A stretch of DNA of 64,000 nt from Flavobacteriaceae bacterium F08102 (GTDB taxonomy: Bacteria; Bacteroidota; Bacteroidia; Flavobacteriales; Flavobacteriaceae): the NCBI GenBank assembly GCA_023015935.1, contig JALKAY010000002.1, positions 62,001 through 126,000 on the forward strand, in the 5' to 3' direction. Shown here piece after piece: positions 1 to 64,000 of the stretch; positions within the stretch are counted from its first letter, which is position 1; each line of letters opens with the position of its first letter. Both the position numbers and the translations under genes were made by a program. The notes beneath the pieces were generated by a model that saw nothing but the letters and a program-made list of their open reading frames with translations, made no database searches and was not told the DNA's origin.

Positions 1-1115
1 GCTACCTTCACGTGTTTTTCTGCTGGTTCATCAAAGGTAGAAGCAACTACTTCTCCTCTTACATTGCGTTGCATATCGGTAACTTCCTCAGGACGTTCGT
101 CGATAAGTAACACGATTTGATAAACTTCCGGATGATTTGCTGCAATTGCATTGGCAATATCTTTAAGCAACATGGTTTTACCTGTCTTTGGTTGAGAAAC
201 GATCATTCCCCGTTGTCCTTTTCCAATCGGTGAAAATAAATCGATGATACGCGTAGACGTAGAGCTTCCTTTTGCAGCTAGATTGAATTTTTCATTTGGG
301 AATAATGGTGTTAAATGTTCAAAGGCAACTCGATCTCGAACAATACTCGGGTTGAGTCCATTAATTAGTGATACTCTAATTAAAGGGAAGTATTTTTCTC
401 CTTCTTTTGGAGGTCGAACATTTCCGCGAACAGTATCTCCTGTTTTTAAACCAAATAGTTTGATTTGCGATTGTGATACATAAATATCATCAGGTGAGGA
501 TAAGTAATTATAATCTGATGATCGTAGAAACCCATAACCATCTTGCATGATTTCTAAAACACCTTCGCTTTCTATAATTCCATCAAACTCAAAATCTGGA
601 TCACGGTATTTCCCTTGTTTTCGGTTGCCGTTTTCAACCTTATTTTGATTTTGATTTTTGTTTCGTTGATTGTTCTGATTAGACGAATTATTGTTTGGAT
701 TGTTGTCCTTGCGTTGATTCGAGTGCTCAGATTTTTGTTGTTTTCTAGGGTGTTCCGCTTTTGCTGTTGACTTTGCAGCTGGTTTTGGAGTTGGTTTTCT
801 CGGTGTTTCTGAGGTGTTTTCTTCGGCTTTTTTTACAGGCGCCTCTTTTGATTCTTTTTTCTCAGGAGCGGCTGGAGTAGACTCAGGGGCTGGTTTGTTT
901 TCTCGCCTTGGTCCCTGTGATCTAGGTTTTTCTACGCGCTTGCGGGCCGGTTTTGGTTTTACTTCCTCAGGTGAAGGTTTAGTGGCTTGTACATCGAGTA
1001 TTTGATACACTAAATCTAATTTTTTGAGTTGTTTGTATTTTGGGACGCCGATTTGTTCGGCTATTTCCTGTAATTCAGGTAGCTTTTTTTGCTTTAATGA
1101 TTCAATTTCGAACAT
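1..1115 (-). CDS. rho: Transcription termination factor Rho (C-terminal part outside window)
   Basis: This is an RNA-dependent ATPase helicase that ends transcription. About 371 codons are present, starting at an ATG at 1115; the frame runs open off the left edge, so the C-terminus is missing. Residues 1-43 match the Rho N-terminal helical domain. Residues about 44-167 are low-complexity, rich in Lys, Pro, Gln and Asn, and probably disordered. Then come the cold-shock-like RNA-binding domain ([13 protein letters not shown] onward) and the start of the ATPase core with Walker A motif PKTGKT followed by [11 protein letters not shown] long inserted region before the RNA-binding domain is usual for Bacteroidota Rho. 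The gene is divergent from the DUF4293 gene. Identity is very secure. Confidence 0.97.
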
Positions 1116-1309
1116 TATAAAAATGTGATTTAATTAATAGTAAGGAGAGTTCCTTCGATATGTTTAAGATTATATAATATAATATGGGATATTGTAAAAG
1201 AAGAAGATTACAATATGTGTAATAACGATGCAATTATACAAATTAAATTTAATATACAACTTCTATTCTTCAAAAGTTTGATGTATTTTTGCAAAATAAT
1301 CATAAAAAC

Positions 1310-1738
1310 ATGATTCAAAGAGTCCAAACTTTATATCTTATTTTAGCAGCGATATGTTCGCTAGGTCTTACAACAATCCTTACTTTATGGAAAGGAACGG
1401 GAGATGTGTTTGCTATGGATTTGTTAAAGTCATCCGAACTGTTATTGAGATTGATTCCTGTCTTTTTTATCATTTCTGGACTTATGAGCGTATTGACCAT
1501 AGGGCTTTTCAAAAAGCGAAAACGTCAATTCGTATTGAATCGCCTAAATATTTTGATAAACTTTTTTTTATTAGGCATATTGATATATTATCTACTAACG
1601 TTATCTGGAGACGCGGAAGTGTCTGAGAAAGGTATTGGGGTGTTCTTGCCAATTGTGAATATTGTGTTATTGGTTTTGGCCAATAAGGCTATTCAAAAGG
1701 ATGAAAACCTTGTAAAATCTGTAGATAGATTGAGATAG
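1310..1738 (+). CDS. DUF4293 family membrane protein
   Basis: Small integral membrane protein of 142 residues from the ATG at 1310, starting MIQRVQTLYLILA, which is the usual opening of DUF4293 proteins. An in-frame TTG at 1289 would add seven residues and is less likely. Four hydrophobic stretches are visible, near residues 7-25, 45-65, 77-97 and 112-127, separated by a basic KKRKRQ segment. The function is unknown. The gene is divergent from rho, an arrangement I believe is common in flavobacteria. A -7-like TATTTTTG lies at 1284-1291. Confidence 0.85.
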   Translation: MIQRVQTLYLILAAICSLGLTTILTLWKGTGDVFAMDLLKSSELLLRLIPVFFIISGLMSVLTIGLFKKRKRQFVLNRLNILINFFLLGILIYYLLTLSGDAEVSEKGIGVFLPIVNIVLLVLANKAIQKDENLVKSVDRLR

Positions 1739-1763
1739 ACCTATGACCTTAGTTATATGTGCG

Positions 1764-1793
1764 AAAAAGTCCGACGATTAAGTCGGACTTTTT
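1764..1793. terminator. Bidirectional intrinsic terminator after the DUF4293 gene
   Basis: A perfect 12-bp stem, AAAAAGTCCGAC with GTCGGACTTTTT, surrounds a 6-nt loop. The A-run and T-run at the two ends let it work on both strands. It lies 26 bp after the DUF4293 stop codon. Confidence 0.85.
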
Positions 1794-1943
1794 GTTTGTA
1801 GAAATAATGGGTACTGATCTTGATCGTTGAGAGTGACTTGTTGTTTTCTATACGATATGAATTACCGTAGTTAAAGTGATGATTGCGGGTTGATTTTGTA
1901 GGTGTGGTAGTAGTAAGTAATGGTTTGGTTTGATTAGGGAACG

Positions 1944-1973
1944 AAAAAAACAGCTAAGTAAACTTAGCTGTTT
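1944..1973 (-). terminator. Minus-strand intrinsic terminator with no ORF upstream
   Basis: A 12-bp perfect stem (AAACAGCTAAGT at 1948-1959 with its complement at 1962-1973) has a 2-nt loop. Read on the minus strand the stem runs into seven T residues. On the plus strand it is followed by CATAATGG, so it is directional. No minus-strand protein gene lies between it and 2438, which suggests a non-coding transcript. Confidence 0.7.
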
Positions 1974-2096
1974 CATAATGGAGTATTGAATTGTTGTCGC
2001 TAAACACTTATATATACTCCCTTGTAATAAGGAGAGAATGGAAGGGGAGAAAGGGGAGATAATCTCGCCTTAAATAAATAGGAGTTTCCATTTCTC
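1944..2096 (-). ncRNA. Candidate structured small RNA, minus strand
   Basis: No ORF explains this stretch, but the minus strand carries several stems in a row. One is 2086-2096 with 2034-2043 (about 10 bp, one bulge). It encloses 2063-2071 with 2051-2059 (9 bp, one mismatch, 3-nt loop), giving a stem-bubble-stem rod. A 7-bp stem pairs 2014-2020 with 1980-1986. The last is an intrinsic terminator at 1944-1973 with its T-run only in the minus direction. The rod recalls 6S-type RNA, and Rfam does have a 6S-Flavo family, but I cannot match it by eye. The 5' end is a guess, and no good minus-strand promoter was found. Confidence 0.35.
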
Positions 2097-2276
2097 AAGT
2101 GTAAAGATAAGAATTATATTCATGTGGGCAAGTTCCTTTATTAAAAAACAATTTAATTTACATTGCTAAATAACGAGCTGAAACACAGTGGCTTGCGCTG
2201 TTGTTAACTATTTTATCAACAAAAAATAGCAATTTTATTAACATTTTTTCGTTAATTTTATAAAAAAAAGATTCAA

Positions 2277-2332
2277 AAACTAGTGGTTATTGGGTAGAAA
2301 CTGGTGGTTTTTGGGTATTTTAAAAAATACCC
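2277..2332. repeat. Tandem 21-bp imperfect direct repeats plus hairpin
   Basis: AAACTAGTGGTTATTGGGTA at 2277-2296 is followed by AAACTGGTGGTTTTTGGGTA at 2298-2317. The period is 21 bp and there are two mismatches. The second copy runs into an inverted repeat, GGGTATTTT with AAAATACCC (2313-2332). Direct repeats two helical turns apart are typical of sites bound by dimeric regulators such as LytTR proteins. Assigning this one to an operator of the gene at 2438 is inference. Confidence 0.5.
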
Positions 2333-2437
2333 ATTTACACTATTGTTTGCACTATTTTTTGACAGTACATTTGAAATATAAGTATATATCAAAAGTACAA
2401 TACTTTTACATTTAATAACTCTTTAACTCTCCTAATT

Positions 2438-2836
2438 ATGAAAAAAACGCTACTCGCATTATGTGCGATAGTGATCATGTCTTCTTTTTCAAAAGATAGA
2501 AATGACACTGTAATTCTAAAAGAAATTGATGGAACCCTTTTAAAATCCTTTCCTGTGATTCAGAAAGTTGATGGTGACTATCAGATTACCTTTACTGTTG
2601 ATGCTAATACCGTAGTTAGTACGGTAGTTGAAAACAATCAAACGCATGTGTATTTAATCGAAAACGGCAGTTCTAATGCAACAGCCAAACATACACTTTC
2701 GTTTAAAACGACTGGTATTGATTTTACTAATTACTTTGAAACTGGTGCTGATATTGCAAGTCTCGATGGTAATTATGCTGTTAGTAAAAGGCTTAGAAAA
2801 CCAAAATGGTGGATTCCTGAATTCTTAGAATTTTAA
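2438..2836 (+). CDS. Small secreted protein of unknown function
   Basis: 132 residues with a short N-terminal signal-like segment (MKKTLLALCAIVIMSSFS), so export is likely. I do not recognise the family. The body is rich in Thr, Val, Asn and Asp with alternating hydrophobic residues, which suggests beta strands, and it ends in an aromatic, basic tail (RKPKWWIPEFLEF). It is a single-gene unit: about 0.6 kb of non-coding DNA lies upstream and a strong terminator follows. The long upstream region with tandem repeats suggests regulated expression. Confidence 0.7.
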   Translation: MKKTLLALCAIVIMSSFSKDRNDTVILKEIDGTLLKSFPVIQKVDGDYQITFTVDANTVVSTVVENNQTHVYLIENGSSNATAKHTLSFKTTGIDFTNYFETGADIASLDGNYAVSKRLRKPKWWIPEFLEF

Positions 2837-2843
2837 ATTATTT

Positions 2844-2876
2844 AAATCCGATGTTTTAAGCATCGGATTTTTTTTT
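2844..2876 (+). terminator. Intrinsic terminator after the small secreted protein
   Basis: A 10-bp perfect stem, AAATCCGATG with CATCGGATTT, has a 7-nt loop and is followed by six more T residues. It starts 8 bp after the stop codon at 2836. Confidence 0.88.
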
Positions 2877-2949
2877 GCGATTTATGCTAATTCTAAGCAA
2901 TATTGAAGGGCTAATTTAGTTATTAATACAGATAGTCTTATGATGAATT

Positions 2950-3630
2950 ATGAATGAAGAATTAGAAGCTTTTTTAGATGATAAAATTACCGTCCATATT
3001 GCGGACGATCATCAAATTTTAATTGATGGTGTAATTGCAGTGTTAGGTCTCGAAAGAGATATTGATGTCGTTGGTTTCTCTTTAAACGGAGAGGAAGTGA
3101 TTGACTGGTATGAGGAGCATTCCTCTGATGTATTGATCTTAGATATCAATATGCCCAAATTAGATGGTATTGAGGTATTGAAGAAATTTCAATCAATGGA
3201 AGATGTGCCTCGGATTATTATTCTTTCTAGTTATGACGATATCAAATTAATAAAGGAAGTGCTTTCAATGGGGGCATCTGGATTTATTCCTAAAAAGTCT
3301 GCCGGAGAACATATTGTTAAAGCCATTCGAAAAGTGGCTAAGGGAGATCAGTATTTTAGTGATGAAGTTACAGAGAAAATGATGAAAACTTTGATGGGTA
3401 AACCAATGCATGAAAGTAATGTGGATGGAGTACTCATCAATTCACTAACGCGAAGAGAATATCAAATTTTAAAATTAATTTCACAACAATACACTACGAA
3501 AGAGATTGGTGAAACATTAGCAATCAGTGAAAGTACAGTAGAAACACACCGAAAAAACCTAATTCGAAAAATAAACGTTAAAAATAGTGTTGGGTTAGCG
3601 ATTTTTGCCTTGAAGAACGAAATTGTGTAG
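2950..3630 (+). CDS. NarL/FixJ-type response regulator
   Basis: A 226-residue DNA-binding response regulator. The receiver domain (about residues 13-130) shows the acidic pair D19-D20, phosphoacceptor D65 in LILDINMP and the conserved Lys in FIPKKSA. The C-terminal LuxR-type helix-turn-helix (about 160-222) is recognisable as LTRREYQILKLI, then TTKEIGETL and STVETHRKNL. The ATG at 2950 is used because two closer upstream ATGs run into a stop. The partner kinase gene starts 28 bp downstream, so the two form a two-component system whose target genes are not evident here. Confidence 0.95.
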   Translation: MNEELEAFLDDKITVHIADDHQILIDGVIAVLGLERDIDVVGFSLNGEEVIDWYEEHSSDVLILDINMPKLDGIEVLKKFQSMEDVPRIIILSSYDDIKLIKEVLSMGASGFIPKKSAGEHIVKAIRKVAKGDQYFSDEVTEKMMKTLMGKPMHESNVDGVLINSLTRREYQILKLISQQYTTKEIGETLAISESTVETHRKNLIRKINVKNSVGLAIFALKNEIV

Positions 3631-3657
3631 CATATTGGGCTAATTAAATCAATCTAT

Positions 3658-5469
3658 ATGAGATTTATCCCACTTTGTCAAAACGCTTATCTCAGACTAT
3701 CTCTCTTTATTTTATTTTTTATTGTAGGGTCTGTCGGGACTAGTATTGCCCAAAATATAGACAACACATCGCGTGAATTTAGGGGGATAGATTCGCTCAT
3801 AAAGGTAGCGAAATATGATGAAGCCTTAGCGAAAATTACATCGAGCTCCATCAAACAAAATAAGGGGAGCAATCAAGAAGATAGGCTGAGGTTACAATTG
3901 CTTGAAGGGAGGGCAAATTATCGTCTCGGGAAAAATGAAGAAGCTATTAAATTGTTGTTGTCTGGTTTTGATGAAGTGACTCAAAAACCCGAATTTCTTG
4001 ATCTTAGTTATCAATATGCCTCGTACTTAGGAAAGTATTTAGCGCTTGAAGGAAATTATGACAAGTCTAATTATTACTACTACATCGCCCTAAATAATCA
4101 AGATACGAATTCGTATACTCTTCCAAAATTAAGAGCTTTTGTGGCGATAGGGAAAAATTTTCACGCTAAAAATGATCTCGATAGCGCAGCCTATTACTTT
4201 GAAAAAATGATTGATCATCAGGCCTTAGACACTACAGGTAAATTAATTTCAGAAAGCTATTCAAACCTTGGGATTATTTCAAGTAAAAAAGGAGATTTTA
4301 ATAAGGCAGAAGCGTATTTTCAAGATGCGTTGCGACTTGAGTTGGAGCGGAATGATACGATTGAGATGACAGGGGCATTGATTAATTTAAGTTCGTTGTA
4401 CTATTCAATTGGGGCTTATGATAAAGCGAGTGACAATTATTTAAAGGCGTATCAAACAATAGAAAATATACATAGTCCGAATGCGCTTAAGCTTAAAGAA
4501 TATACGTTATATAATTTGGCGTATACAGCCAATGAATTAAAGGATTATAAAAATGCGTATTTGTATCTTGATCAAGCGACGACATTGACAGATAGTATTG
4601 CTAAGAATACGATCAACAGAGGGATTTCAGAGATAGAAGCGAAGTATAATTTAGCGAAAGAAGCTCAGCGAACTGAAGAACAAAAGTCTAAAGCCCAACG
4701 CGCTCAATTTCTTTTTTATGGTTCATTAATGACCATTCTTGCCCTCCTTTTAATTGGGTACATATTTTATAGAAACTACCGATTGAAACAATTGAGCGAA
4801 ATTGAAAAAATTGAAAATGAAACACAAACAAAAATTATTAATGCCACCATTGATGCAAAAGAGAAGGAGCGAAAATCAATTGCAGAGACTTTGCACGATA
4901 GTGTAAGTGCATTGTTGTCGTCGGCAAATTTGCATCTACAAGCTACAAAATCACAATTGAAAGAAACGGCTCCAATAGAAATAGAAAAAGCGCAAAGTAT
5001 AGTCAATGAAGCTTCGGTAAAAATTAGAGACTTGTCTCATGAATTAATATCTTCTGTCTTGTTGAAATTCGGATTGGCTTTTGCGATCCATGATATGTGT
5101 CAAAAGTATTCTAATTCAAAACTTACCTTACACAATGATGACAAAGGGATTGTTCGGTATGATCAAGATTTTGAAATTAAAATTCACAATATTATAGAAG
5201 AGTTAATCAACAATATATTAAAGCATAGTAAAGCTACGCATGCGACCATAGCGTTGGAGCATAAAGCAAATGATAGATTGAGTATCCGAATTAGCGATGA
5301 TGGGATTGGGTTTAATCCGCAAAAAGCGAAAAATAAAAATGGCCTTGGTTTAAGTCATATTTATGCGCGAATTAAAGTGATGAAAGGGGTGTTTATTATT
5401 GAAACTGGAAAAGGTCAAGGTACAAGTATTTTTATTGAGGTGCCCGTGCTTAAAAAGAAGCCAGTGTGA
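3658..5469 (+). CDS. TPR-repeat sensor histidine kinase (HisKA_3 type)
   Basis: A 603-residue membrane kinase. Order: signal or anchor (about 10-31), a sensor part made of TPR-like repeats (about 40-330, with YSNLGIISSKKGDFNKAEAYF as one repeat), one transmembrane helix (351-373), a short coiled coil, the dimerisation and phosphoacceptor box with H413 in AETLHDSVSALL, and a HATPase domain with N-box ELINNILKHSKA, G1 box DDGIGF and GLGLSHIYAR. This layout is common in Bacteroidota partners of NarL-type regulators. The TPR part probably lies outside the cytoplasm. It ends exactly where the convergent phosphodiesterase gene ends, with no spacer. Confidence 0.94.
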   Translation: MRFIPLCQNAYLRLSLFILFFIVGSVGTSIAQNIDNTSREFRGIDSLIKVAKYDEALAKITSSSIKQNKGSNQEDRLRLQLLEGRANYRLGKNEEAIKLLLSGFDEVTQKPEFLDLSYQYASYLGKYLALEGNYDKSNYYYYIALNNQDTNSYTLPKLRAFVAIGKNFHAKNDLDSAAYYFEKMIDHQALDTTGKLISESYSNLGIISSKKGDFNKAEAYFQDALRLELERNDTIEMTGALINLSSLYYSIGAYDKASDNYLKAYQTIENIHSPNALKLKEYTLYNLAYTANELKDYKNAYLYLDQATTLTDSIAKNTINRGISEIEAKYNLAKEAQRTEEQKSKAQRAQFLFYGSLMTILALLLIGYIFYRNYRLKQLSEIEKIENETQTKIINATIDAKEKERKSIAETLHDSVSALLSSANLHLQATKSQLKETAPIEIEKAQSIVNEASVKIRDLSHELISSVLLKFGLAFAIHDMCQKYSNSKLTLHNDDKGIVRYDQDFEIKIHNIIEELINNILKHSKATHATIALEHKANDRLSIRISDDGIGFNPQKAKNKNGLGLSHIYARIKVMKGVFIIETGKGQGTSIFIEVPVLKKKPV

Positions 5470-5964
5470 TTATTTTTTTGCCAATTCAATTACTTCTAAA
5501 TTTTCTATTTTATCATCGTTTATGTTAAATCGTAACATGGTTCTGATTTGATGAAAACCGTAGATTCCGGCGGCTCCGGGGTTCATGTGCAACAAGTTGT
5601 ACTGCTTGTCGAACATGACCTTTAAAATATGTGAATGCCCAGAAATAAACAAATTAGGTTTGATCTCTTTTAGTAGGTTTGCGACCCGTTTATCATAGCG
5701 TTTTGGATAGCCGCCAATATGGGTAATCCAAACCTTTACACGCTCAATAGTGAAAATATTGTCTAAGGGGAACTCAGTTCTACATTCTGTGTTGTCGATA
5801 TTTCCATAAACGGCCCGTAATGGTTTTATCGCTTTGATTTTGTTAGTGACTTCACAATTGCCAATATCTCCAGCGTGCCAAACTTCATCTGCTTGTCGTA
5901 CAAATTTTAAGAGTTGTTCGTCTATAAAACTATGGGTGTCAGAGAGCAAGAGGATTTTTTTCAA
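5470..5964 (-). CDS. YfcE/MJ0936-type metallophosphoesterase
   Basis: A 164-residue cytoplasmic phosphodiesterase of the calcineurin-like fold. The metal-binding motifs appear in order: SDTH at residues 8-11, HAGDIG near 35-40, YGNID near 53-57, GHSH near 114-117 and the MNPGAAG loop. Such enzymes hydrolyse phosphodiesters with Mn or Ni; the natural substrate is usually unknown. It is a lone minus-strand gene facing the histidine kinase gene with zero spacing. Confidence 0.92.
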   Translation of the reverse strand: MKKILLLSDTHSFIDEQLLKFVRQADEVWHAGDIGNCEVTNKIKAIKPLRAVYGNIDNTECRTEFPLDNIFTIERVKVWITHIGGYPKRYDKRVANLLKEIKPNLFISGHSHILKVMFDKQYNLLHMNPGAAGIYGFHQIRTMLRFNINDDKIENLEVIELAKK

Positions 5965-6011
5965 GATATTTATTTTAAGAAGTTCATAAGTTTAGAAAGC
6001 GAGGGTTTGTA

Positions 6012-6019
6012 TATCTTTG
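6012..6019 (+). promoter_or_regulatory. Candidate -7 element for truA
   Basis: TATCTTTG matches the Bacteroidota -7 consensus TAnnTTTG and lies 22 bp before the TTG start of truA. No clear TTG sits at the -33 position, so support is moderate. Confidence 0.3.
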
Positions 6020-6041
6020 TCTTCAACAAAAGTAGGGATTC

Positions 6042-6809
6042 TTGAGGTATTTTATTGAATTAGCTTTTCATGGAAAAAATTATCACGGTTGGCAAGTACA
6101 ACCGGATGTACGCACCGTGCAAGGTGTTTTGATAGATGCATTGTCTAAGTTGCTTGGGACGTCTACGGATGTAGTGGGGGCAGGTCGTACGGATACAGGC
6201 GTTCACGCCCGTCAGATGTATGCTCATTTTGATTCGATGGATGTGATACATCCCGTATGGCTCAAGAATAAGCTAAATGCTTTTTTGCCACCGGATATTG
6301 TAGTGTATCAAATTTTTGAAGTGCCCGAAGATGCACATGCTAGATTTGACGCAAGGAGTCGTTCTTATGCATATCACGTTTATCTCGGTAGAAATCCTTT
6401 TGGTATAGATACGTCTTGGCAGTTGTACAATCAGGTTATTGATATAAATAAAATGAATGATTGCGCTGCTCTTTTATTAGAATACACTAATTTTAAATGC
6501 TTTTCAAAAGTTAAAACGGACGTGAGAACTTATAATTGTAAAGTTACAGAGGCGAAATGGGTGTTAAATGGGGAAGAGTTAGTCTTTGTGATTAGTGCGG
6601 ATCGATTTTTGAGGAATATGGTCAGGGCTATTGTGGGTACCTTATTAGATGTAGGAACAGGAAAGAAATCAATAAAAGATTTTATGGAAATTTTGAAGAG
6701 CCAGGATAGAAGACAGGCGGGGTTGTCTGTACCGGCTAAAGGCCTTTTTCTTACTCAAGTTAACTATCCTGAAAACCTATTAAAAAACAAATTATGCGTA
6801 CCAAAGTGA
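6042..6809 (+). CDS. truA: tRNA pseudouridine(38-40) synthase TruA
   Basis: Converts uridines 38-40 in the tRNA anticodon arm to pseudouridine. The 255 residues match the usual family length. The catalytic motif GAGRTDTGVHA holds the active Asp at residue 51. N-terminal RYFIELAFHGKNYHGWQ and C-terminal FLRNMVRAIVGTLLDVG are also typical. The start is TTG at 6042: no ATG or GTG gives the complete N-terminus, and homologues begin at this RYFI segment. It overlaps the following ABC transporter gene by 16 bp, so the two are probably co-transcribed and translationally coupled. Confidence 0.95.
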   Translation: MRYFIELAFHGKNYHGWQVQPDVRTVQGVLIDALSKLLGTSTDVVGAGRTDTGVHARQMYAHFDSMDVIHPVWLKNKLNAFLPPDIVVYQIFEVPEDAHARFDARSRSYAYHVYLGRNPFGIDTSWQLYNQVIDINKMNDCAALLLEYTNFKCFSKVKTDVRTYNCKVTEAKWVLNGEELVFVISADRFLRNMVRAIVGTLLDVGTGKKSIKDFMEILKSQDRRQAGLSVPAKGLFLTQVNYPENLLKNKLCVPK

Positions 6810-8560
6810 GCGGAAATGCTTTTGATTTTAAGTTGTTTTATCGGTTGATGAAGTATGTTAAAAAGTATAAACTTCAGTTTGTTTTATCTACCGTAGGGGT
6901 ATTTACATTGGCCGGGTTGTCAGCTGTAAAGCCTATTTTAAATAGGTATATAATTGATGATTTTATTATTAATAAAAATGCAAAAGAACTTTTAATTTTT
7001 AGTTTGATTGTATTGGGTGTGTTGCTTTTTGAAGTAATTGTCCAGTTCTTTTTTATCTTTTATACCAATTGGATTGGTCAACATATTATCAAGGATATTC
7101 GAATTGAACTTTTTCAAAAAGTATTGCGATTCCGAATGCAGTATTTTAACGGAACGCCAGTAGGGAAGCTGGTAACAAGATTGGTCTCAGATATTGAGAC
7201 TATTGCCAGTATTTTTGGTCAAGGGTTGTTTTCTATTATCAGTGACCTGCTACAAATGATTGTAGTAATGATTGTTATGTTATGGATGAATTGGAAATTA
7301 GCCTTGATTGTTTTCGCAGTACTTCCTATTATTATTTATGCTACTAAAATATTTCAAATAAAGATTAAAAGTGCATTTCAAGATGTGAGAAATCAGGTCT
7401 CTAATTTGAATACCTTTGTGCAAGAGCGATTGAGTGGTATGAAGATTGTTCAACTTTTTTCGAGAGAGAAGACTGAATATGAGAGTTTTGTTGAAATTAA
7501 TAAAAAACATCAAGATGCTCACATAAGAACGGTATGGTATTACTCTATATTTTTCCCTATTGTTGAAATCCTCTCTTCCTTAACTTTGGGTGTGGTGGTA
7601 TGGTATGGTGGGCTCGGAGCAGCGATTGATGGAGACCCTTCTTTTGGTACCATTACTTCTTTTATTATGATGAGTAGTATGCTGTTTAGGCCCTTGAGAC
7701 AAATTGCCGATAAATTCAATACCTTACAAATGGGTATGGTGGCAACTGAACGGGTTTTTGGGATTTTGGATGAAAAAGAGCACGAAATAAATGAAGGTAC
7801 CATTAAGGCTACCTCTATTAAGGGTAAGATTAGTTTTCAAGATGTGAAGTTTAGCTATGTTGAGGATGAGCAAGTGCTGAAAGGTATTTCCTTTGAGGTG
7901 GAACAAGGACAGACCGTCGCGGTTGTAGGAGCAACTGGTGCAGGGAAATCAACGATAATTAATTTGCTAAATCGGTTTTATGATATTGATGAAGGGGTTA
8001 TTACGGTTGACGATATTCCAATTCAGGCCTATTCATTGGCTTCTTTACGATCTCAAATAGGGGTAGTTTTGCAGGATGTGTTTTTGTTTTCAGATACTAT
8101 TTTAAACAATATAACCTTAAATGATACTTCAATTACGCTTGAGTTAGTTCAAGATGCGGCAAAGAAAATTGGCATTCACGATTTTATCATGAGTCTTCCT
8201 GGGGGGTATGATTTTAATGTGAAAGAAAGAGGGGGAATGTTATCTGTTGGACAGCGACAATTAATAGCCTTTATCAGAGCCTATGTAAGCAAACCTGCAA
8301 TTCTCGTCTTAGACGAAGCAACATCATCCATCGATGCTCAATCTGAAAGGTTAATTCAAAAAGCGACCAAAACAATAACCAAAGATAGAACCTCAATAAT
8401 TATTGCGCACCGCTTAGCAACCATTAAAAAAGCAGATAAGATTATCGTAATGGAAAAAGGTAAAATAGTTGAGCAAGGCACACATAAAGAGTTGCTTAAG
8501 AAGAATGGGTATTACAGTAAATTATATGAAATTCAGTTCGATACTCCGCTTGCTAGTTAA
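6794..8560 (+). CDS. ABC exporter, fused membrane and ATPase domains (MsbA-like)
   Basis: 588-residue half-transporter. The N-terminal membrane domain has six predicted helices (about 25-310). The ATPase domain shows Walker A GATGAGKST (about 378-386), signature LSVGQRQ (about 482), Walker B ILVLDEA (about 503) and switch His in IIAHRLA. Family members export lipids, peptides or drugs as homo- or heterodimers. The signature has V instead of the usual second G (LSGGQ), a mild deviation seen in some exporters. The gene overlaps truA by 16 bp. A second exporter of similar length lies at 13889; whether they pair is not shown. Confidence 0.93.
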   Translation: MRTKVSGNAFDFKLFYRLMKYVKKYKLQFVLSTVGVFTLAGLSAVKPILNRYIIDDFIINKNAKELLIFSLIVLGVLLFEVIVQFFFIFYTNWIGQHIIKDIRIELFQKVLRFRMQYFNGTPVGKLVTRLVSDIETIASIFGQGLFSIISDLLQMIVVMIVMLWMNWKLALIVFAVLPIIIYATKIFQIKIKSAFQDVRNQVSNLNTFVQERLSGMKIVQLFSREKTEYESFVEINKKHQDAHIRTVWYYSIFFPIVEILSSLTLGVVVWYGGLGAAIDGDPSFGTITSFIMMSSMLFRPLRQIADKFNTLQMGMVATERVFGILDEKEHEINEGTIKATSIKGKISFQDVKFSYVEDEQVLKGISFEVEQGQTVAVVGATGAGKSTIINLLNRFYDIDEGVITVDDIPIQAYSLASLRSQIGVVLQDVFLFSDTILNNITLNDTSITLELVQDAAKKIGIHDFIMSLPGGYDFNVKERGGMLSVGQRQLIAFIRAYVSKPAILVLDEATSSIDAQSERLIQKATKTITKDRTSIIIAHRLATIKKADKIIVMEKGKIVEQGTHKELLKKNGYYSKLYEIQFDTPLAS

Positions 8561-8561
8561 A

Positions 8562-9341
8562 TCAATTTAACGCTTCGGTTAAAAGTTCGATGAGGTGATT
8601 TGTATCCTCAAAAAGAATGAATTCCCCGTCCTTTAAATAAGAGATTTGGCCAGTTTCTTCTGAAACAACCAGGGCTAAAGCGTCATAGCGTAAAGTGACA
8701 CCAATTGCTGCTCTATGGCGTAAACCAAATCTAGCGGGAATGCTAATGTCTTTTTCAATAGGTAAAATAACCCGTGTTGCCGTGATTACATTGTCTTCAA
8801 TTATGATGGCTCCATCGTGTAATGGACTGTTTTTGTAAAAAATACTGGTAAGTAGTGGTTTGTTAACCTCGGCATTCATTGGGTCTCCCGTTTTTTTAAG
8901 TAAATCTAGGTTGTTGTTTCGTTCAAAAACAATGAGCGCACCTGTTTTGGTTTTGGACATAGATTCACAGGCTTTGACAATGCTCTCTACATCGGTAACA
9001 AATTCCTCTTCGGTCTTAAAAATTTTAAGTTGTTTCAAAAATCCTTTGGAGGCAAAACTAGTAGATCCGACCATGAGGAGAAAGCGCCTAATTTCTTGTT
9101 GGAAAACAATAATTAAGGCTATAAATCCACCCCCTAGAAACTTACCTAAAATATCACTGAGTAATTCCATCTTTAAAGCCTCGGTAAGCTTCCAAATTAA
9201 ATAAACAATGGCAATTCCAATAAAGATGTTTATCGCTGCAGTACCTCGAATTAATTTATAAACGTAATACAGCAATACCGCTACCAATACAATGTCTACA
9301 ATATCTAAGATGCTTAGATCTAAAAAGTCAAAGGTCTTCAA
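8562..9341 (-). CDS. cdaA: Diadenylate cyclase CdaA (c-di-AMP synthase)
   Basis: A membrane-bound enzyme that makes cyclic di-AMP from two ATP, a second messenger controlling potassium and osmolyte balance and cell-wall stress. 259 residues: hydrophobic N-terminus with about three helices (10-30, 34-52, 72-88), then a DAC domain with the two signature motifs, DGA in SPLHDGAIII (about 170) and RHR in GLRHRAAIG (about 205). The length and layout fit CdaA rather than DisA or CdaS. It is convergent with the ABC exporter (1-bp spacer). No c-di-AMP phosphodiesterase gene is visible in the window. Confidence 0.95.
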   Translation of the reverse strand: MKTFDFLDLSILDIVDIVLVAVLLYYVYKLIRGTAAINIFIGIAIVYLIWKLTEALKMELLSDILGKFLGGGFIALIIVFQQEIRRFLLMVGSTSFASKGFLKQLKIFKTEEEFVTDVESIVKACESMSKTKTGALIVFERNNNLDLLKKTGDPMNAEVNKPLLTSIFYKNSPLHDGAIIIEDNVITATRVILPIEKDISIPARFGLRHRAAIGVTLRYDALALVVSEETGQISYLKDGEFILFEDTNHLIELLTEALN

Positions 9342-9601
9342 TGTTTAGGATTTTTGTAAAAATAAGCATAATTAGTGAAACCTCATTTTATCAATTTGGC
9401 TTTTTATTATTGAGCTAAAAACAGGGAGTGTGTATATGTCTTTTGCTTAGGTGCCAGTGTTGGTAATTTTATAGGATTACGGGGTTGCGGGTGTTTGGTA
9501 TTTCGCCATCACAATGAAGTCGCTGGGTGTAGTGTGGTAAATTAAAAGGAGGTAGCTTGTAGCAGTGAGCTTTTGGCGTTGGGGCTTTGGAATAATGTAG
9601 G

Positions 9602-10141
9602 TTAAAATGAGGTAGAATTAATATACGATTCTAATTTTTCGTCATTTTGATTCTTTTTGAAACTTAGTTTTAAGTTGGTGAAATTGATTTTGTAACGTTC
9701 ATGTGTCACCTTATTTCTAAGGTCTGTATAGGCATTCGTTATTGCATTTTGTGCATTGATATATACGTGGTAATTTGCTTCGCGACTTGCTAATAATTTA
9801 ATGACGGCCGTTTTTGGATGGTCTAATAGTGTTGTTGTATTTCTGCCCTCAGGATCTAAATCTGCGCCACTATCAATAAAAGCAGTCGTTATTTTTTTAA
9901 GTTCGTTTAAATCGTTGATGTGAACACCATTTACGCGAATTTCATTTTTATTATTGATGATAACTTCAAGTGTATTTTTTTGAGAAATTTGACGTTTGTC
10001 AATGGGGTCTTTTTCGGGAAAGTGTTTGTGAATCTCATTGTTCGCTATAAGAGGTGTTGTTATCAAAAGGAAAACAAAGAGTAATAAGCCGATACCAGCC
10101 ATCGAATTGGTGTTAATTTTTGGAGAAGTTTTGGCGTACAT
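9602..10141 (-). CDS. Orphan ExbD/TolR-like protein lacking the membrane Asp
   Basis: 179 residues. The N-terminus, SPKINTNSMAGIGLLLFVFLLITTP, has the layout of the Bacteroidota ExbD membrane helix, and the C-terminal part (NEIRVNGVHINDLNEL, then REANYHVYINAQNAITNAYTDL) fits the periplasmic domain. ExbD works with ExbB to use proton flow to power TonB. The key aspartate of the helix (usual form SMADI) is here Gly16, codon GGT instead of GAT. No exbB or tonB is nearby. It is either decayed or reused without proton transport. The flanking 260 bp (9342-9601) shows nothing recognisable. Confidence 0.75.
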   Translation of the reverse strand: MYAKTSPKINTNSMAGIGLLLFVFLLITTPLIANNEIHKHFPEKDPIDKRQISQKNTLEVIINNKNEIRVNGVHINDLNELKKITTAFIDSGADLDPEGRNTTTLLDHPKTAVIKLLASREANYHVYINAQNAITNAYTDLRNKVTHERYKINFTNLKLSFKKNQNDEKLESYINSTSF

Positions 10142-10221
10142 ATCTGTTAATTTTGGTCTGTTGAGTTGTTTTTATCCCTCAAAAATTATGCCGAATTTAA
10201 AAGTAAAAAACGGTGTTGAGC

Positions 10222-11070
10222 TTATTCAGCCTTCGCATTTTTGGTCAATTGAACAATTTGGATTGTTTCAATAGCTTCTTTCACATCGTGAACTCGTAAA
10301 ATTTGACTTCCTTTGAGGAGAGCTATGGTGTGTGCAGCAGTTGTTGCATTGAGCGCTTCAGCTGGGGAGACATTAAGTGGCTTGTAAAGCATTGATTTTC
10401 TCGAAATACCTGTAACAATAGGAAGGTCTAAATCGTTGAATAAGTCTAAATGGTGAAGAAGGGTGTAGTTTTGTTTATTCGTTTTGCCAAAGCCAAAGCC
10501 AACATCTATAAGTACATCATTTACTTTTAATGCATTTAATGTGGCTAATTTTTTAGCAAAGAATAGTTTTAAATCAACGATGATATTTTGGTAGGATGAA
10601 GTGTGTTTTTGCATGGTTTGTGGATTTCCAGGCATGTGCATCATGATGTATGGAACTTGGTGTTGAGCGATGGTATCAAACATAGAAGGGTCTAAGTTTC
10701 CTGCTGATATATCATTGACCATACAGGCCCCAGCATTTAGAGCGGCTTTAGCTACTTCACTTCGGAATGTATCTATAGAAAGTAAAATTTCTGGAAACTC
10801 CTTAGCGAGTAATTCAACGATGGGAAGTACCCTGTTAATTTCTTCTGTAACCGAGATATGACTTGCATTGGGGCGTGAAGAATATCCGCCAACATCGATA
10901 AAAGTAGCGCCTTCATTTAGCATTTTATCAACGCGATTTAAAATGTCGTTATTTGAATGTAGGGTGTTGCCGTCATAAAATGAATCAGGGGTTAAATTTA
11001 AAATACCCATGACTTTTGGTGTGGATAAATCGATTAGTTTTCCTTTGCAATTAATGGTTTTAGGAATCAT
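10222..11070 (-). CDS. folP: Dihydropteroate synthase
   Basis: Joins p-aminobenzoate to the pterin diphosphate in folate synthesis; this is the sulfonamide target. The 282 residues form a TIM barrel with PS00792-like N-terminal motif MGILNLTPDSFYDG, the loop GGYSSRPNA (family norm STRPGA), DISAGN, MHMPGNPQTMQ, DVGFGFGKT and GISRKSML. The Gly-to-Asn in the second loop is a small deviation. It is followed by the ExbD-like gene on the same strand and preceded, 19 bp away, by the LOG-family gene, so these minus-strand genes may share a transcript toward cdaA. Confidence 0.95.
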   Translation of the reverse strand: MIPKTINCKGKLIDLSTPKVMGILNLTPDSFYDGNTLHSNNDILNRVDKMLNEGATFIDVGGYSSRPNASHISVTEEINRVLPIVELLAKEFPEILLSIDTFRSEVAKAALNAGACMVNDISAGNLDPSMFDTIAQHQVPYIMMHMPGNPQTMQKHTSSYQNIIVDLKLFFAKKLATLNALKVNDVLIDVGFGFGKTNKQNYTLLHHLDLFNDLDLPIVTGISRKSMLYKPLNVSPAEALNATTAAHTIALLKGSQILRVHDVKEAIETIQIVQLTKNAKAE

Positions 11071-11089
11071 TTACTCGCGATTGTTTTGT

Positions 11090-11653
11090 TTATTTTATAT
11101 TGAGAGTTGGGGCACTGTATTGTTCCATTTTTAAAAATAATTCGCTGATGGTTTCGCCAACGAGTACCCGGTTTTTATGTTCTTTTTTTAAAAAACCTTC
11201 TTTGACCATAAAATCCAATTGCAAGCGTAGTGCATCGTAAAAGCCATTGGTGTTTAAGATCCCAATAGGTTTATTTTCAATCCCTAATTGCCTTAAAGTT
11301 AATACTTCAAAGAGTTCATCAAAGGTGCCAAAACCACCAGCCATAATAATATAACCATCTACTTTTTTACTCATGATGATTTTTCGTTCAGACATCGTCT
11401 CGGTAATGAGCATTTCAGTTGTGTCGGTATGAATTATTTCTCTGTGTTCTAGGAGTGACGGAATGACTCCTGTAACCGTACCGTTTAAGGACAAAATTTC
11501 ATCGGCTAAAATACCCATTAGGCCAATTTTACCTCCACCGTATACTAAGGCTATTTCTTTGGCTGTTAAAAAACGACCTAAAGCACGTGCCGCTTCAGCA
11601 TAAATTGGGTTAAATCCGGTGCTAGACCCGCAGAATACGGCAATTGATTTCAT
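11090..11653 (-). CDS. LOG-family protein (TIGR00730 type)
   Basis: 187 residues with a Rossmann fold. Members include the cytokinin riboside monophosphate phosphoribohydrolases and other nucleotide 5'-monophosphate nucleosidases. FCGSS near residue 8, YGGGKIGLMG at 38-47 and the MSERK segment at 87-91 are normal. The nucleotide-binding signature PGGxGTxxE is altered to AGGFGTFDE, with Ala at 105 (codon GCT instead of a proline codon). The catalytic Arg and Glu appear present. The substrate cannot be predicted. Confidence 0.88.
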   Translation of the reverse strand: MKSIAVFCGSSTGFNPIYAEAARALGRFLTAKEIALVYGGGKIGLMGILADEILSLNGTVTGVIPSLLEHREIIHTDTTEMLITETMSERKIIMSKKVDGYIIMAGGFGTFDELFEVLTLRQLGIENKPIGILNTNGFYDALRLQLDFMVKEGFLKKEHKNRVLVGETISELFLKMEQYSAPTLNIK

Positions 11654-11748
11654 GGGTTCGATCAGTTTATAAACCTTGTAAAAATAAACAAACGATTCAG
11701 ATTAATTAGAAGATTTTTTAATAAATTCGTTTGCGAAAAATGTTTAGA

Positions 11749-12291
11749 ATGCAGCAAACCAAAGAACAGTACGACGAGGTTGTCAAAGTGTGTAGAACGC
11801 TATTTGAAAAAAAAATGATTGATTACGGAGCTTCTTGGCGAATTTTACGCCTACCTTCTTTGACTGATCAAATTTTTATCAAAGCACAACGCATTCGTCA
11901 ATTGCAAAAAAATAAAATTAAAAAGATAGACGAAGGACAAGCTTCTGAATTTATAGGAATTGTAAATTATGCGATAATGGCGCTTATCCAATTAGAGATA
12001 GGTGTTGTAGATCAACCTGATTTAACCGCCGCTGAAGCAGTTGAACTTTACGATAAGCATCTCGCAACAACCAAAGAACTCATGGAAAACAAAAATCATG
12101 ATTATGGTGAAGCATGGAGAGATATGCGCGTGAGTTCGTTAACGGATTTAATTTTGCAAAAGTTGCTGCGCGTAAAGCAAATTGAAAATAACGAAGGTAA
12201 AACCATTGTCTCAGAAGGACTGGAAGCGAATTATCAAGATATGATAAACTATGCGATATTTGCCTTAATTTTAATGCACGAAAATAACTAA
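11749..12291 (+). CDS. DUF1599 protein with two tandem copies of the domain
   Basis: 180 residues from the ATG at 11749 (MQQTKEQYDEV), the usual start of homologues; an ATG at 11740 would add three residues. The domain occurs twice, about residues 5-85 and 98-180. Both copies keep the pattern DYG-x2-WR-x2-R-x-SLTD-x-I-x2-K-x2-R, then NYAI-x-AL. This points to an internal duplication. Pfam groups the domain with nucleotide-modification-associated families, but the role in Bacteroidota is not known. It lies 4 bp before the DoxX/MauE-like gene, so they are probably one operon. Confidence 0.85.
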   Translation: MQQTKEQYDEVVKVCRTLFEKKMIDYGASWRILRLPSLTDQIFIKAQRIRQLQKNKIKKIDEGQASEFIGIVNYAIMALIQLEIGVVDQPDLTAAEAVELYDKHLATTKELMENKNHDYGEAWRDMRVSSLTDLILQKLLRVKQIENNEGKTIVSEGLEANYQDMINYAIFALILMHENN

Positions 12292-12295
12292 TACT

Positions 12296-13393
12296 ATGAA
12301 GTTTATCGTTTTAATTGCACGAATTTTAGTGGCTGTCACTTTTATTTTTTCAGGTTTTGTCAAGTTGGTAGATCCCTTAGGCTCAGCTTATAAATTTGAA
12401 GAATATTTCAGTCCAAGTGTGCTTAATCTCGAATTTTTAATTCCTTTTGTAATTCCCTTTTCAATTTTATTGATTCTTGCTGAAATTATGTTAGGGGTAA
12501 TGTTATTACTTGGTTATAAACCGAGGTTGACAAATTGGAGTTTGTTAGGATTGACTTTAATATTCTTGTTTTTAACCTGGTATTCGGCATATTTTGATAA
12601 AGTAACCGATTGTGGGTGTTTTGGTGATGCTATTAAATTAACACCATGGGAAACTTTTTATAAAAACATTATTCTTATTGTGCTCATCCTTATTTTAGTT
12701 CTAAATCAAGATAAGATAAAACCGCTATTTTCTGAAAATAAGGTGAAATGGACAACGTTCGGATCTTTGGTTCTTTTCCTCTACCTAACATATTATGTAT
12801 TACAGCATTTACCAATTATTGATTTTAGACCTTATGCAATAGGAAAAAATATTCCTGAAGGAATGATTATCCCCGAAGGTGCTAAAGAAGATGTCTATGA
12901 AAATACGTGGATCTACGAAGTGAATGGTGAACAAAAGGAATATTCTTCAGAAGAAAGTCCATGGGAAATTGAAGGTGCAACTTTTGTTGATAGAAAAACG
13001 AAACTAATAGAAAAAGGGTATACGCCTCCTATCCATGACTTTACAATGGAGAAGGATGGAGTTGATTTTACAAATATTTTAATGCAGCGAAAAAAGTTAA
13101 TGCTTGTCATCATGTATAATATTTCTAAGTCCAATACCAATGTAATGGAGAATATTAAGGAAGTGACAGCGAAAGCACTTAAAGAGGGGTATGATGTATA
13201 TGCCTTGACTGCATCACCAGTTTCTGATTTTGAAAAACTTAAGAAAACGTATAATTTTGATTTTGAGTCACTTTTCTGCGATGATATTACTTTGAAAACG
13301 ATGATTCGAGCGAATCCGGGTATTATCACCTTAAATGAAGGAACGATTAAGGGGAAATGGAATGGAAATGATGCGGATGATGTTAAATTATAG
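12296..13393 (+). CDS. BT_3928-type DoxX/MauE-like membrane protein
   Basis: 365 residues. The N-terminal half has about five transmembrane helices and resembles DoxX/MauE, with FIFSGFVKLVDPLG near the start and a CGCFG motif in TDCGCFGDAIKLTPWE. The C-terminal half (about 190-365) is soluble and looks thioredoxin-like but has no CxxC. The conserved cysteines in the membrane part suggest a redox role. Proteins of this type often follow DUF1599 genes in Bacteroidota. The exact reaction is unknown. Confidence 0.8.
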   Translation: MKFIVLIARILVAVTFIFSGFVKLVDPLGSAYKFEEYFSPSVLNLEFLIPFVIPFSILLILAEIMLGVMLLLGYKPRLTNWSLLGLTLIFLFLTWYSAYFDKVTDCGCFGDAIKLTPWETFYKNIILIVLILILVLNQDKIKPLFSENKVKWTTFGSLVLFLYLTYYVLQHLPIIDFRPYAIGKNIPEGMIIPEGAKEDVYENTWIYEVNGEQKEYSSEESPWEIEGATFVDRKTKLIEKGYTPPIHDFTMEKDGVDFTNILMQRKKLMLVIMYNISKSNTNVMENIKEVTAKALKEGYDVYALTASPVSDFEKLKKTYNFDFESLFCDDITLKTMIRANPGIITLNEGTIKGKWNGNDADDVKL

Positions 13394-13441
13394 TACCGAG
13401 CGATAGCTTTTGTATAGAAACAAGTAGATAAGCGTACATAG

Positions 13442-13807
13442 ATGAAACAACTATTGATGGTTTTTATTGGGGGCGGATTGGGAAGTGTTGCTAGATATCT
13501 TGTAACCAAATACTTCAATGTTGCTAAAGAATCTATCGCATATGGTACTTTGACGGTGAATGTTTTAGGAAGTTTCTTGATTGGAGTAATTTTAGGTTAT
13601 GTGCTCAAATCAAATGGCCTCACCCAAAACCAAACATTGTTGTTAGCCACCGGGTTTTGTGGGGGCTTTACTACCTTTTCAGCTTTTGCTTATGAAAATA
13701 TGGTGTTTTTAAAGGCTGGAGATTATGTTTATTTTTTTAGTTATACATTGGCTACGTTTGCACTCGGATTGGCGGCGGTTTTTTTAGGTCTTTGGTTGGT
13801 GAAATAA
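13442..13807 (+). CDS. crcB: Fluoride channel CrcB/FluC
   Basis: 121-residue membrane protein that exports fluoride as a dual-topology dimer. Typical features: GGGLGSVARYLV near the N-terminus, GTLTVNVLGSFLIG, and GFCGGFTTFSAFA with the conserved TTFS and the Phe box. Four transmembrane helices are visible. Only 48 bp separate it from the previous gene, which leaves no room for a fluoride riboswitch, so it is probably read through from upstream. Confidence 0.96.
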   Translation: MKQLLMVFIGGGLGSVARYLVTKYFNVAKESIAYGTLTVNVLGSFLIGVILGYVLKSNGLTQNQTLLLATGFCGGFTTFSAFAYENMVFLKAGDYVYFFSYTLATFALGLAAVFLGLWLVK

Positions 13808-13888
13808 TAAAGGTAAGTTTTGACCGTGCCGTTGATGAGCCAATTTATTTTTTAATAACTTCTAACGTTACACGTGTAAACTATCCAA

Positions 13889-15625
13889 ATGGCAGCTAAA
13901 AAAATAAGTATTCTTAAAGCGTTTAAAACCATTATTTGGCCGAGAAGGAATTTGGTGTTAATCGGATTGCTCCTAATTGTTATTAGTAAGGCTGCAAGTT
14001 TCGTGGCACCGATGTCTTTGACCTTTTTGATGGATGATATTATTCCGAATAAAAATATTCGGTTGTTGAAATTGTTGGTGATTGCTGTAATTATTGCCAT
14101 TTTAGTACAAGCTGTAACATCTTTTTTACTCACTAAAATATTGAGTGTTCAAGCACAATTTTTGATATCTGAGCTTCGTGCACAGGTGCAAAAAAAAGTA
14201 CTATCGCTACCTATTCGGTTTTTTGACAATGCAAAATCAGGTGCCTTAGTGGCCAGAATTATGTCTGATGTGGAAGGGGTTCGGAATTTAATTGGGACAG
14301 GCTTAGTACAATTGGTGGGAGGGACTATAACATCGATAGTGGCTTTAATTTTGTTGCTAAAGATTAGCTGGACGATGACTGTATTCACCTTAATTCCCTT
14401 AGCATTGTTTGCGATAATCGCGCTAAAAGCGTTTAAAATTATTCGTCCAATTTTTAGAAATAGAGGGAAAATTAATGCTGAAGTTACGGGGAGACTTACA
14501 GAAACATTAGGGGGGATTAGAGTTATCAAAGGGTTTAATGCGGAAGCACAAGAACATAAAATATTTGAAGCTGGAGTAGCCGAATTGTTCGAAAATGTTA
14601 AAATAAGTTTAACCGCGACGGCGTTTATGAGTAGTTCATCAACTTTTTTGCTGGGTGTTGCAACAACGGGGATTATGGGAATTGGTGGTTATAAAATAAT
14701 GATGGATGAACTAACTGTTGGTCAATTTTTAGAATTCACTTTTTTGCTTGGTATGATGGTAGCTCCAATTGTACAAATGAGTAATATTGGGAGTCAGTTA
14801 ACTGAAGCTTTGGCAGGGTTAGACCGCACCGAAGAATTGATGAATAAGGTGGCAGAATCAGATGCAGGTGAAAGAACCTATACGTTAGAAAATGTAAAGG
14901 GTCATATGGAGTTTAGCGATGTGTCTTTTGCGTATGATGAAGATACTGAAGTATTGCACAATATTAATTTTGAAGTAGCTCCAGGCGAAGTAGTAGCTTT
15001 AGTTGGAAGTTCTGGTTCAGGAAAGTCTACCATTGCGGGTTTAGCAGCTAGTTTTTTAAACCCCAACAAAGGCACGATTAAAATAGATGGCGTAGATTTA
15101 TCAACCGTCAATTTGTGTAGTTTTCGTCAGCATCTTGGTGTGGTGTTACAAGATGACTTTTTATTTGAAGGGAGTATTAAACAGAATATTTTATTTCCAA
15201 GACCAAATGCATCAGAAAAGGAATTGGATGCAGCGGTTAAGGCTGCTTATGTCAATGAATTTACGGACAGATTTGAGGATGGTTTGGATACCTTAATTGG
15301 GGAGCGTGGAATAAAATTATCTGGAGGGCAACGTCAACGTATTGCCATAGCACGTGCCGTACTCGCTAATCCTAAAATTTTAATCTTAGATGAAGCAACT
15401 TCTAATTTAGACACAGAAAGTGAAGCTCTTATTCAAAAAAGTTTAGCTGAACTGACTAAGGGGCGAACTACCTTTGTCATTGCACATCGATTGAGTACCA
15501 TTCGAAAGGCTGATCAGATTTTAGTTATTGAAAATGGACGAATTGCTGAACGAGGAACACATGATGAATTAATTCTTAAGAAAGACAGGTATTACAATTT
15601 GTTTACCTATCAGGCGAGAATCTAA
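13889..15625 (+). CDS. ABC exporter, fused membrane and ATPase domains (lipid A/MsbA-like)
   Basis: 578-residue half-transporter with six predicted membrane helices (about 20-310) and an ATPase domain: Walker A GSSGSGKST (about 373), Q-loop VVLQDD, signature LSGGQRQ (about 477), Walker B ILILDEA (about 497) and switch His in VIAHRLS. All catalytic motifs are canonical, unlike the exporter at 6794. MsbA-type proteins flip lipids across the inner membrane; the substrate here is not determined. It stands alone, 81 bp after crcB, and ends at a bidirectional terminator. Confidence 0.93.
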   Translation: MAAKKISILKAFKTIIWPRRNLVLIGLLLIVISKAASFVAPMSLTFLMDDIIPNKNIRLLKLLVIAVIIAILVQAVTSFLLTKILSVQAQFLISELRAQVQKKVLSLPIRFFDNAKSGALVARIMSDVEGVRNLIGTGLVQLVGGTITSIVALILLLKISWTMTVFTLIPLALFAIIALKAFKIIRPIFRNRGKINAEVTGRLTETLGGIRVIKGFNAEAQEHKIFEAGVAELFENVKISLTATAFMSSSSTFLLGVATTGIMGIGGYKIMMDELTVGQFLEFTFLLGMMVAPIVQMSNIGSQLTEALAGLDRTEELMNKVAESDAGERTYTLENVKGHMEFSDVSFAYDEDTEVLHNINFEVAPGEVVALVGSSGSGKSTIAGLAASFLNPNKGTIKIDGVDLSTVNLCSFRQHLGVVLQDDFLFEGSIKQNILFPRPNASEKELDAAVKAAYVNEFTDRFEDGLDTLIGERGIKLSGGQRQRIAIARAVLANPKILILDEATSNLDTESEALIQKSLAELTKGRTTFVIAHRLSTIRKADQILVIENGRIAERGTHDELILKKDRYYNLFTYQARI

Positions 15626-15676
15626 TAAGGGAAATTAAGTTAATTTTCAATATCCTTTGCATAAAATAGTTTAAAG

Positions 15677-15713
15677 AAAAACCCAAAAACACAAGCGTTG
15701 TTTTTGGGTTTTT
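15677..15713. terminator. Bidirectional terminator between convergent genes
   Basis: A 15-bp stem (AAAAACCCAAAAACA with TGTTTTTGGGTTTT) has a 7-nt loop. A and T runs flank it on both sides, so it serves both the ABC exporter at the left and the lipoprotein gene at the right. Confidence 0.88.
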
Positions 15714-15732
15714 TGATGTGATTCACTCTGTT

Positions 15733-16284
15733 TTATTTTTCAATCGTTGGCGGGTATTTTGCTAAAATTTCTGTGACGAATTCGTTAATACGTTCTTCTT
15801 TTTTAGCGGGGGTAGGAGCAGAATTTAGTACGCCTGTCCCCATTCCTTGCCAAGCTAATTCTTTCTTTTTTGCATCGATTAAATCGATAAATAAGGTTCC
15901 TTCAGTTGACTGTGTAACATTGTTGTAGGCACCATACCCAAAACCATATCCAAATCCACCGTAATACCAAGGGCGCCATCCCATATAAACATTATTGTTG
16001 ATATTGATCTTTTCTCTCGATTTGGTGAATATGTTTACCAAAATATCAGGATTTTCTGATTTTGTAAGTCCTTTTGCCAATAGGTTAGTTTCAATTGCTT
16101 TTAATATTCGCCTTTTATCTAAATCAGATATATTGACTTTGTCAATGCCCTTTTTGTAAAAGGCAAAAGTCTTATAGTCGTTAAAATTTGTATTCATATC
16201 ATAATCCGCACTTACTCTCACAGAAGAACAAGAGGCACCGATAAATAATAATAATAGAGGTAATAATTTAAGTGATTTCATCAT
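15733..16284 (-). CDS. DUF4136 lipoprotein
   Basis: 183 residues with a lipoprotein signal (MMKSLKLLPLLLLFIGASC; lipobox GASC, lipidated Cys at 19). The body matches DUF4136: SADYDMNTNFNDYKTFAFY after the Cys, and ELAWQGMGTGVL toward the end. A Gly/Tyr-rich stretch (GWRPWYYGGFGYGFGYG) lies in the middle, as in many members. These are envelope lipoproteins of unknown function. It is transcribed alone and ends at the terminator shared with the ABC exporter. Confidence 0.88.
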   Translation of the reverse strand: MMKSLKLLPLLLLFIGASCSSVRVSADYDMNTNFNDYKTFAFYKKGIDKVNISDLDKRRILKAIETNLLAKGLTKSENPDILVNIFTKSREKININNNVYMGWRPWYYGGFGYGFGYGAYNNVTQSTEGTLFIDLIDAKKKELAWQGMGTGVLNSAPTPAKKEERINEFVTEILAKYPPTIEK

Positions 16285-16527
16285 TGTATTTTTTTATTCT
16301 TTTTCGTTGTTTTGACAATTCTCTATACAATTAAAGATACTAAATTAGGATAGCGTTGCGTGTAAAGCTACCTAATTTGTGTCTGGTAGTATGTATTTGT
16401 TTGAAAGCGTTCTGCTCTTAAATTCAAGTGAATAAGCGCAATAACCATACCAATTTATCAAAAAGAAAATTGATAATTATCATGTTTTAGAACAAACATT
16501 TTTGTCAGAAGTGATAAAAGGTTTCGG

Positions 16528-16704
<177 letters not shown>

Positions 16705-16761
16705 TCAAAACGCTAATTTAAGTCAATTTCGTGATAAATTAAATTTTCTATCTTCGCTTTT

Positions 16762-17676
16762 ATGTTTGAAGAATCTTTTTTAAATATTAATGAAAAAGTA
16801 CGTCTTGATTTACCGCATGGTATTGAATTATCTGTGAAGAGGGAAGATTTAATCCATCCAACCATACCAGGGAATAAATTTAGAAAGTTAAAATATAATG
16901 TCCTTGCTGCTAAAGCGATGGGGTGTACTGTACTAGTTACTTTTGGAGGAGCTTATTCTAATCACATTGCGGCCGTTGCTGAGTTGGGAGCCGTAGCTGG
17001 ATTTAGCACTGTTGGGTACATTCGTGGTGAAGAGTTATTTGATAAAATAAGTGAAAATCCAACCTTACAAAAAGCCCAAAGTTTAGGTATGAAATTCCAA
17101 TTTTTAACCCGTCGAGCATATCGAAAGAAGGATGAAAATTCTTTTGTAGAAAGTATAAAAAGATCATTTCCTAATAGCTATTTAATTCCTGAAGGAGGGA
17201 CTAACGAGCTTGCAGTTAAGGGGTGTGGTGAAATAATCGGTTTAAAAGATAAAATCTATGATTATATTTGCGTTGCTGTTGGTACGGGGGGGACGATGAG
17301 CGGAATTGTACAGGCAGGGATGCCTGGTCAAAAAATTTTGGGATTCCCAGCAGTCAAGGGGAGTTTTTTGAAGACAGAAATTGACAAGTGGGTTAAGGGA
17401 AAGGCTAATTGGGATTTAATAGAAGACTATGTTTTTGGAGGTTATGCCAAAATAAATCCTGAACTAATTGCGTTTATTAATAGATTTAAAGCTGAAACAA
17501 AGATCGCCTTGGACCCAATTTATACGGGAAAAATGATGTTCGGGATTTTAGACTTAATAAAAAAAGGATTTTTTAAAGAAAATAGTAAGATATTGGCTAT
17601 TCATACCGGTGGACTTCAAGGGGTTTCGGGAATGAATGTCAAATTAAAACAAAAAGGATGGCCCCTAATAGAATGA
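16762..17676 (+). CDS. D-cysteine desulfhydrase / ACC deaminase-type PLP enzyme
   Basis: 304 residues of the fold-type II PLP family that includes 1-aminocyclopropane-1-carboxylate deaminase and D-cysteine desulfhydrase. The PLP lysine sits in PGNKFRKLKYN (about residue 36), the substrate loop is FGGAYSNHIAA, and the phosphate-binding glycines are in GTGGTMSG. The substrate cannot be fixed by eye; ethylene-related activity is unlikely in this group, so D-cysteine or another D-amino acid is more plausible. A -7-like TATCTTCG (16749-16756) lies only 5 bp before the ATG. It overlaps the next gene by 4 bp. Confidence 0.9.
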   Translation: MFEESFLNINEKVRLDLPHGIELSVKREDLIHPTIPGNKFRKLKYNVLAAKAMGCTVLVTFGGAYSNHIAAVAELGAVAGFSTVGYIRGEELFDKISENPTLQKAQSLGMKFQFLTRRAYRKKDENSFVESIKRSFPNSYLIPEGGTNELAVKGCGEIIGLKDKIYDYICVAVGTGGTMSGIVQAGMPGQKILGFPAVKGSFLKTEIDKWVKGKANWDLIEDYVFGGYAKINPELIAFINRFKAETKIALDPIYTGKMMFGILDLIKKGFFKENSKILAIHTGGLQGVSGMNVKLKQKGWPLIE

Positions 17677-18527
17677 AATTGACCGGTAATATACTGATCA
17701 CCATGCTACTATCAACACTTATTAGTTGTGGATCTAGCAGAACCTATACTTCCAAAAATACCACGAGGAGTACTAAAAATTCATCATCTACCACCGTGGT
17801 GAAAAAAAAACCAATTCCTATTACTCCGCACAAGGTTGCACGTGCCGATGAAATTTTGTACGAAGTGGTACAGCGTAAACCTTCATTGAATAAAAGTACC
17901 ATTGCTTATATTGAAGAGTATAATGACATTGCTATTTTAGAAATGTTGACTTATAAAATACCCGCGAGTATTACGTTGGCACAAGGTATACTTGAATCGA
18001 GAAGTGGGCAAAGCAGGTTGACGGTTAAAGGGAATAATCATTTTGGTGTAAAATGTCATAGTTCATGGACTGGAAAACGGATTTATCACGATGATGATGC
18101 AAAGCAAGAATGTTTTCGGAAATATGAACATCCACTACATTCTTTTCGCGATCATTCGCTATTTTTATATGAACGAAAACGATATGCTTCACTTTTTGAT
18201 TTACGGAAAAAAGATTACAAAGGGTGGGCTAAAGGATTACGAAAAGCGGGATATGCTACAGATCCAAAATACCCCCAGAAATTAATTCGGCTTATTGAAG
18301 ACTATGAGTTGTATAGATATGACGATTTTGAAGATGATTTTGAATATGGAGGTCATGTGGTGAAAGTAGATCGGGAAGATGTGACCGAAAAGTATATTTT
18401 AGTCCAAAAAGGAGATACGCTCTATTCGTTATCAAAAAAATACAATTTGACAGTCGAGCGTTTAAAGTGGTTAAACGGACTTAAAAGTAATACCCTTGAA
18501 ATTGGGCAAAAATTATATTTACAATAA
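17673..18527 (+). CDS. LysM-containing glucosaminidase lipoprotein
   Basis: A peptidoglycan hydrolase of 284 residues. I place the start at ATG 17673 (overlap ATGA with the previous stop) because it gives a clean lipoprotein signal, with the lipobox ending at LISC. A Ser/Thr-rich linker follows, then a GH73-type glucosaminidase domain with the likely catalytic Glu in LAQGILESRSG and the NNHFGVKC segment, and a C-terminal LysM (VQKGDTLYSLSKKYNLTVE). An in-frame ATG at 17658 would add five residues. It probably trims the cell wall. It ends at a strong terminator. Confidence 0.92.
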   Translation: MKLTGNILITMLLSTLISCGSSRTYTSKNTTRSTKNSSSTTVVKKKPIPITPHKVARADEILYEVVQRKPSLNKSTIAYIEEYNDIAILEMLTYKIPASITLAQGILESRSGQSRLTVKGNNHFGVKCHSSWTGKRIYHDDDAKQECFRKYEHPLHSFRDHSLFLYERKRYASLFDLRKKDYKGWAKGLRKAGYATDPKYPQKLIRLIEDYELYRYDDFEDDFEYGGHVVKVDREDVTEKYILVQKGDTLYSLSKKYNLTVERLKWLNGLKSNTLEIGQKLYLQ

Positions 18528-18565
18528 GGGGGATAAAAGTCGACTAACGAACCAAGATATATAAG

Positions 18566-18607
18566 AAAAACGCCAAAGATTCTTTTTAAAGATCTTTGGC
18601 GTTTTTT
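18566..18607. terminator. Bidirectional terminator between convergent genes
   Basis: A 15-bp stem (AAAAACGCCAAAGAT with ATCTTTGGCGTTTTT) with an 11-nt loop is followed by T residues. It separates the plus-strand glucosaminidase gene from the minus-strand gene starting at 19232. Confidence 0.88.
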
Positions 18608-18641
18608 AATGAATTATCGCGTTGTTTGATTATTTTGTTAC

Positions 18642-19232
18642 CTATTTTTCTTCATTGAGCTCTTTTTTGTCCTTGTGTTCGTTTTGCATTTTTCGGTGTC
18701 CATTCATTTGTTGCTTCATAGGGTGTTGACGATTCATTTGACTTCGTTTCATCTGCATTCGTTTTAAGGCAAAACGATTTCTATTAAAGTGATTTCTTCT
18801 TCCAGAAAAGTTCTTATTTCCGCGTTGACCACGTTTAAATTTTTTACCGAAGGGTCTAGATTGTTCCTTTTTCCATTGAGTGTATTGAGATTCCGATAAA
18901 ATATTTTTAACTTCTGTTTGAAAGGCTAATTTTTGATCTAGTAAAGCAATTTGGCGGTTGAATCGATCCGGACGATCTTTAGTGTTTTCTTCAGACTTTG
19001 CATTTTTTCTAGCCTGCATTGCTTCTTGTCTATGTTTAATTCCTTTTTCTAGCAAATCTTGCATTTTTGATTGTTGGCTTTTGTTTAAGTCCAATCTTAA
19101 TGCCATTTGCTTTACTTTTAATTCGGCCATTTGTTCGGGTGTGTATCGTGCAGTTTTATCATTCATGTTTCGCTGAGCAAAAGATGATATAGTGAATGCA
19201 CTAACTAAGGCTATTGTCAATAATTTTTTCAT
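18642..19232 (-). CDS. Secreted Spy/CpxP-like (DUF4890-like) protein
   Basis: 196 residues with a signal peptide (MKKLLTIALVSAFTISSFAQ). The middle (about 30-115) is helical, with YTPEQMAELKVKQMALRLDL and LSESQYTQWKKEQ, similar to Spy/CpxP and DUF4890 proteins that act as periplasmic chaperones or stress sensors. The C-terminal 75 residues are very basic and rich in Arg, Asn, Met, Gln and His. Family assignment is tentative. The role may be envelope stress or metal binding through the Met/His-rich tail. Confidence 0.72.
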   Translation of the reverse strand: MKKLLTIALVSAFTISSFAQRNMNDKTARYTPEQMAELKVKQMALRLDLNKSQQSKMQDLLEKGIKHRQEAMQARKNAKSEENTKDRPDRFNRQIALLDQKLAFQTEVKNILSESQYTQWKKEQSRPFGKKFKRGQRGNKNFSGRRNHFNRNRFALKRMQMKRSQMNRQHPMKQQMNGHRKMQNEHKDKKELNEEK

Positions 19233-19399
19233 GTTTATTATGTTTATGTGGTTTGTAGTTTAGACTCTAATAAAAGAGAATAGTTTAAGAGGGTAGTTGA
19301 AATTAACCCAATTTTAACAAACGTTAATTGTGGAATGTACGCTGATAATGAGTAAATTGAAGCTAGATTGGAGCGGTGTTTTAAATGCTTGTGAGAAAA

Positions 19400-20086
19400 T
19401 TATTTTTGAGGGCGATTATTAATTACGTCAACAATATCCATGTTTTTCCACTTTGACATAAGTGCGGGGAAGTCTATTGGTAATTTTGCTGGTTGTTCTT
19501 CTAAAGAGCCATCAATAAATGATCTTCGAAGAATATCTTCAATTAAAAAATCAATAGCAACCGATTCTGGATGGTATTCAGACTTTAAATTTAACTTGAA
19601 TAAATTGGCTGTAGTGTTGTACCAAAAAGCCTTCCAACCACTGCGATATTCTTTAATAAGTTCGTAGGTCGTGACACCCGTTTGTCGATGCAATAATTTT
19701 ATTAGAATTCGGCCTTCTGTACGTGTTCTTTTTTTGAGTTCTTCACTGAATTCTTCTTCCATGTACTTTTGCATTTTTCGTATGTGTTTACGACGCTTAC
19801 GCTTAGATTTTATGGTGGATAATTGATCGTTTAAAGCAATAAGTCTGTCTGCAGCTATTTTTGCATATGGATAGGCATTGTGTACCTTTTGTTTGTACCA
19901 ATAATAGTATCGACGTTCTTTATTAGTTTTGAAATTTAACTTGTTGAGGACAAAAACTTCGTCTAAAGATAATTCTAAAGAATCTCCCTCTATGAAAATT
20001 ATATTGTTAATAATGGTATCCTTTCGCACCTGGGCTTTTCCAAATGAAATGCTGCAAATTGCTACTAAGAATATAATTTTTTTCAT
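19400..20086 (-). CDS. DUF4294 secreted protein
   Basis: 228 residues from ATG 20086, which gives a clean signal peptide (MKKIIFLVAICSISFGKAQ); a longer frame to 20098 adds four residues before it. The body matches DUF4294: RRYYYWYKQKVHNAYPYAKIA near residue 60, a Lys/Arg-rich segment, EGRILIKLLHRQTG and YRSGWKAFWYNTTA. Conserved in Bacteroidota; function unknown. It is divergent from the M42 peptidase gene with 106 bp between them. Confidence 0.85.
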   Translation of the reverse strand: MKKIIFLVAICSISFGKAQVRKDTIINNIIFIEGDSLELSLDEVFVLNKLNFKTNKERRYYYWYKQKVHNAYPYAKIAADRLIALNDQLSTIKSKRKRRKHIRKMQKYMEEEFSEELKKRTRTEGRILIKLLHRQTGVTTYELIKEYRSGWKAFWYNTTANLFKLNLKSEYHPESVAIDFLIEDILRRSFIDGSLEEQPAKLPIDFPALMSKWKNMDIVDVINNRPQK

Positions 20087-20134
20087 GACTTCAAACATTC
20101 CTCTAAATCCATCTCAAATTTAAATTTTTTACGC

Positions 20135-20165
20135 TTGAGCATGTAAAATATAAACGTTAATTTTG
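20135..20165 (+). promoter_or_regulatory. Bacteroidota-type promoter of the M42 peptidase gene
   Basis: TTG (20135-20137), a 20-bp spacer, then TAATTTTG (20158-20165), which fits the -33 TTG / -7 TAnnTTTG consensus of the Bacteroidota primary sigma factor. The ATG follows 27 bp later. This is the best-matching promoter I found. Confidence 0.55.
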
Positions 20166-20192
20166 ATATAAATTATAAAAAAGCATTTTATC

Positions 20193-21284
20193 ATGGCAAA
20201 AAAAAATATTCTCAATAAGAAATCAATGACTTTTCTAGAGCGTTACTTGAATAATGCATCGCCTACTGGGTACGAATGGGAAGGACAGAAAATATGGATG
20301 GATTATTTAACTCCGTATGTAGATGAGTTTATTACTGACACGTATGGAACAGCGGTAGGTGTGATAAATCCCAAAGCTAAATACAAGGTGGTTATTGAAG
20401 GTCACGCGGATGAAATTTCATGGTATGTCAATTATATTTCTGAGAATGGTTTGTTATATGTTGTTCGCAATGGTGGGTCAGATCATCAAATAGCGCCAAG
20501 TAAAGTGGTAAACATACATACAAAAAATGGTATTGTAAAAGGAGTTTTTGGATGGCCTGCTATTCATACAAGAAGTAAAACAAAAGAGGAGGCGCCATCT
20601 CTAAATAATATATTTATTGATGTTGGATGTAAAACCAAAGAGGAAGTAGAAGGTTTAGGAGTGCATGTAGGTTGCGTAATTACCTATCCTGATGAGTTCC
20701 ATATTTTGAACAAGCACAATTTTGTGTGTCGAGCTTTAGATAATCGAATGGGAGGGTTTATGATTGCTGAGGTTGCTCGATTATTGAAAGAGAATAAAAA
20801 GACTTTACCTTTTGGTTTATATATAGTGAATTCAGTACAAGAAGAAATTGGATTGCGAGGTGCAGAGATGATTGCAGAGCGTATTCAACCAAATGCGGCC
20901 ATTGTTACAGACGTTACTCATGATACAACGACTCCAATGATTGATAAAAAAGTGCAAGGAGAATGTGAAATTGGTAAAGGACCCGTGATTGCATATGCCC
21001 CTGCGGTACAGCAAAAATTGCGGGATTTAATTACAGACGTTGCAGAAAAAAATAAAATCCCCTTCCAACGTGCGGCTTTATCAAGAGCAACAGGAACCGA
21101 TACGGATGCTTTTGCTTATAGTAATAGTGGAGTTGCAAGTGCTTTAATTTCGTTACCACTACGTTATATGCATACTACAGTGGAAACTGTACACAAAGAG
21201 GATGTTGAAAATGTTATCCGATTAATTTATGAGTCACTCTTAACGATGAAAGATGGGGATACCTATAGTTATTTTAATGTGTAA
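20193..21284 (+). CDS. M42-family metallo-aminopeptidase
   Basis: 363 residues. The two-metal site is visible as EGHADEI, LDNRMGG, QEEIG (catalytic Glu-Glu pair) and TDVTHD, with the late His in YMHTTVE. M42 enzymes are cytosolic tetrahedral aminopeptidases that cut N-terminal residues from short peptides; some were annotated as endoglucanases, which is less likely. It begins MAKKNILNKKSMTFLERYLN and has no signal peptide. The PrsW-like gene follows 14 bp downstream, so they may share a transcript. Confidence 0.92.
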   Translation: MAKKNILNKKSMTFLERYLNNASPTGYEWEGQKIWMDYLTPYVDEFITDTYGTAVGVINPKAKYKVVIEGHADEISWYVNYISENGLLYVVRNGGSDHQIAPSKVVNIHTKNGIVKGVFGWPAIHTRSKTKEEAPSLNNIFIDVGCKTKEEVEGLGVHVGCVITYPDEFHILNKHNFVCRALDNRMGGFMIAEVARLLKENKKTLPFGLYIVNSVQEEIGLRGAEMIAERIQPNAAIVTDVTHDTTTPMIDKKVQGECEIGKGPVIAYAPAVQQKLRDLITDVAEKNKIPFQRAALSRATGTDTDAFAYSNSGVASALISLPLRYMHTTVETVHKEDVENVIRLIYESLLTMKDGDTYSYFNV

Positions 21285-21298
21285 TTGAACTGTACAGG

Positions 21299-21970
21299 AT
21301 GACTTTAATGCTGATGGCCATTGCACCGGCACTACTGATTGTAATTTATATCTATATCAAAGATAAATATGAGAAAGAGCCAAAGAAATTGCTCTTGACC
21401 AGTTTTCTTCTCGGTGCAGTTTTTAGTGTTATTGTTACCACGATCCTTTATAGCGTATTTAAGGTTTTTTTACCCTTGCCAGATGATTTCAGTATTGTTC
21501 AACTATTTATAAAGGCTTTTTTTGTCGTTGGGTTAATTGAAGAGTTTAGTAAGTATTTGGTTGTGCGCTATTATGCTCAACCAAAAGCAGATTTTAATGA
21601 GCCTTTTGACGGTATAGTATACGCAGTAATGGTTTCAATGGGTTTTGCAATGCTGGAAAATATAGCCTATGTAATGCAAAGCGGAATGTCTACGGCAATT
21701 TTAAGAGCGTTTACTGCGGTTCCAGCTCATGCAACTTTTGCTATACTAATGGGATATTTTATGGGTAAAGCAAAATTTTCACCAAATAAAAAAATACTTA
21801 ATTTGGTTGGATTAACATTGGCAATTTTGTTTCATGGGGCTTACGACTTTTTTCTTTTTATCCATTTTGTTCCTGGGATTTCTATTGGGGCGTTTATTTC
21901 TTTAGGGATTGGGGTGGTGCTTTCACGAAATGCGATAAAAAAGCATCAACTTAATTCTACGTTTAAATAG
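21299..21970 (+). CDS. PrsW-family intramembrane metalloprotease
   Basis: 223 residues, mostly membrane helices. The likely active-site elements of the PrsW/CPBP-type family are present: EEFSKYLVV (Glu-Glu), AHATFAILMGY (His) and LFHGAYDF (His and Asp). Related proteins cut membrane-bound anti-sigma factors, but the target here is unknown. The gene follows the M42 peptidase closely. The 251 bp that follow, up to the carboxylase operon, hold no convincing gene. Confidence 0.88.
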   Translation: MTLMLMAIAPALLIVIYIYIKDKYEKEPKKLLLTSFLLGAVFSVIVTTILYSVFKVFLPLPDDFSIVQLFIKAFFVVGLIEEFSKYLVVRYYAQPKADFNEPFDGIVYAVMVSMGFAMLENIAYVMQSGMSTAILRAFTAVPAHATFAILMGYFMGKAKFSPNKKILNLVGLTLAILFHGAYDFFLFIHFVPGISIGAFISLGIGVVLSRNAIKKHQLNSTFK

Positions 21971-22221
21971 GATGGGCTTGTATCGTGAGTATAGGGCTAT
22001 TTAATGTTGGATATATACCTAATAGAGCTGTGTTTTACATGGGTAAATTTTTTGTAGACCAAAGAGAAATCTGGTATGTAACGGAATTTTCAAAGCAACA
22101 TCTGTTTGGAGATTAAGCTTAAATATCAGGATGAGTCAGCATTTAAAAATTGAATAAAGACATTTGAAGAAATTTTCAAACCTTTGTAGAATATGTATAT
22201 TTATCCCTTTAAATTATAAAT

Positions 22222-22704
22222 ATGGCGGAATTAAGAGTCTTGGTGAATAAGGAATTTGAGTTTCAAATCACCAAAAAGGAAATTTCGGAGCTTGATGCTG
22301 TAGAAATTTCTCAAAATCATGTACATATACTTCATGAGCAAAAGAATTATGACGCACACATTGTTTCTGCGGATTTTCAAAGGAAGACCTATGATATTAA
22401 CCTAAATAATGAGTTGTTTACAGTTGAGATTCACGACCAATTAGACCAGTTGATTAAAATGATGGGTTTTGAGGTTGGATCGAGTAAACAAATCAACGAA
22501 ATCAAGGCACCGATGCCTGGATTAATTTTAGCGTTAAATGTAGAGGAAGGACAAACCGTAAAGGAAAATGATCCTTTATTGATTTTGGAAGCGATGAAAA
22601 TGGAAAATGTATTGTCTTCGCCGAGAGATGGAGTGATTGCTTCGATTCACATAGCAAAGGGAGAGGCCGTAGATAAAAATCAACTATTGATTCAGTTTGA
22701 ATAA
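22222..22704 (+). CDS. Biotin carboxyl carrier subunit of an acyl-CoA carboxylase
   Basis: 160 residues. The C-terminal 75 residues form a biotinyl domain: IKAPMPGLILAL, then the biotin site EAMKMEN with Lys126, then GEAVDKNQLLIQFE. The N-terminal 80 residues are a beta-rich segment of the kind found in propionyl- or methylcrotonyl-CoA carboxylase carriers. It carries carboxyl-biotin between the two catalytic subunits encoded next. The gap to the next start is 1 bp. Confidence 0.94.
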   Translation: MAELRVLVNKEFEFQITKKEISELDAVEISQNHVHILHEQKNYDAHIVSADFQRKTYDINLNNELFTVEIHDQLDQLIKMMGFEVGSSKQINEIKAPMPGLILALNVEEGQTVKENDPLLILEAMKMENVLSSPRDGVIASIHIAKGEAVDKNQLLIQFE

Positions 22705-22705
22705 A

Positions 22706-24172
22706 ATGAAAAAAATATTAGTTTCTAACCGTGGTGAAATAGCCATTCGCGTGATGCGAACTGCAAAAAAAATGGGAATAAAAACGGTGGCGATTTATTC
22801 TGCTGCAGATCGTAGTGCGCCCCATGTACGATATGCTGATGAAGCAATTTTTATTGGTGAAGCACCTTCTAATCAATCGTATTTGTTAGGAGATAAGATT
22901 ATTCAGGAAGCCTTAAAGATTGGAGTGGATGGAATTCATCCTGGCTATGGATTTCTCAGTGAGAACGCTGAATTTGCAAGAAAAGTAACGGAGGCAGGTA
23001 TTCATTTTATAGGTCCTAATCCTGCTTCGATAGAAATCATGGGGAGTAAATTAGCGGCCAAGGAAGCCGTTAAAACGTATAATATTCCAATGGTACCTGG
23101 TATTGATGAAGCAATTACCGATATAGATAAAGCTAAAACTATTGCGAATGAAATAGGTTATCCTATTTTGATTAAGGCATCTGCTGGTGGTGGTGGAAAA
23201 GGAATGCGGATAGTAGAAAGTGAAGCTGATTTAGCTTCTCAAATGCAAAGGGCAATTAGTGAAGCTACATCTGCTTTTGGCGATGGTTCCGTATTTATTG
23301 AAAAGTACATTTCTTCTCCACGACATATTGAGATCCAAGTAATCGCAGATACACATGGAACTACCTTGCATTTATTTGAACGCGAATGTAGTGTTCAACG
23401 AAGACATCAAAAGGTGATAGAAGAAGCTCCATCTGCTGTATTAACTCCAACAGTTCGAAAAAAAATGGGGGAGGCTGCTGTTAAAGTAGCGAAAGCTTGT
23501 GATTATATAGGGGCCGGAACGGTTGAATTTTTATTGGATGAGCAACAGAATTTCTACTTTTTAGAAATGAATACGCGATTACAAGTTGAGCATCCGGTTA
23601 CCGAATTAATTACAGGGCTCGATTTAGTTGAGTTGCAAATTCGCATTGCACAGGGAGAACCTTTAAGAATTAAACAAGAGGCGTTAAAGATTAAAGGGCA
23701 TGCCGTGGAATTACGCGTTTATGCAGAAGACCCTGCCAATGATTTTTTACCGAGTGTGGGAACTTTAGAGACTTATCATTTACCATCAGGAGAAGGGGTG
23801 AGGGTGGATAATGGTTTTGAGGAAGGAATGGAAATACCTATTTATTACGATCCGATGTTAGCGAAGTTAATTTGCTATGGAGACTCGCGAGCAGAGGCTA
23901 TTGATCGAATGATTAGGGCAATAGATTCTTATGAGGTGAAAGGAGTTAAAACTACCTTGCCTTTTGGTAAGTTTGTTTTTACACATCCGGCATTTCAAAC
24001 GGGCGATTTTGACACTCATTTTGTTAAAAAATATTACCGTCCTGAACAATTGACAAAAGTCTCGGAAAAAAGCGCAAAATTAGCAGCACTCATTGCCGTT
24101 AAAAAGTATTTAGAAGATCAACAACAATTAAGTTTACCGAATCATGGAATCGAAGATAAAAACGCTGAATGA
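22706..24172 (+). CDS. Biotin carboxylase subunit of an acyl-CoA carboxylase
   Basis: 488 residues from ATG 22706 ([16 protein letters not shown], the classic start). ATP-dependent carboxylation of biotin. Visible: [25 protein letters not shown] (ATP-grasp glycine loop), [17 protein letters not shown] and [14 protein letters not shown]. The protein ends shortly after the core, without a carrier domain, because that is encoded separately just upstream. It overlaps the carboxyltransferase gene by 29 bp. Domain layout fits propionyl/acetyl-CoA-type carboxylases. Confidence 0.96.
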
Positions 24173-25685
24173 AAAAATGAGATTAGCTGCCCTTGGTGGT
24201 GGTGAATCGAGGATAGAAAAGCAACATGCGAAGAAAAAATTAACGGCGAGAGAACGAATTACGTATCTTTTAGACGATGGATCTTTTGAGGAGATAGGAG
24301 CTTTGGTGACACATAGAACCAAAGATTTTGGAATGGAAAATCAGCAATTTTATGGAGATGGAGTGATTACGGGATATGGAACCATTCATCGTCGATTGGT
24401 CTATGTATTTGCTCAAGATTTCACCGTTTTTGGCGGTTCCCTTTCTGAGACCCATGCAGAAAAAATATGTAAAATAATGGATCTTGCTCTAAAAGTAGGA
24501 GCTCCATTAATAGGGCTCAATGATTCTGGTGGAGCCCGCATTCAAGAAGGTGTACGTTCATTAGGAGGCTACGCTGATATTTTTTATCGAAATGTTCAAG
24601 CTTCAGGGGTTATTCCTCAGATTTCTGCAATCATGGGCCCATGTGCTGGAGGTGCGGTGTATTCGCCAGCGATGACCGATTTTACCATGATGGTAGAAGA
24701 TACGAGTTATATGTTTGTAACGGGGCCAAATGTGGTTAAAACAGTAACCAATGAAGAAGTAACGAGTGAAGAATTAGGAGGGGCAAGTACCCATTCTGTT
24801 AAGTCGGGCGTAGCCCATATTACCGCGTCAAATGATGTAGCATGTTTAGAAGATATTAAACAACTTTTAAGTTACTTACCTCAGAATAATCGGGAAAAAC
24901 CATCGCGTTTACCGATTGATTTAGGTACTGAAATTCGTCAGGAATTAACAACCATTGTACCAGAAAACCCAAATAAACCCTATGATATGCACGCGGTAAT
25001 TCAAGGAATTATCGATGAAGATTCATTTTTTGAAATCCATAAAAATTATGCTGAAAATATCATTGTAGGATTTGCGCGATTGGGTGGGGAAAGTATTGGA
25101 ATTGTGGCCAATCAACCGCTTTTCTTAGCGGGAGTTTTAGATGTTGATAGTGCAAAAAAAGCAGCACGGTTTGTTCGTTTTTGTGATTGCTTTAATATTC
25201 CATTACTCGTATTAGAAGATGTTCCTGGATTCTTGCCAGGTACAGATCAAGAGTGGAATGGGATTATTGTTCACGGTGCGAAGTTATTATATGCATTTAG
25301 TGAAGCAACGGTGCCGAGAGTTACCGTAATTACAAGAAAAGCCTATGGAGGAGCGTATGATGTGATGAATTCTAAACATATTGGTGCTGATATGAATTTT
25401 GCTTGGCCAAGTGCTGAAATTGCGGTAATGGGAGCAAAGGGAGCTGCTGAGATTATCTTTAAAAAGGAAATTTCAAACGCAAAAGATCCGGAACAAAAAT
25501 GGAAAGAAAAAGAAGCTGAATATGCCGAGTTATTTGCCAATCCATATAGTGCCGCTGAACGCGGGTTTATTGATGAAGTTATTCTGCCTCAAGATACACG
25601 GCGTAAATTGTTAAAAGCTTTTGCGATGTTAGCCAATAAAGAGGAAGTAAGACCTAAACGAAAACACGGAAACATCCCCTTGTAA
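24144..25685 (+). CDS. Acyl-CoA carboxylase carboxyltransferase (beta) subunit
   Basis: 513 residues. Transfers carboxyl from biotin to an acyl-CoA, most likely propionyl-CoA to methylmalonyl-CoA. Typical blocks: [61 protein letters not shown] and [12 protein letters not shown]. Propionyl-CoA carboxylase (PccB-like) is the best guess, but acetyl-CoA and mixed specificity cannot be excluded. It closes the three-gene operon carrier-BC-CT and is followed by a terminator. Confidence 0.94.
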
Positions 25686-25753
25686 CTAAGTTTTAACAAA
25701 CTGCGGTTTTAGAAGGTTAACGGGCCTTGAACCGATGTTTGAAATGCGTAGAT

Positions 25754-25797
25754 AACGACGCTCGCCAGTATCATTTGACATAAGGAGCGTCGTTTTT
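25754..25797 (+). terminator. Intrinsic terminator after the carboxylase operon
   Basis: A 10-bp perfect stem (AACGACGCTC with GAGCGTCGTT) surrounds a 21-nt loop and ends in T residues. It lies 68 bp after the carboxyltransferase stop. Confidence 0.75.
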
Positions 25798-25823
25798 ATG
25801 TTGAATATGTACGCGTTTATTTC

Positions 25824-26909
25824 TTAGTTGGGAAAGGCACTTTTGTCTAATCCTGGAACGATTCTCAGGGCGTTTTTATAATATACTTTTTTAAGTACAT
25901 CATCAGGTAAATCTAGGCCGTACATTGGCCAAAAAGCATGGTATTTTTTATGGTACTTAAAGTACTCGTCATCACTTTCTAAAACCCGGAAATAGGTAGG
26001 GAATTCATGGGGTTGCCAACTGTCTTTTCCAAAAAGAATGCGGTCTTGGTATTTAATAAAAAAGGCTTTAGCATTTCTAGGTTGTCTTCCGAGTTCGGCA
26101 ATGATTGCTCCTATACCAACATGCATATTAGGCATGGCATCTAACAATTTTCCCAAATGGCCTAAATTGTTTGCATACCATCCCATATGCGCATTGATAA
26201 AGGTCGTATTTGGATGTTTTTTGAACATGCGATGTTGTTCATCAATGATTTGTTGCCATGGTGCAGGGTTTTGATCATCTCGTTTTCTTCGAGGATGGGT
26301 TTTTAGTTCTAACCATCGTTCATTATTTGCATCAAAAGGATCCCAAAATGGTTTAGGGTCGGCAGAATGAATAAGTACAGGAATATTTAGCTGACCACAA
26401 GTCTCCCAAATGGGATCTAACCGAGGGTCATCAATGGCGATTCGATTTCCGTCTTGATCTTTATTGGTAAGTCCTAAACTCTTATAGACCTTCAATCCAC
26501 AGGCTCCATTTGCCACATCTTCTCGTAATTGTGCAACGGTTTTTTCTACCCATTTATGCGACCCTAATCCGTTAAAATTAATATTGGCAAAAACAGCAAA
26601 TCGATTTGGGAATTGTTCACCATTCTTTATGGCTTTAACTAAATTCTTCCCGGTTCCGCCACTTAGATTGACCATAATTTGCATATTGAGTGTGTCCATT
26701 GCGGCTATTACAGGGCTCATATCTTGGGTCGCCATACGGTATTGATGTCCGTGTATATCAATAAAGGGGTATTTCGCTTTTACTATTTTTTTACCCGGAA
26801 CGACTAGCGTTGAAACGGGGTTGTACGATTCAAAACTCACTTCCTGTGAAGACAACGATAAACTACTTAAACAAAGCAAAAGCAGATAGGATTTGGTATA
26901 GATTTTCAT
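25824..26909 (-). CDS. Exported amidohydrolase (metal-dependent hydrolase)
   Basis: 361 residues from ATG 26909, chosen because it gives a signal peptide (MKIYTKSYLLLLCLSSLSLSSQ); the open frame extends further upstream without support. The amidohydrolase-2-like barrel shows DIHGHQYRM (His-x-His), VLIHSADP, INAHMGWYANN and LFGKDSW (metal Asp). The substrate is unknown. It lies 109 bp downstream of the MarR gene on the same strand, so that regulator may control it. Confidence 0.85.
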   Translation of the reverse strand: MKIYTKSYLLLLCLSSLSLSSQEVSFESYNPVSTLVVPGKKIVKAKYPFIDIHGHQYRMATQDMSPVIAAMDTLNMQIMVNLSGGTGKNLVKAIKNGEQFPNRFAVFANINFNGLGSHKWVEKTVAQLREDVANGACGLKVYKSLGLTNKDQDGNRIAIDDPRLDPIWETCGQLNIPVLIHSADPKPFWDPFDANNERWLELKTHPRRKRDDQNPAPWQQIIDEQHRMFKKHPNTTFINAHMGWYANNLGHLGKLLDAMPNMHVGIGAIIAELGRQPRNAKAFFIKYQDRILFGKDSWQPHEFPTYFRVLESDDEYFKYHKKYHAFWPMYGLDLPDDVLKKVYYKNALRIVPGLDKSAFPN

Positions 26910-27018
26910 ATAATTCGAATTTGTTAGATCTAAAAATACAACTTCTAGGGCAAAACAGTTCAATGTTTTTGTGTCTGGTTTCTGATTACCTAGGAAAAAT
27001 ACCATGACACTCATTATA

Positions 27019-27636
27019 TTAAGGAGCCACGGGGGTAGATTCGTCTTTAAATTCAGGGCAATCTAGACGCAATTCGTCAGGTTGCATTTTTTGTTTTAAA
27101 AAATGACAAAAGTGCCTCTTATTTCGAGTTTCATAAAATTTACAATGAAAGCAAGTACGTTGGACCGTTAATATTCCATTTTGATGAAGTTTGTGGATTA
27201 AATGAACGAGTAAGTGATAGGTAGAGCTAAGTTCAGATGGGCTAATTTTGTGAATTTCAGAGGCTAGTGGTTGCGTAAAATGTTGTGTAGTATCAACTAT
27301 TTTTAGACCTGCAGAGGTTAATATAATTCTATAACTTCGAGTATCTGTTGGGTCGATTTCCTTCTCTATTAATCTTTTATTAAACAGTACGCGAACAGCG
27401 TCACTAACGGTTGGTTTTGTTACATTAAATTCTTTAGCTAAATAACTCACATTATTGAGTTCAGGTGGGTGATAAGCAACAAAAATCAAAATGCGAATTT
27501 GAATAGGACTTAAACCGTGAATTTTGGCTTGTTCCCAAAGCATGCTTTTAAATGCCTCTGCCAAACGCTCTAAACCGATCACAATTTTTGATGTTAAATG
27601 GGAGGGCTTAGTAATGTCAAAAATAGGGTGATTCAT
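27019..27636 (-). CDS. MarR-type regulator with a C-terminal four-cysteine motif
   Basis: 205 residues. Residues about 25-150 are a winged helix of the MarR group: LSPIQIRILIFVAYHPP, then VSYLAKEFNVTKPTVSDAV (recognition helix), then DTRSYRIILTSAGLK (wing). An extra C-terminal tail carries cysteines at 162, 165, 177 and 193 (C-x2-C-x11-C-x15-C), suitable for binding Zn or an Fe-S cluster. Plain MarR proteins lack this tail. It probably senses metal, oxygen or redox state. Palindromes upstream (27739-28203) are possible operators. Confidence 0.88.
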   Translation of the reverse strand: MNHPIFDITKPSHLTSKIVIGLERLAEAFKSMLWEQAKIHGLSPIQIRILIFVAYHPPELNNVSYLAKEFNVTKPTVSDAVRVLFNKRLIEKEIDPTDTRSYRIILTSAGLKIVDTTQHFTQPLASEIHKISPSELSSTYHLLVHLIHKLHQNGILTVQRTCFHCKFYETRNKRHFCHFLKQKMQPDELRLDCPEFKDESTPVAP

Positions 27637-28316
27637 GATGTTTTATAGTTTCTGATGCTAGTCAATTATTGTGGAATATAGTTAATAGTTTGGATCCGTG
27701 TGCATTGGAATTTAAGTTGTTTATATCAAATCTAAACTGATTAAGTTAGTTTTCCTAATCAAATAGTGAATTTCATCTGGAATTTAAATAGGGTTTGGAC
27801 GGCTCGTTATATTTTGGCCATGGACTTGTACTGTATATTTGTTTTATGCGATAAATGATCCATGTTGAACGGTATGGGGTTGTTAACGAGTAGGGGGCAG
27901 GACGTACTTTGTATGTTATTCTCGGATCTATAAAGATAAGGATTCCTTATCAAGTAGAGGATCTAGTTCGAAACATACGGTATGTTACGGCACATATATT
28001 TAAACGATAAAATGTTTAGGTGTTTTTATGGTTTATGGGTGGTTTAGTAGGGATGTTTTTGTGTTGTTAAATCATTGATTGGTTGTGTTTTGGTGGATTC
28101 ATGAGTTTGACGCACATTGGATAGTCATGTTGAAGAATATTTTTTGATAGGTATATTCATCTAGGTGATGGGCGTGTAGGATGTTATATAAGTAGGATTC
28201 CTAATTAAAATATTTAAACGACAGACCCGTTGAGTCTGCGTCGATGCGTGGAAATTCGCTTTCCTAACACTTGTAGACTCGTAGATCTAATTGTATACGT
28301 TGAAGCTGGAATATGC
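27637..28316. other. 680-bp spacer without a gene, containing inverted repeats
   Basis: No convincing ORF on either strand. It contains a perfect 8-bp inverted repeat around one base, GATAAGGATTCCTTATC (27935-27951), a shorter relative TAGGATTCCTA (28193-28203) and a partial one (GATTA-n12-TAATC, 27739-27760). The two better sites share the core AGGATTCCT or AAGGATTCC. They may be sites for the MarR regulator transcribed from the left edge of this spacer. The plus strand is notably rich in G and T. Confidence 0.6.
27935..27951. promoter_or_regulatory. Perfect inverted repeat, candidate MarR operator
   Basis: GATAAGGA-T-TCCTTATC is an 8+1+8 perfect palindrome. This is the size and form of MarR-family operators. 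It lies 299 bp upstream of the MarR start, farther than usual for autoregulation. Confidence 0.35.
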
Positions 28317-28688
28317 CTATAGTTTGATTAATTCTTTAGACAAATTAATGTCATTAAGCATATCTTGTGTGAATTTATAATGCCCTTTATACGTGATGAT
28401 TTTAAATCGGTCATCAGTCATTCTTGTTAAAACCTCAAGGAATCGCCATTTTGATTTTAATTTATTGGGTTCGGATGATTTTAAACTAATTTCAAAATAG
28501 TGTTTTCTCCCTGCTTTTTCGGCAACAATATCTGGGGTTACTATAAAATCACTTCCTTTTTTATGATATGATTTTGGAGATTCATATCCTTCCATATCAG
28601 CTTTGATATTTTCAAAGCCGTGATTCATTACGTACGTAATAGATTCTTTTAAAATTGTCTCATTTTCTAATTTATCTTTTGCTATCAT
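28317..28688 (-). CDS. Small conserved protein, possible PD-(D/E)xK-like nuclease fold
   Basis: 123 residues without signal or membrane segments. I do not know a named family. The core FIVTPDIVAEKAGRKHYFEI, with SLKS after it, resembles a PD-(D/E)xK site: P52-D53 at the end of one strand, then E66 and K70 on the next. Helix-rich N-terminal (ILKESITYVMNHGFENIKAD) and C-terminal parts flank it. Spacing of Glu and Lys (E-x3-K) is not the standard E-x-K, so activity is uncertain. It lies 70 bp from acs on the same strand. Confidence 0.6.
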   Translation of the reverse strand: MIAKDKLENETILKESITYVMNHGFENIKADMEGYESPKSYHKKGSDFIVTPDIVAEKAGRKHYFEISLKSSEPNKLKSKWRFLEVLTRMTDDRFKIITYKGHYKFTQDMLNDINLSKELIKL

Positions 28689-28758
28689 CTGCTAAATATA
28701 GCAATTTTAGCTTTGAAAACCTATTTTTTTGATCAATTCATGTGTAGAAAGTGCTCTT

Positions 28759-30666
28759 TTACAATGAATTACTCTTTATTTCTTCTACGACTTCTGGATT
28801 GAGTAAGGTACTTGTATCACCTAAGTTTGCTACGTCATTACAGGCTATTTTTCGCAATATTCTTCGCATTATTTTGCCCGATCGAGTTTTAGGAAGGGCA
28901 GAGGTAAATTGAATTTTATCTAATTTTGCAATGGGTCCGACATGTTCCGTAATAATTTGGTTAATTTCTTTTTTAAGGTTCTCATGATCTCGTCCCATAC
29001 CGGTTTCTTTTAGTGATACAAAGCCGTATAAGGCACTTCCTTTAATATCATGTGGAAAACCAACAATGGCTGATTCGGCTACAGCAGGGTGTTCATTAAC
29101 AGCGTCTTCAATGGGGGCAGTTCCTAAATTATGTCCAGAGACAATAATTACATCGTCTACACGTCCAGTGATACGATAGTATCCTACTTCATCTCTTAAA
29201 GCACCATCTCCTGTAAAGTACATATTCTCATAAGCAGAAAAATAGGTTTCTCTATATCGGTCGTGATTACCCCAAATCGTTCTTGCCATTCCTGGCCAAG
29301 GGAATTTAATACAAAGCCTACCTTCAACTTGGTTCCCCACTAATTCCTTTCCATTATCATCCATTAATGCGGGTTGAACGCCAGGCATGGGTAAGGTTGC
29401 ATAAGTGGGTTTCGTAGGGGTAACATAAGGGATGGGAGAGATCATAATACCACCTGTTTCAGTCTGCCACCAGGTGTCTATGATGGGGCTATTATTACGG
29501 CCGATATTGTCATTGTACCAATGCCAAGCTTCTTCATTAATAGGCTCTCCAACAGATCCTAAAACCTTGAGTGAAGATAAATCACATTTCTCGGCAAAGG
29601 CTAAATTTTGTTTTGCTAAGGCACGAATGGCGGTAGGTGCTGTATAAAATTGATTTACTTTGTGCTTGTCAACAATCTGCCAAAATCTACCAAAATCGGG
29701 GTAGCTTGGAACTCCTTCAAACAAGACGGTAGTTGCTCCGTTTGCCAACGGACCATAAACAATATAACTATGTCCTGTAATCCAACCGATATCGGCTGTA
29801 CACCAATAAATATCTTTGTCTCGGTACTGGAATGCGTTTTTAAAAGTAAAAGCAGTGTATACCATATAGCCCGCTGTCGTATGGACCATTCCCTTGGGTT
29901 TTCCCGTAGAGCCAGATGTGTATAGAATAAATAGCGGATCTTCAGCATCCATGATCTCAGGAGGACAATCTGGGGAAGCTATGTCGAGTAAGGGTTGTAA
30001 CCATTGATCTCGATTCACTTTCATACTAATTTTTGAGTTAATACGCTGAACTACCAGTACGCTTTTTACACTTGGACAATCTTCTAAAGCATCGTCAACA
30101 ATAGATTTTAAATCAATAGTTTTCGCCCCTCGGTAGGACCCGTCTGCCGTAATTACAATTTTACATTCTGAATCATTAATGCGTGTAGATAAAGCCGTGG
30201 ACGAAAATCCGGCAAAGACCACCGAGTGAATGGCTCCTATTCGAGCACAAGCTAAAATAGCCACGGCTAATTCTGGAATCATAGGTAAATAAATACACAC
30301 GCGATCTCCTTTTTGAATACCTTGCGATTTTAATACATTGGCAAATTTGCATACACGCTCGTGAAGTTCATTATAGCTAATATGTACTGCATTTTCGTTG
30401 GGGTCATTTGGTTCAAAGATAATGGCTGTTTGATTCCCTTTTGTTCTAAGGTGACGGTCGATACAATTTTCTGTAATATTCAGTTTCGCACCTTCATACC
30501 ACTTCACAGAGGCGCTTTTAAAATCAGCACTCAGTACCCTATCCCATTTTCTATGCCAGATAAAATGTTCTTGACCTATTTCATCCCAAAATGTTTTCGG
30601 GTCTCTAACTGATTTCCGATAAACTTGAAAATACTCCTCTAGATTTTTAATATGATAGTTACTCAT
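28759..30666 (-). CDS. acs: Acetyl-CoA synthetase (AMP-forming)
   Basis: 635 residues from ATG 30666 (MSNYHIKNLEEYFQVYRKS); the open frame extends 12 residues upstream but homologues start here. Makes acetyl-CoA from acetate, ATP and CoA through acetyl-AMP. Motifs: LYTSGSTGKPKGMVHT, DIGWITGHSYIVYGPL, DTWWQTETGG, YFTGDGA, and the regulatory lysine in LPKTRSGKIMRR, which is acetylated in many bacteria. A -7-like TATATTTG lies on the minus strand about 105 bp upstream (30772-30779). Confidence 0.97.
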   Translation of the reverse strand: MSNYHIKNLEEYFQVYRKSVRDPKTFWDEIGQEHFIWHRKWDRVLSADFKSASVKWYEGAKLNITENCIDRHLRTKGNQTAIIFEPNDPNENAVHISYNELHERVCKFANVLKSQGIQKGDRVCIYLPMIPELAVAILACARIGAIHSVVFAGFSSTALSTRINDSECKIVITADGSYRGAKTIDLKSIVDDALEDCPSVKSVLVVQRINSKISMKVNRDQWLQPLLDIASPDCPPEIMDAEDPLFILYTSGSTGKPKGMVHTTAGYMVYTAFTFKNAFQYRDKDIYWCTADIGWITGHSYIVYGPLANGATTVLFEGVPSYPDFGRFWQIVDKHKVNQFYTAPTAIRALAKQNLAFAEKCDLSSLKVLGSVGEPINEEAWHWYNDNIGRNNSPIIDTWWQTETGGIMISPIPYVTPTKPTYATLPMPGVQPALMDDNGKELVGNQVEGRLCIKFPWPGMARTIWGNHDRYRETYFSAYENMYFTGDGALRDEVGYYRITGRVDDVIIVSGHNLGTAPIEDAVNEHPAVAESAIVGFPHDIKGSALYGFVSLKETGMGRDHENLKKEINQIITEHVGPIAKLDKIQFTSALPKTRSGKIMRRILRKIACNDVANLGDTSTLLNPEVVEEIKSNSL

Positions 30667-30782
30667 AGGTAATTTTTTAATGGTTCTAAGCGTCACCAGC
30701 ACCGCTTAATTTTAATTTTGTTATGGCTATAAATCTCGGAAATGTTGGTGGTTATCGAGATGTAAATAAACCAAATATAATT

Positions 30783-31000
30783 GTTTAAACGTTTGGTAAA
30801 AGAATCAACAATGTTTGCTGAAGGTCTTTAAGTACCATAGGTTTGGAGAGCCGATTTTCACATAGTAAGTCTTTCGGCTGTCTTTGAAAAAGTACCTGTA
30901 GCATTCTTATAAATTTAACTTCGTTGTGCAAACCAATATTGGAGATTAAGCTCGATGCTTTTACCTTTATCATCTGTTTTGATTAAAACAAATTCACCTG
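30783..31000 (-). pseudogene. Degraded remnant of a LytTR-like DNA-binding domain
   Basis: In this 525-bp spacer the minus strand carries fragments that read like a LytTR domain but switch frame. One frame gives GEFVLIKTDDKGKSIELNLQ, as in the opening strand of LytTR, and stops. A second frame continues with ISNIGLHNEVKFIR (compare the family pattern IxYIEGLxNYVKI) and later LSKPMVLKDLQQTL. Frame switches and stops mean no intact protein. This was judged by eye only; it may be chance similarity. The rest of 30667-31191 shows nothing else. Confidence 0.35.
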
Positions 31001-31177
31001 TATTGAAAATAGAAGTCCACTGTCATAGAGCTCACCATAACAAGTAAATCTTGTGCTCTTAAATTCCGTTGGACTTATATTTTTCAAGTGCAAATTGATT
31101 GATGAGAGAGCCAAGATAAAAAAAATATTGTTAACTTTTAAGTCTATTCTTATATACATCATATAACTTAATTTTTA

Positions 31178-31185
31178 TAATTTCG
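31178..31185 (+). promoter_or_regulatory. Candidate -7 element for the TSUP gene
   Basis: TAATTTCG resembles TAnnTTTG (one mismatch) and sits 6 bp before the ATG at 31192. No -33 TTG at the usual distance. If used, the mRNA would have almost no leader. Confidence 0.25.
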
Positions 31186-31191
31186 AAGGCT

Positions 31192-31980
31192 ATGGCTGAA
31201 ATGGTAAATTCTATCTTTGAAGTGGTGCTAACGAATGGGACGTTACTTATACTTTTTTTTATCGTTGCAGTCTGTTATGCTTCTGTTGGATTTGGTGGTG
31301 GTTCAAGTTATTTAGCGCTCTTAGCCTTGTCAACCATTCCTTATGTTTCTATGCGCGCTATTGCATTACTCTGTAATGTGGTCGTCGTAAGTGGGAGTAC
31401 CGTGGTTTTCACTCAGCAAAAACTATTGCCTTGGAAAAAGGTAATTCTATTAGTGAGTTGGAGTGTTCCTTTGGCTTTTATCGGAGGTTATTTAAGAATT
31501 AGCCAAGTTTTTTTTTATGTTTTGTTGGGACTTACACTCATGGTTGCGGCTATAGCTATGTGGATGTCTAAACGGATTGCTGAAAATCCGCGTCCTCTAA
31601 AGTCGTCTCTTAATCAAACGGCTTTGATAGGGGGGGGTATTGGATTTATTTCTGGGATGGTAGGTATAGGAGGTGGGATTTTTTTAGCTCCAGTTTTACA
31701 TTTAACACAATGGGATCATCCCAAGCGAATCGCCGGAACGGCAAGCTTCTTTATTTTAGTCAATTCTATGGCGGGTTTGGTTGGTCAATTTTTATCAAAT
31801 GACTTTCAAATAGACCTGTATTTAGCAGGAGTGTTAATGGGGACCGTTTTTATAGGTGGGCAAATCGGAGCGCGTTTAGGCAGTTCAAAACTATCGCCTC
31901 GTACCCTTAAAAAAATAACGGCAGTTCTTATTTTTTTTGTAGGATGTAAATTGTTGTATCAATATGTTTTTAGTAGATAA
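31192..31980 (+). CDS. TSUP (TauE/SafE) family membrane transporter
   Basis: 262 residues with about eight membrane helices. Two related halves carry the family glycine motifs: YASVGFGGGSSYLALLALS near residue 25 and GFISGMVGIGGGIFLAPVLH near 150. TSUP proteins export or take up sulfur compounds such as sulfite or small organosulfur anions; the substrate is not predictable. It stands alone, flanked by non-coding DNA on the left and a convergent ppx gene on the right. Confidence 0.9.
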   Translation: MAEMVNSIFEVVLTNGTLLILFFIVAVCYASVGFGGGSSYLALLALSTIPYVSMRAIALLCNVVVVSGSTVVFTQQKLLPWKKVILLVSWSVPLAFIGGYLRISQVFFYVLLGLTLMVAAIAMWMSKRIAENPRPLKSSLNQTALIGGGIGFISGMVGIGGGIFLAPVLHLTQWDHPKRIAGTASFFILVNSMAGLVGQFLSNDFQIDLYLAGVLMGTVFIGGQIGARLGSSKLSPRTLKKITAVLIFFVGCKLLYQYVFSR

Positions 31981-32058
31981 GACCTAACGCTCAATTTAAA
32001 TATACGCCTGTGTTGATTTTTTAATAGTGATGCGTTTGTGTTGCCAAAACAGATTTTT

Positions 32059-32949
32059 TTAAGATAATTTTCCAAGGTGTAAGCCTTTGATGATTCCATC
32101 AGCCAACCCAATTTTTGGTACATAAATTTTGGTTGCGCCAGACCATTTCATTGCGTTTAGGTATATTTTGGTAGCTGGAATAATCACATCGGCTCGATCT
32201 GGATTTAAACCAAGTTCACTAATTCTATCCACATAAGACATTTTTTTTAAAAACTCATAATGGGCTCGCATGTAGATATAAGAAAGAGGTTTGCCTAATG
32301 GTCTTCCTGACATTTTAAAAATTTTATTGATATTCCCACCTGATCCAATGAGGGCAATCTTAGATTTATTAACCGTAACTTCTTGAATCCATTGTTCAAT
32401 TTTTTTGAAAATTTCCTTATTTGATTTTTTGTTACCAAAGCGGACGGTTCCAATTTTAAACGATTTGGAATTGACAATTTTTCCATTGCTAAAAAATGTA
32501 AATTCAGTGCTTCCTCCACCTACATCAACGTAGAGATAGGAGCGGTTTCCTAAGATAAGTTCTTTTAAATCAGTAGTCGATATAATTGCGGCTTCTGTTT
32601 TGCCATCAATGATATTAATTTCTATACCTGTTGCTTTCTCAATGATGTCAACTATTTCTTTTCCATTACGCGCTTCTCGCATTGCTGAGGTGGCACAGGC
32701 TTTAAATTTCTCAACGCCGTGAACTTTCATGAGTAATTTAAATGCAGTCATGGCATCTGTAAGTCTTGCAATGTTGTTACTTGATATTTCACCTGTTGTA
32801 AAGGTGTCTGCTCCGAGACGAATGGGAACTCGAACGAGTGCTGATTTTCTGTATTGCGGTGCGATTCCTTCTTTTTGAATTACATTAGAAATCAATAATC
32901 TAATGGCATTTGATCCAATATCTATCGCAGCGTATTTCTTTATATCCAA
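32059..32949 (-). CDS. Ppx/GppA-type phosphatase (exopolyphosphatase-like)
   Basis: 296 residues, one actin-like ASKHA domain pair. Phosphate-binding loops AAIDIGSNAIRLL and YVDVGGGSTEF are both present, as is ATSAMREARNG. The short form without the C-terminal HD part is typical of Bacteroidota. It may degrade polyphosphate or pppGpp. It lies 8 bp after the sixA-like gene in a minus-strand run with pdxH and an SSS symporter. Confidence 0.9.
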   Translation of the reverse strand: MDIKKYAAIDIGSNAIRLLISNVIQKEGIAPQYRKSALVRVPIRLGADTFTTGEISSNNIARLTDAMTAFKLLMKVHGVEKFKACATSAMREARNGKEIVDIIEKATGIEINIIDGKTEAAIISTTDLKELILGNRSYLYVDVGGGSTEFTFFSNGKIVNSKSFKIGTVRFGNKKSNKEIFKKIEQWIQEVTVNKSKIALIGSGGNINKIFKMSGRPLGKPLSYIYMRAHYEFLKKMSYVDRISELGLNPDRADVIIPATKIYLNAMKWSGATKIYVPKIGLADGIIKGLHLGKLS

Positions 32950-32957
32950 ATCGTAAT

Positions 32958-33446
32958 CTATTTATGAAATTTAGGAAATTCTATGAGGAACGTTTCTCCT
33001 TTTTTTACGTTTTTCCAATGTTTGTTGTCAAATTCAATTCCGATAACTCCACAAGTGGATACGTGAGAAATTGGTTTACTTCCAAATTTGTTGACAAAAC
33101 TGTTTATACCGTGATCATGGCTAAATATAATGGCTGAATCATAGTCGTTGTCTAAGGCCTTCACTGTTTTTATTAAATAACCATCGCTAAAACTATACAA
33201 TGATTTACTAATCTTAACATTGGCTAAAGGGAAATTAAATGTATAAGAAAAAATCATGGCAGTATGTAATGCCCTATTGGCACAGCTTGATACAAAAGTG
33301 TCAGGGCAGTCAACCATTTTCTTTAAAACGCCAGACATTAAATAGGCATCATTAATCCCCCTTTCCTTTAATGGGCGATCAATGTCTTTTGCCGAGGGAT
33401 ATTCCCATGATGATTTGGCATGGCGAACGATATATAGTTTTTTCAT
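32958..33446 (-). CDS. SixA-type histidine phosphatase
   Basis: 162 residues of the phosphoglycerate mutase-like fold. The catalytic RHG box is RHAKSSWEYP at residues 8-17; ANRALHTAMIF and the second histidine in IFSHDHGIN complete the site. SixA removes phosphate from phosphohistidine on signalling proteins in E. coli. Neighbours are ppx (8 bp) and pdxH (12 bp), suggesting one transcript. The target is not known. Confidence 0.9.
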   Translation of the reverse strand: MKKLYIVRHAKSSWEYPSAKDIDRPLKERGINDAYLMSGVLKKMVDCPDTFVSSCANRALHTAMIFSYTFNFPLANVKISKSLYSFSDGYLIKTVKALDNDYDSAIIFSHDHGINSFVNKFGSKPISHVSTCGVIGIEFDNKHWKNVKKGETFLIEFPKFHK

Positions 33447-33458
33447 TAGTTGCGTTGG

Positions 33459-34106
33459 TTAAGGGGCTAATCTTTCTTTTTTCCAATCGTGGTTGTTAGT
33501 TTCAGTATAGCGTATACGGTCATGCATTCTATTTGGTCTACCTTGCCAAAATTCTATGCTTATGGGTTTAACGTTAAAACCTCCCCAATGTTTTGGTCGA
33601 GGAATTGTATTTTTTCCAAATTTAGTGGCTACTGCCTCAAGCGCTTGATCAATTTCTTGACGGGATTTTACAACATGGCTTTGTTGACTTGCCCAAGCAC
33701 CAAGTTGACTGCCAACGGGTCTTGATTTAAAGTAATTATCAGACACGTTAGAATCTACTTTACTTGCGACCCCTTTTACGATTACTTGTCGTTCAAGTGC
33801 ATCCCAGAAAAAAGACAAACAAACCGCAGGATTTTTGCGTATGGCTTTCCCTTTTTCCGACTCATAATTTGTGTAAAAGACAAAACCATCTTTACTGAAA
33901 CTTTTCAGGAGTACGATTCTATTTTTTGGAAAATTATCAACACCTATGGTTGCTAAATTCATGGCATTTACTTCAGAAATCCCCGGACATTGAGCCGCTG
34001 CCTCAAACCAGGTGTCGAATAATACCATAGGGTTGTCGGGAGTATTAGCCTCAAGTAAGGCGTCCTTTTTGTAAACTTGTCTTAAGTTGCTTAAATCTCT
34101 ATTCAT
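33459..34106 (-). CDS. pdxH: Pyridoxamine 5'-phosphate oxidase
   Basis: FMN-dependent oxidase that makes pyridoxal 5'-phosphate, 215 residues. Family features: NAMNLATIG, NRIVLLKSFSKDGFVFYTNYES, FFWDALERQVIVKGVA and the C-terminal RPNRMHDRIRYT with the substrate-binding Arg/His. Length and N-terminus (MNRDLSNLRQVYKK) are normal. It is next to an SSS symporter (9 bp) and sixA (12 bp). Confidence 0.95.
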   Translation of the reverse strand: MNRDLSNLRQVYKKDALLEANTPDNPMVLFDTWFEAAAQCPGISEVNAMNLATIGVDNFPKNRIVLLKSFSKDGFVFYTNYESEKGKAIRKNPAVCLSFFWDALERQVIVKGVASKVDSNVSDNYFKSRPVGSQLGAWASQQSHVVKSRQEIDQALEAVATKFGKNTIPRPKHWGGFNVKPISIEFWQGRPNRMHDRIRYTETNNHDWKKERLAP

Positions 34107-34115
34107 GTCTCAAAA

Positions 34116-35573
34116 TTATAATTTATTTTCAATTCCATGAGGCTTTTTTGAGAATAAAAACAAGCCTAAAAAGGTGATTAATCCATTAATGATAAGTACG
34201 AAAAAACCGAAGTCAAAGGCGTATTTAGTAACTAGGAAATAATTGAGTAAATACGTTAAAATTGGAGATGATATAGCGACAAGCGGAATGCGATTGTCTT
34301 TTGTGTTTAGTTTCGTGAACATGCCAAAGGCGTAGAGCCCCAGCAAAGGACCATAGGTGTACCCTGCGAATTGAAATATTTTTTCTATAACGCTTTGATT
34401 GGCAATGAAATATTTAAAAATTAAAATAGTAGATGCGAGTAAAAATGAAAATAAGACATGTGCTCTTTTTCTTATTTTGATCTGATCGGCAATATTGTAT
34501 TTTTTATCAATTTCTAAGATGTCAATGCTAAAGGAGGTAGTTAAAGAGGTTAAAGCACTGTCGGCACTTGAATAGGCAGCAGCAATTAATCCCAAAATAA
34601 AAAAGAGGGATACCGTAATGCCTAGTCCTCCATTCATTGCTAGCGTTGGAAACAAAGCATCTTTGTGTGCGTCAATTTCGTTGGCAATAGCAAAATCTGT
34701 TAATAGGATTCCTAATGCCAAAAAGAAAAAATTAACAATTACTAAAACGATTGTGAACCAGAAAATGTTCTTTTGGGCGTCTTTAAGGTTTTTGCAAGTT
34801 AGATTTTTTTGCATCATATCTTGATCTAATCCTGTCATTACCACCGCAATAAAGGCACCTGAAATAAACTGTTTCCAAAAATAATTTTTACTCTTTATAT
34901 CGTCAAAAAAGAAGGTTTTCGAAAAGTCACTTTCGGCCACATAATTGAGTAAGTTGCCGATGTGTAATTGGTCTGAAATACTGTATATGCATACCCCAAC
35001 TGCGATGAGCATAAATAAGGTCTGTAGTGTATCTGTCCAGACAATGGTTTTTATACCTCCTTTAAAGGTGTATAGCCAAATTAGTAATATGGTAACTAAA
35101 ACGGTTACCCAAAAAGGAACTCCATACATGTCAAAGACAATTAATTGTAAGACATTCGCTACCAGAAACAATCGAAAAGATGCTTGAATTGTTCTTGAGA
35201 GTAGGAAAAATGCGGATCCAGTTTTGTATGCATTTTGGCCAAAACGATCTTGGAGATAGGTGTATATAGAAGTCAGGTTTAACCGGTAATACAGTGGCAT
35301 TAGAACGAGTCCAATGATTGCGTATCCTATAATGTAGCCTAAAACTACTTGCATATACGAGAATGCGTCTGCTTCTACCCAACCGGGTACTGAGATAAAT
35401 GTTACTCCAGATAAAGAGGCGCCAATCATACCAAATGCAACGATGTACCAAGGGGATTTGTTATTGGCCTTAAAAAAGGTGTCATTTGTTGCTGACTTAC
35501 TCGTTAAAAATGAAATAAAAATGAGGACTCCAAAATAGGCCAGGATTAAGAGGGCAATATGGATTGGTTGCAT
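34116..35573 (-). CDS. Sodium:solute symporter (SSS family)
   Basis: 485 residues with about 13 membrane helices. Family features include GASLSGVTFISVPGW near residue 53, YTFKGGIKTIVWTDTLQT near 168, and GLIAAAYSSADSALTSL near 330. The substrate cannot be inferred; members carry sugars, amino acids, sialic acid or vitamins. It is first in the minus-strand run with pdxH, sixA and ppx. Confidence 0.92.
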   Translation of the reverse strand: MQPIHIALLILAYFGVLIFISFLTSKSATNDTFFKANNKSPWYIVAFGMIGASLSGVTFISVPGWVEADAFSYMQVVLGYIIGYAIIGLVLMPLYYRLNLTSIYTYLQDRFGQNAYKTGSAFFLLSRTIQASFRLFLVANVLQLIVFDMYGVPFWVTVLVTILLIWLYTFKGGIKTIVWTDTLQTLFMLIAVGVCIYSISDQLHIGNLLNYVAESDFSKTFFFDDIKSKNYFWKQFISGAFIAVVMTGLDQDMMQKNLTCKNLKDAQKNIFWFTIVLVIVNFFFLALGILLTDFAIANEIDAHKDALFPTLAMNGGLGITVSLFFILGLIAAAYSSADSALTSLTTSFSIDILEIDKKYNIADQIKIRKRAHVLFSFLLASTILIFKYFIANQSVIEKIFQFAGYTYGPLLGLYAFGMFTKLNTKDNRIPLVAISSPILTYLLNYFLVTKYAFDFGFFVLIINGLITFLGLFLFSKKPHGIENKL

Positions 35574-35724
35574 TTGCTGTTAATTTTTAAACACGAATAT
35601 ATGATTTACCTCGGATTTTACCTTAAAATTTTACTTTCTTCTTTGTTGGTATGGTGAAAAAGAGTTTTGTTGTGTTAGATTGAGATTTTCGGAAGGGGGG
35701 TATAGGCTCATTTTGAGCGGGGTT

Positions 35725-35732
35725 TAATTTTG
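35725..35732 (+). promoter_or_regulatory. Candidate -7 element for recR
   Basis: TAATTTTG matches TAnnTTTG and lies 45 bp before the recR ATG. A second match, TACATTTG at 35766-35773, is only 4 bp before the ATG and would give a leaderless message. Neither has a TTG at a clean -33 distance. Confidence 0.3.
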
Positions 35733-35777
35733 AGAAATCGTATTATATTTCTTATAAATCTTAAGTACATTTGCGGT

Positions 35778-36398
35778 ATGAATTTCTCATCAAAATTACT
35801 TGAAAATGCAGTAAATGAGGTGTCTCAATTGCCGGGTATTGGTAAGAGAACTGCATTGCGGTTGGTTTTATATCTTTTGAAGCAGCCAGAAGAACGAACG
35901 GAGTATTTAACGACTGCGTTGAGACAATTAAAAGCGGAAGTAAAGTTGTGTAAACAATGTTACAATATCTCTGATCAAGAATTGTGTGAAATTTGTTCAA
36001 ATCAAAATCGAGATGCGAAACTTATCTGCGTGGTTGAAGATATTCGCGATGTGATGGCGGTAGAAAATACGGCTCAATTTAAAGGGTATTACCATGTGCT
36101 TGGCGGGAAAATATCACCTATTGAAGGTATCGGTCCTCATAATTTAACCATTGATAGTTTGGTTCGTAAAATAAGGCAAGGAACTATTGAAGAAGTTATT
36201 TTCGCTCTAAGTCCTACCATGGAAGGTGATACTACAAACTTCTATATTTACAAACAAATTGAAGATTTAAATCTCAATATTTCTACCATTGCTAGAGGGA
36301 TATCAATCGGAAATGAATTGGAATATGCAGATGAAGTTACCTTGGGGCGGAGCATATTACATCGGATTCCTTTTGAAAACTCATTAAATGGAGGGTAG
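35778..36398 (+). CDS. recR: Recombination protein RecR
   Basis: Works with RecF and RecO to load RecA at gaps. 206 residues from ATG 35778 ([20 protein letters not shown]), the normal start; the open frame begins earlier at 35730. Helix-hairpin-helix [14 protein letters not shown], zinc site [16 protein letters not shown], and Toprim domain starting [14 protein letters not shown] with [12 protein letters not shown]. Downstream genes follow within 53 bp. Confidence 0.96.
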
Positions 36399-36450
36399 GG
36401 AAGTGTCTAATTACAGGTTATTGTTGGGGTTCTGATAAAATGATTGCTAC

Positions 36451-36975
36451 ATGAATATTTGGAATTTCATTAAATTATTTAATAGAAAGAATAGCTGGAA
36501 CCTCTTTTTGTTGTGTCTTAAAAATCCTCTTTTTATTATTCCTACGTTGATTGCTACGCGTACCTGTGTCAAACTATGTAATGAATATTACGGTACTTTA
36601 CATCATAAAAATAATAGAACAAATGCTTTTAGACATGCATTGTGGAATTTGTTAATTATTGTGAGGTGTAAAGTGTTTTCACGATCAAATGAGAGGCTAA
36701 TTCAGTGGGCGACTGACATTACAAATTGGCATGAGATTTTTTCGCCAAATACGGCTTTAGCTAAAGCGATGGATTTACATAATAATGCTATTGGCCGGCA
36801 AATTTTTAAGGAGCACATTGATTTTCAAGAAGCTGAATTTATATCTTTGTTAAAAGATAAAATGAAGTCGGCAGTGATGATTAAATTTGTTGCAGATATC
36901 CATAGTGTAGGGAACGAATTAGTCTATATAGAAAAATTGCCAAAAGCAACTGATGTTAAAACACGTACTTACTAG
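36451..36975 (+). CDS. DUF6973-like protein
   Basis: 174 residues. The core NRTNAFRHALWNLLII and later WHEIFSPNTALAKAMDLHNN, then AIGR, matches the DUF6973 pattern (an R-H-A pair, a later W-H-E, then D-x-HNN-x2-GR). The conserved His and Asp residues suggest a small metal-dependent or nuclease-like activity, but none is proven. Hydrophobic residues at 25-45 may be a membrane or buried helix. It overlaps the CysZ-like gene by 23 bp. Confidence 0.75.
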   Translation: MNIWNFIKLFNRKNSWNLFLLCLKNPLFIIPTLIATRTCVKLCNEYYGTLHHKNNRTNAFRHALWNLLIIVRCKVFSRSNERLIQWATDITNWHEIFSPNTALAKAMDLHNNAIGRQIFKEHIDFQEAEFISLLKDKMKSAVMIKFVADIHSVGNELVYIEKLPKATDVKTRTY

Positions 36976-37702
36976 TTTTAAGGCCTACGGACTCTCTTTT
37001 CGGATGATGTCTGATTTACGATTGTGGAGTTTTTTTATGATTCCGATGTTGATTAGTATTTTGACAGCTATTGGATTAGGGGTTGCGGCCTACAATTTAT
37101 CGGATAATATTGGGGTTTATATAGGTAAAATATGGCCATGGGAATGGGGGAGTCAAACCTTTTTAACGATTGGGAGTGTATTGGGGGGGATTGTTGTTTT
37201 GAGTCTAGGGTTGATCTTGTATAAACATATTGTCATGGCGTTGTCAGCGCCTTTTATGAGTGCCGTGTCTGAAAAAATAGAGGCGCATATGTTGGGGATA
37301 GATCGGAAACATTTGCATGTTTCATCAAGTTTTTTGACGCTTTTGTGGAGAGGAATTCGTATAAATGTACGTAATCTTGTAAGGGAGTTAGTTGTGACTA
37401 TTCCGTTGTTGTTGATTGGATTAGTACCTTTGTTTACACCTATTACTACAACGCTTATTTTTATTGTTCAGGGTTATTTTGCAGGATTTGGAAATATGGA
37501 TTACACTTTGGAGCGCCATTATACATACCGAGAAAGTGTTCTTTTTGTAAAGTCAAATAGAGGGTTGGCGTTGGGAAATGGAATTGGTTTTATGTTGATT
37601 TTGATGATTCCTGTTGTTGGATTTATTATCGTTTTGCCTTTGGCGGTAACAGCTGCATCTATTAGTACCATAGAAAAAATTAATAAGTCAATGCAAGCGT
37701 AA
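36953..37702 (+). CDS. EI24/CysZ-type membrane protein
   Basis: 249 residues with several long hydrophobic segments (about 22-45, 62-98, 140-175, 208-235). The block IVMALSAPFMSAVSEKIEAH with the later LVPLFTPITTTLIFIVQGYF fits the EI24 domain. E. coli CysZ imports sulfate; the Bacteroidota members have not been clearly assigned. It overlaps the DUF6973 gene by 23 bp and is followed 7 bp later by a GNAT gene, so the three look co-expressed. Confidence 0.82.
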   Translation: MLKHVLTSFKAYGLSFRMMSDLRLWSFFMIPMLISILTAIGLGVAAYNLSDNIGVYIGKIWPWEWGSQTFLTIGSVLGGIVVLSLGLILYKHIVMALSAPFMSAVSEKIEAHMLGIDRKHLHVSSSFLTLLWRGIRINVRNLVRELVVTIPLLLIGLVPLFTPITTTLIFIVQGYFAGFGNMDYTLERHYTYRESVLFVKSNRGLALGNGIGFMLILMIPVVGFIIVLPLAVTAASISTIEKINKSMQA

Positions 37703-37709
37703 ATATCGG

Positions 37710-38249
37710 ATGGAGTATCACGGAGTTGATTTTAGTCTAGTTAGGTTACGCGAGGAAGATGCGTGTAGTTTGAATCAAATGATGTTGGCGAATAGGGAGC
37801 GATTTGAACAATTTTTACCCGTTACCCTTGCGCAGAACACAAATCTATATGGGAGTGAGATTTACATCAGTACAAAATCTATAGAATGGTCTAATGGGAT
37901 TAATTATACGCTTGCGATTAAATCGGTTCATGATAATGAAATTGCTGGATTGATTATCCTTAAGAATTTGGATGTAGCGAAAAGGCAAGGTGAATTTGCT
38001 TATTGTATAAGTGAGGAATTTGGGGGAAAAGGATGGGTTACAAAAGCTGTTGGTGTTTTTGTAGAAATGGCCGTAGAATATTTGCAAATATGTAATTTTC
38101 AGATTATTGCGCATGTTGAAAATTACCCGAGTATTAACGTGGCGAAGAACAATGGGTTTCGATGGGTAAAAACCCTTGAAAATTCACATATTGATGTCGA
38201 GGGGCAACCTATGGATATGGAGCTTTTTGAGTTAAATGTTAAAAATTAG
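37710..38249 (+). CDS. RimJ/RimL-type GNAT acetyltransferase
   Basis: 179 residues. GNAT features: VRLREEDACSLNQMML at the N-terminus, GLIILKNLDVAKRQGEFAYC, and the acetyl-CoA loop region GKGWVTKAVGVFVEMAVEYL with NVAKNNGFRWVKTLENS near the end. Resembles protein N-terminal or small-molecule acetyltransferases. The substrate is unknown. About 200 bp follow without a gene. Confidence 0.85.
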   Translation: MEYHGVDFSLVRLREEDACSLNQMMLANRERFEQFLPVTLAQNTNLYGSEIYISTKSIEWSNGINYTLAIKSVHDNEIAGLIILKNLDVAKRQGEFAYCISEEFGGKGWVTKAVGVFVEMAVEYLQICNFQIIAHVENYPSINVAKNNGFRWVKTLENSHIDVEGQPMDMELFELNVKN

Positions 38250-38452
38250 TAGGGCGACTTTCTGATTGTCGATCTTTATTTTTGAATTATTCCTAAAAAT
38301 TACTCTTTAAAATTGAGAATAAATTAATTTTTTTGCGACTCTCTGCTATTTATTGTGAATAGTCTAAAATTTACACTTGACTGGTTGAAATTTATTCCTT
38401 TTGCATTCTATAATTTTTTAACTTGCGGCTTTAAAAAAAAACTCAACATCAC

Positions 38453-39784
38453 ATGGCAAAATTTGAATTAAAACTCCCTAAAATGGGTGAAAGTGTTGCT
38501 GAAGCAACGATAACGTCTTGGTTGAAAGAGGTGGGGGACACCATTGAATTAGATGAGGCGATTGTAGAAATTGCAACTGATAAAGTAGATTCAGAAGTTC
38601 CAAGTGAAGTTGAAGGGGTCTTGATTGAACGATTGTTTGAGGTTGATGATGTGGTAAAAGTAGGTGAGACCTTAGCGATTATTGAAGTTGAGGGGGGGGA
38701 TAGTGAATCTAAATCAACGAGCTCTTCGAAATCAGAACCTACGGTATCTCAACCCAAACCGTCTGTACTTCAAGAAGTGGAAAAACCGTTGGCAGCAGTC
38801 ACAGCTGCGAGTCCAGTTGAAATAAAATCTACAAATACTCGATTTTATTCACCATTGGTAAAAACCATCGCTAAAAAAGAGCAGATTAGTGAAGCAGAGT
38901 TAGCGCAAATTCCTGGGACAGGTAAGGATGGTCGTGTGACAAAAGACGATATGCTTAATTATTTAAAGCATAGAGGGACTGGACAACAAAATAATACAAA
39001 TCAGGGAGTATTACCGTCTGCAGGCTTGAAAGAGACCGCTCAAAAACCAGTGAGTGCTCCAGTGTCAGTTAGCGGAGGAGATGAAATTGTTGAGATGACA
39101 AGAATGGGTAAATTAATTGCTCATCATATGATTGATTCTGTACAAACATCAGCACATGTTCAATCTTTTATTGAGGTAGATGTTACTAATATTGTACATT
39201 GGAGAAATAGAATTAAAAATAAATTTTTTGAGCGAGAAGGTGAAAAAATAACCTTTACGCCAATTTTTATGGAAGCTGTTGCGAAGGCTATAAAGGAATT
39301 CCCAATGATTAATATCAGTGTTGACGGAGATAAAATCATTAAAAAGAAAAACATCAATCTAGGGATGGCAGCTGCATTACCTGATGGTAATTTAATTGTG
39401 CCGGTAATAAAAAACGCAGATCAACTAAATTTGGTTGGTATGACACGGGTAGTCAATGATTTGGCTACAAGAGCTCGGTCAAATAATCTTAAGCCAGATG
39501 ATGTTCAAGGAGGAACTTATACCGTAACCAATGTTGGAAGTTTTGGAAGTGTTATGGGAACTCCAATTATTAATCAACCTCAAGTGGCTATTTTGGCCTT
39601 GGGAGCAATTCGGAAAGTACCCGCTGTTATTGAAACAAAAGAAGGTGATTTTATAGGTATTAGACATAAAATGTTCTTGTCGCATTCTTATGATCATCGA
39701 GTGGTTAATGGAGCTTTAGGTGGTACATTTATTAAACGTGTTGCTGAACTTCTTGAGGGATTTGATGTAAATCGCGAATTTTAA
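38453..39784 (+). CDS. 2-oxoacid dehydrogenase E2 (dihydrolipoyl acyltransferase)
   Basis: 443 residues. N-terminal lipoyl domain (about 1-75, lipoylated Lys in EIATDKVDSEVPSE), a Ser/Pro-rich linker (80-130), a peripheral-subunit-binding domain (about 132-168, with TGKDGRVTKDDM) and the catalytic domain with the active His in SHSYDHRVVNGALGG. Branched-chain 2-oxoacid dehydrogenase E2 is the best guess; pyruvate or 2-oxoglutarate cannot be ruled out. E1 and E3 genes are not adjacent. Confidence 0.93.
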   Translation: MAKFELKLPKMGESVAEATITSWLKEVGDTIELDEAIVEIATDKVDSEVPSEVEGVLIERLFEVDDVVKVGETLAIIEVEGGDSESKSTSSSKSEPTVSQPKPSVLQEVEKPLAAVTAASPVEIKSTNTRFYSPLVKTIAKKEQISEAELAQIPGTGKDGRVTKDDMLNYLKHRGTGQQNNTNQGVLPSAGLKETAQKPVSAPVSVSGGDEIVEMTRMGKLIAHHMIDSVQTSAHVQSFIEVDVTNIVHWRNRIKNKFFEREGEKITFTPIFMEAVAKAIKEFPMINISVDGDKIIKKKNINLGMAAALPDGNLIVPVIKNADQLNLVGMTRVVNDLATRARSNNLKPDDVQGGTYTVTNVGSFGSVMGTPIINQPQVAILALGAIRKVPAVIETKEGDFIGIRHKMFLSHSYDHRVVNGALGGTFIKRVAELLEGFDVNREF

Positions 39785-39864
39785 TAACCGAGCTATCCGT
39801 TAATAAATTAAGGAGATTGTTTGTAACTCTACCCTAAATTAGAGGGTCTCTTATAGCTAATTTG

Positions 39865-39872
39865 TAACTTTG
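39865..39872 (+). promoter_or_regulatory. Candidate -7 element for the exonuclease gene
   Basis: TAACTTTG is an exact match to TAnnTTTG, 16 bp before the ATG at 39889. No TTG at the usual -33 position. Confidence 0.35.
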
Positions 39873-39888
39873 ATTTTTTAATCAAATT

Positions 39889-40665
39889 ATGGAATTAAGA
39901 CTAAAAAGACCTATCGTATTTTTCGACTTAGAAACGACGGGTGTAAATATTGCGAAAGATAGAATTGTTGAAATCTCAATTTTAAAAGTTTATCCTAACG
40001 GTAACAAAGAGAGTAAAACATGGTTGGTTAACCCCGAAATGGAAATCCCTCCGGAGGTTGTTGCGATTCATGGAATTACGAATGAAAAGGTTGTTACCGA
40101 ACCTACTTTTAAGGAGCTTGCTCCAGAAATTAATGCGCTTATTGAAGGCTGTGATCTTGCAGGGTTTAACTCAAACCGATTTGACATACCACTATTAGCA
40201 GAAGAATTATTGCGAGCAGGCATAGATTTTGATATGAAAAATAGGGTAGGTATTGATGTGCAAGTTATTTACCATAAAAAAGAACAGCGAACTTTAAGTG
40301 CTGCCTATCAGTTTTATTGTGATAAAAACTTAGATAATGCACACTCTGCAGAAGCAGATACTTTTGCGACCTACGAAATTTTAAAAGCACAATTAGATCA
40401 ATATGAAGATTTAGAAAACGATGTGAATTTTTTACATGAATTTTCTTCTCATACGAAAAGAGCTGATTTTGCAGGGTTTATCACCTATGACGAAGACGGA
40501 GATGAAGTGTTTACATTTGGTAAATATAAAGGTAAGAAAGTAGTTGAGGTATTACAAAAGGATAAAGGGTATTTCTCATGGATTCAAAATGCAGATTTTC
40601 CTTTGTACACTAAAAAAGTATTGACTGCAATTAAATTGCGAAGTTTGAATAATAAACTAGAATAA
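39889..40665 (+). CDS. DnaQ-like 3'-5' exonuclease with C-terminal DUF3820-like part
   Basis: 258 residues. DEDDh exonuclease domain (about 8-180): VFFDLETTGVN (first acidic pair), GFNSNRFDIPLLAEE, and HSAEADTFATYEIL (His-x4-Asp). The C-terminal 75 residues (TFGKYKGKKVVEVLQKDKGY) look like the small domain found in DUF3820 proteins. It could be a proofreading or processing nuclease. A 1-bp gap leads into the next gene, and the GH3 fusion follows 1 bp after that. Confidence 0.88.
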   Translation: MELRLKRPIVFFDLETTGVNIAKDRIVEISILKVYPNGNKESKTWLVNPEMEIPPEVVAIHGITNEKVVTEPTFKELAPEINALIEGCDLAGFNSNRFDIPLLAEELLRAGIDFDMKNRVGIDVQVIYHKKEQRTLSAAYQFYCDKNLDNAHSAEADTFATYEILKAQLDQYEDLENDVNFLHEFSSHTKRADFAGFITYDEDGDEVFTFGKYKGKKVVEVLQKDKGYFSWIQNADFPLYTKKVLTAIKLRSLNNKLE

Positions 40666-40666
40666 T

Positions 40667-41167
40667 ATGCTGATAGATTTTAACAAACTCCCAGATACTT
40701 CGAGAATATGGATATATCAAGCAAATAGAACGTTAACGCGAGATGAGGTACAACAGGTAAAAAGCCATATGAATGCTTTTTTGCCTACTTGGAAAAGTCA
40801 TGGTGAAGAGATTAATGTATCAATGAATTTGGCTTATAATCAATTTTTGGTGTTGGCTGTAGATGAAAGTCTTACAGGTGCATCAGGATGTAGTATTGAT
40901 TCTTCGGTGAGAGCGGTGAGCGCATTAGGTCAATTGTTGAATGTTGATTTTTTTAATAAACTCAATATAGCCTACCTTCAAGAGGATAAGGTGTATACAG
41001 TATCGGTTCCAAAATTTAAGGAGCTGGTCGTTCGAAAAGAAGTGACCGAGAATACGTTGGTGTTTAACAATATGATCACAAAGAAAGGAGACCTCGAAAA
41101 GCAATGGATAATCCCTGCGAAAGACAGTTGGTTGTGTAAATATTTTAAAACAGAATCTTCTATTTAA
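40667..41167 (+). CDS. Conserved Bacteroidota protein, often mislabelled ABC transporter ATPase
   Basis: 166 residues. Homologues are widespread in Bacteroidota and start with a similar SRIWIYQANRTLTRDEVQQ block, followed by WKSHGEEI, LAVDESLTGASGCSIDSSVR and WIIPAKDSWLCKYF. No Walker A or B motif is present, so the ABC ATPase name in databases has no support here. Function unknown. It is tightly packed between the exonuclease and GH3 fusion genes, with 1 bp on each side. Confidence 0.85.
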   Translation: MLIDFNKLPDTSRIWIYQANRTLTRDEVQQVKSHMNAFLPTWKSHGEEINVSMNLAYNQFLVLAVDESLTGASGCSIDSSVRAVSALGQLLNVDFFNKLNIAYLQEDKVYTVSVPKFKELVVRKEVTENTLVFNNMITKKGDLEKQWIIPAKDSWLCKYFKTESSI

Positions 41168-41168
41168 T

Positions 41169-44084
41169 ATGAAATTAGTTTTTTCGATTTGTTTTTTATT
41201 AAGTGCAATTTGTGTAAGAGCACAAGTGGATCCCTTGTTGAAAAGGGATACGTATGGGCAGGAAGTTTGGGTAGATAGTATTGTTAAAACGATGAGTATT
41301 GATCAAAAAATTGGTCAATTATTTATGGTTCAAGCTTATTCAAATAGAGATGATAAACATAAGCATGAGATCGAAAAATTGATTAAAAAATATGAAATTG
41401 GAGGGCTGATTTTTATGCAAGGAACACCTGATAAACAGATACGATTAAATAACCATTATCAATCCATTGCAAAAATTCCGCTCTTGATCGGCTTTGATGG
41501 TGAATGGGGACTGGATATGCGTTTACAAAATACATATCGATTTCCTTGGAATATGGCTTTAGGCGCTATTCAAGACAATGAATTAATTGAAGACTTTGGA
41601 CGAATGCTTGGTCAGCATTGTAAGCGAGTAGGTATTCACATTAATTTTGCTCCTGTAGCTGACATAAATATCAATCCCAAAAATCCGATTATTGGAAATC
41701 GTTCTTTTGGAGAAGATCGAGAAAATGTAATGCAAAAAGCGGTTGCATTTACCAAAGGAATTCAAAGTCAAGATGTTTTGGCATGTGGAAAACACTTTCC
41801 TGGACACGGAGATACAGATGCTGATTCGCATAAAACATTACCTACAATTCCCTTTAGTAAACAGCGGTTAGATTCTGTAGAATTGTATCCTTATAAAGAA
41901 TTGTTTAAACATGGATTAGCATCTGTCATGACTGCACATTTGAGTGTGCCAAGTTATGAACCAAACACGAGTTTGCCGTCTTCGTTATCGCCAAATATCG
42001 TGACGGGTCTTCTCAAAGAGAAAATGGGATTTGAAGGTTTGATTATTACGGATGGACTAAATATGAAGGGGGCGGCCAATTTTTCATCTTCTGCAGAAAT
42101 AAATTTAGAAGCCATACTAGCAGGAAATGACATGCTATTAATTCCTCAAGAAATTCCAGCTACCATAAAATTCATGAAAGAAGCTGTTGAAAGTGGAAAA
42201 TTAACAGAAGAACGTTTGAATGAATCAGTGCAAAAAATACTTAAAGCAAAGTATTGGGCTGGACTTAAGTATTATAGGCCTATTGATACGGTTAATTTAC
42301 ATGCGGATTTGACCGGAATATCGGCTCAAGTACTGCATCGAAAACTAGTTGATAACTCCATTACCTTGCTAAAAAACGATCGTAAAACGCTTCCAATTAA
42401 TGATTTGGTATCGGCTAAAATTGCCTATGTTAAATTGGGTGATAGTGATAATGACACTTTTGTAAATCGATTAAGAGATTATGCCCAAGTGGATGTTGTT
42501 GAAGGGAAGACTATAGATGTTGTATTAGAACGTTTAAAACCGTACAATACGGTTATTATTGGATATCATAAATCTAATGAAACAGCATGGAAAGGGTTTA
42601 AGTTTTCTACAGAAGAATTGGTTTGGCTGCAGGAAATTGCCCGGAATAAAAAAGTAGTTTTAGATGTGTTTGCTAGCCCGTATAGCTTGTTAGACATTAA
42701 GTCGTTTGCAAATATTGATGGACTAATCGTTTCGTATCAAAACAGTGAAATTGCACAAGATATTTCAGCACAAAAAATTTTCGGGGCCTCTTCGATGAAA
42801 GGTAGAATTCCCGTTTCAATAAATGAAGATTTTCCAGTAGGAAGCGGTTTAAATTCGGCAAATCTCTATCGGTTGAGTTATGGCTTACCAGAAGAGGTTG
42901 GAATGAGTAGTGCAAGGTTAGCGAAGGTTGATTCGTTAGCTAACATTGTTATTGATAAGCGGATGGCCCCTGGAGCTCAAATTTTAGTAGCGAGAAAAGG
43001 AAAAGTTGTATATCGAAAAAGTTTTGGATATCACACGGCTAAAGGAATCACGAAGGTAGAGAACAATCACTTATTTGATATTGCATCAGTGACTAAAATT
43101 CTTGGCGCCTTACCATTAATTATGATGGCTGAGGAGGAAGGTAAGTTTGATATTGAAACAACGTTAGGTGAGTTGTTCCCAGTAATGAAATCTACCGACA
43201 AGGAAAATATTACCTTAAAAGCTGCTTTATCCCATTACGCACGGTTACAGGCCTGGATTCCATATTATCGAGAAACGCTCGATTCCATAACACATAAACC
43301 TTCAAAAAAATACTATCAATTTAAGCGATCTCCAAAGTTCAATGTTAAAGTAGCTCGTAATTTGTATATGCGAACTGATTATAAGGATACGATGATTGCG
43401 AAGATAGCTGAAACCTCATTATACCCTACGCTACGGTATAAATACAGTGGAATGATATTTTATTTGTTTAAAGATTATTTTGAAAAAACATATCATACTA
43501 CGATGGATAAATTAGTAAATGATCGTTTTTTTAAACCTTTAGGTGCGACAACGCTTACTTATAATCCCTTAGATAGATTTTCTCCTAAAATTATTGTGCC
43601 TACCGAGATTGACACCTATTATAGACATCAACTATTACACGGGTATGTGCACGATCAAGGAGCAGCTATGTTTGGTGGTGTAAATGGGAATGCTGGGTTG
43701 TTTTCTAATGCCAATGATGTTGCTAAAATGATGCAAATGTATTTGCAAGAAGGGTATTATGGAGGAAGACGTTACCTCAAGCCAACAACAATTCATACCT
43801 TTAATCATCGCTATTATGAAGAAGATAAAGTGAGGCGTGGTTTAGGTTTTGACAAACCGCAACTTAGTGAAAGTGAAAAAGCAACCTGTGGGTGTGTATC
43901 TTCTAAAAGTTTTGGGCACAGTGGATATACAGGGACCTATACTTGGGCTGATCCAGAGACTGAATTAGTCTATGTATTTTTGTCGAATAGAGTATACCCG
44001 AATGCCGCAAATAATAAATTAGTCCGTGAGAATTCTAGAACGGTTATACAACAATTTATTCAAGATGCCGTTGTAGGAAAATAG
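41169..44084 (+). CDS. Fusion: GH3 beta-N-acetylglucosaminidase + beta-lactamase-like hydrolase
   Basis: 971 residues with a signal peptide (MKLVFSICFLLSAICVRAQ). GH3 domain (about 30-370) has the NagZ-type loop GKHFPGHGDTDADSHKTLP (about 206-224) and the nucleophile in IITDGLNMKGA (D about 294). A GH3 C-domain follows (about 390-565). The last part (about 585-965) is a serine hydrolase with the S-x-x-K box in ASVTKILG (S about 640) and HSGYTGTY (about 917). The Y-x-N/D motif reads YSG. It probably cleaves peptidoglycan fragments in the periplasm and may act in cell-wall recycling. Confidence 0.93.
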   Translation: MKLVFSICFLLSAICVRAQVDPLLKRDTYGQEVWVDSIVKTMSIDQKIGQLFMVQAYSNRDDKHKHEIEKLIKKYEIGGLIFMQGTPDKQIRLNNHYQSIAKIPLLIGFDGEWGLDMRLQNTYRFPWNMALGAIQDNELIEDFGRMLGQHCKRVGIHINFAPVADININPKNPIIGNRSFGEDRENVMQKAVAFTKGIQSQDVLACGKHFPGHGDTDADSHKTLPTIPFSKQRLDSVELYPYKELFKHGLASVMTAHLSVPSYEPNTSLPSSLSPNIVTGLLKEKMGFEGLIITDGLNMKGAANFSSSAEINLEAILAGNDMLLIPQEIPATIKFMKEAVESGKLTEERLNESVQKILKAKYWAGLKYYRPIDTVNLHADLTGISAQVLHRKLVDNSITLLKNDRKTLPINDLVSAKIAYVKLGDSDNDTFVNRLRDYAQVDVVEGKTIDVVLERLKPYNTVIIGYHKSNETAWKGFKFSTEELVWLQEIARNKKVVLDVFASPYSLLDIKSFANIDGLIVSYQNSEIAQDISAQKIFGASSMKGRIPVSINEDFPVGSGLNSANLYRLSYGLPEEVGMSSARLAKVDSLANIVIDKRMAPGAQILVARKGKVVYRKSFGYHTAKGITKVENNHLFDIASVTKILGALPLIMMAEEEGKFDIETTLGELFPVMKSTDKENITLKAALSHYARLQAWIPYYRETLDSITHKPSKKYYQFKRSPKFNVKVARNLYMRTDYKDTMIAKIAETSLYPTLRYKYSGMIFYLFKDYFEKTYHTTMDKLVNDRFFKPLGATTLTYNPLDRFSPKIIVPTEIDTYYRHQLLHGYVHDQGAAMFGGVNGNAGLFSNANDVAKMMQMYLQEGYYGGRRYLKPTTIHTFNHRYYEEDKVRRGLGFDKPQLSESEKATCGCVSSKSFGHSGYTGTYTWADPETELVYVFLSNRVYPNAANNKLVRENSRTVIQQFIQDAVVGK

Positions 44085-44098
44085 CTAAACCTACTTAT

Positions 44099-44671
44099 AT
44101 GCGACATTTAACCGTACTCTTTTGTTTTTTTTCTTTGGGAATATTTGCCCAAACTATCAATACAACTGGAATTTATTACGCCCGTGAATTCAGTAAAGAC
44201 AAAGCTTTGTATAAAGCTAAAGAATTTGTAATGGAGGAAATTATAGGGCTTGATACGAAGGTGACTCGATTTAATGTAGATGCCTTGGCCGAAACTTCCT
44301 CAGGAGAATTAATTTCATTAGCCTATGCTTGTCATGAAAAAAATTTAGACGGTTTAGTCCTTGGTTTTTTTGGGAATCGTTGGGATAATTCGGGGGTTTT
44401 TTATCAAGCATTTGCCTTTAAAAATCTCCCTCGAAAGGCGGCTGTTGAGATGTTAACGAAACTCAATGAAGAAATAGAACGCAATGCAAAATACCTATCT
44501 GCAGATTCAGATAACAATAATGTTTATTTCCAATACGAGGATATCACTTTTTTAATTTATCGAGATTCAGGAATTAAGATACGGGTGTTTTGGCAAGATT
44601 TTGATGCCGAATGGGAGTCCAATTCCTTTGGTCGAACCAAGAGGCGTTTTGAGAAAAAGTTGGAAAATTAA
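44099..44671 (+). CDS. Secreted protein of unknown function
   Basis: 190 residues with a signal peptide (MRHLTVLFCFFSLGIFAQ). I do not recognise a family. The mature part is mixed alpha/beta, with aromatic-rich DGLVLGFFGNRWDNSGVFYQ and IYRDSGIKIRVFWQDFD. It follows the GH3 fusion by 14 bp and may share its transcript. It is convergent with the acyltransferase gene, only 15 bp away. Confidence 0.7.
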   Translation: MRHLTVLFCFFSLGIFAQTINTTGIYYAREFSKDKALYKAKEFVMEEIIGLDTKVTRFNVDALAETSSGELISLAYACHEKNLDGLVLGFFGNRWDNSGVFYQAFAFKNLPRKAAVEMLTKLNEEIERNAKYLSADSDNNNVYFQYEDITFLIYRDSGIKIRVFWQDFDAEWESNSFGRTKRRFEKKLEN

Positions 44672-44686
44672 GTATTTTCTGTTGAC

Positions 44687-45712
44687 TTATTTTGATTTGG
44701 CAGTTAGCCAAACTAACAATACACTAAATATGCCATAACTCCAGCCAACTGTATTTCCAAAAAAGAATCCTACGACTAAAGCTTGCAGGGTATAAAATAG
44801 AGGAAAGGCTGTTAATCCAACGGCTACTTTAGTGGTGCTTATAAACTCGGGCTCTTTTATGTTGGGTTCAATCATTTTATAGATTGCCATTGGGAGTATA
44901 CTGTTTATGGTAACAAGGCCTTTAAGAATGGGATATATCCGATTGGTTTTGGATTTTTGAACTGGTATTATGGGTTGATTTGATTGAAGCTTGGCATTAA
45001 TTTCATCTGGGTTTAAAAAATTTACATCTCCAAGAGAAGCTAATTTTTCATCGTATGTATCCATTGGGATATGAACGGTGAGTTTTTTCATTGCATCACT
45101 CACGACTTCTTTTAGGGTAAGAGCTGCGTTGTTTAGGTCTTCAGGGTGATAATAGTTATTTACGTTTATTGGCTCTCCGAATCGGATAGATACAGATTCG
45201 CCAAAGAGACGGGCATCGCTGTAATTGAGTCCTACAGGAATAATGGATAAGGGTAAGTCAGGGTGTTTTTCTAAGACTCCAAATGTTATTCGTGTAAATC
45301 CCTTACTTAAAGGGCGTACAAGGCGTCTAATATCATGCGTTCCTTCAGGAAATATCAGTAGGGTTTGTCCTTTGTGAAGTAGGTTAAAACAATAATTAAA
45401 GATGGCTTCATTTTTTGCTAATGAGGCTTTTCCGTCACGCATACGGTAAATGGGTAGCATATTGACTGTAGAGAGTAGCCATTTTACAAAAGGTATTTTA
45501 AAGGCACTTGCTCTGGTTAGAAAGTGTAAGCTTCTCGATGTATGCGTGGCAATGAGCAATGGGTCTAGTAAGGCGTTTTTGTGATTAGACACGAGTAAAA
45601 CGGCTCCTTTTTTAGGAATGTTTTCTTTACCAACTACAATTATTTTTTTATAAAAAAATAAGAGTCCTACAGCAATAAATGCTCTGTTCATATGATACCA
45701 AAGTCGCTTCAA
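44687..45712 (-). CDS. 1-acyl-glycerol-3-phosphate acyltransferase-like enzyme (PlsC type)
   Basis: 341 residues. Acyltransferase motif NHKNALLDP near residue 43 (a His and an Asp six residues later, as in Bacteroidota acyltransferases), then FPEGTHDIRRL and VGLNYSDARLFG. Two C-terminal hydrophobic segments (about 270-335) suggest a membrane anchor. Probably adds acyl chains to lysophosphatidate or similar lipids. It overlaps the symporter gene by 4 bp in a minus-strand run with DUF4159. Confidence 0.87.
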   Translation of the reverse strand: MKRLWYHMNRAFIAVGLLFFYKKIIVVGKENIPKKGAVLLVSNHKNALLDPLLIATHTSRSLHFLTRASAFKIPFVKWLLSTVNMLPIYRMRDGKASLAKNEAIFNYCFNLLHKGQTLLIFPEGTHDIRRLVRPLSKGFTRITFGVLEKHPDLPLSIIPVGLNYSDARLFGESVSIRFGEPINVNNYYHPEDLNNAALTLKEVVSDAMKKLTVHIPMDTYDEKLASLGDVNFLNPDEINAKLQSNQPIIPVQKSKTNRIYPILKGLVTINSILPMAIYKMIEPNIKEPEFISTTKVAVGLTAFPLFYTLQALVVGFFFGNTVGWSYGIFSVLLVWLTAKSK

Positions 45713-46641
45713 TTCGATATGATTTTTTGTGTTTTAGTAGACCAATAACTAGCCAATAGTAACCCTGATACGATGTCCCAAATTCCCCAAAAAGCAACAC
45801 ACAAAGCCATACCACCTAAACCGTCAAAGAAATCAAAGACAAGAAGGAGTCCAAGCCCCGAATTTTGTATACCAGTTTCAAGGGCTAAGGTTTTTCTGTT
45901 TCTAGTTGAAAGTCCCATTAATCTTGCAAATTGAAATCCCCCAATATAACCTGCAAAATTATGCAAAAGAACAATCATAAATACAAAGTGAATATGGGTA
46001 GTGAAAATGGTTAAATTATTTGAAAATGCAACGACAATAAAGATTAGGAAAATGACAAATGAAAGTGGTTTTAATACCTTTGATAAGGTGGCTGCTATTT
46101 GTTCAAAGTGATGCCGAACAAACATTCCAATTACTAAGGGTACGCCCAAGATTAAGGATACTAGTTTAACAAGCGCCCAAGGGTCTAATTGAACTTCTTT
46201 TAGAATTTCAGAAGTGGGACCGTATAAATTACCCCAAAAATGAAAGTTGATTGGGGTCATAAATACAGCAACTAAAGTCGCAAAAGCAGTTAGACTCACT
46301 GAGAGTGCTGCATTTCCGCCTGCCATTTGTGACATAAAATTAGAGATATTTCCCCCGGGACAAGCGGCAACCATAATCATTCCAAGGGCAATACTCGGTA
46401 ACGGATTTATCAAATAAATAAGTACAAAGGTTATTGCAGGGAAAAGAACAAATTGAGAAACTATCCCTGTAAAAAGAAGTTTTGGACGTTTAAATAAATG
46501 TTTAAAATCATCTAGGGTAATGCCAAGTGCAACACCAAACATGATAATTGCTAACGTAATATTTAGCAACCACAATCCGTTTGTGTCAAAATTAATCTTA
46601 AGATTATCCAATATGTAAGGGTCACTAATTCTTAAATACAT
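45709..46641 (-). CDS. Bile acid:sodium symporter (BASS) family protein
   Basis: 310 residues with about nine helices. BASS features: GVALGITLDDFKHLFKRPK near residue 40, MIMVAACPGGNISNFMSQMAGGNAALS (two pieces) with the Na-binding motif CPGG-x2-SN, and ETGIQNSGLGLLLV with the second Gly-Asn type site. Members move bile acids, steroids or pantoate; the substrate is unknown. The start at 46641 lies inside the end of the DUF4159 gene (17-bp overlap). Confidence 0.9.
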   Translation of the reverse strand: MYLRISDPYILDNLKINFDTNGLWLLNITLAIIMFGVALGITLDDFKHLFKRPKLLFTGIVSQFVLFPAITFVLIYLINPLPSIALGMIMVAACPGGNISNFMSQMAGGNAALSVSLTAFATLVAVFMTPINFHFWGNLYGPTSEILKEVQLDPWALVKLVSLILGVPLVIGMFVRHHFEQIAATLSKVLKPLSFVIFLIFIVVAFSNNLTIFTTHIHFVFMIVLLHNFAGYIGGFQFARLMGLSTRNRKTLALETGIQNSGLGLLLVFDFFDGLGGMALCVAFWGIWDIVSGLLLASYWSTKTQKIISN

Positions 46642-47263
46642 AGGCTATTAAATTGGCTCCCATTTGCAAGGCTTTTTCTCTGAGTGCTGGAGGGTCATTG
46701 TGAACTACTTGATCTTCCCATCCATCACTTAAATCACATTCATAATCATAAAAGCAGATTAGACGCCCTTTGTAAAATAACCCAAATCCTTGCGCTCGTT
46801 TCCCGTCGTGTTCGTGAATTTTTGGAAGCCCATTAAAATTATAATCTTGGTGATAAATCGGATGATCATAGGGGATTTCCTGTAGCGTTAAATTTGGAAA
46901 TACTCTTTTTAATTCAGTGCGAATGTATTTATCGAGGCCATAATTATCAGAAATGTGTAAAAATCCACCAGCTAATAAATACTTGCGTAAGCCGTCAATT
47001 TCTTCTGCAGAAAAGGAAACATTTCCATGACCTGTCATAAATACAATTGGATAATTGAAAATCTCTGTACTACTCGCTTCAACGGTTTCTATTTTTTCCT
47101 CGATATAGGTTTGGATGTGTTCGTTACAATACTTTACCAAATTGGGAACGGCAGTGGGGTTTGCATACCAATCGCCGCCTCCACCATACTTTAAAATTGC
47201 CACTTGTTGTGCCGAAAGTATTGGCCCGAGAGAAACTAGTAAAAGGAGTATTGCTTTTTTCAT
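46625..47263 (-). CDS. DUF4159 protein, exported
   Basis: 212 residues with a signal peptide (MKKAILLLLVSLGPILSAQ). Family blocks include AILKYGGGGDWYANPTAVPN at the mature N-terminus, FMTGHGNVSFSAEEIDGLR and FLHISDNYGLDKYIR. DUF4159 resembles the ThuA/type 1 glutamine amidotransferase-like fold; the role is unknown. It heads the minus-strand run with the BASS and acyltransferase genes. Confidence 0.88.
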   Translation of the reverse strand: MKKAILLLLVSLGPILSAQQVAILKYGGGGDWYANPTAVPNLVKYCNEHIQTYIEEKIETVEASSTEIFNYPIVFMTGHGNVSFSAEEIDGLRKYLLAGGFLHISDNYGLDKYIRTELKRVFPNLTLQEIPYDHPIYHQDYNFNGLPKIHEHDGKRAQGFGLFYKGRLICFYDYECDLSDGWEDQVVHNDPPALREKALQMGANLIAYVFKN

Positions 47264-47434
47264 TTTAATTTGAACGACGTGCTTACAAATCTATTAAAAT
47301 ATATTGAATACGTACTTATGATTAGGGAGTCATCCTAATTTAATCTGTTACGGTTTTTACGGAAATATTTTGTGGTAAAACCGCAACAAAATAAATTTTA
47401 CAAAATTTACATTTACTTCAGCTAAACACAAATC

Positions 47435-48160
47435 ATGATGAATAAGGAGAAAGAGCTTTCGATGAAAGCAATCATTCGTATTTCTATTTTTTTAATTTAT
47501 TTTTTTTATCAAGGCATTATTTATGCACAATCTGTGGGTATCAACACGACCATTACAGATCCATCTGCAGTGCTCGATATTGTCTCTAATAAAGCGGGAG
47601 TACTCATTCCTCGCATGACAAGTATGGAAATAGCGGATATTGTAGATCCTGCTGATGGGTTGTTAGTTTATAATACGGAAACGAAGAATGTTATTGTGAT
47701 TATAGATGGAGTTTCCTATGACTTATATAACCCTCCAAGTGTTGGGAATTACTCCAAAACGATACTGGCCAATGGGATCGTTTCAACTTGGTTAGGTATT
47801 GCAACAAATACGCCAGAAGAATTTTTTGGAACTAGCTATAATCGGGTTAAAATGGACCTTACGAAGGCTTCTGAAATAAGAATAATGACAAATATTTCGT
47901 CATTTTCAATTTCTATTTTTGGAAGAGAATTGATACTTGCTTTAGAATATTCAACTGATAATGGAGCTACCTGGGCGAAGGTAAATGCAGCCAATAATGG
48001 TCCCGTAATGTTAATTTCTTCTACTGGTTTTCACGTTTCCAATTGGTTTACAATTGATCCCGATGCAAAAGGTGATGTGCTCTTACGTCTTGTTGCTAAT
48101 TCTCCAGGAATATTAGCCTTAGGTGCTTCATTTGGATTGACTTCTATTGAGGCACGTTAA
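47435..48160 (+). CDS. Exported surface-type protein
   Basis: 241 residues with a signal segment ending GIIYAQ. The ATG at 47435 is used; an ATG at 47462 (MKAIIRISIFLIYFF) gives a cleaner signal and is a real alternative. The N-terminal SVGINTTITDPSAVLDIVSN, GVLIPRMTSMEIADI and GLLVYNTETKNV is a motif set seen in many Bacteroidota surface and tail-fibre-like proteins. The remainder is beta-rich with no known domain. The next surface protein starts 21 bp downstream. Confidence 0.75.
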   Translation: MMNKEKELSMKAIIRISIFLIYFFYQGIIYAQSVGINTTITDPSAVLDIVSNKAGVLIPRMTSMEIADIVDPADGLLVYNTETKNVIVIIDGVSYDLYNPPSVGNYSKTILANGIVSTWLGIATNTPEEFFGTSYNRVKMDLTKASEIRIMTNISSFSISIFGRELILALEYSTDNGATWAKVNAANNGPVMLISSTGFHVSNWFTIDPDAKGDVLLRLVANSPGILALGASFGLTSIEAR

Positions 48161-48181
48161 AAATTAAGCAATACGTTGTTG

Positions 48182-50647
48182 ATGAAAAAAAATTTAGTAA
48201 TAGCTTGTTTGTTTTTTGTCCATATTCTTATGGCGCAGGACGGATTCCATATTAATGGAGTAACCCTAACAATTACTGAAAATACAGTTTTAAGAATTGA
48301 TAAGGGGGATTTATTTTTAACAAATAATGGGATAATTGCCAATACAGGATTAATTAGTATTGATGGTAGTTGGTATAATAATACGTTAAATCGAGGGTTT
48401 ACTGGGGATTCAGAAGGAACAGTTCTGTTTAATGCTTCGGGACAAGATCCTATTGTAATTGGAGGCACTGGTGCTACAGTATTTTACAATTTGGAATTAG
48501 ATTTAAATCAATTGAATCTTGATGTTAATACCACGGTTGGAGGTGATTTGTCGGGGGCTAACGCTGGAGTTTTGAACCTTAACGGATCGGTGCTCGATCT
48601 AAACAATCATACGCTCAATGTGAGTAATAGTGATGAAAATGCTATTGTCTTTTCTACAGGGATGATTATTAGTGAAAATATTTTTAATGAAAGTAAGGTT
48701 AGTTGGCAAACCTCACCTTCAGGTGCTACCTATGTTTTTCCTTTTGGTACGCGTTTACGGGAATCTATTCCATTTGCTGTTGAACGGGCTGCTGGAGATT
48801 TAGGATTGGTGACCCTATCCACTTTTCGTGCGGGGGCTGACATGACACCTTATCCTACCTTGCCAGATCCTGTAAATTCATTGATGAGGAGTGATGGTGT
48901 TGATATTTCTGCGATAGCTGTAACGCGATTTTGGCAATTGGATAAAACAGAAGATGGTACGGCGAACCTGGTATTTACATATTCAGAAAATGAATTACCT
49001 CAGGAGGGTGAGAAAAATTTTATAGCAACGAGGTATGATAATGTAGCCGATGTCTGGGAACTGATGGAGACGTCGGTTCATTCGCCAATAACAAATGAAG
49101 TTGCCGTTTCAAATGTAAGTGATTTTTCGCCTTGGGCAATTAATGGATCGCTCAACGATCACGATGGAGATTCTGTAGCTGACCATGTAGATATTGACAA
49201 TGATAATGATGGCATACTGGATGTTGATGAAGGTGTTTGTTCATTGGAACAGTCCGGAGGATGGACGGTTATTGGCACAACAGCTACATATAATTTTGGG
49301 AATGGCGTCGTTGCGAGAGCAACGACGACGTCTTCACATAACTTTACTTCAGGAAATTTCAATGGGAGTGGTACAGGGTTTTGGTCTGAAGATTTGACGG
49401 GAGATGAATCGTTAGAAGGGACGTATACATGGAATTCATCATTGACGATTTCGTTTGAGGACACCTTCGGAAATCCAGTGAAAGTTGAGGATCCAATTCT
49501 TCATCTTGATCGGATTGGAAGTTTTAGTGGGGAACAGCAAAACTCTGCTAGAATCACCTTGCAAGGAGGGCTTATTTGGCATAAGTTGTCAGGGACTCAA
49601 GATTTTTTAAGTTCAAATACGACCGTAGAGGATGTAGGAGGGAATTTAAATACGAGCGCGAATTCGCCCTATACTTCTGAATCTTCAGAAAATGATCGCC
49701 AAGGAACAGCAGCGGGGACGTTACAAATTGAAGGGTATGTGGATCAGTTTACCTTGACATTTACCCAAGTAAATGGGAGTGGTTCTGGTGGAGATGAGAT
49801 TGAATTAATCTTGTTTGCTTGTCATAGTGAGGATACAGATGAGGATGGGATCCCAAATTACTTAGATTTAGATAGTGATGGAGATGGTATTCCTGATAAT
49901 GTTGAAGCATTTTCTACGGTGGGGTATATACCACCCACTTTAGTTGATACAGATTTAAATGGCTTGGATGATGCGTATGAAGTTAGTCCAGGTTCTGGTA
50001 AAGGAATCGCTGTAGTAAATACAGACGGAATGGACAATCCTGATTTTACCGATTTAGATGCCGATAATGATGGAGTAAGTGATACAATAGAAGCAGGAAT
50101 AACCTTGAGCAATGCAGACGATGATGAAGATGGCTTAGATAATACTATTGATACCACTATAGGTTTTGCCGATCCAGGAGGAATTATTGATAATGTATTG
50201 GTAGGGTCTGTTATTTTGCCAGATATAGACGGGGATGCAATTGGAGCAGGTGATGTTGATTTTAGAGATGCTGATTTAAATGGAGACCTAAAACTGACAA
50301 AAGGAGTAAATAATTCAACTCCTGTTGTTGGAGAAGAAATTTCATTTCGGTTGAGAATTAAAAATCAAGGTAGTGTGGATGTGACTTCAATTATTGTTCG
50401 CGATATTATTCCTGAGGATTTCACCTATGACCATCCTGATTTTACTACTGCACAAGGGATGGTTACTTTTAATTCTGAAACAGGCGTTTTGGAATGGGAT
50501 TTAACAGGCTATACGTTGAGTAGTGGTAGTTATATTGATTTAACTTATGAAGTTACAGTAAATTTTTGTGGTGAATTTGTAAATAGGGCAGAGATTGTGG
50601 GGAGTTCTATTGTTGATATTGATTCTACCGCCGACAATGGAAATTAG
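48182..50647 (+). CDS. Large surface protein with TSP3 calcium repeats and a C-terminal DUF11 domain
   Basis: 821 residues from ATG 48182; a TTG at 48176 lies upstream. Signal peptide [19 protein letters not shown], a beta-rich N-terminal region (20-320), then thrombospondin type 3-like calcium repeats: [19 protein letters not shown] near 325, [19 protein letters not shown] near 551 and [14 protein letters not shown] near 625. Between them (350-545) is an unrecognised beta domain. A DUF11-like domain (about 697-805) ends the protein. It stops at STADNGN, exactly where DUF11 proteins normally continue, and there is no T9SS sorting domain. Probably an adhesin. Confidence 0.82.
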
Positions 50648-50705
50648 TCCTTTCTATGTCCTTATATTTTCTTATTTTCGTGAATAATTCTAAAAAAAAA
50701 TAGAC

Positions 50706-51359
50706 ATGAAATTAAATGTATTTAAAATAGCGATTGTTGCCTTTATGGCATTGGCCGTTGTTGCGTGTAAAAAAGATCAAAATAAAACCGAAGCTGGAGC
50801 AGCTAAAAATGCGGCTGAAATTTCTAATGAAGCGGTACAGTATACCGTTGATACTGATAATTCTACGCTTGCTTGGGAAGGGTTTAAACCAACAGGAAAA
50901 CATAATGGTACAATTCAACTTTCTGAAGGTACGATTGGTTTAGAAGATGGTAAATTAGCGGCAGGTAATTTTGTTATCGATATGAATAGCATTAAGAATT
51001 TGGATATTGAAAATGAGGGAGACAATGCGAAGCTAGTTGGTCATTTAAAAAGTGGTGATTTTTTTGATGTAGAAAATCATAAATTTAGTGTCTTTACAAT
51101 TACTGGTGTTGAAGAACGTGATGGTAAAACCATAGTTAAAGGAAATTTAACGATTAAAAATATTAAAAAGAATATTGAATTTCCTGCAACAATCACCGTA
51201 AACGGAGATGAGGTGAATTTAAATAGTGAGGTGTTTACAATTGATAGAACGGAATGGGATATTAAATATAAATCCGGAAAATTTTTCGATGATTTGAAGG
51301 ATAAGTTTATCAATGATGAAATTGAATTCCAAGTAAATATCAAAGCGAGAAAAAGCTAA
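50706..51359 (+). CDS. YceI-family lipoprotein
   Basis: 217 residues with lipoprotein signal (lipobox AVVAC, Cys at about 21). The C-terminal 170 residues form a YceI lipocalin-like beta barrel: YTVDTDNSTLAWEGFKPTGK, HLKSGDFFDVENHKF and KGNLTIKNIKKNIEFPATIT. YceI proteins bind isoprenoid or other hydrophobic ligands. It is preceded by a -7-like TATTTTCG (50673-50680) and ended by a strong terminator. Confidence 0.92.
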   Translation: MKLNVFKIAIVAFMALAVVACKKDQNKTEAGAAKNAAEISNEAVQYTVDTDNSTLAWEGFKPTGKHNGTIQLSEGTIGLEDGKLAAGNFVIDMNSIKNLDIENEGDNAKLVGHLKSGDFFDVENHKFSVFTITGVEERDGKTIVKGNLTIKNIKKNIEFPATITVNGDEVNLNSEVFTIDRTEWDIKYKSGKFFDDLKDKFINDEIEFQVNIKARKS

Positions 51360-51375
51360 TTTTGACCTATTAAAT

Positions 51376-51411
51376 AAAAAAAGCATTGTGATAATTCACA
51401 ATGCTTTTTTT
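51376..51411. terminator. Bidirectional terminator between convergent genes
   Basis: A stem of at least 13 bp (AAAAAAAGCATTGTG with CACAATGCTTTTTTT) has a 6-nt loop. It serves the YceI gene and rsmE, whose stop codon touches its right arm. Confidence 0.9.
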
Positions 51412-52115
51412 TATTCATTTTTTAACGCAATGGTATGTGCGGCTACAATTCCAGCAGTTTCTGTGCGGAGTCGGTTATTTCCTAAACTTACTGGTTGATA
51501 AGAAGATTGCATGGCGAGCGATATCTCAGCGGGTGTAAAATCACCTTCAGGACCGATACAAATGACCATGTCTTGTTCTCTTTTAATTTCTTTACTCAAT
51601 GCGCTTTTAGCGTCATCTTCACAATGTGCAATAAAGTGATTGCAGCCTTGATGATTTTTTATAAACTCATCAAAAGCGGTTAGCGGATTTAATTTGGGCA
51701 TATAAAAATTCAAGGATTGTTTTAAGGCGGATTCCAAAATCCGTTCAAAACGGTCAATTTTTATAATTCTTCGTTCAGATCTATCACATAGGAGTGGGGT
51801 AATTTCGTGGATTCCTATTTCAGTAGCTTTTTCTAAAAACCATTCAAAACGATCGTTATTTTTGGTTGGCGCAATGGCAATATGAAGCGTGTACGATGGA
51901 CTTGGTTTTTGTTCATAAGAATGAATTACGAGTTCGCAATGCTTTTCACTTGCAACGGTGAGTTCGGCGGTAAATAAAAGTCCTTTTCCATTGATTAGCA
52001 ATACGGTATCACCCGTTTTTTTTCTCAAGACTCTAATCATATGTTTACTCTCAACCTTGTCTAACGTAATGTGCTGACTGTCTATTGTAAGGGATGGATT
52101 GTAGAATAATTGCAT
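51411..52115 (-). CDS. rsmE: 16S rRNA m3U1498 methyltransferase RsmE
   Basis: 234 residues. SPOUT methyltransferase: an N-terminal PUA-like part (HMIRVLRKKTGDTVLL), then IAPTKNNDRFEWFLEKATEIG, CDRSERR, and the SAM-binding knot with ICIGPEGDFTPAEI and SLGNNRLRTETA. Methylates U1498 of 16S rRNA. It is followed by a GNAT-like gene and then a beta-barrel gene on the same strand. Confidence 0.96.
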   Translation of the reverse strand: MQLFYNPSLTIDSQHITLDKVESKHMIRVLRKKTGDTVLLINGKGLLFTAELTVASEKHCELVIHSYEQKPSPSYTLHIAIAPTKNNDRFEWFLEKATEIGIHEITPLLCDRSERRIIKIDRFERILESALKQSLNFYMPKLNPLTAFDEFIKNHQGCNHFIAHCEDDAKSALSKEIKREQDMVICIGPEGDFTPAEISLAMQSSYQPVSLGNNRLRTETAGIVAAHTIALKNE

Positions 52116-52132
52116 GTTAGTATGAGGTCAAA

Positions 52133-53254
52133 TTAAGTCAAATCCTTTCGATAAGTACAACGACGTTTGTGAATTTTTGGATTAAAGTGTTTCCAAATTT
52201 TATGAATTGCATGATTGTCATCTAATTCTGGAGTTCGAATACAACGCTGAATTCCTTTTCTCTTAAAAACTTCGTAGTATTTTGAGAATATGACCGCAGT
52301 AACTCCCTTGTTTTGATATTCTGGATCAATACCGATTAAATAAAAAATCACATCCTTACTCTTCTTCTTAGCCTTTAATAAGTGGAAAATACCGGTTGGC
52401 CATAATTTGCCATTTGCTTTTTGCAATGCTCTTGAAAATGAAGGCATCACAATGGCGAATGCAATTAATTCCTGTTTACTATCTTCAACGAAGACAATGT
52501 ATTCAGGATTTATTAAACTGATGTATTTTTCTTTGAAATAGGCTTTTTGTATGTCGTTAATCGCTACAAAGGTAGGTAGTTTCCGATAGGCTTTGTTGAA
52601 TAGGTCAAACATTCGATCGGCGTAAACCATAACCTCTTTAGTTGTTTTAAAAGTAAGGGTTTTTAAGCCATATCTTTTTTTGATTAAGTCATTTGCTTTT
52701 GTAAATGTTTCTGGGTGAACATCGCTAAAAGAAAAGTTACTTTCTTGAAAGGATTTTTCAACGCGATATCCCAATTGTTCTAAATGAACTTTATAATAGG
52801 CGTGATTATAGGTTGTGATCATGGTGCCTAGGACATCAAACCCTTCTGTGAGTACGCCTACTTTGTCTAAGTTTGAAAAACCAACAGGGCCTTCAATAAA
52901 GGTGAGATTATTTTGTAGACCTATTTGTTCTACTTCAGAGAGCAGGGCTTTTGTAACTTCAATATCGTCAATCACATCAAACCAACCAAAACGCATTTTT
53001 TTTAGTTGCTGATCGTTAACTTCATTCCAATTAATTATGGCAGCAATTCGTCCGACAATTTTCCCCTCTCGGTATGCCAACAAAAAATGGGCATCAGCCG
53101 ATTTAAAAGCTGGGTTTTTTTCTTTATCAAAGCTGAGAATTTCATCTTTAATGATAGGAGGAACCCAATAAGGATTGTTTTTATATATCTGAAAAGGAAA
53201 TTTTACGAATTGTTTTAATTCATTTTTATTGCTTACCTCTTTAACAGTAATCAT
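52133..53254 (-). CDS. Conserved GNAT-like protein
   Basis: 373 residues. The family is widespread in Bacteroidota and carries the opening FVKFPFQIYKNNPYWVPPII, then FLLAYREGKIVGRIAAIIN. A GNAT fold is suggested by the central EYIVFVEDSKQELIAFAIVM and by the C-terminal IGIDPEYQNKGVTAVIFSKY (acetyl-CoA loop, with Q-x2-GV). The substrate is unknown. It lies 17 bp from rsmE and 21 bp from the next gene on the same strand. Confidence 0.8.
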   Translation of the reverse strand: MITVKEVSNKNELKQFVKFPFQIYKNNPYWVPPIIKDEILSFDKEKNPAFKSADAHFLLAYREGKIVGRIAAIINWNEVNDQQLKKMRFGWFDVIDDIEVTKALLSEVEQIGLQNNLTFIEGPVGFSNLDKVGVLTEGFDVLGTMITTYNHAYYKVHLEQLGYRVEKSFQESNFSFSDVHPETFTKANDLIKKRYGLKTLTFKTTKEVMVYADRMFDLFNKAYRKLPTFVAINDIQKAYFKEKYISLINPEYIVFVEDSKQELIAFAIVMPSFSRALQKANGKLWPTGIFHLLKAKKKSKDVIFYLIGIDPEYQNKGVTAVIFSKYYEVFKRKGIQRCIRTPELDDNHAIHKIWKHFNPKIHKRRCTYRKDLT

Positions 53255-53275
53255 CTGCTAACATTTTTAGGGGAT

Positions 53276-54412
53276 TCATATTTTTTTTGCGTCCTTTTCT
53301 TTTTTCTTAAGATCTTTTTTTGCTTGTTTTGCACTTTTTTTCAATGCTTTTTCTTTTGCTTTTTGTTCTTTGGTTTTTTTCGGTTTAATCTCTTTTATCT
53401 TGCGTTTTTTGGCTTTAACCGTTTTAACTTTGCGCAGTTCTGGGCTTTTTCCACCCCCAAAAATACGTGAAAAAAATCCTTCTTTTTGATTTTTTGCTGA
53501 ATTTCCTTTAGAATCGATTATTTTATATTTATCCACATGCTTGTCAAGCCTCCAGCTAAAACCAACGCCTCCAAAAAATGTGTCGTCACCGCGTTCGTCA
53601 TTAATATATCTAAAGGAAGCGTCAACTTGTAGGTTTTTGGTGAGTAAATAGGCTCCACCAATTCCGTATTGGTAGTCATTGGGAACATTTGTTCTAAAAA
53701 ATCCTTGATTTTCAATAAATACAGAAATTCGGTCTTGCAATGAATATGTGGCGGTGAGAATATACGCGTATTCTGAGGCATCTGTGAACATATTATCTGC
53801 AATAAAATTTGTGAGTAAAACAAATTTATTTGTAAAATCATTTTGTGTAAAGAGGGCAAAACGAGGGCTTATCCCATCGGGATTTCGATGCATTTTTGTT
53901 AAAAGATTGGTGTTTAATCCCGCATATATACCAACTGCAGGTATAAGTCGCTTCCAATCATACCTGTTTTTGGCTTTCCAGCTTCTAATTTCTTTAGATT
54001 TATCGGTATAAGTTGGGCTGTATACTAAATACTTGGCACCTAGGGTAAATTTACTTAAACCAAAAGAAGATTCACTGTATTGAGTAGGTCGTGTAAAGTT
54101 TCTTTTTTCATAACCAAGATCTAAGTCTACATTGAATTCTAGTCGACTAAAGAATTGTCCTGTTCTAAACGTGAAATTGGTTCCATAAGCGGTTGCATTG
54201 TAATTGATGTTTTCCATTTCCATTGCATCGTAGAATAAATAATTTCCAACGTGCTTGTAAAAGAACCCTGACTCAACTTGGTAAACCCCTGTTCCAACGC
54301 TGTAAGGTCCATCTGAGAATCCTGGTCGTTTAGAATTGATGACTTCTGTATATTGGGCTGTAGACAATTGATAAAATAATAAAGACACTACTAACCAGCC
54401 AATTTTTTGCAT
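53276..54412 (-). CDS. Outer-membrane beta-barrel protein with Lys-rich tail
   Basis: 378 residues with a signal peptide (MQKIGWLVVSLLFYQLSTAQ). The mature part (about 25-310) has repeated aromatic, alternating strands (YQVESGFFYKHVGNYLFYD; NLQVDASFRYINDE) typical of the phenol-degradation-type transporter/porin fold (PF13557-like). A very basic C-terminal tail of about 65 residues (KTVKAKKRKIKEIKPKKTKE and further Lys/Glu repeats) is unusual for a porin and may lie in the periplasm. The ligand is unknown. Confidence 0.75.
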   Translation of the reverse strand: MQKIGWLVVSLLFYQLSTAQYTEVINSKRPGFSDGPYSVGTGVYQVESGFFYKHVGNYLFYDAMEMENINYNATAYGTNFTFRTGQFFSRLEFNVDLDLGYEKRNFTRPTQYSESSFGLSKFTLGAKYLVYSPTYTDKSKEIRSWKAKNRYDWKRLIPAVGIYAGLNTNLLTKMHRNPDGISPRFALFTQNDFTNKFVLLTNFIADNMFTDASEYAYILTATYSLQDRISVFIENQGFFRTNVPNDYQYGIGGAYLLTKNLQVDASFRYINDERGDDTFFGGVGFSWRLDKHVDKYKIIDSKGNSAKNQKEGFFSRIFGGGKSPELRKVKTVKAKKRKIKEIKPKKTKEQKAKEKALKKSAKQAKKDLKKKEKDAKKI

Positions 54413-54474
54413 AATTCTTCCTTTTTAAAATCGATTTTATCTAATACTTAACGCGATAGTTGCAATCAAATTGT

Positions 54475-54482
54475 TACTTTTG
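54475..54482 (+). promoter_or_regulatory. Candidate -7 element for the DUF4834 gene
   Basis: TACTTTTG matches TAnnTTTG, 39 bp before the ATG at 54522. The nearest TTG upstream is only 12 bp away, so the -33 part is missing. Confidence 0.28.
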
Positions 54483-54521
54483 AAACAAGATTTTAAAAAT
54501 ACTTTTTAACAATTTAATTTA

Positions 54522-54791
54522 ATGCAAGAAGCAGGACTGATGAGTTTTCTGAGAACGATACTGATTATTTTACTAATTTATTACGTTGTAAAATTTATAG
54601 GCAGACTGGTGTTTCCAATTTTTATCAAGAAAATGATGCAAAAGGTGGAGCAAAAGTATGGGCAACAACCAAGGCAAGCGCCTCAACAACCCAATTTTAA
54701 AGAAGGTGAAACGGTAATTGACAAAGCACCTAAACAGGTGAAAAGCAACGATAATGTTGGTGAATATGTCGATTACGAAGACTTAGATTAA
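54522..54791 (+). CDS. DUF4834 small membrane protein
   Basis: 89 residues. One membrane helix (about 8-30, FLRTILIILLIYYVVKFIGR) is followed by a basic, Gln-rich segment and an acidic tail ending EYVDYEDLD. The N-terminal MQEAGLMSFLRTIL matches the DUF4834 family. Function unknown. It lies 5 bp before the YfhO gene, an order that is conserved in many flavobacteria as I recall. Confidence 0.8.
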   Translation: MQEAGLMSFLRTILIILLIYYVVKFIGRLVFPIFIKKMMQKVEQKYGQQPRQAPQQPNFKEGETVIDKAPKQVKSNDNVGEYVDYEDLD

Positions 54792-54796
54792 TTTAT

Positions 54797-57244
54797 ATGA
54801 AAGACAAGATCGTACCTTACGTTACCGCCTTACTTATTTTTGTGGTGGTTGCTATTGCTTATTTTTCTCCAGTCTTGGAGGGAAAACAACTATTTCAAAA
54901 TGATATTGCAAACTTCAAAGGGGTCTCTAAAGAAATTAGTGATTATAGAGCGAAACATCATCAAGAGCCCTATTGGACTAATAGAGCGTTTGGAGGAATG
55001 CCCTCGTATCAATTGAGTACGTATTATCCACATAATTATATTAAGAAACTCGATAGTGTATTACGATTTTTACCAAGACCTGCAGATTATTTGTTTTTGT
55101 ATTTTGTTGGTTTTTTTGCTTTGTTAATGGTTCTTAAGGTCGACTGGAAATTAGCCATTTTAGGAGCTTTAGGTTTTGGCTTTTCTACGTATTTGATTAG
55201 TATATTAGGGGTAGGACACAATGCTAAAGCCCATGCAATTGCCTATATGCCATTAGTTTTAGCGGGTATTATTACCGTATTTAGGGGGCATTATTTTGGC
55301 GGATTTATATTAACCGCAGTCGCTATGGCCTTGGAAATTACCGCTAGCCATCCACAAATGACGTATTATTTGCTCTTTATGGTGTTGATTTTAGGCATCG
55401 TATTTATGATTGATGCTTTTAAACAAAAAACACTTGCTCAATTTTTTAAGTCCGTAGGAGTGCTTTTTGCCGCCTTAGTTATTGCTATTGGGGTAAATGC
55501 AACCTCGTTACTAGCAACCAAAGAATATGCTGCACATAGTACACGAGCCAAGAGTGAGTTGACTATTACGCCAGAGGGAACGCCAAAAAAAGAAATTCCA
55601 TCAGGTTTGTCGAGAGAATACATTACCCAATACAGTTATGGGAAAGTGGAAACCTTTAATTTATTGATTCCTCGATTTACCGGAGGTGGAAATCGAGAAG
55701 ACCTTGGAGTTAAAGCTGATTTATTTGAGTTTTTAAATGCACAACCAGAAATAGGAAGAAAACAAGCTGAGAGTTATGCAGAAAATTTCCCGGGTTATTG
55801 GGGAGATCAAATTATTGTAGAAGCACCTTTTTATATTGGAGCTGTGTTCATCTTTTTATTTGTATTTGGGCTGTTTTTTGTAAAAGGAAGAATGAAGGTG
55901 TGGTTATTGTCAGCTACGATTTTTTCTATTCTGTTAAGTTGGGGAAAAAATTTCCCAGCACTGACGAATTTCTTTATTGATTACGTACCCTTATACAATA
56001 AATTTAGAGCCGTAACTTCGATTCAGGTAATTGCTCAAATGGCAATACCTCTTTTAGGGATATTAGCATTGAATCAATTTTTAAAGACAAAAAGTTTCAA
56101 AAAGGACGATTTAAAAAAATTAAAATGGGCTGCGTTTGGTGTAGGGGGCGTGGTTTTGTTCTTTGTGCTTTTCGGTACGAGTTTGTTTAGTTTCGAGAGC
56201 TTTAGAGATCAACAACTTCAGGGTATTAACCAGCATTTCCCCGGCTTTATTGATACAATTATTAAAGATAGAAAACGCATTTTTTTTAATGACAGTGTTC
56301 GTTCATTGTTATTAATCTTGTTTGCGGCTGGATTACTATGGGGCTTTATGAAAGCTAAATTAAGTAGAAAAACAGTGTTTATTGGATTTGTTGTTTTGAT
56401 TTTATTTGATTTAGTTGGAGTGGATAGACGCTATGTTAATACGGAAAATTTTGTAGCTAAAAGGAAAGTAGAACAACCTTATGTTGCTTCTGAAATTAAT
56501 AAAACTATTCTCCAGGATACCACCTATTATAGGGTGATGAATTTTAATGTGGATCCATTTAACGATGGAAGTACATCGTATTTTCACAATTCAATTGGTG
56601 GATATCACGCCGCAAAACCGAGAAGATATCAAGAGTTATATGAGCATTATATCGCGAAGAATAATATGGAAATATTGGCAATGCTCAATACAAAATATTT
56701 TATTTTTACAGATAATCAAGTAGATCCGCCTGTAGAGCGTGTTCAGCTTAATCCAGACGCAAATGGAAATGCATGGTTTGTAACTTCTGTTCATTTTGTT
56801 GATACAGCGGATGAAGAAATTCAAGCATTAGATGGATTAAGAACAAAGACGGATGTGGTTGTAAATAATGAGTTTAAACCCATTGTAAAAAAAGATCAGT
56901 TTGAAATAGATAGTACGGCGACGATCAAATTGACTCATTATGAACCGAATGAATTGATCTACGAAAGTTTTGCTAGTTCAGAACAGTTGGTTGTATTCTC
57001 AGATATGTATTATAAAGAAGGTTGGAATGCGTATGTGGATGGGGAATTAACTCCTCATATTCGGGCAAATTATGTTTTAAGAGCAATGGTCTTGCCAGCA
57101 GGAAAACATCAAGTCGTCTTTAAATTTGAGCCAAGGGTAATCAAAACAGGTTCAACCATTACCTTGATTTCTTATGCATTGCTGTTTTTAATCCCGTTGG
57201 GATGGTTCTTCCTAGATAAACGAAATCAAGAACCTAAAGAATAA
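54797..57244 (+). CDS. YfhO-like integral membrane protein
   Basis: 815 residues with about 12 membrane helices in the first two-thirds and a soluble C-terminal domain (about 570-775) before two last helices. Family signs: NDIANFKGVSKEISDYRAKH near residue 38 and ALEITASHPQMTYYL near 170. YfhO proteins probably transfer sugars or other groups to lipid carriers or envelope polymers, though the reaction is not proven. It sits directly upstream of a glycan gene cluster. Confidence 0.85.
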   Translation: MKDKIVPYVTALLIFVVVAIAYFSPVLEGKQLFQNDIANFKGVSKEISDYRAKHHQEPYWTNRAFGGMPSYQLSTYYPHNYIKKLDSVLRFLPRPADYLFLYFVGFFALLMVLKVDWKLAILGALGFGFSTYLISILGVGHNAKAHAIAYMPLVLAGIITVFRGHYFGGFILTAVAMALEITASHPQMTYYLLFMVLILGIVFMIDAFKQKTLAQFFKSVGVLFAALVIAIGVNATSLLATKEYAAHSTRAKSELTITPEGTPKKEIPSGLSREYITQYSYGKVETFNLLIPRFTGGGNREDLGVKADLFEFLNAQPEIGRKQAESYAENFPGYWGDQIIVEAPFYIGAVFIFLFVFGLFFVKGRMKVWLLSATIFSILLSWGKNFPALTNFFIDYVPLYNKFRAVTSIQVIAQMAIPLLGILALNQFLKTKSFKKDDLKKLKWAAFGVGGVVLFFVLFGTSLFSFESFRDQQLQGINQHFPGFIDTIIKDRKRIFFNDSVRSLLLILFAAGLLWGFMKAKLSRKTVFIGFVVLILFDLVGVDRRYVNTENFVAKRKVEQPYVASEINKTILQDTTYYRVMNFNVDPFNDGSTSYFHNSIGGYHAAKPRRYQELYEHYIAKNNMEILAMLNTKYFIFTDNQVDPPVERVQLNPDANGNAWFVTSVHFVDTADEEIQALDGLRTKTDVVVNNEFKPIVKKDQFEIDSTATIKLTHYEPNELIYESFASSEQLVVFSDMYYKEGWNAYVDGELTPHIRANYVLRAMVLPAGKHQVVFKFEPRVIKTGSTITLISYALLFLIPLGWFFLDKRNQEPKE

Positions 57245-57340
57245 GGCCGATTACTAATGGTTCTTTGACTGTTGAATTATGTATCTAATGAATGAATTAA
57301 GAATTGCTTACCGTAAATAAAAATCGTTAATCCCCATAGT

Positions 57341-57865
57341 ATGTACAAAGAACTTCCCTTAAAACGGTACCATCACACGATAGAATTCCTTAAAAAAGTG
57401 ATGCCCCAATCAGGAACCATTTTAGATTTAGGAATACGGAATCCGTTTTCTGAAATAATGGAACAACACGGTTATACGGTGATCAATACCCAAGGAGAAG
57501 ATCTCGATATTTTACCAGAAATTGTAAAGGAGCATCAAGTAGATGCGGTAACCGCCTTTGAGATTTTTGAACACTTAGTAGCTCCATTTAATGTGCTTAG
57601 CGCAATAGGAGCCCCAAAATTAATTGCGACAGTTCCTTTAAAATTATGGTTTGCGTCCGCTTATAGATCCAAAACAGACCCTTGGGATAGACATTATCAC
57701 GAATTTGAAGATTGGCAATTTGATTGGCTTCTTGAAAAATCAGGGTGGCAAATTAAAGAAAAGGAGAAATGGACAAGCCCCATAAACAAAGTGGGTTTTA
57801 GACCGATTCTTAGAAAATATACACCGCGGTATTATGCCGTTTATGCTGAAAAACAGACCTTATGA
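57341..57865 (+). CDS. Class I SAM methyltransferase-like protein
   Basis: 174 residues. The SAM motif I is TILDLGIRNPFSEIM, lacking the usual Gly-x-Gly-x-Gly; the later acidic AVTAFEIFEHLVAPF (motif II-III like) suggests a methyltransferase core. It has DPWDRHYHEFEDWQFDWLLE near the end. It could act on a sugar or a lipid carrier. It overlaps the following glycosyltransferase gene by 4 bp. Confidence 0.75.
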   Translation: MYKELPLKRYHHTIEFLKKVMPQSGTILDLGIRNPFSEIMEQHGYTVINTQGEDLDILPEIVKEHQVDAVTAFEIFEHLVAPFNVLSAIGAPKLIATVPLKLWFASAYRSKTDPWDRHYHEFEDWQFDWLLEKSGWQIKEKEKWTSPINKVGFRPILRKYTPRYYAVYAEKQTL

Positions 57866-59085
57866 ATACCCTAATTTGCATGGTTGTTGACGGAGCATAT
57901 CCTGAAGATATACGCGTTCGAAAGGAGGCAGAAACATTGGTTGCAAGTGGTTTTGAGGTTTTAGTTGTTTGTCCTAAAAAAAAAGGTTTGCCTAGGGAAG
58001 AAGTAGTACGCGGGGTGCGAGTTAAACGGATTGGCAACCACTATGCTACGTTTAAAAAGGGAGTTCACGATATGTTTGAAAGTATATTTAATATCAATTT
58101 ATTTTTTTATTTCCCTTTAAGATCCATCTTAAAGAAAGAAAATGTAGTTGCAATACACGTACATGATTTACCTTTAGCAGGGACGGTCTATCGTTTTAAG
58201 ACTAAGCATCGTACGATGGTTCTGGATTTACATGAAAATTACCCAGAAGCTTTGAAAACATGGTTTTTATGGAGAAGTAATCGTTTGATTAAATTTAAAA
58301 ATTCCATTTTTATGCGTCCATCGAAATGGCGAAGAAAAGAGGAAAAGTACGTTAAATTATTCGATGTAGTTATTTGTGTGGTGGAAGAAATGAAGGAAAA
58401 GTTAATTCGAAATTTTTCAGTGAACCTATCTAAATTGATTGTTGTTTCTAATATGGAAAAGAAATCCTTTGTAAGGAACTATGAAAAGTTGGAAGCACAG
58501 GACTTGATTAAACCCGGTGATTTTGCGATTACGTATGTTGGTGGTTTTGGTCCCCATCGTGGGTTAGATACAGCGATTGAAGCGATGCCAGAAATACAAA
58601 AGACGATTCCTAATGCAAAACTGTTCTTGGTAGGGAGTGGTCATCCTGATGTACTTGCTGTTTTGAAAAATAAAGTAGATCTTTTGAACCTTCAACAGTG
58701 TGTTGTTTTTGCGGGACAAAGACCCTTTAAGGAAGTAGCATCTATTATGTGTTCATCAGCGGTTAATATTATACCTCATCACAGTAATGACCATACGGAT
58801 CATACTATTCCACATAAATTATTTCAAATTATGTTAAGTAAAAGGCCTCTGGTTGTGAGTTCTTGTACCCCGTTGCAACGTATAGTCAAAACGTATGATG
58901 CGGGTTATGTTTTTAAAGCCAGTGATGCGTTTGATTTTGCTAGAACTATTGTGCGTGTGTATCAAGATCCCGAAAAGGCCATTGCTCGCGCTCGTAATGC
59001 GTTTATCGCTGTAGCGGAAAAAGGTGAAAATTGGGAGAGAGAAGGTGAAAAATTAGTGACATTATATAAACAACTGGTGAATTGA
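57862..59085 (+). CDS. Glycosyltransferase, GT4-like
   Basis: 407 residues, GT-B fold. N-terminal domain starts MNTLICMVVDGAYPEDIRVR (typical of family-4 glycosyltransferases); C-terminal nucleotide-sugar domain shows ITYVGGFGPHRGLDTAIEAM, LFLVGSGHPD, and IPHHSNDHTDHTIPHKLFQI (E-x7-E-type region with His/Asp). It adds a sugar to a surface glycan; donor and acceptor cannot be told. Overlaps both neighbours by 4 bp. Confidence 0.9.
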   Translation: MNTLICMVVDGAYPEDIRVRKEAETLVASGFEVLVVCPKKKGLPREEVVRGVRVKRIGNHYATFKKGVHDMFESIFNINLFFYFPLRSILKKENVVAIHVHDLPLAGTVYRFKTKHRTMVLDLHENYPEALKTWFLWRSNRLIKFKNSIFMRPSKWRRKEEKYVKLFDVVICVVEEMKEKLIRNFSVNLSKLIVVSNMEKKSFVRNYEKLEAQDLIKPGDFAITYVGGFGPHRGLDTAIEAMPEIQKTIPNAKLFLVGSGHPDVLAVLKNKVDLLNLQQCVVFAGQRPFKEVASIMCSSAVNIIPHHSNDHTDHTIPHKLFQIMLSKRPLVVSSCTPLQRIVKTYDAGYVFKASDAFDFARTIVRVYQDPEKAIARARNAFIAVAEKGENWEREGEKLVTLYKQLVN

Positions 59086-60368
59086 AAGTGTTAATTTTAA
59101 CATATTATTGGCCTCCGTCCGGTGGTTCAGGCGTACAGCGCTGGTTGAAATTTGTAAAATATTTACCTAGTTTTGACATTGAACCAGTTGTGTACACGGT
59201 TGATCAAGCTCAATATCCTATCCTAGACGAGCGTTTGTTGGAAGAAATCCCTGAAGAAATTGAAGTGTTAAAGCAACCCATAAAGGAACCAAATCGTTGG
59301 TTGGCATTTTTTAAAAAATCATCCTCGATTAGTGCTGGATTTATTGCTAAGAAACCCTCATTTTTTGGTAAAGTAGCTCTTTATATAAGAGCAAATTACT
59401 TTATTCCAGATGCACGTAAATTTTGGATTAAGCCATCTGTTCGTTATTTGACTGACTATATACTCACCCATCAGATTGATTTGGTTATTTCATCAGGGCC
59501 TCCTCATAGTTTACATCTCATAGGGCAAAAATTAAAGGAAAATTTAGGCGTGAAATGGATTGCAGATTTTAGGGATCCATGGACTCAAATTGATTATTTT
59601 CATCAGTTACCCCTTTCAAAAAGAGCCTTAGAAAAACATCAATATTTAGAAAAGGGGGTTTTACAAACTGCCGATAGGGTATTGGTTGTTGGTGATTATA
59701 TGAAAGAGCAATATTTACCTTTTACCGATAAAATTGACGTAATTACGAATGGGTTTGACGATATTCATTTGGGTCGTGATTTGGTTTTGGATACGTCGTT
59801 TAGCCTTGTGCATATTGGAATGCTAAATGCCGATAGAGATCCAATTTCCCTGTGGAAAGCATTGCAAGCTCTTTGTAAAAAAGAAACGGATTTTGCAGAG
59901 AATTTTAGTGTAAAATTAATAGGTAAAATAGCTCCTGAGGTGGTGTATAGCATAAAGCGTTATGGGCTGATGCCTTATGTGACGATTATTCCTTACGTGA
60001 CGCATCAAGAGGCGCTACGCTTGCAACGGCAGGCTCAAGTTTTAATTTTGGCGGTAAACAACGTTCCTAGTGCTAAGGGGATAATAACAGGTAAAGTTTT
60101 TGAATATTTACAAGCTCAAAGACCTATTTTAGCCATTGCCCCAAAAGATGGAGACTTGGCCGAGATTATCGAAAATACAGGGGCAGGAGCGGTTGTTGGG
60201 TTTGATGATGTAAAATTTATTGAAACGAAGCTAATGGCGTGGTTTGAACTTTTTAGACAGGGTGAATTGTGTTTGAAAAGTACATCGATTGATCAATACC
60301 ATCGAAAGAATTTAACTAAATCCTTGGCACAAATTATCCGTAAATTGTGTACGACGCCGACCCGGTGA
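59082..60368 (+). CDS. Glycosyltransferase, GT-B type (TTG start)
   Basis: 428 residues. The frame starts with a TTG at 59082 inside TTGA, overlapping the previous stop by 4 bp, giving LILTYYWPPSGGSGVQRWLK after MKV; no ATG is available. C-terminal features: LVHIGMLNADRDPISLWKAL, VTIIPYVTHQEALRLQRQ and GIITGKVFEYLQAQRPILAI. Belongs to the same surface-glycan group as its neighbours; sugar unknown. Followed 39 bp later by the epimerase gene. Confidence 0.9.
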   Translation: MKVLILTYYWPPSGGSGVQRWLKFVKYLPSFDIEPVVYTVDQAQYPILDERLLEEIPEEIEVLKQPIKEPNRWLAFFKKSSSISAGFIAKKPSFFGKVALYIRANYFIPDARKFWIKPSVRYLTDYILTHQIDLVISSGPPHSLHLIGQKLKENLGVKWIADFRDPWTQIDYFHQLPLSKRALEKHQYLEKGVLQTADRVLVVGDYMKEQYLPFTDKIDVITNGFDDIHLGRDLVLDTSFSLVHIGMLNADRDPISLWKALQALCKKETDFAENFSVKLIGKIAPEVVYSIKRYGLMPYVTIIPYVTHQEALRLQRQAQVLILAVNNVPSAKGIITGKVFEYLQAQRPILAIAPKDGDLAEIIENTGAGAVVGFDDVKFIETKLMAWFELFRQGELCLKSTSIDQYHRKNLTKSLAQIIRKLCTTPTR

Positions 60369-60407
60369 ATTTGTCGCGTTAAACGTTTTTAAATAAGCAT
60401 ATTCGAA

Positions 60408-61484
60408 GTGAAAAAAATACTGACCATATTAGGAGCTAGACCCCAATTTATCAAAGCTTCCGTATTGAGTAAAATTTTACTCGAGCGTGGGGAATTTGAA
60501 GAAATATTGTTACATACTGGTCAGCATTTTGACGATAATATGAGTCAGATTTTTTTTGAGCAGATGAAAATACCAAAGCCTAGGTATAATTTGGGAATTC
60601 ACGGGAAACATCACGCTCAAATGACGGGTGAGATGTTGACTGGGATAGAAGCTGTGTTAGATAAAGAACGTCCAGATATTGTACTCGTTTATGGGGATAC
60701 AAATTCCACCTTGGCAGGTGCTTTGGCTGCAGCTAAATGGCCTTGTAAATTGGTACATGTTGAAGGAGGGTTACGTTCATTTAATCAAGATATGCCTGAA
60801 GAAATTAATAGAATTATAACAGATACAGTTTCTGACCTTATCCTTTGCCCGACGAATACTGCTCTTGACAATTTAAAACGGGAAGGCTTAGATAAACAGC
60901 CGAAGTTAATGGTGGTTTGTGGTGATATCATGAAAGATGCGGTTATTAATTTTAAACCCATTGCATTGCAGGTAACGACTCTTTTAAAAGATCATTCTGA
61001 GATTCGGTTACCTTTTGTGCTTGCCACTATTCATCGCCAAGAAAATACCGCCGATAAGGCATGTTTAGAAAATATATTTTCGGCATTGGAGAAATTGCAG
61101 GAAACTTATACCGTGGTGATGCCATTGCATCCGCGGACCAAAGCGCAATTGCAAAAGTTTAATCTTAACCCATCAATTGTTATGATTGACCCCGTGGGTT
61201 ATTTTGATATGTTGGCGTTGTTAGACCAATGTGAATTGGTGATTACTGATAGTGGCGGATTGCAAAAAGAAGCTTATTTTAACTGTAAACCATGTGTCAT
61301 TGTTAGAGAGCAAACAGAATGGGTTGAGTTAGTTGAAAAGGGGTTTGCGAGATTAGCAGGTGTGAATACTCAAAAAATAACGGAAGCGGTTGCGTATTTT
61401 GAAACCGCGAAACTCGATTATACGGAACAAATTTATGGCAGTGAAGTTGGAGAAAAAATTTATACTGCACTTAAACAGATATAA
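60408..61484 (+). CDS. wecB: UDP-N-acetylglucosamine 2-epimerase (non-hydrolysing)
   Basis: Interconverts UDP-GlcNAc and UDP-ManNAc, feeding surface polysaccharides. 358 residues, start GTG at 60408 (KKILTILGARPQFIKASVLS). Family motifs: HTGQHFDDNMSQIFFEQM, VYGDTNSTLAGALAA, HVEGGLRSFNQDMPEEINR, and TDSGGLQKEAYF with LREQ-like CVIVREQTEWVE. It follows the methyltransferase and two glycosyltransferases and supports their role in a glycan pathway. Confidence 0.94.
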   Translation: MKKILTILGARPQFIKASVLSKILLERGEFEEILLHTGQHFDDNMSQIFFEQMKIPKPRYNLGIHGKHHAQMTGEMLTGIEAVLDKERPDIVLVYGDTNSTLAGALAAAKWPCKLVHVEGGLRSFNQDMPEEINRIITDTVSDLILCPTNTALDNLKREGLDKQPKLMVVCGDIMKDAVINFKPIALQVTTLLKDHSEIRLPFVLATIHRQENTADKACLENIFSALEKLQETYTVVMPLHPRTKAQLQKFNLNPSIVMIDPVGYFDMLALLDQCELVITDSGGLQKEAYFNCKPCVIVREQTEWVELVEKGFARLAGVNTQKITEAVAYFETAKLDYTEQIYGSEVGEKIYTALKQI

Positions 61485-61486
61485 CT

Positions 61487-61717
61487 ATGAAATTACCAAA
61501 ATTCTTATTAGGAGATAATACAGATTTTCCTGAAGATATATTTATTATTCATACAGATTACCCACAGTTTATTATCAATTTAGCAAATGATGAAATTGAG
61601 TGGTTGGAAGATGTACAAGGAGATAGTGAAACGGCCCTGACCAATGAAATTAATGATTTGATAGAGCAAGCTTCTGTCTTTTATGACCGTGAAATGAAAC
61701 GCTATGAAGATGCGTAA
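61487..61717 (+). CDS. Small conserved Bacteroidota protein
   Basis: 76 residues, acidic. MKLPKFLLGDNTDFPEDIFI with later TDYPQFIINLANDEIEWLED and VFYDREMKRYED matches a short conserved flavobacterial protein that I recall seeing near such genes; no named domain. It lies 2 bp after wecB. Function unknown. The following 194 bp before mutS2 show no gene. Confidence 0.7.
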   Translation: MKLPKFLLGDNTDFPEDIFIIHTDYPQFIINLANDEIEWLEDVQGDSETALTNEINDLIEQASVFYDREMKRYEDA

Positions 61718-61911
61718 TCAAGCAATTGTAGAGGTTGATTTATGAGAATAGTCGCTTCGCTAAGCGTTTTAATGATTTAATTTTGTAATATTTTAGTGTG
61801 AAGTAATGAAGGTGTTATTGATTGGATTTAAGGTGTTTTTTTGGTGAAAAGTTAGTGTGTTGTGGTTGGCTGCGCAAATTGATAATGAATGAAAATTAGC
61901 GTGGCGTTGTG

Positions 61912-64000
61912 TTATTTTTTAGAACTTTCAACAAGCTCAATTTGGTTTAACTTTGCTTGAGTAGTGAATTTACCGTAATTTACGGTGACGGTATTTTTTT
62001 CTATTTTGTCTATGGTTCCTACTGACCTACTATCTTGTAGGCGTACACGATCATTGACTTTAAAGGTATACGGAATAACATTTTTTTTAGGGGGTGATTT
62101 TCGTTTTTCTTGAATGCGTTTATTCTGCTTAATAGCCTTGTCTACCTCTAGTTTTACTTCTGCCAGTTTGTTTTCTTTTTTCTTCGTGGTTTCTTTTTTA
62201 CTTTTAGGCGTCGCTTTTTTTCTAGGATGTTTTTCTAGGTATTTGCTTTTTTCGATAGTCATCCACCGCATAAAATCAGCTACTAATTTTTTCTTATTAT
62301 TTGTTTGAAAATAGGTATTGCTTAACTCATTTATTTTTCGACCAAGGGTTAACATTTTTTGCTGATGCTCGTATAATTCTTGAAAACGTTCAAGCTTTTC
62401 TTGAATTTTCTCTTCTTTTTGTTGTAAATTTTCTGAGTACTCTTTTGTTTTGTCGTGTTCTTTTTCTAGGTTTAATGCATTGTTTCTCAGCGCATTTCTT
62501 TCCTTTTGGAGTTTTGCAATTGTTTTGTCTAATCGTATTTTCTCACCTTCAACTTTCTTTTTGGCGCGATTGATCAGGCTGAAGGGGATTCCATTTTTTT
62601 GGGCAACTTCAAAAGTAAATGAGCTTCCGGCTTGTCCGATATATAGTTTAAATAAGGGTTCTAAGCTTTTTTCATCAAATTGCATATTCGCATTGGTGAC
62701 GTTATCGAGCTCGTCAGCTAATACTTTTAAGTTTGCATAGTGTGTAGTAATTACACCATATGCTCCTTTTTTATGAAATTCTTCTAGAAAAATCTCTGCT
62801 AGTGCCCCACCTAATTCGGGATCACTACCGGTACCAAATTCATCAATGAGAAATAGTGTGTTCGTATTGCATTTCTTTAAAAAGGTACGCATGTTTTTCA
62901 ATCTATAGCTGTATGTGCTAAGCTGATTTTCAATAGATTGGTTATCTCCAATGTCTGTTAGGATGGTGTCAAAGAAATAGACTTCACTGCGTTCGTGGAC
63001 CGGAATAAGGATTCCACTTTGGATCATAACCTGTAAAAGTCCAATGGTCTTTAGTGTGATACTTTTTCCGCCAGCATTTGGTCCAGATATAACAATGATT
63101 TGCTGTTCATTGTTGAGATCCAGAGTCTGTGGAATGGTCGTGATGTTTTTTGCCTTATTGTTTTCTAAAAGTAACGGGTGGTAAGCATCTCTTAAAAATA
63201 TTTTTTTCTGATTTGCTATCCGTGGTAGAAGGCCTCCAATTTGTAGGGCATACTTCGCTTTTGCAGCGAAAACTTCTAAAGCAACGAGATAGTTTTGATA
63301 TGCTTGAAACAGCTGGTGGTAGGGGCGAATATCGTTGGTTAATCGCTTTAGGATTTTTACAATTTCTTCGTTTTCTTCAACGAGTAAATTTTGTAATTCC
63401 CGGTTTAATTGTACGGTGGCTTCAGGGGCAATAAATACGATACTCCCTGTTTTAGAGCCTCCTAACACAGAACCCTTGATTTTTTTTCGGTGTTTGGCTT
63501 GAACCGCTAATACGCGTTGATTGTCAATTACAGACTCTTTTATGTCGTCTAAGATATCTTGTGCTGAATAATGAGCTAGTGCTTTGTCGAAGCTGGTACT
63601 TAATTTTGCCCGTACCGTATTGAGTTCTTTACGAATAATTTTCAATTCAGGACTTGCTGTACTTAAGACTTCCCCAAAGCGATTAATGACTAGGTCAATT
63701 GATTTTACAGCTTGTTCTTCATAGGTCAATTCAGCACCTAATTTGTATAAATTTGGATAATATGATTCAAATTTTTTAAAAAATCGCAATAATTCATATA
63801 CCCCTAATGTAACAGAACGGATGTGTAAAAAATCTTTTGGTTCTAAAAAGCTACCTTCAACTTTTAATAGATTTAAAGCAGATGAAATATCCTCATATTC
63901 GCCTAATGGAATACTGTTTTCATTTTCAAATGATGATAAATATTCATTTGTTTGATAGAGATTTGTTTTAAGTTGAATACGCTGTTGTATCGGACGAATA
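61912..64000 (-). CDS. mutS2: MutS2-like ATPase without Smr domain (N-terminus outside window)
   Basis: The frame is open from the stop at 61912 to the right window edge, giving about 696 codons; the N-terminus is missing. The TTG at 63789 is internal, since the upstream part (IRPIQQRIQLKTNLYQTNEY, then IPLGEYEDISSALNLLKVEG) matches the MutS2 N-terminal region. ATPase core: GPNAGGKS (Walker A), FLIDEFGTGSDPELGGALAE (Walker B) and ITTHYANLK. A long coiled coil follows. The end is a small KOW-like region, and the C-terminal Smr endonuclease domain of B. subtilis MutS2 is absent. MutS2 acts in recombination control or ribosome rescue. Confidence 0.94.
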   Translation of the reverse strand, partial: IRPIQQRIQLKTNLYQTNEYLSSFENENSIPLGEYEDISSALNLLKVEGSFLEPKDFLHIRSVTLGVYELLRFFKKFESYYPNLYKLGAELTYEEQAVKSIDLVINRFGEVLSTASPELKIIRKELNTVRAKLSTSFDKALAHYSAQDILDDIKESVIDNQRVLAVQAKHRKKIKGSVLGGSKTGSIVFIAPEATVQLNRELQNLLVEENEEIVKILKRLTNDIRPYHQLFQAYQNYLVALEVFAAKAKYALQIGGLLPRIANQKKIFLRDAYHPLLLENNKAKNITTIPQTLDLNNEQQIIVISGPNAGGKSITLKTIGLLQVMIQSGILIPVHERSEVYFFDTILTDIGDNQSIENQLSTYSYRLKNMRTFLKKCNTNTLFLIDEFGTGSDPELGGALAEIFLEEFHKKGAYGVITTHYANLKVLADELDNVTNANMQFDEKSLEPLFKLYIGQAGSSFTFEVAQKNGIPFSLINRAKKKVEGEKIRLDKTIAKLQKERNALRNNALNLEKEHDKTKEYSENLQQKEEKIQEKLERFQELYEHQQKMLTLGRKINELSNTYFQTNNKKKLVADFMRWMTIEKSKYLEKHPRKKATPKSKKETTKKKENKLAEVKLEVDKAIKQNKRIQEKRKSPPKKNVIPYTFKVNDRVRLQDSRSVGTIDKIEKNTVTVNYGKFTTQAKLNQIELVESSKK

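Follow-up and report, generated by a model that had tools for sequence, protein, structure and literature searches.

The window, a 64,000-nucleotide stretch of a Flavobacteriaceae genome, carries the orthologue of a stand-alone ExbD ("ExbD2") that lies between folP and cdaA in related species, and this copy has lost the aspartate of its membrane helix while keeping an open reading frame. ExbD, TolR and MotB are thought to act via such a membrane aspartate. We regard the gene as most likely a fading yet still readable leftover and, on balance, lean towards describing it as a channel-dead, redundant ExbD2 that is under strongly relaxed, though not wholly absent, selection and is heading for loss. 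The coordinates of the features discussed are collected in the table.

The reading frame lies on the minus strand, open from an ATG at 10141 to a stop codon ending at 9602, with no internal stop, frameshift or truncation of the kind that marks a pseudogene. Its product matched the Pfam ExbD family PF02472 with a score of 35.7 bits (E=1e-8), above the family's gathering cut-off of 25.4 bits, placing it in the ExbD/TolR family; the homology proposed from the letters alone thus held in a profile search. In the AlphaFold model the protein is predicted to consist of one N-terminal helix (residues 11-33) and a folded C-terminal domain, that is, the single helix followed by a periplasmic alpha/beta domain that typifies the family. 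When this model was compared with known structures using VIA-align, it reached Z 8.4 to TolR (5by4) and 7.8 to ExbD (8vgd), and the next unrelated chain scored 4.4. Across the Escherichia coli ExbD and TolR periplasmic domains (8p9r, 8vgd and 5by4), likeness to the predicted fold of residues 54-141 ranged from Z 7.7 to 8.4, at 9-12% sequence identity to the window protein.

Table. Features of the window gene, its neighbours and the lipoprotein family (positions are those of the window unless a locus is named)
Feature	Position	Strand	Basis or remark
ExbD2-like gene, Asp-less, 179 aa, frame intact	9602..10141	-	Pfam ExbD match; orthologue of the folP-cdaA stand-alone ExbD
N-terminal transmembrane helix, model residues 11-33	10043..10111	-	AlphaFold
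Codon 16, GGT, Gly where the proton-carrying Asp is expected	10094..10096	-	sequence
Periplasmic domain, predicted ExbD/TolR fold, residues 54-141	9719..9982	-	VIA-align matches to TolR and ExbD
Site of the lost CxxC segment (relatives e.g. CDWCNGK, CTWCNGK)	9824..9865	-	both Cys columns deleted only in the window copy
folP, dihydropteroate synthase, upstream syntenic neighbour	10222..11070	-	
cdaA, diadenylate cyclase, downstream syntenic neighbour	8562..9341	-	
ExbD-domain lipoprotein loci, folP-cdaA gap	L058-L086, L122, L129-L131, L144-L148		
Lipoprotein copy in the window genome, outside the slot	G000:C44:224480-225136 (L143)		

The replacement of the SMAD aspartate by Gly16, first noticed in the sequence-only reading, was confirmed: the motif reads SMAG in the window copy. 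Its conservation in relatives, which that reading had left to be checked, was not found, as the aspartate is there in each of the 21 relatives whose motif is intact and is missing from the window copy alone. Similarly, the fetched loci contain 82 distinct ExbD-type open reading frames whose motif can be read, and 81 of these carry the aspartate (in three, which are of the second operonic ExbD kind, as ALPD); the exception is the window copy. A pattern scan across the family, which detects only near-consensus helices, recovered the Asp-bearing motif from 389 of 397 family genomes, and among the 50 non-Asp pattern loci inspected (about half of such matches) the window copy was the sole ExbD. The presence of the aspartate in relatives therefore indicates a loss in one lineage and no conserved Asp-less type of ExbD. 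With glycine in place of the membrane-helix aspartate (D25 in E. coli), the window protein cannot be a normal proton-carrying ExbD as defined in E. coli, where Asp25 of ExbD is described as important for activity in the work of Braun et al. (1996), as cited in PMC5903867.

The lost aspartate is one of many changes in this copy. Of 42 alignment columns that are invariant in 20 relatives, 16 are changed in the window protein, as against 0-3 in any single relative. Nine of these lie in or adjoin the helix (D16G, A18G, F19L, L22F, I23V, F25L, V27I, T30P and G36E), which reads SMAGIGLLLFVFLLITTP in the window copy versus SMADIAFLLLIFFLVTTT in relatives, and the others include both cysteines of the CxxC motif and the YP of the tail; in all, the copy has lost about 8 amino acids in frame as well as its C-terminal tail. 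The change is spread over both parts of the protein, with 9 of 18 invariant columns altered in the helix and 7 of 24 in the periplasmic part, so that better protection of the latter is not significant (Fisher p=0.21). On a common topology the terminal branch leading to the window gene measured 1.97 substitutions per site in exbD2, compared with 0.175 in cdaA and 0.443 in folP. The resulting branch ratio of 3.18 was the highest among 18 taxa (others 0.16-2.59). Because the exbD2 branch is long relative to those of both neighbours, the fast change belongs to the gene and not to the whole genome. These observations also bear on the thought that a sequencing or assembly error, or contamination, created the glycine: GAT and GGT do differ by one base, but the 16 changed invariant columns, the in-frame indels, the normal syntenic flanks and the quality of the assembly (3.3 Mb, 99.5% complete, 0.02% contamination) all speak against it. 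The many other changes rule out a base error, and we consider an artefact of any of these kinds extremely improbable.

The records closest to the window genome that bear a name belong to Aureibaculum species (Flavobacteriaceae), and the nearest relatives compared here are other species of this genus. A contig search with the window protein as query recovered no relative, and the named loci were reached via CdaA instead. A second, stand-alone ExbD gene lies between folP and cdaA in 14 of the 16 other genomes of the genus, and the order folP-exbD2-cdaA recurs in some, not most, Tenacibaculum and Polaribacter genomes. These stand-alone proteins and the window copy group together in a single clade (support 96/94), separate from operonic ExbD; by both locus and clade the window gene is thus an ExbD2. 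This ExbD2 clade is delineated in the present analysis. The ExbD2 proteins of Aureibaculum, Tenacibaculum and Polaribacter are 32-40% identical to the window copy and, unlike it, have the SMAD aspartate in every intact motif and CxxC in all members. The gene had earlier been called an orphan; it does stand alone, but so does its counterpart in every relative, and the window copy is not special in this respect.

The gene is dispensable, being missing in two congeners and interrupted in a third. It is absent from A. marinum (L049), where the folP-cdaA gap is 226 bp, and from a second genome (L054), where the gap is 92 bp. One of the 14 congeners with the gene, G001 (L037), has a broken copy: its stand-alone exbD is split within the helix by a 175-bp element that has inverted ends CCCGTATTATTCA and dozens of matches across the G001 genome. 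In the window, a long gap of 260 bp (9342-9601) separates the end of the ExbD-like gene from cdaA. A G001-like repeat insertion 3' of the window gene was ruled out, as 9342-9640 is single-copy in the genome.

The genome encodes exactly two proteins of the MotA/TolQ/ExbB family, on contigs C51 and C47, and a genome-wide search for the family placed neither in the window, in agreement with the sequence-only reading, which had seen no exbB or tolQ nearby. Besides the window gene there are three genes of the ExbD type, all Asp-bearing: an exbB-x-exbD-exbD operon on C51 contributes two and a tolQ-tolR pair on C47 the third; the Asp-bearing exbB-exbD pairs that had been proposed as a search target do exist in this genome. 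Operons of the exbB-exbD-exbD type have been described in Riemerella anatipestifer and Flavobacterium psychrophilum (PMC4446302). Operonic Bacteroidota ExbD (PF02472) shares homology, the N-terminal helix and the periplasmic fold with the window protein and branches next to the stand-alone clade. Unlike these proteins, the window copy is not encoded with exbB and has lost the aspartate, CxxC and tail. It thus lacks the adjoining exbB of a proton-coupling ExbD; an ExbB encoded at another locus could still serve as its partner. Since a normal exbB-exbD-exbD operon and a tolQ-tolR pair are present elsewhere, the window copy is redundant.

Another idea is that the Asp-less ExbD2 acts as a dominant-negative or tuning subunit, which would enter ExbB pentamers alongside normal ExbD1 and throttle the motor. 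The loss of the aspartate from a helix that is otherwise kept fits this idea, as does the presence of ExbB in the genome. Assembly with ExbB is doubtful, however, because A18, F19, L22 and F25, which are invariant in relatives and probably contact ExbB, are all changed, and we find such a role unlikely.

How much selection the gene still experiences was assessed by simulation and by a codon model. In neutral walks from an orthologue to the excess divergence of the window copy (an identity factor of about 0.6-0.7), 0-1.3% of runs remained without a stop. The codon model rejected a wholly neutral window branch (2dlnL 16.4), a branch that includes older, constrained time and on which dS is saturated. 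Owing to this saturation, with the branch length at its bound, omega values of the branch are not meaningful; thus the dN/dS comparison suggested beforehand yielded a rejection of full neutrality, which is all we use from it. The helix is still hydrophobic, but drift alone keeps it so in 16-22% of runs, making selection on its hydrophobicity indistinguishable from drift. The intact frame, previously put forward as an argument against decay, therefore does argue against complete neutrality; relaxed selection nevertheless fits at least as well as reuse of the protein, given the lost CxxC and tail, the fast branch and the fact that three congeners lack the gene or have it disrupted.

Such reuse is the main rival and is possible, though we rate it clearly below relaxed selection. 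It holds that the periplasmic domain, working without proton flow, is the reason why the protein persists, that the helix is now a mere anchor, and that the protein may bind TonB-like partners or the cell wall, or serve the neighbouring CdaA. The open frame and non-neutral branch are in keeping with it, as are the 17 of 24 invariant periplasmic residues that are kept and the predicted fold of the domain. Set against this are the other seven residues, the lost CxxC and tail, the fastest branch of all taxa compared and the loss of the gene in congeners. The choice framed at the outset, between a decaying copy and an ExbD fold reused without proton flow, was the right one, and both options are retained.

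A putative precedent for reuse, judged by anatomy, is an ExbD-like domain carried by a channel-less lipoprotein that is found in this slot in other bacteria. A protein of 200-240 aa with a lipobox-like cysteine at its N-terminus is encoded in the folP-cdaA gap (~700 bp) of Lutimonas (L076, L079), some fifteen MAGs and other genera. Pfam ExbD matched 8 of 18 members (best E 3.2e-6; the C-terminal part in the first member), NCBIfam ExbD matched only one of the 18, weakly, and the predicted C-terminal domain reached Z 9.4 to E. coli ExbD. Having no channel helix, this lipoprotein illustrates an ExbD-like domain free of proton flow more cleanly than the window protein does. The family is present in 33 of 119 related genomes; eight genomes of other genera with stand-alone ExbD2 held no convincing copy. 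Most Aureibaculum genomes, the window genome included, carry the gene outside the folP-cdaA slot, and the lipoprotein was accordingly rejected as a simple replacement of ExbD2. Its being a separate gene that the window genome also possesses counts against the precedent. A profile comparison of the lipoprotein with ExbD2 was weak (23.7% probability), although its Pfam and structural similarity to ExbD is clear. A single in-frame stop was seen in the matched stretch of L136/L159 (G011/G127, A. marinum), L147 and G030; this family may itself be undergoing decay in some genomes, unless the stop falls at the very end of the match. A further reading, and in our judgement a long shot, is that the slot houses ExbD-domain envelope proteins that need no proton flow, such as a CdaA partner, with the window protein and the lipoprotein as two independent channel-freed forms.

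Taken together, these results point to relaxed selection on a redundant copy, with a history that may have run as follows. An ExbD2 paralogue would have split from operonic ExbD and then settled between folP and cdaA. In relatives, ExbD2 keeps the aspartate and all channel residues and so presumably assembles with an ExbB pentamer encoded at another locus. In the window species the copy would have become redundant; its channel helix lost the aspartate and neighbouring invariant residues, and its periplasmic part lost CxxC and the C-terminal tail. The product is predicted to be still bitopic, with an ExbD/TolR-like periplasmic domain, but it cannot pass protons via the SMAD site. The loss of the gene, as in three congeners, is probably where the window copy is heading.

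An Asp-less but readable ExbD whose locus is defined and whose orthologues in congeners have the aspartate lets one ask, as an experiment of nature, if the periplasmic domain is useful by itself, and the lipoprotein family makes the question of ExbD domains without channels testable. If the window copy is merely fading, it shows how a motor subunit gets dismantled.
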